Below, one piece after another: positions 1 through 40,980 of a stretch of DNA of 40,980 bases. A model generated the notes under the pieces. It saw nothing but the letters and a program-made list of their open reading frames with translations. It was not told where the DNA came from and did no database searches. The stretch's first letter is position 1, and each line of letters begins with the position of its first letter. Both the position numbers and the translations under genes were made by a program. Where the stretch lies: positions 1 through 40,980 of the forward strand of contig CAIKRV010000014.1 of the NCBI GenBank assembly GCA_903829945.1, in the 5' to 3' direction. The stretch comes from an uncultured bacterium (GTDB lineage: Bacteria > Bacteroidota > Bacteroidia > CAILMK01).

Positions 1-2
1 AA

Positions 3-470
3 AAGAAGAGAGCGGAACGGGAAGCTCGTATGGCCACTAAATATTCGTTCAGCCTGGAGGAACATGTCCTTCGCGCTACCAATGATTTACGCTCCTGCTA
101 TTCCAGTGATATTACTAGAGAAGAAGCAGAACGCCTCATTGGCATGCCTTTATTATACGGTCGCATTTTTAAACCCAGAAAGCGCAGACGCAGAAGATAT
201 TCTACGCTCAAAGCAACAACATATACGGTGGGGCCATGTAGTTCCTATACCCCTACTGATCCAACTAAGGAACAAACTTTAATTCCTACTGAAAAGAAAT
301 TTATTAATTCCAACATACCTAGTTCACTCATCCCCGCAAAGCTTGAGGAAGCCATGGGCACGGCGATTAATAATGCCAGGGAGCGTTCAGGGATGCTTAT
401 TTTCACCAATTATATAGATCTACACAGAGCGAGATTAGCCATCCTCGCAAAGGACGAAGAATGCCCCTAA
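3..470 (+). CDS. Unknown Arg-rich protein, probably 5'-truncated by the window edge
   Basis: I do not recognise this protein. The frame is open to the left edge, so it may start before the window; the first internal ATG is at 30, giving 146 aa. Counted from that ATG, it has a charged helical N-terminal part with the pattern TREEAERLIG (about residues 29-38), then a strongly basic stretch KPRKRRRRR (about 48-56) that could bind nucleic acid, then a polar Thr/Ser/Pro-rich linker and a short helical tail. No signal peptide or membrane segment is seen. Base composition is visibly GC-richer than in the genes from 1301 onward, and it sits beside a repeat-rich gene-free stretch, which fits an acquired or mobile segment. 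A second frame (ATG at 64, 72 aa) overlaps it but looks less protein-like. A hairpin lies over its stop codon. The function is unknown. Confidence 0.5.
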   Translation, partial: KKRAEREARMATKYSFSLEEHVLRATNDLRSCYSSDITREEAERLIGMPLLYGRIFKPRKRRRRRYSTLKATTYTVGPCSSYTPTDPTKEQTLIPTEKKFINSNIPSSLIPAKLEEAMGTAINNARERSGMLIFTNYIDLHRARLAILAKDEECP

Positions 471-500
471 GTTTTTTTTGATAAAAGTTTAGGGGTATTT
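464..500 (+). terminator. Putative terminator hairpin over the stop codon of the left-edge ORF
   Basis: CCCCTAA (464-470) pairs with TTAGGGG (489-495). Pairing continues inward through two G-T wobbles and four T-A pairs to a 6-nt loop, giving a stem of about 13 pairs. Only a short T-containing tail (TATTT) follows, so termination strength is uncertain. Confidence 0.4.
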
Positions 501-562
501 AAATGTAAAGAGAGAGCTCGCGCGAGTTTAGCGAAGCGCTCTCGTGTGTTAACAATAGGGCG

Positions 563-603
563 TCCGCCGCGGCGGATCCGACCGCTATAATCCGCAGGAT
601 TAT
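563..603. repeat. Perfect palindrome followed by a perfect 7-bp hairpin
   Basis: TCCGCCGCGGCGGA at 563-576 equals its own reverse complement. Ten bases further, ATAATCC (587-593) and GGATTAT (597-603) pair around a GCA loop. Both are seen directly. No function is assigned; they may be parts of the larger repeat structure that continues to 868. Confidence 0.6.
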
Positions 604-614
604 TATTATCGCCG

Positions 615-631
615 AAGCGGAACATTATTCG
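615..631 (+). repeat. 17-bp direct repeat, copy 1
   Basis: AAGCGGAACATTATTCG occurs here and again at 852-868. The two copies bracket about 220 bp containing the inverted repeat 707-845. This could be a target or end duplication of a small element, or a recombination scar. Confidence 0.7.
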
Positions 632-689
632 ACGCAAATAATAGTTGATTTAAAAAGTACATAACAACAAACTCCAGCGAACATATCAT

Positions 690-708
690 GTTTTGACGAA
701 GTCAAAAC
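690..708. repeat. Perfect 8-bp stem hairpin
   Basis: GTTTTGAC (690-697) and GTCAAAAC (701-708) pair around a GAA loop, directly abutting the left arm of the larger inverted repeat. The function is unknown. Confidence 0.6.
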
Positions 709-845
709 TCCTCACCTTAGAAAGGGGAGGTGGACGCGAAGCGGACGGAGGGGATGATATCAGACCGCGAAACTGAATGGAGAGCGGATAGAGAAAACAA
801 TCCCCTCCGCCCTCCGGGCACCTCCCCTTGCTAAGTGGAGGAGTT
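707..845. repeat. Long imperfect inverted repeat (REP/MITE-like)
   Basis: The left arm (about 707-755: ACTCCTCACCTTAG...GGAGGGGAT) matches the reverse complement of the right arm (about 800-845: ATCCCCTCCG...GGAGGAGTT) with a few mismatches and small length differences, around a loop of about 45 nt. In vivo it could form a long cruciform or RNA hairpin. From general knowledge, similar GC-rich 'cacctccccttag...' inverted repeats are dispersed through many Bacteroidota genomes and generate spurious ORFs with PPLSKGR-type translations; exactly such an ORF occurs here on the minus strand. I infer a dispersed intergenic repeat, not a gene. Confidence 0.7.
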
Positions 846-851
846 CCGCTA

Positions 852-868
852 AAGCGGAACATTATTCG
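852..868 (+). repeat. 17-bp direct repeat, copy 2
   Basis: Identical to 615-631 (AAGCGGAACATTATTCG). It follows the right arm of the inverted repeat after a few bases. Confidence 0.7.
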
Positions 869-964
869 CAGAAACAGAAAACAGAGCCAAAGAATGAAAT
901 AAAGTAATAAGTACAATTTTTATAGCACTAAAAATATCAAGTGAAAAAAATATATACGCTAAAG

Positions 965-1021
965 AAAATAAAAAGGGCTGCCAAGACAGGCAGCCCTAAC
1001 CCGAACGCCCATTTGTTCGGG
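965..1021 (-). terminator. Orphan minus-strand intrinsic terminator with a second upstream hairpin
   Basis: Read on the minus strand, AGGGCTGCC (997-989), loop TGTCTT, and GGCAGCCCT (982-974) form a perfect 9-bp GC-rich stem followed by a T-rich tail (973-965): a textbook intrinsic terminator. Just before it on the same strand, GTTCGGG/CCCGAAC (1000-1006 with 1015-1021) make a 7-bp hairpin. No minus-strand gene ends here: the next gene to the right (1301) is on the plus strand. A TAAATTTG sequence on the minus strand (1049-1042) could be a -7 box, giving a short RNA of about 70 nt made of the two hairpins. A small non-coding RNA is therefore possible, but not shown. On the plus strand the hairpins have no T-tract. 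Confidence 0.5.
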
Positions 1022-1300
1022 AAACAATCTTAAAGTCGCGGCAAATTTAATTAATAGACCATATCGTTATGGAGATACACTGATAATTATTTAAATTTTT
1101 TGATCCATTCCTTTTTTGTATTTGATTTATGACAACAAAAAAGTTTAAATGTGATAATCAATTGAAAAATAAATGATTGTTAACAAATATAGATTTTGAT
1201 TTAAACTTTGTTTTTACCATCCTATTTTAATTCTTTGGCTTGTATCGAACTATAATCACTCAGCTTTGTTCATTGTTTTATACTTAGAAATTTTACATTT

Positions 1301-1804
1301 ATGAAAATATTAAAACCGGTACTCTGCGCCATACTGCTTTGGACAGCTATGAACTTAAACTTGAACGCTCAAACTTATTCCAATGCTTTGGGAATACGCT
1401 TTGGCGGTCTAACCAGCGGAATTGACGGCAAGCATTTTATTAATAATAATACTGCAGTAGAAGGCATTTTGAGTTTCGGTTCTAATAGCTTTTTGATAAC
1501 GGGTTTATATGAAAAACAGCAGGCCATTACCAATGCAGGGGGCTTGCAATGGTTTTATGGTTTTGGTGCCCATTTAGGCATTTTTAATCAAAACGGACAT
1601 TATTATTATTACGATAAAAATCAGGTATATGTACAAAACGGTGGCAGTTCACTGGCCGTCGGCATTGATGGTATTATTGGATTGGAATATAAATTTGAAT
1701 CGATTCCTTTTAGTATTGGTATTGATACAAAGCCATTTATAGATTTTTCTAGAGGCACTGCCTTCTTTTGGGATGGTGGATTATTACTCAGGTATGTATT
1801 TTAA
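1301..1804 (+). CDS. Small secreted outer-membrane beta-barrel-like protein
   Basis: A 167-aa protein with an N-terminal signal peptide (basic MKILK start, hydrophobic core, cleavage likely after LNAQ near residue 24). The rest is rich in Gly, Tyr, Phe and alternating hydrophobic residues (for example YGFGAHLGIF, SIGIDTKPFIDF) and ends in an aromatic residue in an alternating strand, LLLRYVF. This is the pattern of small outer-membrane barrels, whose C-terminal Phe is read by the BAM complex. I infer an outer-membrane location; the precise family and function are not recognisable. It stands alone: the 471-1300 gap lies upstream and 129 bp separate it from the next gene. Confidence 0.75.
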   Translation: MKILKPVLCAILLWTAMNLNLNAQTYSNALGIRFGGLTSGIDGKHFINNNTAVEGILSFGSNSFLITGLYEKQQAITNAGGLQWFYGFGAHLGIFNQNGHYYYYDKNQVYVQNGGSSLAVGIDGIIGLEYKFESIPFSIGIDTKPFIDFSRGTAFFWDGGLLLRYVF

Positions 1805-1890
1805 TATTTCTAATTAATCCTTAGTGCATTGGGTATAAAAATACCTTCCCTAACGTAAGAAAGGCACCTATTTAATTAAAATTTTGTTTA

Positions 1891-1922
1891 TTTGTTGCCA
1901 GATCTTTGTATCTGGTAGTTTG
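1891..1922 (+). promoter_or_regulatory. Possible promoter for the secreted protein at 1934
   Basis: TTTG (1891-1894) and TAGTTTG (1916-1922) resemble the Bacteroidota -33/-7 pair, but the -7 box is one base short and the spacing is 21, so this is a weak match. The ATG follows 11 nt later. Confidence 0.35.
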
Positions 1923-1933
1923 GTTAATAATAT

Positions 1934-2416
1934 ATGAAATTCGGGCGAATATTTTATTGGGGTTTTAGTGTACTTTACCTATTAATTATTAATAGGGTAG
2001 AGGGGCAAACCAATGTATTGCGCATCAATCTACCCTCAGGTTTTTCCGGTTGGGCATACTTAGTTGGGGATACTTTGCCGATCGTATCTAAAGATAATAC
2101 CTATAATCTTGATTCCACCGGCGTAGTGTATATTGATGCACGAGCGGTAAAGGATTTGGAAAATGCCCGTATTTACAAGGATAATGTAGAAATAACGGCC
2201 AACGGTGCCAGACTTATGTATTCATTCGTACTCAATTTTGAGGGAATAAGACATGATATTGAAATTCCGGTGTATTATTTTTATGTTTTAAATGCCAAAG
2301 AAAGCGATTATCAGGACGATTACTGGCGCGCTGATGATACCATTGAAAAGCTTTTATTAATAGAATCTGCAAGAAGAGAACAACTCATTAAGCGAGGCAT
2401 CATCCGATTGCAATAA
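1934..2416 (+). CDS. Secreted hypothetical protein
   Basis: A 160-aa protein of unrecognised family. Residues 1-25 look like a signal peptide (hydrophobic FYWGFSVLYLLII, possible cleavage after VEGQ), so it is probably exported to the periplasm or surface. The mature part starts with beta-strand-like sequence (VLRINLPSGFSGWAYLVGD), which could be a small carboxypeptidase-regulatory or fibronectin-like sandwich fold, and ends in a charged helix (about 130-160, EKLLLIESARREQLIKR). No catalytic motif is visible. It has its own possible promoter and lies about 50 bp before the serine hydrolase on the same strand, so the two may be co-transcribed. Confidence 0.65.
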   Translation: MKFGRIFYWGFSVLYLLIINRVEGQTNVLRINLPSGFSGWAYLVGDTLPIVSKDNTYNLDSTGVVYIDARAVKDLENARIYKDNVEITANGARLMYSFVLNFEGIRHDIEIPVYYFYVLNAKESDYQDDYWRADDTIEKLLLIESARREQLIKRGIIRLQ

Positions 2417-2470
2417 TTACCCCTGCCTTCCTTGTCCAAGCCCTAAGATTATTTGTATATTGCTAAAAAA

Positions 2471-3625
2471 ATGTTAAGCATGAAGAAGTATTTATTGTGG
2501 ATGTACCGAATCCTGTTATTATTATTTATAGGCGCCAATGTATACTTGCTTGTAAGTGGTAAAACTTTTGTTTATACCACCTTATTACACCTCAATCCAG
2601 ATTTGGACGACTATAAAATATTTACCAATAGGGAAGTGAAAAATGGAAATGTTCAGAAATGGCCTAAATCCGCTTTATACAATAAAAAATACTTGCCGGC
2701 GAGTTGTTCGGAGGTATTACAAAAATACAATACTACTGCATTTCTAATAATTCATAATGATTCATTATTGTATGAAAGATACTATGAAAATGGTGGTAAA
2801 ACCCAACTTTCCAATTCCTTCTCTGTGGCAAAAAGTATTGTTAATATTTTATGCGGGATCGCATTAAAGGAAGGAAAAATAAAATCACTGGATGAACCGA
2901 TTGGGAATTATTTACCGGAATATAAAGAAGGAGCGCGAGCGCAAATTAAGATCAGACATTTATTAAGTATGAGTAGTGGTCTGGATTGGGACGAATCTTA
3001 TTCCTCCTTATTTTCACCTACTACGGAAGCCTATTATGGGACGGATATTCATCGTTTAATTTCAAGATTTAATGTAGTCAATACACCGGGTACGGTATGT
3101 GCCTATAAAACCATAGATGTACAATTATTATGTGAAGTTTTAACTAAAGCTTGCGGAGAAAGTATCAGTCAATATGCCTCTGAAAAACTATGGAAAAAAG
3201 TAGGTGCAGCGCAAACGGCTCTTTGGGCCACCGATCATAAAGACGGAGAAGAAAAAGCATATTGTTGTTTTAGTGCCGAAGCATCAGATTTTGCAAGGAT
3301 TGGGCAATTGTATTTGGATAGCGGTAGTTGGAAAGGATCATCCATTGTAGATAAAAATTTTATGAAACTCAGCGTTAAGCCGAATATGCTTAAAGATGAT
3401 GAAGGAAATGTGACGGATTACTACGGATACTTGTGGTGGGTGATGAATTATCAAAATGAAAATATATTTTATGCCAGAGGAATTAAGGGACAATATGTAA
3501 TAGTAGTGCCTTCGAAAAGAATTATTATAGTTCGATTGGGAGAAGATCGAAGCAGTGAACAATTCAATCATCATCATTTAGAAATGGAAAACATGTTGGA
3601 TGCGGCAATGAATATGATTAAATAA
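2471..3625 (+). CDS. Serine hydrolase, class C beta-lactamase / NylB-like family
   Basis: A protein of about 384 aa. One membrane-spanning N-terminal helix (YRILLLLFIGANVYLLV) probably anchors it in the inner membrane or acts as an export signal. The catalytic domain has the nucleophile motif S118-V-A-K121 (SxxK, counted from this start) in a typical context (NSFSVAKSIVNILCG). The second motif is Y212-K-T rather than the usual Y-x-N, and near the C-terminus GIKGQYVIVVP stands for the third motif. These suit the esterase/peptidase/6-aminohexanoate-dimer-hydrolase branch rather than an antibiotic-degrading enzyme; the substrate is unknown. A TTG at 2453 extends the frame but is an unlikely start. 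ATG 2471 follows an A-rich run; ATG 2480 (MKKYLLW) is the alternative. No partner gene reveals its role. Confidence 0.85.
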   Translation: MLSMKKYLLWMYRILLLLFIGANVYLLVSGKTFVYTTLLHLNPDLDDYKIFTNREVKNGNVQKWPKSALYNKKYLPASCSEVLQKYNTTAFLIIHNDSLLYERYYENGGKTQLSNSFSVAKSIVNILCGIALKEGKIKSLDEPIGNYLPEYKEGARAQIKIRHLLSMSSGLDWDESYSSLFSPTTEAYYGTDIHRLISRFNVVNTPGTVCAYKTIDVQLLCEVLTKACGESISQYASEKLWKKVGAAQTALWATDHKDGEEKAYCCFSAEASDFARIGQLYLDSGSWKGSSIVDKNFMKLSVKPNMLKDDEGNVTDYYGYLWWVMNYQNENIFYARGIKGQYVIVVPSKRIIIVRLGEDRSSEQFNHHHLEMENMLDAAMNMIK

Positions 3626-3663
3626 TTATTTTTTCATGAAAGATATTCACATGGTCATTTGTA

Positions 3664-3735
3664 AGGTTTTTCAGAAATAAATAAAATTATTGGAGTAAAA
3701 TTCAAAATTTCAATTTTTTGAAACTTGAAAAACCT
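3664..3735. repeat. Nested inverted repeats between the hydrolase and the kinase
   Basis: AGGTTTTTCA (3664-3673) is perfectly inverted at 3726-3735 (TGAAAAACCT). Inside it, TTTCAA (3708-3713) pairs with TTGAAA (3718-3723) around TTTT. The 250-bp gap 3626-3875 is otherwise AT-rich. This could be a transcript 3' structure or a regulatory site for the kinase; nothing decides which. Confidence 0.45.
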
Positions 3736-3844
3736 CAAATTTTAAATAAATTATAAGTTTTTACAATTCATGAACAAATTAAGATATAAAATCACAAATG
3801 TAAGATTTTGCGCTTGCAGCGAAAATATGCTTTGGCAGATGAAA

Positions 3845-3852
3845 TACTTTTG
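3845..3852 (+). promoter_or_regulatory. -7 box TACTTTTG for the histidine kinase
   Basis: A perfect match to TAnnTTTG, 23 nt before the ATG at 3876. No TTTG lies at the expected -33 spacing. An imperfect hairpin around TTGCGCTTGCAGCGAA (about 3808-3823) occupies that zone instead. Confidence 0.55.
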
Positions 3853-3875
3853 TACCTCACACAAACGGCAACTTC

Positions 3876-5201
3876 ATGAAGACAAAATTATTTAGCAAAG
3901 ACTATTACTATGCTATTCCCGAAAATGATTTTATAGCTAGAAAAAAATATAGGATATTCGTTATACTATCTGCAGTAATATTTCTGACTTGTATTTCTGC
4001 ATTTATTGAAACTGAAATGTTGAATTATCCGGAGCAAACATTTTTTTTGAAGGTCAGCTTATGGTTTTTAGGAACCTGTATAGCCTTCAATTATTTTTTA
4101 TTGCGATGGCATAAAAATACAAAATGGGCTTATGCATTTTTTATTGCTATATCGTTTAGTATGCTACATATATATGCGTATTTTTTTGGCGGTGTAATGT
4201 CAAGTACTAATTATTATCTAAGTGTTTTTGCCATCAGTACCTTTATGCTATTGGGGCGCAAGGCAGGATGGATTTATATAGGCTTGGCATCAGTACATAT
4301 TATAGTAATCACCTACCTTACTACTCAAACGCATTTTATTTATAATTTTCAAGGGGCAGGCAGGGGAGCGATGGAAGAGGATATGTGTTTTTCCGTGGTG
4401 ATAATTTTAATTTTAACAGGAATACATTCTTCCAGTAATGAAAAATCAGAAGAGGTCATTCATAAAGAAGTGGAAGTATATACCGGGGCATTGGAAAAAT
4501 CAAATATGGAATTAGATCGTTTTGCCTATGTAGTTTCTCATGATTTGAAAGCACCTTTAAGAGCAATTAGTAGTTTATCCAATTGGATTGAAGAAGATAT
4601 ACAGGATGCGCTGAATGATGAAACCAAACAAAATTTTGATATGCTTCGCTCCAGAGTGGCGCGCATGGAATCACTCATCAGCGGGGTTTTGGAATATTCC
4701 AAAGCAGGCCGACATACTAAACATGAAGAAGAAATAAATATGGGGCATTTGATAGAAGACATCAAATTTATGTTGGATTTGCCTAGTAATTTTAATATGG
4801 TAATCAGAGGGGAAATGCCCACATTAATGTTAGAGAAAACAAAAGTGGAACAAGTATTTTCCAACATTATTAGTAATGCCATAAAATATAATGATAAAGC
4901 CAATGGTAAAATTATCATTTCTTGTAGAGATGCGCACAACTGTTGGGAATTTAGTATTGCAGATAATGGTCCGGGAATTGCGCCTGAATATCGAGATAAA
5001 GTATTTGATATTTTTGCAACTTTGCAATCAAAGGATACTTATGAAAGTACCGGAGTTGGGCTGGCCATTGTTAAAAAAATAATTGAAGAAATGGGTGGTC
5101 ACATTCATATTGAATCCGCTGCGGAAGAAGGTGCAGACTTTATTTTTACCATTCCTAAAAAGCACGACCATAGCCATACCTTGTATAAAAATGTTGCTTA
5201 A
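3876..5201 (+). CDS. Membrane-bound sensor histidine kinase (orphan)
   Basis: A 441-aa protein. Residues about 25-190 contain five or six hydrophobic helices (for example FVILSAVIFLTCISAF, VVIILILTGI) with little periplasmic sequence, so the input domain is membrane-embedded. A short helix leads to the HisKA domain with H222 in VSHDLKAPLR. The ATPase domain has the N box SNIISNAIKYND (about 329-340), the D box D363-N-G-P-G-I, and the G2 box G393-V-G395-L with AIVKKIIEEMGGHIHIES. All kinase boxes are intact, so it should autophosphorylate H222. No response regulator is adjacent; partner and signal are unknown. The SHDLKAPLR/STGVGLAIVKK pattern is that of phytochrome-type and other hybrid-less Bacteroidota kinases. 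Transcribed alone from a TAnnTTTG promoter. Confidence 0.93.
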   Translation: MKTKLFSKDYYYAIPENDFIARKKYRIFVILSAVIFLTCISAFIETEMLNYPEQTFFLKVSLWFLGTCIAFNYFLLRWHKNTKWAYAFFIAISFSMLHIYAYFFGGVMSSTNYYLSVFAISTFMLLGRKAGWIYIGLASVHIIVITYLTTQTHFIYNFQGAGRGAMEEDMCFSVVIILILTGIHSSSNEKSEEVIHKEVEVYTGALEKSNMELDRFAYVVSHDLKAPLRAISSLSNWIEEDIQDALNDETKQNFDMLRSRVARMESLISGVLEYSKAGRHTKHEEEINMGHLIEDIKFMLDLPSNFNMVIRGEMPTLMLEKTKVEQVFSNIISNAIKYNDKANGKIIISCRDAHNCWEFSIADNGPGIAPEYRDKVFDIFATLQSKDTYESTGVGLAIVKKIIEEMGGHIHIESAAEEGADFIFTIPKKHDHSHTLYKNVA

Positions 5202-5269
5202 TTAATGTTTTAATATATTGTAAATGTGGTATTTACAATAAAGTGTAAAAAGGATTAAAAATTCTTATG

Positions 5270-5277
5270 TACTTTTG
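5270..5277 (+). promoter_or_regulatory. -7 box TACTTTTG for rocD
   Basis: A perfect TAnnTTTG match ending 15 nt before the ATG at 5293. It overlaps the upstream TTG (5275) that could be mistaken for a start codon, so it decides the start. No -33 TTTG is seen at the usual spacing. Confidence 0.6.
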
Positions 5278-5292
5278 CATAAATATCTCACT

Positions 5293-6528
5293 ATGCCTAT
5301 CCTTTCTAAAGATACCGAACCCCAAAGCTCCGAAGAACTCATTAGTCTGGAACTGGCCTACGGGGCACATAATTATGCACCGCTACCGGTAGTTATCAGT
5401 CATGGGATGGGAGTGCATGTTTGGGATATGGAAGGCAGGCAATATTATGATTTTTTATCTGCGTATAGTGCCTTAAATTTCGGACATTGTCATCCGCGAT
5501 TGGTATCGGCCATGAAGGATCAAATTTCAAGGCTAACCTTGACTTCACGAGCCTTTCATAATAATTTATTAGGGCCGTGCGAAGAGATGCTTTGTAACCA
5601 ATTTGGATTTGATAAGGCATTAATGATGAATAGCGGTGCAGAAGCCGTAGAAACAGCGTTGAAACTCGCAAGAAAATGGGCTTATCTCAATAAAGGTATT
5701 GCAGATAATAAAGCCATGATTACGGTAGTGGCCAATAATTTTCATGGGCGCACTACGGGGATTATTTCCTTTTCTACAGATAAAAGTTCAAGAGAGGGAT
5801 TTGGTCCTTTTATGCACGGATATTATGTAGTACCCTACAATGATTTATCCTCCTTAGAAGAAGCCTTTAAAAATGAACATATGTGTGCATTTTTATTGGA
5901 ACCGATACAAGGAGAAGCCGGCGTTATTTTACCGGATGAAGGATATTTAAGGGGAGTCCGCGAATTATGTACCAAGTACAATGTACTGATGATCGCGGAT
6001 GAAATCCAAACGGGAATGGGCAGAACAGGAAAATTATTATGCCTGAACTATGAAGAAGTTCAAGCCGATATTTTAATACTGGGTAAAGCCTTAGGAGGAG
6101 GAATGCTACCGGTTTCTGCCGTGCTCTGCAATGATGCCATTATGCTCAATATAAAACCGGGGGAACATGGTTCTACCTTTGGAGGAAATCCATTAGCGGC
6201 GAGACTATGCATGGAATCACTTGCCATTTTAAATGAAGAACATCTTATTGATAATTCGTTTGAATTGGGAATAGAATTCAGGGCGCGAATCAATAAGATT
6301 CAAAGTCCGATGATAAAAGAAGTACGAGGGAAAGGATTGTTTAATGCAATAAGATTACACAATACAGAACTTAGTGGCTATGATGTTTGTTTAGCTTTAA
6401 TGAAAAATGGATTATTAGCCAAACAAACCCATGGTAATATTATACGATTTGCTCCTCCGTTAGTGATTAACGGAACACAGTTAGATGAATGTTGCGGGAT
6501 TATAGAAAAAACCTTTAATGAGTTATAG
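5293..6528 (+). CDS. rocD: Ornithine aminotransferase (ornithine--oxo-acid transaminase)
   Basis: A 411-aa, class III PLP-dependent aminotransferase. It transfers the delta-amino group of ornithine to 2-oxoglutarate, giving glutamate semialdehyde (pyrroline-5-carboxylate), and so links arginine/ornithine to proline and glutamate. Visible landmarks: N-terminal GAHNYAPLPVVI and DFLSAYSALNFGHCHPR (typical of ornithine aminotransferases), MNSGAEAVETALKLARKW (cofactor phosphate site), NNFHGRT, LEPIQGEAGV, ADEIQTGMGRTG (Asp contacts the PLP ring nitrogen), and the Schiff-base lysine K265 in LGKALGGG. Length is normal. The ATG at 5293 is preferred because the upstream TTG lies inside the -7 box. It is followed after 7 bp by a small gene on the same strand. 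Confidence 0.94.
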   Translation: MPILSKDTEPQSSEELISLELAYGAHNYAPLPVVISHGMGVHVWDMEGRQYYDFLSAYSALNFGHCHPRLVSAMKDQISRLTLTSRAFHNNLLGPCEEMLCNQFGFDKALMMNSGAEAVETALKLARKWAYLNKGIADNKAMITVVANNFHGRTTGIISFSTDKSSREGFGPFMHGYYVVPYNDLSSLEEAFKNEHMCAFLLEPIQGEAGVILPDEGYLRGVRELCTKYNVLMIADEIQTGMGRTGKLLCLNYEEVQADILILGKALGGGMLPVSAVLCNDAIMLNIKPGEHGSTFGGNPLAARLCMESLAILNEEHLIDNSFELGIEFRARINKIQSPMIKEVRGKGLFNAIRLHNTELSGYDVCLALMKNGLLAKQTHGNIIRFAPPLVINGTQLDECCGIIEKTFNEL

Positions 6529-6535
6529 TTAAAAC

Positions 6536-6838
6536 ATGAAATTGTTGGATTGTATCAGGCTATACCAAGAAATAATTTTTGATCGAGGTACCGAATTTAA
6601 TCGGGAGTACATTCAGCATGATGGTAAAGTTATTTATCGTGATTTATTATTATATCCGACACATCCGGATGCCTATGCCAATTTCAAACGCGATTATTTG
6701 GCCTTAGAGGAAGAACCGGATTATATTAAAATAATAGACAACTATAAGCACCTTGATTTAGATATTGCCTACTTCATTTATGAAAAGGATCAAAAGCCCA
6801 ATTTTACACAGGAGTCGGATTATAATAAACTAAGGTAA
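6536..6838 (+). CDS. Small conserved-looking protein of unknown function
   Basis: A 100-aa soluble protein with no signal peptide or membrane segment and many aromatic and acidic residues (DLLLYPTHPDAYANFKRDY, ALEEEPDYIKIIDNYKHLDLD). I do not recognise the family. It begins 7 bp after rocD and almost certainly shares its transcript, so a link to ornithine/arginine metabolism is possible but unsupported by motifs. Its stop codon directly abuts the stop codon of the convergent gpsA gene. Confidence 0.7.
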   Translation: MKLLDCIRLYQEIIFDRGTEFNREYIQHDGKVIYRDLLLYPTHPDAYANFKRDYLALEEEPDYIKIIDNYKHLDLDIAYFIYEKDQKPNFTQESDYNKLR

Positions 6839-7831
6839 TTATACAATTTCTGCGGCCAAAACTTTAAAGGCTTGCTCGGCAGGTTTAGCTTCATATAAAA
6901 TTTCAAACATGGTGTTTAAAATAGGCATACGCACTCCTTTTGCCTGAGCAATGGCGTGCAAAGAATTGGTAGCATAGTATCCCTCCGCAATCATGTTTAA
7001 TTCCAAGGTAGCGGCATTAATACTATAGCCTTTACCGATCATTACCCCGAAGGTTCTATTTCTGCTATATTGAGAATAGGCAGTAACCATAGTATCTCCC
7101 AAATAAGCAGCCTCCATTAAGTTGCGTTTACCCCTGCAAACTGAATTGATAAAATGTTCCATTTCCAACATACTGCTGGATATAAATACCGCTCTAAAGT
7201 TGTCGCCGTATCCTAAACCTACGGATACTCCGGCAGCTAATGCATAAACATTTTTAAGGACAGAAGCATATTCCGTTCCGTGCAAATCATGACTTGCCGA
7301 AGTATATAAAAATCTGCATTTAAAAAACCCGGAAATAAACCGAGCCGTATCCTCGTCCAGCGAAGCAAAAGTTAAATAAGATAATTTTTCAGCAGCTACT
7401 TCTTCCGCATGACATGGTCCGCTTATATTGGTAAAATGATCCAATGGGATATCAAATTTTTCATGCATGTATTGCGAAACAGAAATATTTTCAGGCTGGA
7501 TCAATCCTTTGATAGCGGAAATAATATGCTTACCTTTTAAATCATCTTTATTTAATCCTTCAACGGCAGATTTGAAATAAGCGGAAGGTGTAGCCATTAA
7601 AATATAATCTACTCCTTTTATTAAATCCTTAGCATGGGTACCGATTTTATCAGCGGCTAGTTTAATTTCGACGGAACTTAAATAATTAGGATTGTGATGA
7701 AATTTATGAACATAATCAATGGTACTTTGCTGACGTACCCACCAGCTTACTTCATGATGATTATGAGTAAGTATTTTTAATAAAGCGGTTGCCCAACTAC
7801 CACTTCCCATCACTGCAATCTTTGCTTTCAT
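6839..7831 (-). CDS. gpsA: Glycerol-3-phosphate dehydrogenase [NAD(P)+]
   Basis: A 330-aa cytoplasmic enzyme that reduces dihydroxyacetone phosphate to sn-glycerol 3-phosphate, the backbone for phospholipid synthesis. The N-terminal Rossmann motif is VMGSGSWATALLKIL (about 7-21). Further family landmarks are VDYILMATPSAYF, the substrate segment ISGPCHAEEVA (about 135-145), and YASVLKNVYALAAGVSVGLGYGDN with the conserved lysine of the active site (near 190). Length is normal for GpsA. It is the second gene of a two-gene unit, 17 bp after the M32 carboxypeptidase; no functional link between the two is obvious. It converges with the small gene at 6536-6838 with zero bases between the stops. Confidence 0.94.
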   Translation of the reverse strand: MKAKIAVMGSGSWATALLKILTHNHHEVSWWVRQQSTIDYVHKFHHNPNYLSSVEIKLAADKIGTHAKDLIKGVDYILMATPSAYFKSAVEGLNKDDLKGKHIISAIKGLIQPENISVSQYMHEKFDIPLDHFTNISGPCHAEEVAAEKLSYLTFASLDEDTARFISGFFKCRFLYTSASHDLHGTEYASVLKNVYALAAGVSVGLGYGDNFRAVFISSSMLEMEHFINSVCRGKRNLMEAAYLGDTMVTAYSQYSRNRTFGVMIGKGYSINAATLELNMIAEGYYATNSLHAIAQAKGVRMPILNTMFEILYEAKPAEQAFKVLAAEIV

Positions 7832-7848
7832 TCTTGTTATGTTAGAAA

Positions 7849-9342
7849 TTAAAATTTATAAACCTGACCAAATTTATGGTGAATATACTCGTCAAAATAG
7901 TTGTAATTTAAAGGCTCTCCGCTTACCTTTAAACATAATTCTTCTGAATCATATTGGTGTCCCAGACGATGAATATTTTCTCTAAGCCATACCAATAATG
8001 GTGCGAAGTTTTTATGATGAATTTGATGGTCTAAATCAGGAATAGCTTTAGCAGCGGTAGCATAAAATTGAGCCGCATAAAAAGTACCTAAGGAATATGT
8101 TGGGAAATAACCGATGCTACCATGTGACCAATGAATATCTTGCAATACTCCAAGCTTGGGACTAGGTACATCCAATCCTAAATATTCTTTGATTTTAGAA
8201 TTCCAAATGTCCTCTAAATCCAAAATGTCTAAACTACCTTCCATCAATCCTTTTTCAATTTCATATCTTAATAAAATATGAAAATGATAAGTAACTTCAT
8301 CGGAATCGGTTCTTATCAAATTGGGTTCAATTTTATTAATAGCCTTAAAAAAAGATTGCGATGATTTATTAGCAAATGCTTCAGGGAAGGAATTTTGAAA
8401 GGTATCCCAATAAGCATCTATAAAATTAAAAGATTTACCAACATTATTTTCCCAGAGTCTGGATTGCGATTCATGAATAGCTAAGGATACCGGTTCCCCT
8501 GCAGGCAACCCGTACTGGGAATCGGGAAGACCTTGTTCATATAACCCATGTCCCACTTCATGAATGACGCCCCAAACTGATTCTAATAAGTTGTTTTCCT
8601 TATAGCGGGTAGTGATACGAACATCATTTGGATTAAAACTGGTAGTAAACGGATGTTCTGATATATCCAATCGACCACGATTCCAATCAAAGCCTAAGCC
8701 GGTGGCAATAGTTTTGCACAATGCTTCTTGAGCTTGAATAGGGAAATCGGCATTTAAGATAGCTTGGTCAGGAGCTTCTTGATCCTTTATTTTATTGATA
8801 AAAGCACCTAATTTAGACTTTACCCCACTAAAAACGGTATCAAGGGTGTTGGTTTTCATACCGGGTTCATATTCGTCTAACAAGGCATCATAGGGATGGC
8901 CTTGGTATCCAAATCGGGCAGCCTTTTCACGGCTTAATTCAAAAACTTCTTTAAGTTGAGGGGCAAATACCTTGAAATCATCCTTATCTCTGGCTTGCAT
9001 CCATGCCTTATAAGATTGTGAAATGGCTTGTGATAATCGTTTTACGAAATCATTATCCAATTTACGTTCTCGCTCATATAAACGTACTGACTCTTGTACA
9101 TTACGTCTTTCTATGGCATTTAAGGTATCATCTTTAGCTAATTTAGCTAATAAATCACCCATTTCATTAGAAGTAGATAAATCATGAACCAAACCGGCCA
9201 ATGTGGATATCTGTTGTGACCGAAAATCACTGCCACCCTTGGGCATATAGATTTCCATATCCCAATTAAGAACGGCATGGGTATAGGCCAAATCAGAGAT
9301 ATTGCTTCTTAATTGATGAAACTTAGTATATAATTCATTCAT
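7849..9342 (-). CDS. Carboxypeptidase Taq, M32 family metallopeptidase
   Basis: A 497-aa cytoplasmic zinc carboxypeptidase that removes C-terminal residues from peptides with broad specificity. The zinc motif H261-E-V-G-H265 lies in VIHEVGHGLYEQGLP, followed by the third-ligand region HESQSRLWENNVG. The M32-specific segment NPNDVRITTRY and the C-terminal YSLGTFYAAQ are present. Length matches the family (about 500 aa). Its ATG lies beside a divergent 145-bp gap shared with the gene at 9488. A near -7 sequence TAATTTG occurs on the minus strand about 26 nt upstream (9375-9369). It is followed by gpsA in the same direction. Confidence 0.93.
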   Translation of the reverse strand: MNELYTKFHQLRSNISDLAYTHAVLNWDMEIYMPKGGSDFRSQQISTLAGLVHDLSTSNEMGDLLAKLAKDDTLNAIERRNVQESVRLYERERKLDNDFVKRLSQAISQSYKAWMQARDKDDFKVFAPQLKEVFELSREKAARFGYQGHPYDALLDEYEPGMKTNTLDTVFSGVKSKLGAFINKIKDQEAPDQAILNADFPIQAQEALCKTIATGLGFDWNRGRLDISEHPFTTSFNPNDVRITTRYKENNLLESVWGVIHEVGHGLYEQGLPDSQYGLPAGEPVSLAIHESQSRLWENNVGKSFNFIDAYWDTFQNSFPEAFANKSSQSFFKAINKIEPNLIRTDSDEVTYHFHILLRYEIEKGLMEGSLDILDLEDIWNSKIKEYLGLDVPSPKLGVLQDIHWSHGSIGYFPTYSLGTFYAAQFYATAAKAIPDLDHQIHHKNFAPLLVWLRENIHRLGHQYDSEELCLKVSGEPLNYNYFDEYIHHKFGQVYKF

Positions 9343-9487
9343 TGGTGGTCATTTTTGGTTTTAGAAAGCAAATTAGAGGGATAACTTGAAGTAATTATCC
9401 CTAAATATTTATTTTCATTAATTGCGTTCAAAAATAAGGACAATTTTTAATTTTGAAACCTAACGGAAGATCTGATTTATAAAAATA

Positions 9488-12190
9488 ATGGCTGAAGCAC
9501 TAAAAAGGAAAAATCAGTTTATAATAGTACCTATTATTGCCGTACTATTATGTATTGCCCTAATTTATTTCTTTTTAATTTCACCGGGAAAGAAATTCCC
9601 ATCTGCAGCCATGGCTTTGCCCACTTCGGGAATTGTTATTTACAAAGGCATACATCCTGTTGAAGGATTCGAAAAATTGAAACATACCGATTTATTTCAT
9701 TTCCTGGCAACTAATGAAAGTCTGCAACAATTTGATTCAGACCTACATTTTTTTGATTCTTTACTTAACAAAAGTGTCAAATTAAAAAATTTGCTAGGTG
9801 GTAAACCGCTTTTTGCTAGTGTGCATTTAACGGGTTCAAACAATTTTGATATGCTTTTTCTGCTTCAGACGGAAGAAAAATATACCAAGGAAGAATATTA
9901 TAATTTTTTTAAAGATCTTGGCCATGATCTTGATTTTTATGAAAGAAATTATGAAGGCACCTCAATTTATGATGTAAAAGATGTTCAAAAAAATGATATT
10001 TTTTCTTTTAGTTTAATTCATGGAATTTTGGCTATTAGCAAAAATGCCTCCTTGGTGGAAGATGCGTTAAGTGCATTTAAACAAAACTCACACAAAGCTT
10101 CATCATTTATTGAGGCAGCTGCCGTGGATGATCAAAAGGAAAAATTGTTTATTAATTTTAAAAATTTAGGTAATACCTTGGCTCCCTTTGTAAATCCAAA
10201 ATTTAAGGATTTAGTCTTGGGACTTAAAGATTATTTGGGTGTTGGAGCTTATGCCTTTAATTTTGATAATGAATCAATACAATTGGATGGAACATGTATT
10301 TCGGATGAACAAAGCTTTTTGCCGGAAGCCTTTAAAGAGCAAAAAGAACATGATGCTAAATTATTACAAATGCTACCGGCCAGATGTGCTATGGCATTAA
10401 TGTGGAATATACAGGATTTTGCAAAATATGAACAAAATTACCTGACCCATAAACAAAAAGATCCGGATAAAACCAAAGAAAATACTTGGACTAAATTTTT
10501 AGCAGATAGAAGAGTAACATCAGCTTCAATAAATAAAATATTTAAAGGAGAATGGGCGTATTGGTTACCTGAAATCAGTAACTCCAATGATTCAATCAAT
10601 CCTATTTTTATATGCAAAGTAGATACGCTACATGCCGGATTATTGGATAGTATTAACCAAAACAAAGCATATATTCAATTAAATTATAAAAATTACGCTG
10701 GCTTAAAAGCGGATTTGATTCATGCATCGGATTTTAAAATACTCTTAAATAGTTTATTTGGTTCTTTATTTTCAAATTTTGATCATCCATACTATACTCG
10801 TATTGGGGAGTATTTGGTATGGTCAAATAGCTCGGAAGGCATCATTTCATATATAAATTTATTAATCAGTAATCAGCCACTAAATAATTCGATTAAATGG
10901 AAGGCAATATCAGATAATTTGCCCGCCAATAGTAATTTTACAATGTTTATTAATCCTCCTAAATGTAATATTTATCTTGGTGCTATTTTAAATAGTTCTT
11001 TACAATCAAATTTCAAAAATAATACTGCAATAATAAATGGTTTGGATGCAATTTATTTCGGTTTAAATGCTCAAAAAAGTACTTTAGGAATTATACGAAG
11101 TAATCCGGAATTGAAGAAAATAGAAACCGTATGGGAAATGAATTTGGAAAACGAAATTGCAAGTATTCCCCAGTGTATTGTAAATGCTGATAAAAGTGAA
11201 TCACTCTTTATTACGGATAAGGAAAATATAGCCTATTTACTCAATACAAATGGAAAACTATTATGGAAAAAACAACTGGATGCTCCATTATCCGGGAGTG
11301 TAGTAGCAATTGATTTATTAGATAATGATGAATCAAAATACTTATTTGCCAGTAAAAATACTTTGTATATGCTGGATAAAGATGGAAAGGATGTCGGTAA
11401 TTATCCTTTGCATCTGGGCTCTCGCAGTACCAGTGGCGTGGCTATTTTTGATTTTAATAATAATAAAAATTACAACTTTTTTGTAGGCACCCAAAATAAT
11501 AGGATTTACGGTTATTACGGAAATGGTAAGCCTTTGCCGGGTTGGAATCCTCAAATAATTGATGCCCCTTTGGTATTGCCTCTGCAGAGTTTCCAATTTA
11601 AGGATGACACATATTTGCTGGGCGTGAGTAATCGCGGTACAGTGTATGTATGGAGGCCAAATGGGGATAAATTTATTAAGCCGGTTGAACTTAAAACTAA
11701 ATTTACTAATCCATTTAAAATTCAGATGGGCAAAACTAAGAAAAATACCAGTTTTGCTTCCATTGATTCTACCGGTACCTTACATCGGGTTAATTTGGAA
11801 CGTGAAATAAGTGAACATGATTATTCTATTGGCGAGGGAAAAGTTTTTTATGATGAATTTAAAAGCGATAGCAATGCTAAGAATTTATATTTAATTGCCA
11901 ATAAAAATACAATTAATGCCTATGATAAAGACAAAAAGAAATGGAAGTTAAAGGTTGACTACCCAATGCTTTATCCTCCTAGTATTTATACTATTCAAGA
12001 TAATATTTGGATTGGATACGTTGCCCCTGAAAAGGATAAAATTTATTTATCGAATACCAAAGGTAAATTATATAAAGGTTTTCCAATTCATGGTAATATG
12101 CCTTTTATACTTCGTGATTTTAATCAGGATGGTTCAATTTTAATATTTACGGTTTCCAAAAATAAAAAGTTAATAATGTATCGACTGTAA
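9488..12190 (+). CDS. Membrane-anchored DUF3352-like protein with C-terminal beta-propeller
   Basis: A 900-aa protein. Residues 14-33 form a single N-terminal membrane helix (FIIVPIIAVLLCIALIYFFL), so the rest should be periplasmic. Residues about 40-540 resemble the DUF3352 type found in Bacteroidota: PTSGIVIYKG, repeated beta/alpha units and SFSLIHGILAISKNASLVEDAL. From about 555 to the end come six or seven repeats of the type 'LFITDKENIAYLLNTNGKLLWKKQL' / 'YLFASKNTLYMLDKDGK', which resemble quinoprotein or FG-GAP propeller blades. The role is unknown; an envelope scaffold or binding function is an inference. The gene is AT-rich like its neighbours and is followed after 21 bp by the beta-helix gene, probably in one transcript. 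Confidence 0.75.
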   Translation: MAEALKRKNQFIIVPIIAVLLCIALIYFFLISPGKKFPSAAMALPTSGIVIYKGIHPVEGFEKLKHTDLFHFLATNESLQQFDSDLHFFDSLLNKSVKLKNLLGGKPLFASVHLTGSNNFDMLFLLQTEEKYTKEEYYNFFKDLGHDLDFYERNYEGTSIYDVKDVQKNDIFSFSLIHGILAISKNASLVEDALSAFKQNSHKASSFIEAAAVDDQKEKLFINFKNLGNTLAPFVNPKFKDLVLGLKDYLGVGAYAFNFDNESIQLDGTCISDEQSFLPEAFKEQKEHDAKLLQMLPARCAMALMWNIQDFAKYEQNYLTHKQKDPDKTKENTWTKFLADRRVTSASINKIFKGEWAYWLPEISNSNDSINPIFICKVDTLHAGLLDSINQNKAYIQLNYKNYAGLKADLIHASDFKILLNSLFGSLFSNFDHPYYTRIGEYLVWSNSSEGIISYINLLISNQPLNNSIKWKAISDNLPANSNFTMFINPPKCNIYLGAILNSSLQSNFKNNTAIINGLDAIYFGLNAQKSTLGIIRSNPELKKIETVWEMNLENEIASIPQCIVNADKSESLFITDKENIAYLLNTNGKLLWKKQLDAPLSGSVVAIDLLDNDESKYLFASKNTLYMLDKDGKDVGNYPLHLGSRSTSGVAIFDFNNNKNYNFFVGTQNNRIYGYYGNGKPLPGWNPQIIDAPLVLPLQSFQFKDDTYLLGVSNRGTVYVWRPNGDKFIKPVELKTKFTNPFKIQMGKTKKNTSFASIDSTGTLHRVNLEREISEHDYSIGEGKVFYDEFKSDSNAKNLYLIANKNTINAYDKDKKKWKLKVDYPMLYPPSIYTIQDNIWIGYVAPEKDKIYLSNTKGKLYKGFPIHGNMPFILRDFNQDGSILIFTVSKNKKLIMYRL

Positions 12191-12211
12191 TTAACTTTAA
12201 ACGTACATTTT

Positions 12212-14104
12212 ATGAAGAAAATTCACTTTTTTCTTATTGTTATATTTTTACATTTTATCCCTAAAAATGTTGATGCTACAAATTATTATTTTAGCGGTAA
12301 AGGAAAGGATACTAATAATGGATTAAGCACCTCTACGCCATGGAAAAATATCAGCAAGGTAAATAATATTCATTTTCATCCCGGAGATTCGGTTTTATTA
12401 CAAGGTGGCAGTTCTTTTTCTGGCTATATTTGGCTACAGGCAGAGGATTCCGGGAACGCTTTACATCCGGTGGTATTTTCTACTTATGGCACTGGAAGAG
12501 CGAATATTAATGCCGGAAATAGTTTTGGATTGTATGCCTATAATGTATCAGGATTTGAAATTTATAATATAAATTTTGTAGGAAGTGGACCTTGGATGAA
12601 TACCTCAGGTGGTATTATATTTTATGCCGATTCTATCGGTAATATTAAATTTAAACATCTTAAAATACAAAACGTAGATGTGCATGGCTTTGGTAAAGAA
12701 GGAATTACCTTAGGTAGTTATAATAAAAACACTGGATTTGGGGATGTGTTTTTAGATCATTTAAATGTATATGATAATAAAAACGCGGGAATTTTATCCT
12801 ACAGTGAATCTTATTTATACAGGAAGGCGCATCTTAATTTTAATATTACTTTTTGCAATGTATACAACAATAGAGGGGACTCTACTTACTTAACGAATCA
12901 TACCGGTGATGGCATTGTTATTGGGGGGTGCACAGGAGTGACTATTTCAAATTGTGTTGCCCATGATAATGGGGGACAATGTTATTGTAAAACCGCTGGT
13001 CCTGCTGGAATATGGGTATATGAATGCGATTCCGCTGCAATTCGATATTGTGAAAGTTATCATAATCAAAGAAAGGGTGGGGTAGATGGTGATGGTTTTG
13101 ATCTGGATATTTATACATCCAATTCGGTGATGGAGTATAATTATAGCCACGATAATGAAGGGGTAGGTTATTTATTAACTTCATGGACCAATGATACAAC
13201 CCATCAAAAAAACGCTATTAGATATAATGTTGGACAAAACAATGGCGATGGCATATTGTTATACGGACCATTTTTTAATGAAGAAATATATAATAATACT
13301 ATTTATTCTGCTGAAAGAAATCCAATATATGGTTTTAAAATTGATCATGGATTTTGGGCATTGAATTTTGGTTTTCCAAGTAATTATTCCAGGAATATAT
13401 TTGTTCGGAATAATATTTTTTATATGCACGGAAATGTCAATGCAGTTGAAATTGATGCTAAGCAAACTAAAGGTGATTCTAATGTGTTTTTTCAAGGCAA
13501 TGTATATTATAATGATTCGGGTAATTTAACCTATATCCAAAATAATATAACTTATAAATCACTATCCGCTTGGCGTAATGCAACGGTTCAGGAAATTATT
13601 AAAACTGATACCTTGGGATGGGAAATGAATCCTTTATTAAAGGCAGCCGGCAAAGGTTTAACTATCGGCAATACCACTAATTTAAACTCCTTAATAGCCT
13701 ATCAAATATTTGATTCTTCAGCAATTATTGGTTTAGGATTAAATATGGATTCTATTTTGAGTATTACTAATGTTTTGGATTACTTTAATGATACTTTAAG
13801 CCTGCATTCCAAATTTACCCCCGGTGCACATGAACCTCAAATTAAATCTATAAAAACACCTTTGGAAAGCATTAATAACTTTAATGAACATTTTGAAATT
13901 TATCCTAATCCCGGTTTTGATATTTTGACCTTGAAAGGTCAAAATTCAAATAATCAAATTGTAAAAATAGTAAATAATTTAGGGCAAGCTTTATTCATTA
14001 AAAATTTTAATGGAACAATAAATATTCCGGTAAGCAATTTAAAAAGCGGACTATATTTTATTGAGGTGGATGGAAAAATGGTAGGTAAATGGATGAAATT
14101 ATAA
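12212..14104 (+). CDS. Secreted right-handed beta-helix protein with T9SS sorting domain
   Basis: A 630-aa protein with signal peptide (MKKIHFFLIVIFLHFIPKNVDA), then TNYYFSGKGKDTNNGLSTSTPW, the usual opening of pectate-lyase-like/beta-helix proteins (DUF1565-like). The central region (about 80-420) has Asn/Gly-rich coil repeats (for example ISNCVAHDNGG, YNYSHDNEGVGYLLTS, YNVGQNNGDGILLYG) typical of parallel beta-helices that bind or cleave polysaccharides. The last about 70 residues (FEIYPNPGFDILTLKG...LKSGLYFIEV) are a Por secretion-tail domain, recognised by the type IX machinery for export and surface attachment or release. Catalytic residues cannot be assigned, so lyase activity is only possible. 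It lies 21 bp after the DUF3352-like gene. Confidence 0.88.
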   Translation: MKKIHFFLIVIFLHFIPKNVDATNYYFSGKGKDTNNGLSTSTPWKNISKVNNIHFHPGDSVLLQGGSSFSGYIWLQAEDSGNALHPVVFSTYGTGRANINAGNSFGLYAYNVSGFEIYNINFVGSGPWMNTSGGIIFYADSIGNIKFKHLKIQNVDVHGFGKEGITLGSYNKNTGFGDVFLDHLNVYDNKNAGILSYSESYLYRKAHLNFNITFCNVYNNRGDSTYLTNHTGDGIVIGGCTGVTISNCVAHDNGGQCYCKTAGPAGIWVYECDSAAIRYCESYHNQRKGGVDGDGFDLDIYTSNSVMEYNYSHDNEGVGYLLTSWTNDTTHQKNAIRYNVGQNNGDGILLYGPFFNEEIYNNTIYSAERNPIYGFKIDHGFWALNFGFPSNYSRNIFVRNNIFYMHGNVNAVEIDAKQTKGDSNVFFQGNVYYNDSGNLTYIQNNITYKSLSAWRNATVQEIIKTDTLGWEMNPLLKAAGKGLTIGNTTNLNSLIAYQIFDSSAIIGLGLNMDSILSITNVLDYFNDTLSLHSKFTPGAHEPQIKSIKTPLESINNFNEHFEIYPNPGFDILTLKGQNSNNQIVKIVNNLGQALFIKNFNGTINIPVSNLKSGLYFIEVDGKMVGKWMKL

Positions 14105-14114
14105 ATTTTCGTAT

Positions 14115-14882
14115 TTAAGAAATTTTACTTCTAACGGATTTGCTTAAATAAATATACAAGGTATTTAGCAATTCATTATCTCCAATTAATTTTAAATGAT
14201 TTTCAATCGTTTTGCGATCGCCTCGTATGGCCGGGCCGGTTTGTGCTGTTTCCGGACCTAAAATAAAAGCTTTTCGAATAGTTTCATAGGCAATAGGTTC
14301 AAGAATATCAAATGGGATATTATTTTCTTTACATATATCATCTGCTATGCTAAGCAGATGATTGCTGAAATTATTGACCCATACTGCAGCAAGATGCAGT
14401 GCACTACGCTGTTGACTCGTTAAATAATAAATTTTATCACTTAAGGAAGTACTTAATTGATCAATTTCTTGTTTTACAAATTCATTACTGGCTTCCAAGC
14501 AAATAGGAATTTCATCCCAAGTCACGCTATTTTCTTTAGTAAAAGTAAATAAAGGATATATAACTCCGTAATTGTCGCTGTATTTGGATAATACATTCAT
14601 ATTTATGGATCCTGAGGTGTGCAGAAAGATTTTATTTCCCATGAATTTTAAATCCAAATCAGTGCTTAATGCATCATCTTTGATCGCAAGAATGTATATA
14701 TCTGCTTCTGTACTAATGGAACTTAATTCGCTGGTATATGGGCAATATAATTTCTCTCCCAGTTGGCGGGCATTTCCTAAACTTTTGGAATACACTCCAA
14801 TAATATGATTGCCTGATTTCTGTAACCCAATACCGATATGGGTGGCTACATTTCCGGCGCCTATAATGAATATCTTTTTCAT
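14115..14882 (-). CDS. Rossmann-fold oxidoreductase-like protein with DUF2520 domain
   Basis: A 255-aa protein. The N-terminal NAD(P)-binding motif is IIGAGNVATHIGIGLQKSG (about 5-23), followed by ADIYILAIKDDAL and FLHTSGSINM, as in F420-dependent NADP oxidoreductase-like or pyrroline-carboxylate-reductase-like enzymes. The C-terminal half carries DUF2520 features (ALHLAAVWVNNFSNHLLSIADDIC and TGPAIRGDRKTIENHL). The substrate is unknown for the family. In Bacteroidota this gene is often found beside kdsC, UbiA and maf, as here, but on the opposite strand and divergent from kdsC. A perfect TAnnTTTG box lies 8 nt upstream of its ATG. Confidence 0.88.
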   Translation of the reverse strand: MKKIFIIGAGNVATHIGIGLQKSGNHIIGVYSKSLGNARQLGEKLYCPYTSELSSISTEADIYILAIKDDALSTDLDLKFMGNKIFLHTSGSINMNVLSKYSDNYGVIYPLFTFTKENSVTWDEIPICLEASNEFVKQEIDQLSTSLSDKIYYLTSQQRSALHLAAVWVNNFSNHLLSIADDICKENNIPFDILEPIAYETIRKAFILGPETAQTGPAIRGDRKTIENHLKLIGDNELLNTLYIYLSKSVRSKIS

Positions 14883-14890
14883 TCTTTATG

Positions 14891-14898
14891 CAAATATA
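14891..14898 (-). promoter_or_regulatory. -7 box TATATTTG for the DUF2520 gene
   Basis: A perfect minus-strand TAnnTTTG match, 8 nt before the ATG (first base 14882). No clear -33 element. The 188-bp gap to kdsC holds both divergent promoters. Confidence 0.55.
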
Positions 14899-15052
14899 CT
14901 TCAGTTGCTATCAGATTATTCTTGCTATTTGAAAATGAATCGTTAATTTACACATTTTAATTGTTTAATATATTGATTAACAAGTTAATATATAATAGTT
15001 GTGTTTTTATATTTATTTTTAATGTTTTGCACCAAAGAGCAAATACTATTCC

Positions 15053-15060
15053 TAATTTTG
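15053..15060 (+). promoter_or_regulatory. -7 box TAATTTTG for kdsC
   Basis: A perfect TAnnTTTG match, 10 nt before the ATG at 15071. A TTTG at 15026-15029 is 23 nt upstream, slightly too far for the usual 19-nt spacing. It would drive the kdsC-UbiA-maf-DUF423 series. Confidence 0.6.
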
Positions 15061-15070
15061 CTATAAAATT

Positions 15071-15583
15071 ATGCCTATGACAATGCAATTTTTCGATAAA
15101 CTTAAGCAAATAAAAGCCTTTGTTTTTGATGTGGATGGAGTACTGACTGATGGAATGCTTTTACTCCTGGGGGATGGTGAATGGTTACGTAGCATGAGTA
15201 TAAAGGATGGATTTGCACTAAAGCATGCCATTGAAAATAGGTACAAAATATGCGTTATTTCAGGTAGTGATTCCGAAGCCATTTTGTATAGATTACAAGC
15301 CTTGGGCATAGAAGCTATTTTTAGTAGGGTAGAAAATAAGCTGGCTGCCATGGAGAAATTTTTATTACAAAATAATTTAGCTACTCATGAAGTCGTATAT
15401 ATGGGCGATGATATTCCGGATATAGAATTGATGCGCAGGGCCGGATTTTCAGCATGTCCTGCTGATGCAGTACAGGAAGTAAAGGATATTGCAGATTATA
15501 TTTGCCAAGCCCCCGGAGGTAAAGGTGCGGTAAGGGAAGTAATGGAAATGGTTTTAAAACTTAATGGACATTGGAGCTTTTAA
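15071..15583 (+). CDS. kdsC: KDO 8-phosphate phosphatase-like HAD hydrolase (KdsC family)
   Basis: A 170-aa cytoplasmic HAD phosphatase. KdsC removes phosphate from 3-deoxy-D-manno-octulosonate 8-phosphate, giving KDO for the LPS inner core. Visible HAD motifs: I, FVFD20-V-D22-GVLTDG (nucleophile and acid/base Asp); II, CVISGSDS; III region, ENKLAAMEKF; IV, VVYMGDDIPDIELM (Mg2+ ligands). The C-terminal QAPGGKGAVREV is characteristic of KdsC. Length is the usual 165-185 aa, with no cap domain. First gene of a tight series: 6 bp to the UbiA gene, then 1 bp to maf and 8 bp to DUF423. Confidence 0.9.
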   Translation: MPMTMQFFDKLKQIKAFVFDVDGVLTDGMLLLLGDGEWLRSMSIKDGFALKHAIENRYKICVISGSDSEAILYRLQALGIEAIFSRVENKLAAMEKFLLQNNLATHEVVYMGDDIPDIELMRRAGFSACPADAVQEVKDIADYICQAPGGKGAVREVMEMVLKLNGHWSF

Positions 15584-15589
15584 CATTTT

Positions 15590-16462
15590 ATGCTACCATT
15601 TTTAAAACTCATTCGCTATAAGAATTTACTTATTATTTTACTTACGCAAATTTTAGTGTATCTTTTTTTGCGTGAAGAATCTAGTATTGGTGATATATTA
15701 AATCCTTATTTTTTATTATTGGCATTATCTACTTTTCTGATAGCAGCGGCCGGCTATATGATTAATGACTATTCGGATGTAAAAATTGATGTTATTAATA
15801 AGCCCGAAGGATTATTGGTCGGGAAATATTTTTCGTCAAGATGGGTGCTAGTCCTTCACTTATTTTTTAATTTTACGGGCATTTGTATCGGTGCGTTTTT
15901 AAATTACAAACTGGGGATAATAGATTTATTTACGGCTTGGTTACTTTGGAGATATTCAGTTAGTTTTAAGTATAAATTATTTGTCGGTAATTTGGTCATT
16001 GCCTTCTTGATGGCCTTATCTATAATTGTTGTTTATTATCCTTTTAGAGATATACTATTGCAATGGTTATTGTTTTATGCCTGCTTTGCATTTATGACCG
16101 GTTTTGTTCGTGAAATTATAAAGGACATAGAGGATATAGAAGGTGATGCTGCTAATAATTGTAAAACCATTCCTATCGTTTACGGCATGTACAAAACTAA
16201 AATTATTTTGGTGTACACCATAGTGAGTATCATTACTCTTTTACTCTTTGTTATCTTTTACTTTATTTATCAAAAAGCAATTATATATCCAATTTATTTA
16301 AGTGCATTTATTCTTTTCCCTTTCCTTAGAATTTTAATGCTTTTAAGAAATGCGGATACCAAAAAATCATTTAGTTTGCTGAGCAGAAATTTGAAAATTA
16401 TGATGGTTTTAGGAACATTATCTATGGCATTACGATGGGTATGGATTAATTATTCAATATAA
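15590..16462 (+). CDS. UbiA-family prenyltransferase, geranylgeranylglycerol-phosphate geranylgeranyltransferase-like
   Basis: A 290-aa integral membrane protein with about eight hydrophobic helices. The first Asp-rich motif is N59-D60-YSD63-VKI-D67-VIN-KP, which binds the prenyl diphosphate through Mg2+. The second is REIIKDIEDIEGD (about 175-187). These define the UbiA superfamily. The NDYSDVKIDVINKPE form and the neighbourhood (kdsC, maf) match the Bacteroidota branch usually annotated as geranylgeranylglycerol-phosphate geranylgeranyltransferase, the step that in archaea attaches a second isoprenoid chain to the ether-lipid backbone. Its bacterial product is unsettled; a quinone-type role is the alternative. 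It ends one base before maf starts, so the genes should be translated together. Confidence 0.85.
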   Translation: MLPFLKLIRYKNLLIILLTQILVYLFLREESSIGDILNPYFLLLALSTFLIAAAGYMINDYSDVKIDVINKPEGLLVGKYFSSRWVLVLHLFFNFTGICIGAFLNYKLGIIDLFTAWLLWRYSVSFKYKLFVGNLVIAFLMALSIIVVYYPFRDILLQWLLFYACFAFMTGFVREIIKDIEDIEGDAANNCKTIPIVYGMYKTKIILVYTIVSIITLLLFVIFYFIYQKAIIYPIYLSAFILFPFLRILMLLRNADTKKSFSLLSRNLKIMMVLGTLSMALRWVWINYSI

Positions 16463-16463
16463 A

Positions 16464-17048
16464 ATGTATTCAAATCTTAAAATCGTTTTGGGCTCGAATT
16501 CTCCTAGGAGAAAAGAAATATTGCAATGGGCAGGATTAAATTTTAATATAATTCCTACTAATTATGACGAGATTTTGCCGGAACAAAAAATGAGCGAAGA
16601 TGAAATCCCTGCTTATTTTGCTACTCAAAAGGCATTATCCGTAAAGCATCTAATAAAACACGATGAAATACTAATTACTGCGGATACTTTAGTCTTTTTA
16701 GACGGTATAATGATGGGTAAGCCTACAGATAAAGCCGATGCCTTGGATAAATTAATGGCTTTATCAGGGAAGGCTCATAAAGTAATTACCGGCGTATGTA
16801 TGCTTACGCACCACCGGCAAGAAGTTTTTATTGATACTACCTTGGTGCATTTTAAAAACTTTGATAAGCAAGAATTAGAATTTTATATTGAACATTATCC
16901 TGTAATGGATAAAGCAGGTGCTTATGGAGCGCAAGATTGGATTGGAGTGATAGGGATAGAAAAATTGGAAGGCTCTTATTTTAATGTAATGGGTTTACCG
17001 ATGCATAAAGTATATGATTATTTAAAATATTTTTTAGATCAACAATAA
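16464..17048 (+). CDS. maf: Maf family nucleotide pyrophosphatase
   Basis: A 194-aa cytoplasmic enzyme of the Maf/YhdE family, which hydrolyses non-canonical or modified nucleoside triphosphates (dTTP/UTP, m5UTP, pseudo-UTP) to monophosphates. The signature LGSNSPRRKEIL (about 8-19) is the substrate loop. ITADTLVFLDG carries the conserved metal-binding Asp, followed by GKPTDKADALDKLMALSGKAHKVITGV and MDKAGAYGAQ. Length is normal. The start is one base after the UbiA stop, so translation is probably coupled. Housecleaning of the nucleotide pool is the known family role; which subclass this is cannot be told by eye. Confidence 0.92.
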   Translation: MYSNLKIVLGSNSPRRKEILQWAGLNFNIIPTNYDEILPEQKMSEDEIPAYFATQKALSVKHLIKHDEILITADTLVFLDGIMMGKPTDKADALDKLMALSGKAHKVITGVCMLTHHRQEVFIDTTLVHFKNFDKQELEFYIEHYPVMDKAGAYGAQDWIGVIGIEKLEGSYFNVMGLPMHKVYDYLKYFLDQQ

Positions 17049-17056
17049 TTTTTAAA

Positions 17057-17428
17057 ATGAATAATTTTCTTAAAATTGGTGCCATTGCAGCTTTTTTGTC
17101 AGTAGCTTTTGGCGCATTCGGTGCTCATGCTTTAAAAGAAATTTTAAGTCCTCAAATGTTGGAAGTTTTTAAGACCGGGGTACAATATCAATTTTATCAC
17201 GCCTTAGCCTTAATTATACTTTCGTTTTTTATAAAGTTATATCCTGAACAAGGACTATTAAAATGGTCAGGGATATTTTTTACCCTAGGAATTATTTTGT
17301 TTTCCGGAAGCTTATATACGCTTACATTATCCGGAATTAAATTATTGGGAATAATAACACCTTTTGGCGGACTAAGTTTTTTAGCAGGATGGGGGATATT
17401 CTTTTTTGCAGGATATAAATTAAAATAA
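17057..17428 (+). CDS. DUF423 family small membrane protein
   Basis: A 123-aa protein with four hydrophobic helices, beginning FLKIGAIAAFLSVAFGAFGAHALKEIL, the hallmark of DUF423 (YgdD-like) proteins. YQFYHALALIILSF and the closing GGLSFLAGWGIFFFAGY also fit. It sits in the inner membrane and its function is unknown. It follows maf by 8 bp and ends the kdsC series. Its stop is separated by a single base from the convergent ung stop. Confidence 0.88.
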   Translation: MNNFLKIGAIAAFLSVAFGAFGAHALKEILSPQMLEVFKTGVQYQFYHALALIILSFFIKLYPEQGLLKWSGIFFTLGIILFSGSLYTLTLSGIKLLGIITPFGGLSFLAGWGIFFFAGYKLK

Positions 17429-17429
17429 C

Positions 17430-18131
17430 TTAATCCAAGCTCCAATTAATGGGCTCTTGACCATGTTGCTCAAGGTAAGCATTGGTTTGCGAAAATGGTT
17501 TGGACCCAAAGAAAGCACCGCCGGCCAAAGGGGAAGGGTGGGCAGCTTTTAAAATTAAATGTTTACTTTGGTCAATAAATTTCTCCTTTCCTTGGGCATA
17601 TTTGCCCCAAAGTAAAAAAACAATCCCTGTTCTTTGTTCCGATAATTGAGCGATAACTTGATCAGTAAATTGTTCCCATCCTTTTTTTTGATGAGAAGCT
17701 GCAACATTAGCACGAACCGATAATATAGCATTTAATAAAAAGACGCCTCTTTCTGCCCATTTAGTCAGATTTCCGTGCTTTGGAATATTAAACCCAATAT
17801 CATTATGCAGTTCCTTATATATGTTTTTTAAGCTGGGCGGGGCAGGTATGCCCTCCGGAACAGAAAAGGACAAACCATGGGCTTGTCCCTCCCCATGGTA
17901 AGGGTCCTGCCCTAAAATAACCACTTTTACCTTTTCAAAGAGGGTTAAATTAAAAGCATTAAACATCAAAGCACCGGGAGGGTAAATTTTATATCCTTGT
18001 TGTTTTTCCTCTAAAAGGAAGCTTTTCAAAGCAATAAAATATTCCTTTTGAAATTCATTTTTCAGTACAGCTTTCCAACTTGCTTCTAATTTTATATCTG
18101 AAATACTTGTCTCTAAGGCAGGAATAGTCAT
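17430..18131 (-). CDS. ung: Uracil-DNA glycosylase, family 1
   Basis: A 233-aa cytoplasmic DNA repair enzyme that removes uracil arising from cytosine deamination or dUMP incorporation. All family 1 landmarks are visible: water-activating loop VILGQD76-PYHGEGQAHGLSFSV, the Pro-rich PPSLKNIYKEL, uracil-recognition LLNAILSV, and the DNA intercalation loop AAHPSPLAGGAFFG with the catalytic His. One small oddity is that the usual HPSPLS is HPSPLA here. Length is normal. It is convergent with the DUF423 gene and divergent from the acyltransferase at 18230. No obvious -7 box was found for it. Confidence 0.95.
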   Translation of the reverse strand: MTIPALETSISDIKLEASWKAVLKNEFQKEYFIALKSFLLEEKQQGYKIYPPGALMFNAFNLTLFEKVKVVILGQDPYHGEGQAHGLSFSVPEGIPAPPSLKNIYKELHNDIGFNIPKHGNLTKWAERGVFLLNAILSVRANVAASHQKKGWEQFTDQVIAQLSEQRTGIVFLLWGKYAQGKEKFIDQSKHLILKAAHPSPLAGGAFFGSKPFSQTNAYLEQHGQEPINWSLD

Positions 18132-18229
18132 TTTTATTTATTTTTGCTGATAATTAATCAGGTTTTCGGATATTTGAGCAAATTTATTAATTATTTGAGA
18201 GCATTGGTAGGAAATCCAAGCAAATCAGC

Positions 18230-18865
18230 ATGAAAAAACTAGCAATTTATGGCGCAGGCGGATTTGGACGAGAGACTTTAAATCTGGTTCGAGAAATTAA
18301 TTTGCATTTTCCAACTTGGGAGATGCTGGGATTTTTTGATGATCAGATTCCTAAAGGTACTATGGTGAACGATGAAGTTGTTTTAGGAAACTTTGAAGAT
18401 TTAAATACCATGGCAGATGAAATTTACTTGGTACTTGCTATTGCCAGGCCCATGGTTAAAAAAAATATTATCGATGCACTTACCAATCCCAAAATTAATT
18501 TTGCTAATTTGATTCATCCCTCAGTAACCAATAAGGATTTTCAAAAAATACATTTAGGGAAAGGTATAATTATTACTGCAGGCGTAATATTAACGGTAAA
18601 TATTAATATTGGCGACCATGTTATTATTAATTTGGCCAGTACCATTGGCCATGATGTAATGATTGGAAAATATTCTTCTATCATGCCGGGCGTAAGGCTT
18701 TCCGGCAATGTGATTTTAGAAGAAGGAACTTATTTAGGAACCGGCGCTATTCTTATTAATAATTTAAGCATTGGTGCTTATGCTACCATTGGTGCCGGAG
18801 CCGTAGTAATTCACGATATCAAACCAAATATTACAGCGGTAGGAGTACCGGCCAAACAAAAATGA
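18230..18865 (+). CDS. PglD/NeuD-family sugar acyltransferase
   Basis: A 211-aa protein. The N-terminal domain has a nucleotide-sugar-binding start, LAIYGAGGFGRETLNLV (about 4-20), and WEMLGFFDD. The C-terminal part is a left-handed beta-helix of hexapeptide repeats (IHLGKGIIITAGVILTVNINIGDHVIINL...), with the likely catalytic His in TIGHDVMIG and the closing GAGAVVIHDIKPNITAVGVPAK. Members acetylate amino-sugars on UDP or sialic acids for glycans or surface polysaccharides. The acceptor cannot be told here, and no sugar-aminotransferase partner is adjacent. Its stop overlaps the next gene's start (ATGA, 4 bp), so the two are translationally coupled. Confidence 0.9.
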   Translation: MKKLAIYGAGGFGRETLNLVREINLHFPTWEMLGFFDDQIPKGTMVNDEVVLGNFEDLNTMADEIYLVLAIARPMVKKNIIDALTNPKINFANLIHPSVTNKDFQKIHLGKGIIITAGVILTVNINIGDHVIINLASTIGHDVMIGKYSSIMPGVRLSGNVILEEGTYLGTGAILINNLSIGAYATIGAGAVVIHDIKPNITAVGVPAKQK

Positions 18866-19632
18866 GTATTCAAACTACAATTACTTTTTTAGGTACAGGT
18901 ACTTCTCATGGTGTACCCGTCATAGCTTGTCATTGCAATATTTGTACTTCCAAAGACCCACGAGATACCCGTTTTAGAAGTTCTGTTTTGGTATCTCAAA
19001 ATGGAAACAATGTGGTTATTGATACCGGCCCTGATTTTCGTTTACAAATGCTACGTGAACAAGTTGAAAAGCTGGATGCAGTGGTATATACACATGAGCA
19101 TAAAGATCATACTGCCGGATTGGATGATATACGGGCATTTAATTTTGATGGCAAAGAAATGAATGTTTTTGCTACGGAAAGAGTACAACATAACTTACAA
19201 AAGAGCTTCGATTATATTTTTGCCGACCATAAATACCCGGGCGTTCCTTTAGTTAAAATAAATAAAATAAGTAACGAATTATTTTATGCGGCAGGAATAC
19301 CTTTTATTCCTATAGAAGTAAAGCATTTGAATTTGCCGGTCTTGGGATTTAGAATTGGAGATTTTACTTATATTACCGATGCTAATTATATAGCGGACGA
19401 AGAAAAAGAAAAAATAAGAGGTTCTCGGTATTTGGTATTAAATGCACTACGAATTCAACCTCATATTTCACATTTTTCATTACAGGAAGCTATAATATTG
19501 GCCCAGGAATTAGGGGCTGAATCCACTTATTTTACCCATATCAGTCATCAATTGGGATTGCATTCCGAAGTAGAGAAGCAATTGCCTGAAGGTATATTTT
19601 TAGCCTATGATGGTTTGAAAATTGTATTTTAA
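18862..19632 (+). CDS. PhnP-like metallo-beta-lactamase-fold hydrolase
   Basis: A 256-aa cytoplasmic MBL-fold enzyme. It begins FLGTGTSHGVPVIACHC and holds a Cys cluster C23-x-C25-x-x-C28, the structural zinc site seen in PhnP-type phosphodiesterases, then DPRDTRFRSS. The catalytic di-metal motif is H78-E-H80-K-D82-H83, with ITDANYIAD and YFTHISHQLG giving later ligands. PhnP cleaves 5-phosphoribosyl 1,2-cyclic phosphate, but no other phosphonate genes are present, so the true substrate may be another cyclic phosphate. It overlaps the acyltransferase by 4 bp and is followed after 15 bp by the RqcH homologue. Confidence 0.9.
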   Translation: MSIQTTITFLGTGTSHGVPVIACHCNICTSKDPRDTRFRSSVLVSQNGNNVVIDTGPDFRLQMLREQVEKLDAVVYTHEHKDHTAGLDDIRAFNFDGKEMNVFATERVQHNLQKSFDYIFADHKYPGVPLVKINKISNELFYAAGIPFIPIEVKHLNLPVLGFRIGDFTYITDANYIADEEKEKIRGSRYLVLNALRIQPHISHFSLQEAIILAQELGAESTYFTHISHQLGLHSEVEKQLPEGIFLAYDGLKIVF

Positions 19633-19647
19633 TACTTCCATATATTT

Positions 19648-21033
19648 ATGAAAACGGACAGTATTGCTTCTCCTATTTTATTAAATGAAATCTGTAATTA
19701 TTTAAATTCGGTAGCAAAAGGAATGTATATTTCTGCTGCGTTTAGTAATTCTAAAAATGAATTTATTTTACAATTTCATTATAAAAAGGAGCAGTTAAGT
19801 TTGGAAGTATATATGGATAATATAGTATCCTTTGTGTTTTTTCCGGAGAGTGCCGGATTTGGAAAGTCCTCTCAACATTTATTTCCTGAAATTGAAAATT
19901 TATTATTCCTACAAGCCTACGCTATGCGGGAGGATAGAGGATTTATTATTGAACTGGAAAAAGATTATGCTGTTTTAGTTAAATTATTTGGGAGAAACGC
20001 AAATGTTATTTTGTTTTTTAAAGATCAGGTAAAAGAAGTCTTCAGGACACAATTTAAGAAAGATGCCGACCTGTTGAAAAGTGATTTTAATATTATTGAA
20101 ACCAATTTATTGCCACAAAAATATGTGATTAATGAAAGTGATGGACGAATAAGTTTAGCCTTAGCCAATACTTCGGACACTTTATCTTTATCGGCCATAC
20201 CAGCAGTAAACGAATATGCTAAAAAATATTTTTATCATAAAAACTTTCTCCAACAAAAAAATAAATTAGTTCAGGAATTACTTAAAAGTAAGCAACATTT
20301 ACAAGCCAGTATCGAAAAACTTACCGAGAAAACGCTGGCCAATGCTTCAAAAAATTATAAGCAAATGGCCGATTTAATACTTGCCCATATTCATACCATA
20401 ACAGAGGGAACAGAAGAGGTAGAAGTCTTAGATTTTTATAATGATAATAATAAAATAATTATTAAACTAAAAAAAGGGATTAGTCCGCAAAAATATGCGG
20501 AAGTATTATATCGTAAGGCAAAAAATCAGGATATAGAAAAATTGAAAATGGCTGAAAATCTGGAAGGATTAAAAAAGAAATTGGATTTGCTTGATCAAAA
20601 ATTGACTGCTCTGGAACAAGTGTCAAATTCAAAAGCATTGAAAGCTTTTTTACCTTCTAAAGATAGTACACCACAGGTGGTTATTCCATTCAGAGCCATT
20701 CAATTTCAGGATTATACCATTTATATTGGGAAAAATGCTGCTTCTAATGATGAATTACTCCATTTTGCAGGAAAGGAAGATACCTGGTTGCATGCCCGTG
20801 GGGTATCCGGATCCCATGTAGTGATTAAAAAGAAATCAAAGCTTCCAATTCCAAAGGAAGTCATTACCAGAGCGGCAGAAATAGCAGCATGGTATTCCAA
20901 GGCCAAAAATTCATCCTTAGTCCCCGTTATTTTTACGACAAGGAAATATGTCCGTAAACCTAAAGGAGCGGCTCCCGGTGCCGTTATTTGTGAAAGAGAA
21001 GAAGTATTGATGGTGGCGCCAAAGGAAATTTGA
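19648..21033 (+). CDS. NFACT family protein, RqcH (Rqc2/NEMF) homologue
   Basis: A 461-aa cytoplasmic protein. RqcH binds obstructed 50S subunits carrying peptidyl-tRNA and recruits Ala-tRNA to add degradation-marking alanine tails. The NFACT-N part (about 1-190) keeps an Asp-Arg pair, D96-R97 in REDRGFIIEL, matching the DR motif needed by Bacillus RqcH. A coiled-coil middle follows (about 200-330, many Lys/Leu/Gln/Glu). The C-terminal NFACT-R domain has GKNAASNDELLHF, DTWLHARGVSGSHVVIK and RKPKGAAPGAV. At 461 aa it is shorter than the Firmicutes form (about 570), apparently through a more compact N-terminal/hinge region. Third gene of a tight unit with the MBL hydrolase; convergent with the ydeI-like gene 18 bp away. 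Confidence 0.9.
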   Translation: MKTDSIASPILLNEICNYLNSVAKGMYISAAFSNSKNEFILQFHYKKEQLSLEVYMDNIVSFVFFPESAGFGKSSQHLFPEIENLLFLQAYAMREDRGFIIELEKDYAVLVKLFGRNANVILFFKDQVKEVFRTQFKKDADLLKSDFNIIETNLLPQKYVINESDGRISLALANTSDTLSLSAIPAVNEYAKKYFYHKNFLQQKNKLVQELLKSKQHLQASIEKLTEKTLANASKNYKQMADLILAHIHTITEGTEEVEVLDFYNDNNKIIIKLKKGISPQKYAEVLYRKAKNQDIEKLKMAENLEGLKKKLDLLDQKLTALEQVSNSKALKAFLPSKDSTPQVVIPFRAIQFQDYTIYIGKNAASNDELLHFAGKEDTWLHARGVSGSHVVIKKKSKLPIPKEVITRAAEIAAWYSKAKNSSLVPVIFTTRKYVRKPKGAAPGAVICEREEVLMVAPKEI

Positions 21034-21051
21034 GTTGAAGGCCTTGAAATC

Positions 21052-21645
21052 TTAAATATCGTCTCGCATTACGGATTTTTTTCCATCCGTATATGGTTTG
21101 ATTTGCATTGAACAAAGCTTTACAATTTTGGCAATTCTTTCCGCTCTTTTATCTGGAGTTTTCAAATTAGCATGTGCAATATAAGAGAACTTGTCCGTAT
21201 TGGAAAGTTTGTTGAAAAACGCAAAAGCTTTTTTGTTTTTCTTTAATGCTTTTTCAAAGTCTTCCGGCAGGGATGTATTGCCTTTCAGACTATAGGCTTT
21301 ATCCATAAGGCCATGCTTCACCCCATGTTCATAGGCTCTTAAACCGGCTTCAGTCATTTGACCGGAGGCAATAAGTTTAGCCACTTTATTTTTATTAATT
21401 AGGGACCAGACACTTTTCGGTTTTCTTGGGGTAAAACGAATAATGTATCGCTCCTCATCCATACCCTTGCGCACCCCGTCTATCCATCCAAAGCATAGCG
21501 CTTCCTCTACAGATTCCTCCCAATTAATACTGGGTTTACCGGTATTAACTTTATAAAAAATAAGCGTGACTTCCGATGCTTGATCATGGTTTTTCTCCAG
21601 CCATTGCCGAAACTCCTTTCTATTTTTTGCATAAATGGACTTCAT
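21052..21645 (-). CDS. YdeI/OmpD-associated family protein
   Basis: A 197-aa protein of the family often annotated as YdeI/OmpD-associated or bacteriocin-protection protein. Landmarks: FRQWLEKNHDQASEVTLIFYK (about 12-32), the signature EALCFGWIDGVRKGMDEERYIIRFTPRKPKSVWS (about 48-82), and a C-terminal helical half (about 120-175, LPEDFEKALKKNKKAFAFFNKL, then Lys/Arg-rich). No signal peptide, so cytoplasmic; the molecular function is not established. Its ATG is 4 nt after a perfect minus-strand TAnnTTTG box, so its mRNA should be almost leaderless. Convergent with the RqcH homologue and divergent from glycyl-tRNA synthetase. Confidence 0.9.
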   Translation of the reverse strand: MKSIYAKNRKEFRQWLEKNHDQASEVTLIFYKVNTGKPSINWEESVEEALCFGWIDGVRKGMDEERYIIRFTPRKPKSVWSLINKNKVAKLIASGQMTEAGLRAYEHGVKHGLMDKAYSLKGNTSLPEDFEKALKKNKKAFAFFNKLSNTDKFSYIAHANLKTPDKRAERIAKIVKLCSMQIKPYTDGKKSVMRDDI

Positions 21646-21649
21646 GAAG

Positions 21650-21657
21650 CAAAGATA
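21650..21657 (-). promoter_or_regulatory. -7 box TATCTTTG for the ydeI-like gene
   Basis: A perfect minus-strand TAnnTTTG match; only 4 nt separate it from the ATG (first base 21645). No -33 TTTG at 19-nt spacing. Confidence 0.6.
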
Positions 21658-21820
21658 ATAAAAATGTTAAAGGGCATCCGACGGGAAAAAAGCTTTGCGT
21701 AGAAATTGTTGAATGATTTGGGCTGCATTAATATTGTAGTTTGGGTTAAAAAAATAAGCGCTTCAAAGGAAATTTTTGACCCGCAAAATTTCAAATCATT
21801 CGTAATTCATGATTGATTCT

Positions 21821-21828
21821 TACCTTTG
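21821..21828 (+). promoter_or_regulatory. -7 box TACCTTTG for glycyl-tRNA synthetase
   Basis: A perfect TAnnTTTG match with 4 nt before the ATG at 21833. It lies inside the reading frame extension from ATG 21809, so that longer start would not be transcribed from this promoter. Confidence 0.65.
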
Positions 21829-21832
21829 CAGC

Positions 21833-23287
21833 ATGAGTACTAAACCACAAGATATTTTCCCGAAGATTATTTCCCATTGCAAGGAGTACGGATATGTATT
21901 CCCCTCCAGTGAAATTTATGATGGCCTGGCGGCAGTGTATGACTATGGACCATACGGGGTAGAACTCAAGAATAACATCAAGCAATATTGGTGGAATGCC
22001 ATGACCCGCATTAATGAAAATATCGTGGGCCTTGATGCAGCAATTTTTATGGCACCTAAGGTTTGGAAAGCCTCCGGGCACGTGGATAGCTTTAGTGATC
22101 CGATGATTGATAATAAGGACTCCAAGAAACGTTACCGTGCGGATAACCTTATAGAAGATAAGATTGCCCAATATGAAAAGAAAGGCAAAACCGACAAAGC
22201 TACAGCATTGCAAAATGCCTTGGATGCTTGTATGGTGGAAAATAATTTGGGTGGTTTAAAAGCCCTGATAGAAGAACATGAAATTGTGGATGAAACCGGA
22301 TCTAAAAACTGGACGGATGTGCGTCAATTTAATTTGATGTTTGGTACTCAAATGGGTTCAGTAGCAGAAACAGCCGATGAAATATATTTGCGCCCGGAAA
22401 CCGCGCAAGGAATATTTGTAAATTTCCTGAATGTGCAAAAAACATCCCGCCAGAAAGTGCCTTTTGGAATTGCACAGATTGGCAAGGCTTTCAGAAATGA
22501 AATTGTAGCGCGTCAGTTTTTATTCCGTATGAAGGAATTTGAACAAATGGAAATGCAATTTTTTGTTCGCCCCGGCACTGAGATGGAATGGTATGCCCAT
22601 TGGAAACAAAAACGTATGAACTGGCATCTTTCATTGGGGATAGCTGCGGATAAATATCGATTTCATGACCATGCAAAGTTGGCGCACTATGCCAATGCTG
22701 CAGTAGATATAGAATATGAATTTCCTTTTGGATTTAAGGAAGTAGAAGGGATTCATTCCCGCACAGATTTTGATTTGAAGCAACACATGGAACATTCCGG
22801 CAAAAAGCTTCAATATTTTGATCCGGAAATAAACGAAAATTACGTTCCCTATGTGGTGGAAACCAGTATTGGTGCGGACAGGATGTTTCTACTCGTACTT
22901 TGCAATGCCTATACGGAAGAAAAACTGGAAGATGGCAGTGAACGCTTAGTGCTGAAAATACCTCCGGTACTGGCTCCGGTAAAGGTGGCATTGCTTCCAC
23001 TCCTTAAAAAAGACGGTTTGCCCGAAAAGGCACGTGAGATTATGGATCAACTACGGTTCCATTTCCGTTGTCAGTACGACGAGAAAGATGCTATTGGGCG
23101 CCGCTACCGCAGACAAGATGCCATTGGTACGCCCTATTGCATTACGATTGATCATGATACTTTGGTGGATCAGGCAGTAACCATACGCTTTCGAGATACC
23201 ATGGAGCAGAAACGTATTCCCATTACTGAAATACTTGCCACGATTCAGGACGAACTGAGCGAGGAGAAATTGTTGAAAAAGATATAG
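21833..23287 (+). CDS. glyS: Glycine--tRNA ligase (alpha2 type)
   Basis: A 484-aa class II aminoacyl-tRNA synthetase that charges tRNA-Gly in the cytoplasm. The N-terminus has FPKIISHCKEYGYVFPSSEIYDGLAAVYDYGPYGVELK, typical of the single-subunit (alpha2) bacterial/eukaryotic form. Later come RPETAQGIFVNF, motif 2 around GKAFRNEIVARQFLFRMKEFEQMEMQ, and motif 3 around YVVETSIGADRMFL. The C-terminal anticodon-binding domain starts near KVALLPLLKKDG. Length fits the family. The start is set at ATG 21833 because the -7 box TACCTTTG occupies 21821-21828; the longer ATG at 21809 would add MIDSYLCS. Base composition is GC-richer than its neighbours, as often seen for highly expressed genes. Confidence 0.95.
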   Translation: MSTKPQDIFPKIISHCKEYGYVFPSSEIYDGLAAVYDYGPYGVELKNNIKQYWWNAMTRINENIVGLDAAIFMAPKVWKASGHVDSFSDPMIDNKDSKKRYRADNLIEDKIAQYEKKGKTDKATALQNALDACMVENNLGGLKALIEEHEIVDETGSKNWTDVRQFNLMFGTQMGSVAETADEIYLRPETAQGIFVNFLNVQKTSRQKVPFGIAQIGKAFRNEIVARQFLFRMKEFEQMEMQFFVRPGTEMEWYAHWKQKRMNWHLSLGIAADKYRFHDHAKLAHYANAAVDIEYEFPFGFKEVEGIHSRTDFDLKQHMEHSGKKLQYFDPEINENYVPYVVETSIGADRMFLLVLCNAYTEEKLEDGSERLVLKIPPVLAPVKVALLPLLKKDGLPEKAREIMDQLRFHFRCQYDEKDAIGRRYRRQDAIGTPYCITIDHDTLVDQAVTIRFRDTMEQKRIPITEILATIQDELSEEKLLKKI

Positions 23288-23306
23288 TTTGTGGTTGATA
23301 AAAAAT

Positions 23307-23337
23307 AAGCATTTTTTGAAATTTCAAATTAATGCTT
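23307..23337. repeat. Nested palindrome overlapping the promoter at 23315-23344
   Basis: TTTGAAATTTCAAA (23315-23328) is a perfect 14-bp palindrome. It is flanked by AAGCATT (23307-23313) and AATGCTT (23331-23337), which pair with each other, giving an almost continuous 31-bp inverted repeat. It contains the -33 TTTG and reaches the -7 box. It could be a repressor operator for the gene at 23367 or a 3' hairpin of the glyS transcript 20 bp upstream. Confidence 0.5.
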
Positions 23338-23344
23338 AAATTTG
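23315..23344 (+). promoter_or_regulatory. Promoter TTTG-N18-TAAATTTG
   Basis: -33 TTTG (23315-23318) and -7 TAAATTTG (23337-23344) are separated by 18 nt, close to the Bacteroidota consensus. The ATG follows 22 nt after the box. Confidence 0.65.
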
Positions 23345-23366
23345 ATTTACCCAAACATAAAATATT

Positions 23367-23774
23367 ATGAATCCTATCTTTAGAAACATTTTGGCGGTTA
23401 TTGCAGGTACCTTGCTTGGAAGTGTTATCAATGGTGCAATAGTTGCGGTAAGCGGTCATATTATTCCGCCGCCGGCCGGGGCGGTCCTCACTACGGTGGA
23501 AGGATTGAAGGCCTCCATGCATTTGATGGAGCCAAAACATTTTCTGATGCCATTTTTAGCACATGCCATAGGTACTTTGGTCGGCGCCTTTCTGAGCGTT
23601 AAGATTGGGGTAAGCAGAAAAATTTTGCTTGCTATGATTGTAGGTGTTTTATTTCTTATCGGAGGAACTATTAATGTAATGATGCTTCCATCTCCAATAT
23701 GGTTCAATGTATTGGATTTAGTAGTGGCTTATATTCCGATGGCATACCTTGGTGCACGCTTAGGAATCCGGTAG
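23367..23774 (+). CDS. Small four-helix membrane protein of unknown function
   Basis: A 135-aa protein with four hydrophobic segments (about 5-28 ILAVIAGTLLGSVINGAIVAV; 60-82 FLMPFLAHAIGTLVGAFLSV; 88-106 ILLAMIVGVLFLIGGTINV; 112-134 FNVLDLVVAYIPMAYLGARLG), so it is an inner-membrane protein. The Gly/Ala-rich helices and HAIGTLVGAFL pattern resemble small hypothetical membrane proteins common in Bacteroidota; no function is known to me. It has its own promoter, whose -33 box lies in a long palindrome, suggesting regulation. It follows glyS by 79 bp and converges on rmlA. Confidence 0.75.
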   Translation: MNPIFRNILAVIAGTLLGSVINGAIVAVSGHIIPPPAGAVLTTVEGLKASMHLMEPKHFLMPFLAHAIGTLVGAFLSVKIGVSRKILLAMIVGVLFLIGGTINVMMLPSPIWFNVLDLVVAYIPMAYLGARLGIR

Positions 23775-23876
23775 GATAAGATGTAGCAATTGGCAGATTG
23801 CAAAGACATACTTTTTGCCATAAAGAAATATATTCTTACGGATGGATATTTGCTAATATTTCCGGGTAGCCGTTTA

Positions 23877-24740
23877 TTAATGTTCCAGCACTTTCAATAA
23901 ATATTCGCCGTAACCACTTTTTTGAAGAGGCTTGGCGAGTTCGCTCAGGTGAGCTGCACTGATAAAACCTTGACGATAGGCAATTTCTTCTATACAACCT
24001 ATTTTCCAGCCTTGACGTTCTTCAATGACCTGTACAAATTGGGAAGCTTGCATTAAAGAGCCGAAAGTACCGGTATCCAGCCATGCGGTGCCACGGGATA
24101 GCATTTGAACTTTAAGTTTATTAGCAGCTAAAAATGCCTTATTCACATCCGTGATTTCGTACTCGCCACGGGCGGAAGGTTGCAAGTTTTTAGCAATTTC
24201 GACTACAGAATTATCATAAAAATATAAACCCGGTACAGCATAATTACTTTTGGGTTTGTTAGGCTTTTCTTCGATACTTAAAGCATTGAAGTTATTGTCG
24301 AACTCAACTACTCCATATCTTTCAGGATCAGATACATGGTAAGCAAAAATAATTCCACCTTCCGGTTGCAGGCAATGATTTAAGGCTCCCTGTAAATCGG
24401 CCCCAAAGAAAATATTATCGCCTAAAATTAAGGCAACATTATCCTCACCGATAAAGGATTCACCGATGACAAAAGCCTGGGCCAAGCCATTAGGATTTGG
24501 CTGTTCCGCATAAGAAAATGAGCAGCCAATTTGAGAACCATCTCCCAGTAAACGCTTAAAATGCGGTAAATCCAATGGCGTAGATATGATGAGGATTTCA
24601 CGAATACCGGCCATTAGTAATACTGATAATGGATAGTAAATCATTGGTTTATCATACACCGGCATGAGTTGCTTGCTCATAGCTAAAGTAATAGGGTGTA
24701 ATCGAGTCCCGGAGCCACCGGCGAGTATTATGCCTTTCAT
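23877..24740 (-). CDS. rmlA: Glucose-1-phosphate thymidylyltransferase
   Basis: A 287-aa cytoplasmic nucleotidyltransferase that makes dTDP-glucose from dTTP and glucose 1-phosphate, the first step to dTDP-L-rhamnose and other deoxysugars of surface polysaccharides. Landmarks: [33 protein letters not shown] (nucleotide-binding signature and catalytic Lys region), [11 protein letters not shown] (metal-binding Asp), [22 protein letters not shown], and [22 protein letters not shown]. Length is typical. rmlB, rmlC and rmlD are not in this window, so the rest of the pathway must lie elsewhere. It has a near-consensus -7 box 5 nt before its ATG. Confidence 0.95.
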
Positions 24741-24745
24741 AGTTG

Positions 24746-24753
24746 CGAAATTA
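24746..24753 (-). promoter_or_regulatory. Near-consensus -7 box TAATTTCG for rmlA
   Basis: It differs from TAnnTTTG by one base and is separated from the ATG (first base 24740) by 5 nt, the same geometry as at pyrF and the ydeI-like gene. No -33 element seen. Confidence 0.4.
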
Positions 24754-24989
24754 AGTATTTTGATTTTATTATCCGATAGAAGCCATCATTGAAAGGCATT
24801 AAAAATAAAAATCGAACAGAAATTATTATTATCCGCATAAGATTTATTTAAGTTGCATTTTATATTCTGATTATTTTAAAAGAAATTTGAATCGTTAATT
24901 GATTATTATGCGATTAAACCTAGTGTTTAAAGGTAATATCTAACAGCGACAAGAATACAAAAAACAAGAATACATTAAACTAAATTACT

Positions 24990-27347
24990 ATGAAAAGAAC
25001 CCTTTTCTTATTTGCAACCCTCATGCTCTTTGCAAGTTCAATTTTTGCTACCGCAGGCAATCAACCCATTAAATATGCAAAGTTGGTTGATGCAAATGGT
25101 CGGCAAGTTCACTTTGGCGATACTGTAACCGTCAAAGGAATTGTACAAAGTGTTAATATGCCCGGAACCTTAACGGGAAGTTATTTCTTTTCCATTTATG
25201 ATTCCAGTTCTGCCATTACTATTTATATGGCCAGAACCAAAGGAGGCAGAAGAAGCGGATATAATTATACCTACTCGCCAACTTTGGGAGATTCCGTTTC
25301 TTTAACGGCTACCGTTGCTTTTTATACTGTAAGAGCGGGATTTGGGGTAGTGGACACCACCGGATTTGAAATCTTGGCACCACTTCCGGTGAGCGGATAT
25401 GATATTACGCTGATTAATTCCGGAAACACCGTACATAATCCTACATTGGTCAGCGGACTTCGTGAAAAAGAAGAATCAAACTTGGTGGAATTGGATAGTT
25501 TAACTTTATCCAATTCATCGCAATGGACCGCAGGTACCGGAAATTTTGTAAATGTACAAGCGCATAAAGTGAGTGATACTACTAAGAAATTTATGTTGCA
25601 TGTACCTTCTGATGTTATCAGCAGTCGTGTTCCTTTAGGGATATTTAATGTACAAGGCATCGTTTATCAACAAGATATTACTGCGCCTTATACTTCAAAT
25701 TACATGTTGATACCACGTTACTATTCCGATTTTAATATTATCTCTGCACCAAAAATCCCGATTCATAAAATAATTGAAATCAATCAGGAAACCAGTGGTA
25801 TTGCAGATTCCACCGGGAAATTAGTTCGTGTAAAAGGGATTGTACAAAGTACAAACTTATATCCTCCGGGAGTTAGTAAAAATGTTTTATTGATTTCAAT
25901 ATTTGATAATACCGGTTCAATTATCGTTTACAATTCAACCAGCAATATGGGATACACTCCAAATATTGGTGATTCATTTTTCGTAGAAGGAACGGTTGCA
26001 CAAATTAAAAATGTAACAGCAGGATTTCCGCCTACGCAGTTTAATACCGGTTGGACATATATTAATCCTGATTCAATAGCATTGCCCTCTTTTTCTACAG
26101 GCAATACTATTAAAAATCCTATCCAAGTAACTACATTGGCGGATAGTTTAGAATCCAAACTTATCACCTTAAAGAATGTAAAATTATTAGACACTACACA
26201 ATGGGATACCACCGGTACTTCTTTTGGAAGATTTTATTTCCCAAAATATCAAATGTATGTTGATTTGGTGGATCAAAATAATAATCATACCAGAGCATGT
26301 ATTTTGCGTATTGATTCATTGTTTTTCATTAGAAGACCGATTGATTATTTTAATATAACAGGTATTGAAGGTCAGGATACCATTACGCCGTTAGCATTTA
26401 GTATTTATCCTAGATTTAATGCCGATATCCAAATGATTCCTCCGGTATTGAGTTACTATAAAATCAGTCAGGTAAAAGGCAATGATGGCAATGGAGTAGC
26501 TACAGCAATTAATACCAAATGTTATTTGAAGGGAGTGGCGCACAGTGAAAATTTATTGAGCGGCGGTTTAAAATTCTCTTTGGTAGATAACACGGGTGCT
26601 ATCACAGTGTATCGTACTAAAGCCTTGGCGAACTATACGCCACTACGTGGCGACAGCCTGAAGGTTTATGGTAAAATATCCCAAATTAACGGCCTGACCG
26701 TAATATTGGCCGATTCTATTGAGAAAATTAGTTCCGGTAATCCTTTACAAAACACCTATACGGTATCCGTGCTTATAGAAGCCGATGAGTCCTATCCAAG
26801 AAAATTAGTACATGTAAAATTGGTAAGTCAAACCCAATGGAATCCGGCTGCAAGTACAGGTACTAACGGATTCAGCATAACGGTAAAAGATACCACCAAT
26901 TCTGATACCTTCTCCGTGTTCATTTCCAATGCCACCTCAGCGTTTAAAATGAGTATCCCGCAAGGACCGTTTAATATTACCGGTATATTGCAACAAAGCG
27001 ATATGAATTCACCGTTTAATTCCGGTTATTATTTAGTTCCACGCGATTCCAATGATATCTGGTTATTATCCAGAGGAGTTCAAGGTATAGAAAACCAAAG
27101 TAATAATCAGATTCCGGTAACTATTTATCCAAATCCTGCTACCCAATTGGTTAATATTCAATTCGGAGCATTAAACGGAGCAGCAGTGATGATGAATTTA
27201 TACAGCGCTACCGGAGTATTAATACATTCCGAAAAAGTGTATGGATCTTCACAAATGGATATATCCAACTTAGCGAAGGGTATGTATTTTATAAAAATGA
27301 ATACTGAAGGAGGTTTACAAAGTAGTTGTAAGCTCATTAAAGAATAA
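24990..27347 (+). CDS. T9SS-secreted protein with three tandem OB-like double units
   Basis: A 785-aa protein with signal peptide (MKRTLFLFATLMLFASSIFA) and C-terminal Por secretion tail (about 707-785: VTIYPNPATQLVNIQ...LAKGMYFIKM), so it is exported by the type IX system. The region between is built from three repeats of about 220 residues (roughly 27-250, 255-484, 485-700). Each opens with an OB-like half (VKGIVQSVN / VKGIVQSTN / LKGVAHSEN, then S-[IL]-[FVY]-D-[NS]-[ST]-[GS]-[AS]-I-[TI]-[VI]-Y and a GDS turn). Each closes with a second half beginning GN[TP][VIL][HKQ]N and containing SQW/TQW and FN[VI][QT]GI. The fold resembles the YhcR/DUF5689-type OB domains of Bacteroidota surface proteins, some of which accompany nucleases, but no nuclease domain is present. 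Ligand unknown. Confidence 0.82.
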   Translation: MKRTLFLFATLMLFASSIFATAGNQPIKYAKLVDANGRQVHFGDTVTVKGIVQSVNMPGTLTGSYFFSIYDSSSAITIYMARTKGGRRSGYNYTYSPTLGDSVSLTATVAFYTVRAGFGVVDTTGFEILAPLPVSGYDITLINSGNTVHNPTLVSGLREKEESNLVELDSLTLSNSSQWTAGTGNFVNVQAHKVSDTTKKFMLHVPSDVISSRVPLGIFNVQGIVYQQDITAPYTSNYMLIPRYYSDFNIISAPKIPIHKIIEINQETSGIADSTGKLVRVKGIVQSTNLYPPGVSKNVLLISIFDNTGSIIVYNSTSNMGYTPNIGDSFFVEGTVAQIKNVTAGFPPTQFNTGWTYINPDSIALPSFSTGNTIKNPIQVTTLADSLESKLITLKNVKLLDTTQWDTTGTSFGRFYFPKYQMYVDLVDQNNNHTRACILRIDSLFFIRRPIDYFNITGIEGQDTITPLAFSIYPRFNADIQMIPPVLSYYKISQVKGNDGNGVATAINTKCYLKGVAHSENLLSGGLKFSLVDNTGAITVYRTKALANYTPLRGDSLKVYGKISQINGLTVILADSIEKISSGNPLQNTYTVSVLIEADESYPRKLVHVKLVSQTQWNPAASTGTNGFSITVKDTTNSDTFSVFISNATSAFKMSIPQGPFNITGILQQSDMNSPFNSGYYLVPRDSNDIWLLSRGVQGIENQSNNQIPVTIYPNPATQLVNIQFGALNGAAVMMNLYSATGVLIHSEKVYGSSQMDISNLAKGMYFIKMNTEGGLQSSCKLIKE

Positions 27348-27370
27348 TTCTTGTACGTAATGTATTCCCG

Positions 27371-27410
27371 AAAGTGCCCTGTTCAATTCCGAACAGGGCA
27401 CTTTTATTTT
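27371..27410 (+). terminator. Strong intrinsic terminator after the OB-repeat gene
   Basis: AAAGTGCCCTGTTC (27371-27384) pairs perfectly with GAACAGGGCACTTT (27391-27404) around the loop AATTCC: a 14-bp stem with a T-rich tail (CTTTTATTTT). The A-rich 5' end gives some bidirectional potential. Confidence 0.92.
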
Positions 27411-27451
27411 GCATAATCAGGTGTCCTTTTTCATAATAGGCAAGATATTCG

Positions 27452-27459
27452 TAATATTG
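27452..27459 (+). promoter_or_regulatory. Possible -7 box TAATATTG for the TonB-dependent receptor
   Basis: One mismatch to TAnnTTTG, 17 nt before the ATG at 27477, just after the upstream terminator. No -33 match. Confidence 0.35.
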
Positions 27460-27476
27460 CATTTGATTTTTAATTG

Positions 27477-29816
27477 ATGAAAAATTTGCACACCACCACG
27501 CTTTCCATTCGTTCGTTGAGAACACCCGTCATTTTAATTGTATTTTTCGCCTTTTTTGCATCCACAGTTTTTGGACAGACAGGAGAATTCAGAGGTTTTA
27601 TTTATAATAAAAATGGAGGAGAGCCTATTTTATATGCAACTATTAAGGTTAAAAACACCAAGCTGGGAACCATCAGTGATGAAAACGGCTATTATGATAT
27701 AATCAAATTAGCACCCGGAAAATATACCATTCAGTTTTCCTATTTGGGTTTCGATACCACCTTTTTAGAAATCAATTTACATGCCGGAGAAAAATTAACC
27801 AAGAATATTTTTCTTGTCGGGCACCAAACAGAATTGAAAGAAGTAAGTGTAAATGCAAGTAGATCTAAACAAAATACCAGAGTTGAAATTTCAAAAGTAA
27901 GTATTACAGCCAAAGATATCCAGATGTTGCCCAGCATAGGCGGGCAGGCGGATTTGGCCCAGTATTTACAGGTATTACCCGGCGTTGTATTTACAGGCGA
28001 TCAAGGCGGACAATTATACATTAGAGGAGGCTCTCCGGTGCAAAATAAGCTTACTTTGGATGGTATGACTATATATAATCCATTTCACTCTATAGGGCTG
28101 TATTCCGTACTGGATGTAGATATAATTCGTAATGCAGATATTTACACTGCGGCTTTCCCGGCGGAATATGGTGGTAGAATATCTTCCGTAATGGATATTA
28201 AAACCAGAGATGGCAATAAGGAGCATTTTGCAGGCATTGTCAGCGTGAGTCCCTTTTTATCTAAGTTGTCCCTGGAAGGTCCTTTACTTAAAATGAATGA
28301 AAACGGTACTTCAATATCTTATTTATTTTCCGGCCGGACTTCCTATTTAAAATCTACGGCACCTGTTTTTTATCCCTATACGGATGCATCAGGCCTGCCA
28401 TATACTTTTACTGATTTATACGGCAAAGTAAATATTACCGGGGCCGGAGGCAGTAATATCAGCTTCTTCGGTTTTAACTTTAAAGACAATGTTGATTTTA
28501 AAAATTCCACTTCTTATGGATGGAATTCTTATGGTGCAGGCACCCGATTTTTAATTGTACCCTCTACTACTTCCACTATTATGGAAGGTACGGTGGCCGT
28601 TTCCGGATATTCCAGTTCGCAAACCAATCCCGGGGAAAAGCCAAGTACCAGTTCCATTAATGGCTTTGAAGGCAATATTAACTTCTTGAATTATTATGGC
28701 AATGATTTATTGAAATACGGCATTAATTTAATTGCGTTTAATACTAATTTTAGTTTTGATAATGCAGCCGCAGTAAATGTATCCCAACAAGATTTTACGA
28801 CTGAATTGGCCAGTTTTGTAAACTATACAAAAGTCTTAGGCCGCTGGGTAATTGATCCGGGATTACGTCTGCATTATTATGCTTCCCAATCAGAGTTGGC
28901 CTTTGAACCAAGACTGGGGGTAAAATATGTATTAAGCGAACGTGTTAGAGTAAAATTTGCCGGTGGCTATTATTCCCAAAATTTAATGGGGGTTACCAGC
29001 GATCGTGATGTGGTCAATTTATTTTATGGATTTATTGCAGGTCCTGCGGATTTGCCTAGTCATTTTGACGGGCAGGCAACCAATAGTGTTTTGCAAAAAG
29101 CAATTCACGGGGTAGGCGGATTTGAATTTGATTTAGGGAAAAATATAAGTTTAAATCTTGAAGGTTATATTAAGGACTTTACTCAGTTGACTAACTTAAA
29201 TCCTAATAAGATTTTTGACAATACTGCCTCTTTCCTAAATAAACCGGATTATTTGCGTGAAGATTATATTATTGAAACAGGAAAGGCCTATGGTATGGAC
29301 TTGAAAATTGTATATGATAAACGTCCATTTTATGTTTGGGTAACTTATTCTTTAGGTTTTGTTACCAGAAATGACAGCTTCCAAACCTATTATACCAATT
29401 GGGATAGGAGACATACCATAAATGTAGTGACCTCTTATGACTTTGGTAAAAAGCACAGTTGGCAGTTTAATTCACGCTTTACTTTAGGTACAGGGTTCCC
29501 ATTCACTAAAACAGCAGGTTTTTACGACCAGCAAACTTTTCAAAATGGCATCACAGGAAATTATGCAAGCAGTAATGGTATATTAGGAGTATTATATAAT
29601 AATCAAATAAATACCGGACGATTATCTACTTATCATCGTTTGGATGTTTCTTTACAAAAAAAATATACTTTTGGTCAGTATCGAGAATTACGTTTAAACC
29701 TGACGGTGACCAATGTATATGATCGGGCTAATGTTTTTTACTTTAATAGGGTCACTTATGAACGCATCAATCAGTTGCCAATATTACCAAGCTTTGGCAT
29801 TACTTTAGTATTCTAA
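27477..29816 (+). CDS. TonB-dependent receptor with carboxypeptidase-like N-terminal domain
   Basis: A 779-aa outer-membrane active transporter. The signal peptide runs to about residue 34 (ILIVFFAFFASTVFGQ). A carboxypeptidase-regulatory-like domain follows (about 36-120: EFRGFIYNKNGGEPILYATIKV, KLGTISDENGYYDI, YTIQFSYLGFDT), as in Bacteroidota receptors of SusC and related type. The plug comes next (about 140-240: DLAQYLQVLPGVVFTGDQGGQLYIRGG, VQNKLTLDGMTIYNP, AAFPAEYGGRISSVMDIKTRDG). The remainder is a beta-barrel ending in the aromatic LPSFGITLVF. No SusD partner is adjacent, so it is not a classic polysaccharide-utilisation pair; the substrate is unknown. The TTG at 27474 directly before the ATG is an unlikely start. 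A terminator isolates it from the gene upstream. Confidence 0.92.
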   Translation: MKNLHTTTLSIRSLRTPVILIVFFAFFASTVFGQTGEFRGFIYNKNGGEPILYATIKVKNTKLGTISDENGYYDIIKLAPGKYTIQFSYLGFDTTFLEINLHAGEKLTKNIFLVGHQTELKEVSVNASRSKQNTRVEISKVSITAKDIQMLPSIGGQADLAQYLQVLPGVVFTGDQGGQLYIRGGSPVQNKLTLDGMTIYNPFHSIGLYSVLDVDIIRNADIYTAAFPAEYGGRISSVMDIKTRDGNKEHFAGIVSVSPFLSKLSLEGPLLKMNENGTSISYLFSGRTSYLKSTAPVFYPYTDASGLPYTFTDLYGKVNITGAGGSNISFFGFNFKDNVDFKNSTSYGWNSYGAGTRFLIVPSTTSTIMEGTVAVSGYSSSQTNPGEKPSTSSINGFEGNINFLNYYGNDLLKYGINLIAFNTNFSFDNAAAVNVSQQDFTTELASFVNYTKVLGRWVIDPGLRLHYYASQSELAFEPRLGVKYVLSERVRVKFAGGYYSQNLMGVTSDRDVVNLFYGFIAGPADLPSHFDGQATNSVLQKAIHGVGGFEFDLGKNISLNLEGYIKDFTQLTNLNPNKIFDNTASFLNKPDYLREDYIIETGKAYGMDLKIVYDKRPFYVWVTYSLGFVTRNDSFQTYYTNWDRRHTINVVTSYDFGKKHSWQFNSRFTLGTGFPFTKTAGFYDQQTFQNGITGNYASSNGILGVLYNNQINTGRLSTYHRLDVSLQKKYTFGQYRELRLNLTVTNVYDRANVFYFNRVTYERINQLPILPSFGITLVF

Positions 29817-29829
29817 ATAATAGTTTGAA

Positions 29830-29837
29830 TATATTTG
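29830..29837 (+). promoter_or_regulatory. -7 box TATATTTG for the lipoprotein-rnhA pair
   Basis: A perfect TAnnTTTG match, 4 nt before ATG 29842 and 19 nt before ATG 29857. No TTTG at the 19-nt spacing upstream. Confidence 0.55.
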
Positions 29838-29841
29838 CACC

Positions 29842-30153
29842 ATGAATTTCGGTACTATGAAGCACTGGTATATATTACTTTTACTCCTTATTTCTTTTCT
29901 TATGTCTTGTAAGAGAGATAATAACAATATTGAACGTAAATGGAAATTGGAAGGTAGTGATGTAATTTTACAAATTAATGCAGATAGTACATATACCTTT
30001 ATTGAACACAATAATCCTAAAAAAGGAAATTGGAGAATGCCTGATGAAAAAACCATTCTTTTTTCAGATAATCAAGCTACAATTCAAACTCTTACAGATA
30101 AGGAACTGATTATTGTAATGAATGACGAGGAAATGAAATTTCAGGCTGAATAA
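29842..30153 (+). CDS. Small lipoprotein, lipocalin-like
   Basis: A 103-aa protein with a lipoprotein signal: hydrophobic YILLLLLISF followed by the lipobox LMSC (Cys at about 23), so it should be acylated and membrane-anchored in the envelope. The mature part is a series of beta-strands (KWKLEGSDVILQINADSTYTFIEHN, KKGNWRMPDEKTILFSD), like the small lipocalin-type lipoproteins common in Bacteroidota. The ATG at 29857 (MKHWY) is an alternative start that gives the more typical signal sequence; ATG 29842 lies 4 nt after the -7 box, a spacing used by several genes here. The stop codon overlaps the rnhA start by one base (TAATG), so translation is coupled. Confidence 0.75.
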   Translation: MNFGTMKHWYILLLLLISFLMSCKRDNNNIERKWKLEGSDVILQINADSTYTFIEHNNPKKGNWRMPDEKTILFSDNQATIQTLTDKELIIVMNDEEMKFQAE

Positions 30154-30611
30154 TGTCAAATATTGTTCAAATCTTTACTGATGGAGCATCCTCCGGAAAT
30201 CCGGGTCCCGGAGGCTTCGGTACCATTCTAAGGTACAAAGGTCATGAAAAAGAAATAAGCAAAGGATTCCGTAAAACCACCAACAATAGAATGGAGTTAT
30301 TGGCCGTTATTGAAGGGCTTAAGGCTTTGAAATTTGAAGGCTTGGAGGTGATAGTAGAATCTGATTCCAAATATGTGGTAGATGCCGTAGAAAAGGGTTG
30401 GGTATTTAATTGGCAAAAGACAGGATTTAAAAATAAAAAGAATGAAGACTTATGGCGAGCATTCTTGAAACTATATGAAAATCATAAAGTAAAATTTAAA
30501 TGGATTCGTGGCCACAATGGTCATCCCGAAAATGAACGTTGCGATGTATTGGCAACCACAGCTGCGGCACATCCGGTGGAAATAGATACGTACTATGAAA
30601 AATTTGGATAG
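30153..30611 (+). CDS. rnhA: Ribonuclease HI
   Basis: A 152-aa cytoplasmic endonuclease that cuts the RNA strand of RNA-DNA hybrids (R-loops, Okazaki primers). It begins IVQIFTDGASSGNPGPGGFG. The four catalytic acids are D10 (FTDG), E48 (RMEL), D71 (ESDS) and D131 (NERCD), with the conserved loop His in GHNGHPENE. Length matches E. coli RNase HI, and the basic handle region (WQKTGFKNKKNEDLW, about 87-101) is retained. It starts on the last base of the lipoprotein stop codon. The convergent PspC gene stops 3 bp after it. Confidence 0.95.
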   Translation: MSNIVQIFTDGASSGNPGPGGFGTILRYKGHEKEISKGFRKTTNNRMELLAVIEGLKALKFEGLEVIVESDSKYVVDAVEKGWVFNWQKTGFKNKKNEDLWRAFLKLYENHKVKFKWIRGHNGHPENERCDVLATTAAAHPVEIDTYYEKFG

Positions 30612-30614
30612 GGC

Positions 30615-30851
30615 TTAAAAATCCCAAACCGGATTGCGCTTCCTATATTTAATATATCTGCCAATATTCAAAATAAAGGCCAAGGTTAAGTAAATAACAA
30701 TAGGAATGGCACCTAAAGTCAAGAAGCTGATATAAATAAAAAACAATCTTATTTTGGAAGTAGCAATTCCCATGCGTTCCCCTATAAAAGAAAGCACACC
30801 AAACATTCCTTTTTCAAAGAGTTGTCTGAAGTAATTAGATAAGGTTTCCAT
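30615..30851 (-). CDS. PspC domain protein
   Basis: A 78-aa protein with one long hydrophobic stretch (about 33-65, KIRLFFIYISFLTLGAIPIVIYLTLAFILNI), probably one or two membrane helices, preceded by GVLSFIGERMGIATSKIRL and ending in a basic tail. This is the PspC fold, usually tied to envelope stress or transcription modulation in the phage-shock system; no other psp genes are nearby, so a stress role here is only by analogy. It is the last gene of a minus-strand series pyrF / DUF2851 / PspC, 91 bp after DUF2851, with no clear own -7 box. Confidence 0.82.
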   Translation of the reverse strand: METLSNYFRQLFEKGMFGVLSFIGERMGIATSKIRLFFIYISFLTLGAIPIVIYLTLAFILNIGRYIKYRKRNPVWDF

Positions 30852-30942
30852 TGTTTAATAATTATTGATGTAAAATTACAAAAATTATTCCGTTTTTAGC
30901 GTTTTGGTAGAAAAATTGGTCAAATTTTCATTTTATTATCTG

Positions 30943-32232
30943 TTATTCAGCTATTTTTAAATTTACATTGGGACTTTGTAGTATTTTGATGCCAATGCCG
31001 CAATTTAAACAGCGTTTTTTATCGCAATATTCCTTTTTTAAATGTAATAAACCTTGTGAGTCAAACGCATTCTTTTTAGTAAACCCTACACCGCCCATTA
31101 AGGCAGTAATGCTATTATGCTCGGGTTTTATTTGCATGAGAAAATCTAAGGCCTTATCTTTAAATTTTTGATCACCTCTCAGCATACCGTATGCATATAG
31201 CATTGGAATGACGGTATTAATTAATAAAATTTGAACACTGGCCGATCCCATTCTTTTGGGTACAGATTTTTTACTTTCATGCTCAAAAGTATAATGTGAA
31301 TCCCAATAGGGTGAGGCTTCACTTTGAAATAGGCTTTCTAATGTTTTTACAGAATCAGTATCCAATACACGCGAAAATAAATGATCGGAATGATGACTTA
31401 ATTTCGCGAATTGCGAAATACGAATACTAGGAAAATTATCCGGTCGCATTCTTAAAAATTTCCATCGGTTGATGCCGATAGGAGAGAGCTGATATTTTTT
31501 TCTTAAGAAGCTCCATTCATTTTTCAATACATTGGGATATATATCTATAAAATCAGTTTCCAACATTCCTGCCTGACCGTATAATAAGGCTTCTAATTGC
31601 AAAAGGTTTTTTCTATGCTTTGCCAATATGTTTTGAGGCAAAGTTTCAGTTAAGCGTTCAAAAGCATCGGCATTTACTTTAAAACCGAAATTTCTTCCTA
31701 AATATTGATAAAATACTTCGCGCCAATTTCCTTTGGAGGCTCTAAATTTTTCTTCGATAAGAATAACCTTTTGTTCCAATTTTTCAATGGTCATACGTTC
31801 GAGCCAGGCGGAAATATGAAATGGTTCTATTAAATTGATTTGATCCTGGCAAGGGATTGTTTTATTATTGGGCTTTAATTTTTTATATCTGTCCAGCGTT
31901 GCATCAGCTATGTAATCTTTCAAAGCCAGCACGGGAATATGGTTATGTATATCGGAATCATGTTCGTAAACAACATGAAGAATGACATTCTCATAAGCAG
32001 TATCTTCCGAATGGCCATGTAAATCCCAATGAGAAGTTTTCCAATGAATTTCAACAGACCCGGCCCATCGCACCTCACCCATGAGCATTTGAGCATTTAA
32101 AAAATCCGGTCCGGCATTAAAATTATGATCTCCAACTCTAATGATTTTAATAGGCTCCCCTTGGGTGGTTCTTAAATCATGAGTGGCAAATAATGAATGT
32201 TTCCAGAGTGTGTGCAGTAGGTCCTCATTCAT
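30943..32232 (-). CDS. DUF2851 family protein
   Basis: A 429-aa protein of a family confined largely to Bacteroidota. The N-terminus is characteristic: LLHTLWKHSLFATHDLRTTQGEPIKIIRVGDHNFNAGPDFLNAQMLMGEVRWAGSVEIHWKTSHWDLHGHSEDTAYENVILHVVYEHD (pieces spread over about 5-92), and the C-terminus carries a Cys pair (KKRCLNCGIG) after KKEYC that could bind zinc. The fold and function are unknown; the conserved EIH and DWHxHxxD-like residues might form a nuclease-type site, which is only an inference. It follows pyrF by 18 bp on the same strand and is probably co-transcribed. Confidence 0.9.
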   Translation of the reverse strand: MNEDLLHTLWKHSLFATHDLRTTQGEPIKIIRVGDHNFNAGPDFLNAQMLMGEVRWAGSVEIHWKTSHWDLHGHSEDTAYENVILHVVYEHDSDIHNHIPVLALKDYIADATLDRYKKLKPNNKTIPCQDQINLIEPFHISAWLERMTIEKLEQKVILIEEKFRASKGNWREVFYQYLGRNFGFKVNADAFERLTETLPQNILAKHRKNLLQLEALLYGQAGMLETDFIDIYPNVLKNEWSFLRKKYQLSPIGINRWKFLRMRPDNFPSIRISQFAKLSHHSDHLFSRVLDTDSVKTLESLFQSEASPYWDSHYTFEHESKKSVPKRMGSASVQILLINTVIPMLYAYGMLRGDQKFKDKALDFLMQIKPEHNSITALMGGVGFTKKNAFDSQGLLHLKKEYCDKKRCLNCGIGIKILQSPNVNLKIAE

Positions 32233-32250
32233 GCAATTGCATTTAAAATA

Positions 32251-33063
32251 CTATAAAATATCTTTCATCAAAGCTTCCATTTCCATTTGTACTTTTTTAG
32301 CTTCCAAAGCAGCTGCATGGGCAAAATTTTCTGAGCCATCAGCAAAAATGATGCTTCTGGAGGCATTGACTAATAAACTGATATCGGCGGTAAGTCCGGC
32401 TTTAGATAATTCTTTTAAATCACCTCCCTGGGCGCCAATGCCGGGTACCAGTAAAAAATGATTCGGAATTAATTTCCTGATGCCTTGTATGTACTCCGGG
32501 CGTGTAGCACCTACTACATACATCATGTTTTCAATGCTTCCCCAAGCAGAGGATTGGATTAATACTTCTTCATAAACTTTATGTCCTCCAGTAGCTAACA
32601 TTTCAAAATTTTCAGCACCGGGATTAGAAGTTAATGCTAAAAGTATAGACCATTTATTTTCATATTTAAGAAATGGTTCAATGGTATCCTTGCCCATATA
32701 TGGTGCTAAGGTGATGGCATCGAATGGCAGGGTTTCAAAAAATGTTTTTGCATAATGGGCTGCCGTATTACCTATATCCCCTCGTTTGGCATCTGCAATG
32801 CTTAATACTTCCTTAGGTAAATAAGCTAAAGTTTTTTGCATACTTTCCCATCCTGCCAAGCCATTGGATTCATAAAAGGCCGTATTGACTTTGTAGGAAA
32901 CTGCATAGGGCAGCGTAGCATCTATTATTTGCTTATTAAATTCAAATACCGGATCCTTTTCCTTGTGCAAATGCATCGGAATTTTACTTATATCAGAATC
33001 TAATCCTACACATAAATAGGATTTTTTAATTTTTATTTGTTCGATTAATTCAGCTCGTTTCAT
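32251..33063 (-). CDS. pyrF: Orotidine 5'-phosphate decarboxylase
   Basis: A 270-aa cytoplasmic enzyme that decarboxylates OMP to UMP, the last step of de novo pyrimidine synthesis. It is of the longer 'type 2' (mycobacterial) PyrF group: LCVGLDSDISKIP, and the catalytic cluster D91-A-K93-R94-G-D96-IGNT with Lys as proton donor. GATRPEYIQGIR and FLLVPGIGAQGGDL (phosphate-binding loop) follow, then NASRSIIFAD. Length matches type 2. Transcription starts from a canonical promoter (TTTG-N19-TACCTTTG) only 5 nt before the ATG, so the mRNA should be nearly leaderless. DUF2851 follows after 18 bp. No other pyr gene is nearby. Confidence 0.95.
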   Translation of the reverse strand: MKRAELIEQIKIKKSYLCVGLDSDISKIPMHLHKEKDPVFEFNKQIIDATLPYAVSYKVNTAFYESNGLAGWESMQKTLAYLPKEVLSIADAKRGDIGNTAAHYAKTFFETLPFDAITLAPYMGKDTIEPFLKYENKWSILLALTSNPGAENFEMLATGGHKVYEEVLIQSSAWGSIENMMYVVGATRPEYIQGIRKLIPNHFLLVPGIGAQGGDLKELSKAGLTADISLLVNASRSIIFADGSENFAHAAALEAKKVQMEMEALMKDIL

Positions 33064-33068
33064 TATAA

Positions 33069-33099
33069 CAAAGGTAGGATTTTACTGCTTAAATTCAAA
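33069..33099 (-). promoter_or_regulatory. Canonical promoter for pyrF (TTTG-N19-TACCTTTG)
   Basis: On the minus strand, -33 TTTG (33099-33096) and -7 TACCTTTG (33076-33069) are exactly 19 nt apart. The ATG begins 5 nt after the -7 box (first base 33063), so the predicted start of transcription falls at or next to the start codon. Confidence 0.8.
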
Positions 33100-33136
33100 T
33101 TTTACAAAAGATACTGTATGCTAGTTGTTAAGCATT

Positions 33137-33700
33137 TTATGTGATACTGATATCGTATTTATTTAATAGTCCCATGGCGCCGTAAATTGAAAATTTTGCT
33201 TTTTTAATCGTATTTTGATCCGGGTCTATTGAAAAGTGATGTGCGGTTCTAAAATCTGTTTCTTTCAAATTGGTATTGGAGAAAATGACATTTAATAAAT
33301 CACAATTATCGAATATTGCTTTCTGTAAATTACATTCACTGAAGTCTACATTTTTTATAGAACAGCTTTTGAAAAGAGTTGCATTCAATTTCTTTTTAAT
33401 AAATATGGAATAATCAAGTATAGAATCTTCAAACTGGACAGAAAATAAAAAATCTGTGCATTCGTTAAAGTGAATGCCCATGATTTTACAAGCAATAAAT
33501 TTAGCATTATTTAATTGGCAATTGTATAATTTAGTCATTGAAAAATTACAATTTCTAAATTCACAATCCAAAAACTTACAGGAGGAAAAAATACTTTCAA
33601 TAAAAATGCAATCCGTAAAAATGCAATTTTCAAATTCATGATTTTTGAATTCTTGATTGGCGTAATTTATGGCCTTAAAGGTAACATCAGCAGTAATCAT
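33137..33700 (-). CDS. Pentapeptide-repeat protein
   Basis: A 187-aa protein made of repeats of the pattern [A/C/F]-x-[F/L]-x-x: KNHEFENCIFTDCIFIESIFSSCKFLDCEFRNCNFS in pieces across about 20-55, then NAKFIACKIMGIHF and NVDFSECNLQKAIFDNCDLLNVIFSNTNLKETDF to about 170. These form a right-handed square beta-helix. Unusually many repeats carry Cys at the position before the central Phe or Leu. No signal peptide is present, so it is cytoplasmic. Some relatives mimic DNA and protect gyrase (Qnr/MfpA); many others have unknown roles, and nothing here decides between them. A 73-bp gap separates it from pyrF. Confidence 0.88.
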   Translation of the reverse strand: MITADVTFKAINYANQEFKNHEFENCIFTDCIFIESIFSSCKFLDCEFRNCNFSMTKLYNCQLNNAKFIACKIMGIHFNECTDFLFSVQFEDSILDYSIFIKKKLNATLFKSCSIKNVDFSECNLQKAIFDNCDLLNVIFSNTNLKETDFRTAHHFSIDPDQNTIKKAKFSIYGAMGLLNKYDISIT

Positions 33701-34005
33701 ATATATTTGATTCGTATCAAAAAAAGAAGTATAAATATATTAATTACAAAACTACATTATTTCACTTCTGATAAATAAAGAATATCTTTACAATATTTAA
33801 GATAGCTATTCGTCCTAAAGGCTAAATTCAAGCGTAATCATCTTGAATAATGTATTTTAAAATTTATATTGTTGAATAATAATTACTTACACGAATTGAG
33901 CACGAAATAATAATTGTTAACGGAAACTTTGAAATTAATTTTTGTTTCCATAGTTTTGTACCGAATTCCAAGCGTTATTCATCGATATCATAAATTAACA
34001 GCCTT
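33701..34005. other. 305-bp AT-rich intergenic region between divergent genes
   Basis: It separates the pentapeptide-repeat gene (minus) from the efflux operon (plus). The only element I can support is the plus-strand promoter at 33928-33958. The half next to the pentapeptide gene (33701-33900) is very AT-rich, with no -7 match near its ATG and no strong hairpin. Confidence 0.6.
33928..33958 (+). promoter_or_regulatory. Canonical promoter for the RND efflux operon (TTTG-N19-TAGTTTTG)
   Basis: -33 TTTG (33928-33931) and -7 TAGTTTTG (33951-33958) are separated by exactly 19 nt, an exact consensus match. The ATG of the TolC-like gene is 47 nt downstream, leaving a normal leader of about 40 nt, unlike several other genes in the window. 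Confidence 0.85.
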
Positions 34006-35409
34006 ATGCTTAGAAAGATATTACCCATTTTAGTACTCACTTTATCTCCGGCATTTGCATTTACACAATCCACTTCTGCTCCTAAGGAAGTCATGAATTT
34101 AAGCCTATCCCAGGCCATAGATTATGCGATGTCGCATAAAGCGGATGTAATTGATGCGCAAATTGATCAGAAAATTGCCAAACAAAAAGTTAGAGAAATT
34201 ACCGGTGCAGGATTACCGCAATTAAATGCTTCATTTGAATTGCAAGACTATATTGTTCGTCCTACCACGGTGTTTCCGGATTTTCTTTCACCTTCCATTT
34301 ATGGGGTATTGGTAAAGGAAAATTTAGTACCTGTATCTCATTTCCCTGCTTCAGTCGGAATGTTTCCGGTGCAGTTTGGAACTAAATATAATGGTACCAT
34401 AGGCGCATCTGCATCCCAACTCATTTTTGACGGTACATTTTTAGTTGGTTTAAAAGCAGCCAGAGTGTACACTCAATTGGCTCAAAAAATGACCGATCGC
34501 ACACGCATCGATGTTGTAGAAAATATTACCAAGGCTTATTACGGTGTAATTATTAATCAAGAACATAAAAAGCTTTTGGAAGCTAATGTTGCTCGATTAC
34601 AAAAAATATATGATGATACTAAGGCTTATAATGAAGCCGGTTTTGCCGAAAAAATTGACGTAGATCGTTTAAAAGTTCAACTAAACAATTTATTAGTTGA
34701 AAACGAAAAAGTTGATCGATTATTAGAAATCAGTGTGGACTTATTAAAATTCCAAATGGGTATGCTTATTAGTTCCGAAGTGAAACTAACGGATACTTTA
34801 ACTTATAATGCAATAGTAGAAGAAGCAGGAAATAATACTGATTTTTATTCCGGCAGAATTGAATATTCCTTATTGCAAACGCAAAAGGAACTTTATGGTT
34901 TGGATGTAAAAAGAAATCAAGCAGGTTATTTGCCAAACCTGGCAGCTTACGGAAGCTTAAGTTCTCAAGCCTTAAGAAATGAATTTAATGTATTTGATCC
35001 CGGAAAACAATGGTATGCCTCCTTTATTTTAGGAGCTAAATTAAATCTGCCAATTTTTGATGGTTTTCAAAAAAGTGCCAGAATTCAACAGGCAAAATTA
35101 AATTTGCAAAAGCTTACTAATGATGAAAACAATCTTAAAAATTTAATTGATTTTCAAGTGAAGGCCGCCAGAGTAAGTTATGACAATGGATATAAAACTT
35201 TGATGGAACAAAAGCAAAATATGGAATTGGCTCAGGATGTAGCCAGGGTAACACAAATTAAATATAAGGAAGGTGTAGGCTCCAATTTGGAAGTGATTAA
35301 TGCTGAAACTTCCTTACGTGAAGCTCAAACCAATTATTTTGATGCCTTGTACAATCTCATCATTGCACGCACCGACTTATTAAAAGCTGAAGGAAAACTA
35401 AGTAAATAA
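34006..35409 (+). CDS. TolC-family outer-membrane efflux protein
   Basis: A 467-aa protein with signal peptide (MLRKILPILVLTLSPAFAF). Two outer-membrane efflux repeats follow: the first starts at NLSLSQAIDYAMSHKADVIDAQID (about 31-54), the second near DFYSGRIEYSLLQTQKELYGLDVKRNQAGYLPNLAAYGSL (about 280-320), with long helices between (for example QEHKKLLEANVARLQKIYDD) and the late RVTQIKYKEGVGSNLEVINAETSLREAQTNYFDALYNL. Trimers of such proteins form the outer-membrane channel and periplasmic tunnel of tripartite pumps. First gene of the operon, 36 bp before the adaptor, under a canonical promoter. No local regulator is present, so control is not visible. Confidence 0.94.
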   Translation: MLRKILPILVLTLSPAFAFTQSTSAPKEVMNLSLSQAIDYAMSHKADVIDAQIDQKIAKQKVREITGAGLPQLNASFELQDYIVRPTTVFPDFLSPSIYGVLVKENLVPVSHFPASVGMFPVQFGTKYNGTIGASASQLIFDGTFLVGLKAARVYTQLAQKMTDRTRIDVVENITKAYYGVIINQEHKKLLEANVARLQKIYDDTKAYNEAGFAEKIDVDRLKVQLNNLLVENEKVDRLLEISVDLLKFQMGMLISSEVKLTDTLTYNAIVEEAGNNTDFYSGRIEYSLLQTQKELYGLDVKRNQAGYLPNLAAYGSLSSQALRNEFNVFDPGKQWYASFILGAKLNLPIFDGFQKSARIQQAKLNLQKLTNDENNLKNLIDFQVKAARVSYDNGYKTLMEQKQNMELAQDVARVTQIKYKEGVGSNLEVINAETSLREAQTNYFDALYNLIIARTDLLKAEGKLSK

Positions 35410-35445
35410 AATCACCGATAAAACATAAAATTTTAATTCATCATT

Positions 35446-36567
35446 ATGTATAAAAGGATATTACCAATACTCGCTCTTGCCTTTTTAATGGCTTGTGGGA
35501 ATAAAACCACCGAAAGTAAAAAGGAAAAATTAGACAAGCTCAAAAAAGATGAAGCTGCACTGAAAATTAAAATTCAGGATTTAGAAAAAGAATTAGGCGC
35601 CGATAATTCTGCACAAAATGCAGAATTGGTTAGTTTAATGAATATTCAGGTGAAGCAATATAAACATTATCTTGAAGTACAAGGTAAGGTAGATTCTGAT
35701 GAAAATACCGGTGTAAGTGCAAAAGCCGGTGGAGCTATTACGGATATTAAAGTTCAACGCGGCGATCATGTTTCTCGCGGACAATTACTCATTCAATTGG
35801 ATGATGCGGTATTGCGTCAAGGATTGGAAGAACTTAAAAATTCATGGGAACTTGCCAATACGGTTTATAACAAGCAAAAAAAGCTTTGGGATCAAAAAAT
35901 TGGTACCGAGTTACAATACTTAACTGCTAAAAATAATAAAGAATCTTTAGATCGTAAAATGTACACTATGCAGGAGCAAATTGAATTGTATCGCATCAAG
36001 TCTCCAATTAATGGTATAGTAGATGAAGTAACTCCGAAAATTGGTGAAACGGTAATGCCGGGTATGCCATTGGTTCGGGTAGTGAATTTAGATAAATCAA
36101 AAGTAGTGGCTGAAGTATCCGAATCTTATGCTTCTAAAATTAAAGCAGGAGATGAAGTATTGGTTTCCTTCCCCGATCAAAACAAAGATATTGTATCTAA
36201 AATTAGAGTGGTGAGCCAAGCCATCAATACCATCAACCGTACATTTACCGTAGAGCTTGCTATCTCTCCGAAGGATGTAAAATTACATCCGAATATGGTG
36301 GCTATCGTTAAAATAAATGATTATAAAAATGACAAGGCCATCGTCATTCCTGTAAATATGGTTCAAAGGGATGAAAAAGATGCATTTGTTTATGTGGCCG
36401 TTAAACAAGACAAAGGATATATTGCCAAGAAGAAAGTCATCACCACCGGCAGTAGCTATGGTGATGAAATGGAAGTCCTTTCCGGTCTTAGTACCACCGA
36501 TCAATTAATTGGCACCGGATACCAAAACGTAACCGACGGACAAGCCATTGAACTTTCAAAGAATTAA
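35446..36567 (+). CDS. RND efflux periplasmic adaptor subunit (membrane-fusion lipoprotein)
   Basis: A 373-aa protein. The lipobox LMAC puts the acylated Cys at position 17, so it is anchored in a membrane. A very charged helical segment follows immediately (about 24-55, KEKLDKLKKDEAALKIKIQDLEKELG), an extra coiled coil in front of the usual domains. Then come the first lipoyl/barrel-sandwich half (GAITDIKVQRGDHVSRGQLLIQLDD, about 97-121), a short hairpin (WELANTVYNKQKKLWDQK...LTAKNNKESLDRK), the second half (YRIKSPINGIVDEVTPKIGETVMPGMPLVRVV), and the beta-barrel and membrane-proximal domains (IKAGDEVLVSFPDQ, HPNMVAIVKINDY, VIPVNMVQRDE). It bridges the permease and the TolC channel. Middle gene of the operon. 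Confidence 0.93.
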   Translation: MYKRILPILALAFLMACGNKTTESKKEKLDKLKKDEAALKIKIQDLEKELGADNSAQNAELVSLMNIQVKQYKHYLEVQGKVDSDENTGVSAKAGGAITDIKVQRGDHVSRGQLLIQLDDAVLRQGLEELKNSWELANTVYNKQKKLWDQKIGTELQYLTAKNNKESLDRKMYTMQEQIELYRIKSPINGIVDEVTPKIGETVMPGMPLVRVVNLDKSKVVAEVSESYASKIKAGDEVLVSFPDQNKDIVSKIRVVSQAINTINRTFTVELAISPKDVKLHPNMVAIVKINDYKNDKAIVIPVNMVQRDEKDAFVYVAVKQDKGYIAKKKVITTGSSYGDEMEVLSGLSTTDQLIGTGYQNVTDGQAIELSKN

Positions 36568-36646
36568 ATTTCTTGTTAGCAAGAATTTTGAATAACCAGT
36601 GTTGACTTTTGAAAATAACTTTATTTTCTGCAATTAAACCGCTACA

Positions 36647-39600
36647 ATGAAGAATTTTAAACCTACCAGTTGGTCTATTGATAATAGAACCAGCATATAT
36701 ATTATAACGATAATAATTACCCTTGCAGGAATTATTACGTACAATAAACTCCAAAAAGAAAAGTTTCCTGATATTGTAATTCCTACTATTTATGTAGGTA
36801 CCATATATCCCGGTACTTCTCCTTCTGATATGGAGAATTTGGTTACCCGACCTATTGAAAAGCAAATCAAGGCAATTTCCGGAGTACGTAAAGTTACTTC
36901 TAATTCTGTACAGGATTATTCTATGATTACCGTAGAATTTAATACCAATGTACAAGTTACTGATGCCAAACAAAAAGTAAAAGATGCCGTGGATAAATCT
37001 CAATCAGATTTGCCTACGGATTTACCGCAGCAGCCCAACGTTCAGGAAGTAAACTTCTCCGATATACCGGTGATGTTTGTTAATCTTTCCGGTGATTTTG
37101 AGATGTCCAAAATGAAAAAGTACGCGGAAGATCTTCAAGATAAAATTGAAGGTTTTAAAGAAGTAACCCGTGTGGATATTGTCGGTGCTTTAGATAAAGA
37201 AATCCAGGTGGACGTAGATATGTACAAAATGCAGGTGGCAAAAGTTACCTTCAATGATATTGAGCGTGCCATTCAGTCGGAAAACATGACCATCTCTGCC
37301 GGTACCATCAAGGTAGGCGATATGAAACGTGCCATTCGCATCAGCGGACAATATTCCGATCCAAATTTAATCGGCGATATTGTTATTAAATCGTCTTTGG
37401 GCGGCAATATATATTTGAAGGATTTGGCTACTGTTAAAGAAGGATTCAAAGAGCGTGAAAGTTTTGCTCGTTTAGATCATAAGCCCGTAATTACCCTCAA
37501 CATTATTAAACGCTCAGGGGAGAACCTCATTGAAACTTCTGATAAAGTTCGTGAAGCTTGTACAGAAATGCAAAAAACCAAGTTCCCGAAAGATTTGAAA
37601 GTTACCATTACCGGGGATCAATCTTCTCAAACACGGAATACTTTAAATGATTTAATAAATACTATTGTTATCGGATTTATTTTGGTAACGGTGATTTTAA
37701 TGTTCTTTATGGGGACCACCAATGCATTTTTCGTGGCACTCTCCGTACCGCTGTCTGCCTTTCTGGCCTTCCTTTGTATGCCGCTACTGGGCGGTATCTT
37801 AGGATTTAGCTATACGCTTAATATGATTGTTTTATTTTCATTCCTGCTGGCCTTAGGGATAGTGGTGGATGATGCCATTGTGGTGATTGAAAATACCCAC
37901 CGTATTTATCATGACACCAAACAATCCATTATTAAATCGGCCAAGTTTGCTGCGGCGGAAGTATTTATACCTGTAATGGCCGGTACACTGACCACAATTG
38001 CACCATTCTTCCCGCTCTTATTCTGGCCGGGGATCATCGGTAAATTTATGTACTACCTGCCGCTGACTTTAATTGTAGTGCTTTTGGCTTCTCTTATCGT
38101 TGCATACATTATGAATCCGGTTTTTGCGGTTTCATTTATGGGTGATAAAAAAGACAAAGCTAAAAATGATAAATATTTTAAATATTCCGTTATCGGATTA
38201 GCAGTTTTAGCATTATTATTTTATTTAGGCAGTACCAAATGGTTGGGTAATTTATTAGTATTTATCGATGTGTTTATTGTCCTCAATAAATATGTATTTA
38301 ATAAATGGATTCATTACTTCCAAAATAAAACACTCCCTGCTTTTATGCGTGCTTATGAGCGTTTGCTCAGAAGGATTTTAAAGGGAAATATGCCGTATTA
38401 TACTTTATTAATTATTGTATTACTATTGGTGTTTTCAGTGGTATTGGTAGGTATTCGCGCACCAAAGGTGGTATTCTTCCCATCCGGTGATCCGAACTTT
38501 GTATATACTTATATTGAAATGCCTATCGGAACGGATATCAGTGTTACGGATTCTGTAACTCGGATTATTGAAAAACGAGTTTATGGGGTAATTGGAGAAA
38601 ATAATCCTGATGTAGAATCCGTTATTTCTAACGTAGCGGTAGGCGCCGGTGACCCGCAAAATCCTGATAGGAGTGTGGCACCACATAAAGGCAAAGTTGC
38701 CGTTGCATTTAAGGAATTTGCTGAACGTAAAAATCCGCATACTATAGTTTATTTGGATAAAATTCGTGAAGCTGTAAAAGGCATTCCCGGTGCTAAAATT
38801 ACGGTAGATAAAGAAGCCAATGGTCCTCCGGTAGGTAAACCGGTAAATATTGAAATTTCAGGAGATGATTATACCAATTTGGTGAAAATTTCTAAGGAAG
38901 TAAAAACATTTATTGAAAAACAAAAAATTGGCGGTATAGAAGATTTACGTTCCGATTTGCAGGATCAAAATCCTGAAATTAGAATTGATATTGATAGGGT
39001 AAGGGCCAATAGGGAAGGGATATCCACCGGACAAGTAGGTATGGAACTGAGAACCGCCATATTCGGATTTGAAGCTTCTAAGTTTAAGAGAGGAGAAGAT
39101 GAATATCCAATACAAGTGCGTTATTCAGAAAATGTGCGTAAAAACATTGATGCACTTTCTGATTTAAAAATTACCTACCGTGATATGAATACCGGTTTAG
39201 TGCGTCAAATACCGCTCTCTGCCGTGGCTAAGGTTAATTTCGGCAATACATTGGGTAGTGTAAAAAGACTCAACCAAAAGCGCTTGGTAACGCTTTCCAG
39301 CAATGTGCTGAGCGGCTATAATCCGAATGAAGTAGTTAGCAATATTAAAAATGCTTTAGTGGATTATCATGCTCCTGATGGATATGATATCAAATTGACG
39401 GGTGAACAGCAGGATCAAAAAGAAACCGGTGATTTCCTCGGCCTGGCCGGTATGCTGGCGCTTGGATTTATTTTGCTCATTTTGGTTATTCAATTTAATT
39501 CCTTCTCCAAACCGCTTATTATTATCTCTGAAATATTATTTAGTGTTATTGGGGTACTTTTAGGTTTTGCCATATTCAAAATGGATATTTCCATAGTAAT

Positions 39601-40021
39601 GACCGGGGTAGGAATAGTGGCACTTTGCGGTATTGTTGTTAAAAACGGTATATTATTAGTGGAATTTTCCGATGAATTAAGAGGAAGAGGACACCTTACT
39701 CATACTGCCATTATTGAAGCAGGAAAGACGCGTTTAACCCCCGTTATTTTAACGGCTACCGCTGCTATTTTGGGCTTAATGCCTCTTGCATTAGGGATGA
39801 ATATTAATTTTTATACTTTACTCGATCATTTCGATGCACAGTTTTACATCGGTGGTGAAAGTGTGGTCTTCTGGGGGCCTTTGGCATGGACCATCATTTT
39901 TGGTTTAAGCTTTGCCACCTTCCTGACCTTATTAGTGGTACCTGCTATGTATTTAATTAGTTACCGCATTAAATTCGGATTAAAAAGAAAAGGTATTTTG
40001 CCTAAGTTTAAGGCAGAATAA
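36647..40021 (+). CDS. RND efflux permease (AcrB/HAE1-like)
   Basis: A 1124-aa inner-membrane transporter that exchanges protons for export of hydrophobic or toxic compounds through the trimeric pump. The proton relay is intact: D408-D409 in GIVVDDAIVVIENTHR (TM4) and K999 in GIVVKNGILLVEF (TM10), matching AcrB Asp407/408 and Lys940. Two large periplasmic loops (about 35-330 and 620-910) hold porter/docking sequence (YPGTSPSDMENLVTRPIEKQIKAISGV). It is about 80 residues longer than AcrB. Much of the excess is two or three additional hydrophobic segments between TM6 and TM7 (about 505-550: YSVIGLAVLALLFYLG, LLVFIDVFIVLNKYVF), and there is an insert between TM11 and TM12 (about 1048-1070). Substrate unknown. 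Last gene of the operon, followed by a strong terminator. Confidence 0.95.
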   Translation: MKNFKPTSWSIDNRTSIYIITIIITLAGIITYNKLQKEKFPDIVIPTIYVGTIYPGTSPSDMENLVTRPIEKQIKAISGVRKVTSNSVQDYSMITVEFNTNVQVTDAKQKVKDAVDKSQSDLPTDLPQQPNVQEVNFSDIPVMFVNLSGDFEMSKMKKYAEDLQDKIEGFKEVTRVDIVGALDKEIQVDVDMYKMQVAKVTFNDIERAIQSENMTISAGTIKVGDMKRAIRISGQYSDPNLIGDIVIKSSLGGNIYLKDLATVKEGFKERESFARLDHKPVITLNIIKRSGENLIETSDKVREACTEMQKTKFPKDLKVTITGDQSSQTRNTLNDLINTIVIGFILVTVILMFFMGTTNAFFVALSVPLSAFLAFLCMPLLGGILGFSYTLNMIVLFSFLLALGIVVDDAIVVIENTHRIYHDTKQSIIKSAKFAAAEVFIPVMAGTLTTIAPFFPLLFWPGIIGKFMYYLPLTLIVVLLASLIVAYIMNPVFAVSFMGDKKDKAKNDKYFKYSVIGLAVLALLFYLGSTKWLGNLLVFIDVFIVLNKYVFNKWIHYFQNKTLPAFMRAYERLLRRILKGNMPYYTLLIIVLLLVFSVVLVGIRAPKVVFFPSGDPNFVYTYIEMPIGTDISVTDSVTRIIEKRVYGVIGENNPDVESVISNVAVGAGDPQNPDRSVAPHKGKVAVAFKEFAERKNPHTIVYLDKIREAVKGIPGAKITVDKEANGPPVGKPVNIEISGDDYTNLVKISKEVKTFIEKQKIGGIEDLRSDLQDQNPEIRIDIDRVRANREGISTGQVGMELRTAIFGFEASKFKRGEDEYPIQVRYSENVRKNIDALSDLKITYRDMNTGLVRQIPLSAVAKVNFGNTLGSVKRLNQKRLVTLSSNVLSGYNPNEVVSNIKNALVDYHAPDGYDIKLTGEQQDQKETGDFLGLAGMLALGFILLILVIQFNSFSKPLIIISEILFSVIGVLLGFAIFKMDISIVMTGVGIVALCGIVVKNGILLVEFSDELRGRGHLTHTAIIEAGKTRLTPVILTATAAILGLMPLALGMNINFYTLLDHFDAQFYIGGESVVFWGPLAWTIIFGLSFATFLTLLVVPAMYLISYRIKFGLKRKGILPKFKAE

Positions 40022-40040
40022 ACCTCTTTTCATCATAAAT

Positions 40041-40080
40041 AAAGGCCGAAAGTATAATTCCATACTTTCGGCCTTTTTTT
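40041..40080 (+). terminator. Strong intrinsic terminator of the efflux operon
   Basis: AAAGGCCGAAAGTAT (40041-40055) pairs perfectly with ATACTTTCGGCCTTT (40062-40076) around the loop AATTCC: a 15-bp stem running into seven Ts. It has the same hexaloop as the terminator at 27371-27410. The A-run at the 5' side could also work weakly on the other strand. Confidence 0.93.
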
Positions 40081-40136
40081 GTTAATAGGGGACGGACATT
40101 TAATAAAAATTAATTTCTGACTTACAGTTAATTAAT

Positions 40137-40144
40137 TATATTCG
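40137..40144 (+). promoter_or_regulatory. Near-consensus -7 box TATATTCG for the cytochrome b gene
   Basis: One mismatch to TAnnTTTG, 11 nt before the ATG at 40156. The preceding terminator means this gene needs its own promoter. No -33 match. Confidence 0.4.
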
Positions 40145-40155
40145 CAGCATTAATA

Positions 40156-40827
40156 ATGAAGAGTAGCATGGAAAATGAAAACCCTACTGAATTATCCTTA
40201 CGCGAGCCGCATTCTTTAGCCATCAGAATATGGCATTGGCTGAGCTATTTTTCCATCAGCGGATTATTAATGACAGTCCTCGCCAGTTCTTATTTATTTG
40301 GTACTAAAAAGAATATAGCATTTGTTTTAAACCAAGCCAAGGAGAGCGGGGTAACTATGAATAGTACCCAAGCCAAAGATTTGGCACATGCCTATAATGA
40401 TAAAATATGGTATTGGCATGGAAATATAGGCATCGTATTATCCATATTGTTTTTGTTTAGAATAGTAGTTGAAATTTTTCTGTCCAAAGAAGAAAAATTT
40501 ATCGGTCGATTGAAAAAAGGACTAAAATCATGGAATCATCCGGGTATTGGGCATGGCACCAAGCATTACGTGCGAGTCAAATTTATATACCTCGTGTTTT
40601 ATGCAATTTTATTAGTGGTAGTGAGTACAGGATTGATGCTTTACTTTGCCGATGATAATAAACTATTGCACCAAATGGAACATAACATTAAGCAAGTCCA
40701 TAATTTCTGTATGTATTTGGTTCTGGGATTTATCGTTGTCCATTTAGGGGGATTAATTATAGCAGAAAACACCAATCTGCAGGGAGTGGTTTCCGATATG
40801 ATTAATGGCGGCAAAAAGAAAAATTAA
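40156..40827 (+). CDS. Di-heme cytochrome b (cytochrome b561 / Ni,Fe-hydrogenase b-type subunit family)
   Basis: A 223-aa inner-membrane protein with four membrane helices (about 23-48, 86-108, 140-163, 180-202). The likely heme ligands are H27 (RIWHWLSYF, TM1), H88 (WYWHGNIGIV, TM2), and H182 and H196 (VHNFCMYLVLGFIVVHLGG, TM4), the arrangement that holds two b hemes in this family. Such proteins pass electrons between quinones and a partner such as a hydrogenase, dehydrogenase or c-type cytochrome. No partner is encoded nearby in the window, so its redox route is unknown. ATG 40168 (MENENP) is an alternative start. It stands after the efflux-operon terminator and 68 bp before a gene that runs off the window. 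Confidence 0.88.
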   Translation: MKSSMENENPTELSLREPHSLAIRIWHWLSYFSISGLLMTVLASSYLFGTKKNIAFVLNQAKESGVTMNSTQAKDLAHAYNDKIWYWHGNIGIVLSILFLFRIVVEIFLSKEEKFIGRLKKGLKSWNHPGIGHGTKHYVRVKFIYLVFYAILLVVVSTGLMLYFADDNKLLHQMEHNIKQVHNFCMYLVLGFIVVHLGGLIIAENTNLQGVVSDMINGGKKKN

Positions 40828-40895
40828 AGTGCCTTGAATTATTTAAGTTTCTGAGCTTTTTTTGACAGCTTCCTACCCCTTATCGTTATTCGGGT

Positions 40896-40980
40896 ATGAA
40901 TGCAGTTTGTACCGAAATTATTTCCTTATTATCTCAATCTTATGATTTGAGGGAAATATGTGCCATGGAGCATATTCCCG
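40896..40980 (+). CDS. 5' end of an unidentified gene cut by the window edge
   Basis: An open frame from ATG 40896 to the end, 28 codons, beginning MNAVCTEIISLLSQSYDL and continuing REICAMEHIP. It is not recognisable at this length; it looks like a soluble protein starting with a helix. In support, TTTG (40861-40864) lies 20 nt before GTTATTCG (40885-40892), a poor -33/-7 match, with the ATG 3 nt further, the same near-leaderless layout as other genes here. The family cannot be named. Confidence 0.5.
   Translation, partial: MNAVCTEIISLLSQSYDLREICAMEHIP

Follow-up and report, generated by a model that had tools for sequence, protein, structure and literature searches.

A predicted secreted Bacteroidota protein composed almost entirely of three DUF5689 units, with a possible role as a non-catalytic surface binder

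The closest experimental information on DUF5689 proteins comes from Riemerella anatipestifer, in which transposon work identified a CarboxypepD-domain outer membrane protein and a DUF5689 protein as a pair required for natural transformation; in markerless mutants of these genes (RA0C_RS04915 and RA0C_RS04920) transformation fell below the detection limit, and the species is reported to be without pilus homologs (PMC8459023). In its passages on nucleases and phospholipase D, that paper mentions no nuclease gene next to the pair. In the literature searched, DUF5689 and RA0C_RS04915 were named only in PMC8459023, and no closer work was found. A second described protein of relevance is ExeM of Shewanella oneidensis, an extracellular nuclease with a lamin-tail domain, two putative OB folds and an EEP domain, whose nuclease activity is abolished upon removal of the region holding the two putative OB folds (PMC6085458).

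The window analyzed here is the whole 40,980-nucleotide stretch of contig CAIKRV010000014.1 from an uncultured member of the Bacteroidia (assembly GCA_903829945.1). The gene of interest, its parts and its immediate downstream surroundings are as follows.

24990..27347, + strand: DUF5689 triple-unit gene with a type IX secretion system (T9SS) tail (ORF of 785 aa; Pfam)
24990..25052, + strand: signal-peptide-like N-terminus, about residues 1-21, ending in IFATA (read by eye)
25065..25742, + strand: unit 1, residues 26-251, with its second half from about 25422 at GNTVHN (unit-profile match)
25773..26438, + strand: unit 2, residues 262-483, with its second half from about 26100 at GNTIKN (unit-profile match)
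26457..27065, + strand: unit 3, residues 490-692, with its second half from about 26736 at GNPLQN (unit profile, PF18942 and predicted model)
27123..27344, + strand: type IX secretion C-terminal sorting domain, type A, residues 712-785 (PF18962 and TIGR04183)
27370..27405, + strand: intrinsic-terminator-like hairpin 3' of the gene, with a 15-bp stem, a 6-base loop and a T-rich tail
27474-29816, + strand: outer-membrane barrel (CarboxypepD/Plug by Pfam), starting 126 bases downstream of the DUF5689 gene

The sequence-only reading had described the product as a T9SS protein with no enzyme domain, and both parts of that description were borne out. Por_Secre_tail (PF18962) matches residues 712-778 at 52.3 bits against a cut-off of 27, TIGR04183 matches the tail at 59.9 bits (cut-off 23), and the T9SS translocon protein SprA is present in the same genome (G000:C90; 2361 bits against a cut-off of 200), so that, with a sorting domain above cut-off and a T9SS in the genome, the protein qualifies as a predicted type A T9SS substrate. 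No lipobox cysteine was seen by eye in the signal-peptide-like start, and no enzyme family in Pfam matched the protein at an E-value of 1. PLDc_2 does match elsewhere in the genome, four times in three ORFs, but not in the DUF5689 protein. The isoelectric point of the protein (8.75) is uninformative when set against those of four tail-matching proteins of the same genome (5.56, 9.16, 7.00 and 8.63). The upstream gene (23877-24740) encodes a nucleotidyl transferase on the opposite strand, and the hairpin at 27370-27405 folds at -25.6 kcal/mol (z -7.0), with none of 200 shuffles equally stable. The DUF5689 gene therefore appears to be transcribed alone, between a gene on the other strand and a terminator-like hairpin that precedes the next gene.

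Comparative analyses confirm that the protein contains three repeated units of about 200-225 aa, as had been proposed from the sequence. Plain self-BLASTP of the protein detected no internal repeats. Local alignment of unit against unit gave scores of 208, 202 and 199, which lie 26 to 33 standard deviations above 300 shuffles per pair. Moreover, a profile of 29 foreign units (gathered by a search seeded with unit 3 of the window protein, whose own rows were then taken out) matched residues 27-248 at 132 bits, 266-480 at 123 bits and 491-690 at 200 bits, and gave no match to any of 1000 shuffled versions of the protein. A wider unit profile, in which the window units are themselves rows, scored units 1, 2 and 3 at 200.7, 195.6 and 252.3 bits, and in a search of the same genome at an E-value of 0.01 the unit profile found no DUF5689 unit beyond these three. 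The motifs proposed to be shared fared unevenly: the GDS turn, GN-x-x-x-N and [ST]-Q-W each occur in all three units, whereas the opening VKGIVQS is exact in units 1 and 2 and reads LKGVAHS in unit 3, and the D-[NS]-[ST]-G-x-I-x-[VI]-Y core is present in units 2 and 3 and is broken in unit 1, where DSSSAITIY has no G.

In Pfam the unit is already known as DUF5689 (PF18942). The whole protein scores 40.6 bits against a gathering cut-off of 28.6, which places it in the family; of the units taken alone, unit 3 reaches 32.6 bits and unit 2 only 12.9 bits, and there is no match for unit 1. The family has no function assigned to it in Pfam, and the first half of the unit is here recognized, on the strength of a predicted model, as an OB fold. 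The model of unit 3 (pLDDT 90.5, pTM 0.88) was built from 22 alignment rows comprising window and related-locus units. Its first half matches 3e0e, an archaeal RPA OB domain, with Z 13.1 and an rmsd of 1.9 over 85 residues, and the next-closest structures include many aminoacyl-tRNA synthetase OB domains (the VIA-align rows span almost solely residues 1-103 of unit 3 and barely cover its second half). In agreement with this, PF01336 (OB) matches residues 46-112 of the whole protein, within unit 1, at 32.3 bits (cut-off 27), and it matches 10 of 22 units at an E-value of 0.1. When the unit profile was searched against PDB sequences, RPA subunits were the best matches (top E-value 0.0016); the whole protein searched against the same sequences gave nothing below an E-value of 0.05. 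The full-length predicted model was poor (pLDDT 55) and was set aside.

The second half of the unit is probably another OB, as its order of strands and helices in the unit 3 model fits that fold. HIN domains, which are tandem OBs, are the best Foldseek matches to the whole unit model, and the top one is p204 HINab bound to double-stranded DNA (E-value 3.5e-6, 210 columns). Superposition of unit and p204 HINab gave a TM-score of 0.38 and an rmsd of 17, which indicates that the relative orientation of the halves differs from that in HIN. Comparison of one half with the other by hhalign detected no similarity within the unit, using alignments that were shallow (Neff about 3), and nine second halves matched no Pfam family over cut-off except DUF5689. 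The OB-like double unit of the sequence-only reading thus stands for the first half and is probable for the second, and the structure prediction and Foldseek search that it had called for yielded an OB first half together with a whole-unit HIN match of low TM-score.

A full-length ortholog (L100), 38% identical to the window protein, was found in a genome of a sister genus within the same family (G003). In the unit tree, units 1, 2 and 3 of the window protein pair with units 1, 2 and 3 of L100 (support 93, 98 and 93), which suggests that the triplet predates the divergence of these genera. Pfam gives no enzyme family in L100, and its gene neighbors differ from those of the window gene. In the other genome of the genus of the window (78% complete), the matches listed are to the tail only. 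With unit borders set by profile for all 66 proteins compared, the units make up 93.7% of the mature length of L100 and 93.3% of that of the window protein, the two highest shares of the 66. The number of units among relatives ranges from one to six, with one in 38 of 66 and two in 16 of 66. The window protein is an addition to the known DUF5689 family, in an unusually pure form.

To place the protein among its relatives, DUF5689 loci were surveyed within the class. PF18942 matched in 86 of 247 genomes (E-value 1e-5), and 91 loci drawn from this search were examined and classified. At 59 of the 91, a CarboxypepD/Plug-type barrel, mostly of 840-1000 aa, is encoded within two genes of DUF5689, as counted with a two-round barrel profile at 150 bits or more that may include related TonB-type receptors. 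All 59 contain at least one DUF5689/barrel pair on the same strand. The figure is if anything low, because the DUF5689 ORF was missed in three of the 91 loci (L134, L141 and L186), apparently because overlap filtering favored a longer ORF on the opposite strand. The likeness of these loci to the Riemerella pair was judged by domain content, size and order.

An EEP nuclease gene lies within three genes of the barrel in 36 of the 59 barrel-linked loci (36 of 91 overall), and there is a recurring set consisting of a divergent EEP nuclease (PF19580), a CarboxypepD/Plug barrel and a DUF5689 protein of lipoprotein type (for example L092, 3124-8532; also L094, L097, L098, L110, L119, L123 and L151). 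By analogy, the EEP nuclease of this set could supply the missing nuclease of the transformation pathway. At 27 of the 91 loci, PLD and DUF5689 occur in one fusion protein, and 12 of these 27 fusion genes are within two genes of a barrel (L092-L094, L102, L162, L169, L172, L174, L179-L181 and L184). Four proteins combine Endonuclease I with DUF5689, of which three adjoin a barrel (L165, L167 and L175) and one is three genes away, and a single protein combines EEP with DUF5689. Among these T9SS-type nucleases near a barrel, the barrel and DUF5689 stay constant while the catalytic domain varies between PLD and Endonuclease I. Pfam scans of the example loci confirm PF19580, PF13091, PF04231 and PF03372.

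A tree of 122 units (FastTree, midpoint root) divides into two sides with local support of 97 each. The nuclease-linked side has 68 rows and contains 27 of the 28 lipoprotein-type units, all PLD, Endonuclease I and EEP units, and 9 others; labels were set by companion domain, and the lone lipoprotein-labeled unit that falls outside this side, L185, was so labeled merely as a short fragment. The other side has 54 rows and contains the window units, all 17 arylsulfotransferase-linked units of G002, and 33 others. Two proteins with lamin-tail domains (L105 and L190) are on the window side, and a third that also carries EEP (L160) is on the nuclease side. The G002 units include those of one locus (L103, G002:C17:30000-49525), in which four adjoining genes with T9SS tails encode an arylsulfotransferase-like domain followed by 1, 6, 6 and 4 DUF5689 units; the last gene is cut by the contig end, and the cluster has expanded locally in this relative from the same family.

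The division is also visible in a unit-profile survey of 295 genomes, in which a gap in score separates window-clade places (134 bits or more) from PLD and Endonuclease I places known by locus (101.5 bits or less), with the first unit of the ortholog (105.9) and a fragment (101.9) lying under it and some low-scoring places unclassified. A census of the clade at 125 bits or more comprised 65 proteins, several of them from ORFs cut by contig ends (e.g. L185, L217 and L227). L249, L252 and L253 (122, 114 and 108 bits) were left out, and G293:C146, G117:C12:114940 and G008:C293 are also outside it. Nineteen of the 65 came from the earlier loci, from which PLD carriers and L178 had been excluded by tree place, and 46 entered unfiltered; a Pfam scan (E-value 1e-4) covered 64 of the 65, leaving out L189:5044-7956. 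Among the 46 chosen without a nuclease filter, none had a nuclease domain, which is the fair statement of the result rather than none of 64, since 18 of the 64 came from pre-filtered loci. Proteins without an enzyme are therefore the norm in the window protein's own clade. This qualifies the earlier proposal that OB-like domains of this kind usually accompany enzymes: they can do so, with PLD, Endonuclease I and EEP, but "usually" does not hold in this clade. Eight loci of the first survey had been flagged as window-clade, one of which (L178) is an Endonuclease I fusion; none of the seven enzyme-free loci, and none of eight further ones, encodes a barrel within two genes of its unit protein.

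T9SS tails are present in 61 of the 64 scanned clade proteins. Companion domains include lamin-tail and Calx-beta (20 proteins each), fn3 (11), SusE (8), CBM_48 (2) and CBM_20 (1), as well as MAM and PKD. The lamin-tail, Calx-beta, fn3, MAM, PKD and starch-binding modules resemble general adhesion or glycan modules. Arylsulfotransferase occurs in four of the 64, all in one gene cluster of one genome.

Two placements of the window protein among these systems were considered and rejected. As the lipoprotein of a transformation pair, it has no lipobox cysteine, its units belong to the other clade, and the barrel of L092, which is of the transformation type, found no counterpart in its genome in a search with this one query and no positive control. 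As a DUF5689-linked secreted nuclease, it has no PLD, Endonuclease I or EEP domain in Pfam.

The barrel ORF directly downstream raises the related question of a partnership, as is thought for the DUF5689 lipoprotein and barrel of the transformation locus. It is on the same strand and only 126 bases away, the pairing with CarboxypepD barrels at 59 of 91 loci is as described above, and the two barrel families overlap after two profile rounds, which makes them distant kin. Against this, a strong terminator-like hairpin lies between the two genes, direct comparison matches the window barrel to the transformation-type barrel in the N-terminal region only (25 of 121 positions identical), none of 19 barrel orthologs has a DUF5689 gene within flanks of about 1.5 kb or less, and the G003 ortholog has other neighbors. 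With a terminator, no synteny and a different barrel, the partnership was rejected as very improbable. The 27474-29816 protein gave no match to a barrel domain in Pfam; 32 of the 39 other genomes searched encode relatives at 41-55% identity, of which three are split or partial.

Two other parts of the window were also inspected. The ORF at 33137-33700 (- strand) encodes a pentapeptide-repeat protein of 187 aa, from which no function can be read because its Qnr-like and HalA-like NCBIfam matches are all far below cut-offs. The genes at 34006-40021 (+ strand) encode a TolC-type outer membrane protein, an RND adaptor and an RND permease, and look like an ordinary efflux operon.

Overall, the reading that we tentatively prefer is that the window protein is a multivalent, non-catalytic surface binder made of three tandem-OB units, with nucleic acid, namely extracellular DNA, as the most likely ligand. 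We infer its surface location, the OB nature of the second half, the binding, and DNA as what is bound. The signal peptide would take the protein across the inner membrane and the T9SS across the outer membrane, so that the three units may end up outside the cell; there, three like modules in a row and no catalysis would suit an avidity-based grip on a long polymer. Nucleic acid leads as the candidate ligand by analogy, because of the OB fold and a DNA-linked sister clade whose DUF5689 proteins are tied to nucleases and transformation. ExeM, which loses its nuclease activity together with its two putative OB folds (PMC6085458), is a further point in favor. Conversely, DNA is disfavored in that the window units lie outside the nuclease-linked clade and their own clade is without nuclease partners, and those same relatives, with their lamin-tail, Calx-beta, fn3, SusE, CBM_48 and CBM_20 companions, are what an adhesin for polysaccharide or protein would lead one to expect. 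OB folds bind oligosaccharides as well, and the pairs could be general binding modules. The units of the clade are mostly acidic, in keeping with an adhesin (median net charge -3.8 per 100 aa, against -3.9 for the rest of the same proteins, with units the more positive in just 25 of 66), and those of the window are about neutral (+0.3 per 100 aa). Charge does not settle the question of DNA binding, because the median for 27 PLD-linked units is likewise acidic (-3.5). Since the nearest fold and sequence kin of the first half are nucleic-acid-binding OB domains and the sister clade is DNA-linked, we regard such an adhesin as a close rival that is possible but somewhat doubtful.

The variation in unit number among relatives, from one to six, would also fit a passive spacer, stalk or surface-layer material with no specific ligand, as would the G002 arrays of up to six units, which sit between an arylsulfotransferase-like domain and a T9SS tail. 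However, the window protein and L100 (93% and 94% units) have nothing to present at the end of a stalk and keep their unit positions in register, and a spacer role is unlikely. Nothing was found that speaks for a catalytic site hidden within a unit and missed by family searches, although the second halves match nothing in Pfam over cut-off other than DUF5689; given that neither the window protein nor L100 matches an enzyme family and that units form 93% of the mature protein, we consider this exceedingly improbable. A broader version of the DNA-binding reading that we prefer is more speculative and, on balance, rather unlikely: DUF5689 tandem-OBs may serve to grip DNA within a machinery on the Bacteroidota surface that captures, cuts and imports extracellular DNA, in which nucleases (EEP, PLD and Endonuclease I) are swapped around the DUF5689 and CarboxypepD-barrel pair, and of which the window protein would be a nuclease-free, threefold version that holds DNA for adhesion or foraging.

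Whichever ligand applies, two DUF5689 clades are distinguished here, one linked to DNA and the other a surface clade free of enzymes, and the window protein, a triple array that is pure by nature, offers a clean object on which to measure what DUF5689 binds. If that ligand is DNA, the result would bear on how bacteria of this group that are without pilus homologs, as reported for Riemerella (PMC8459023), handle extracellular DNA.

In comparison to known systems, the window protein shares the DUF5689 domain with RA0C_RS04920 of R. anatipestifer (PMC8459023), whereas the Riemerella-like proteins of the survey are shorter, stand beside a different barrel and have units of the other clade. The T9SS nucleases with DUF5689 (PLD, Endonuclease I and EEP) have the same type of tail and a related unit, but carry a catalytic domain where the window protein has none. 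ExeM is likewise extracellular with two putative OB folds, and its lamin-tail domain recurs in several clade relatives of the window protein, but it is a nuclease (PMC6085458). The OB domains of RPA and of the HIN-200 proteins p204 and AIM2 have in common with the first half of the unit the OB fold; they are distant and, unlike the window protein, are not bacterial surface proteins. The same-clade DUF5689 T9SS proteins share both unit and secretion tail, and among them L100 keeps the three-unit order; most of these combine one or two units with other sequence, whereas the window protein and L100 are nearly all units.
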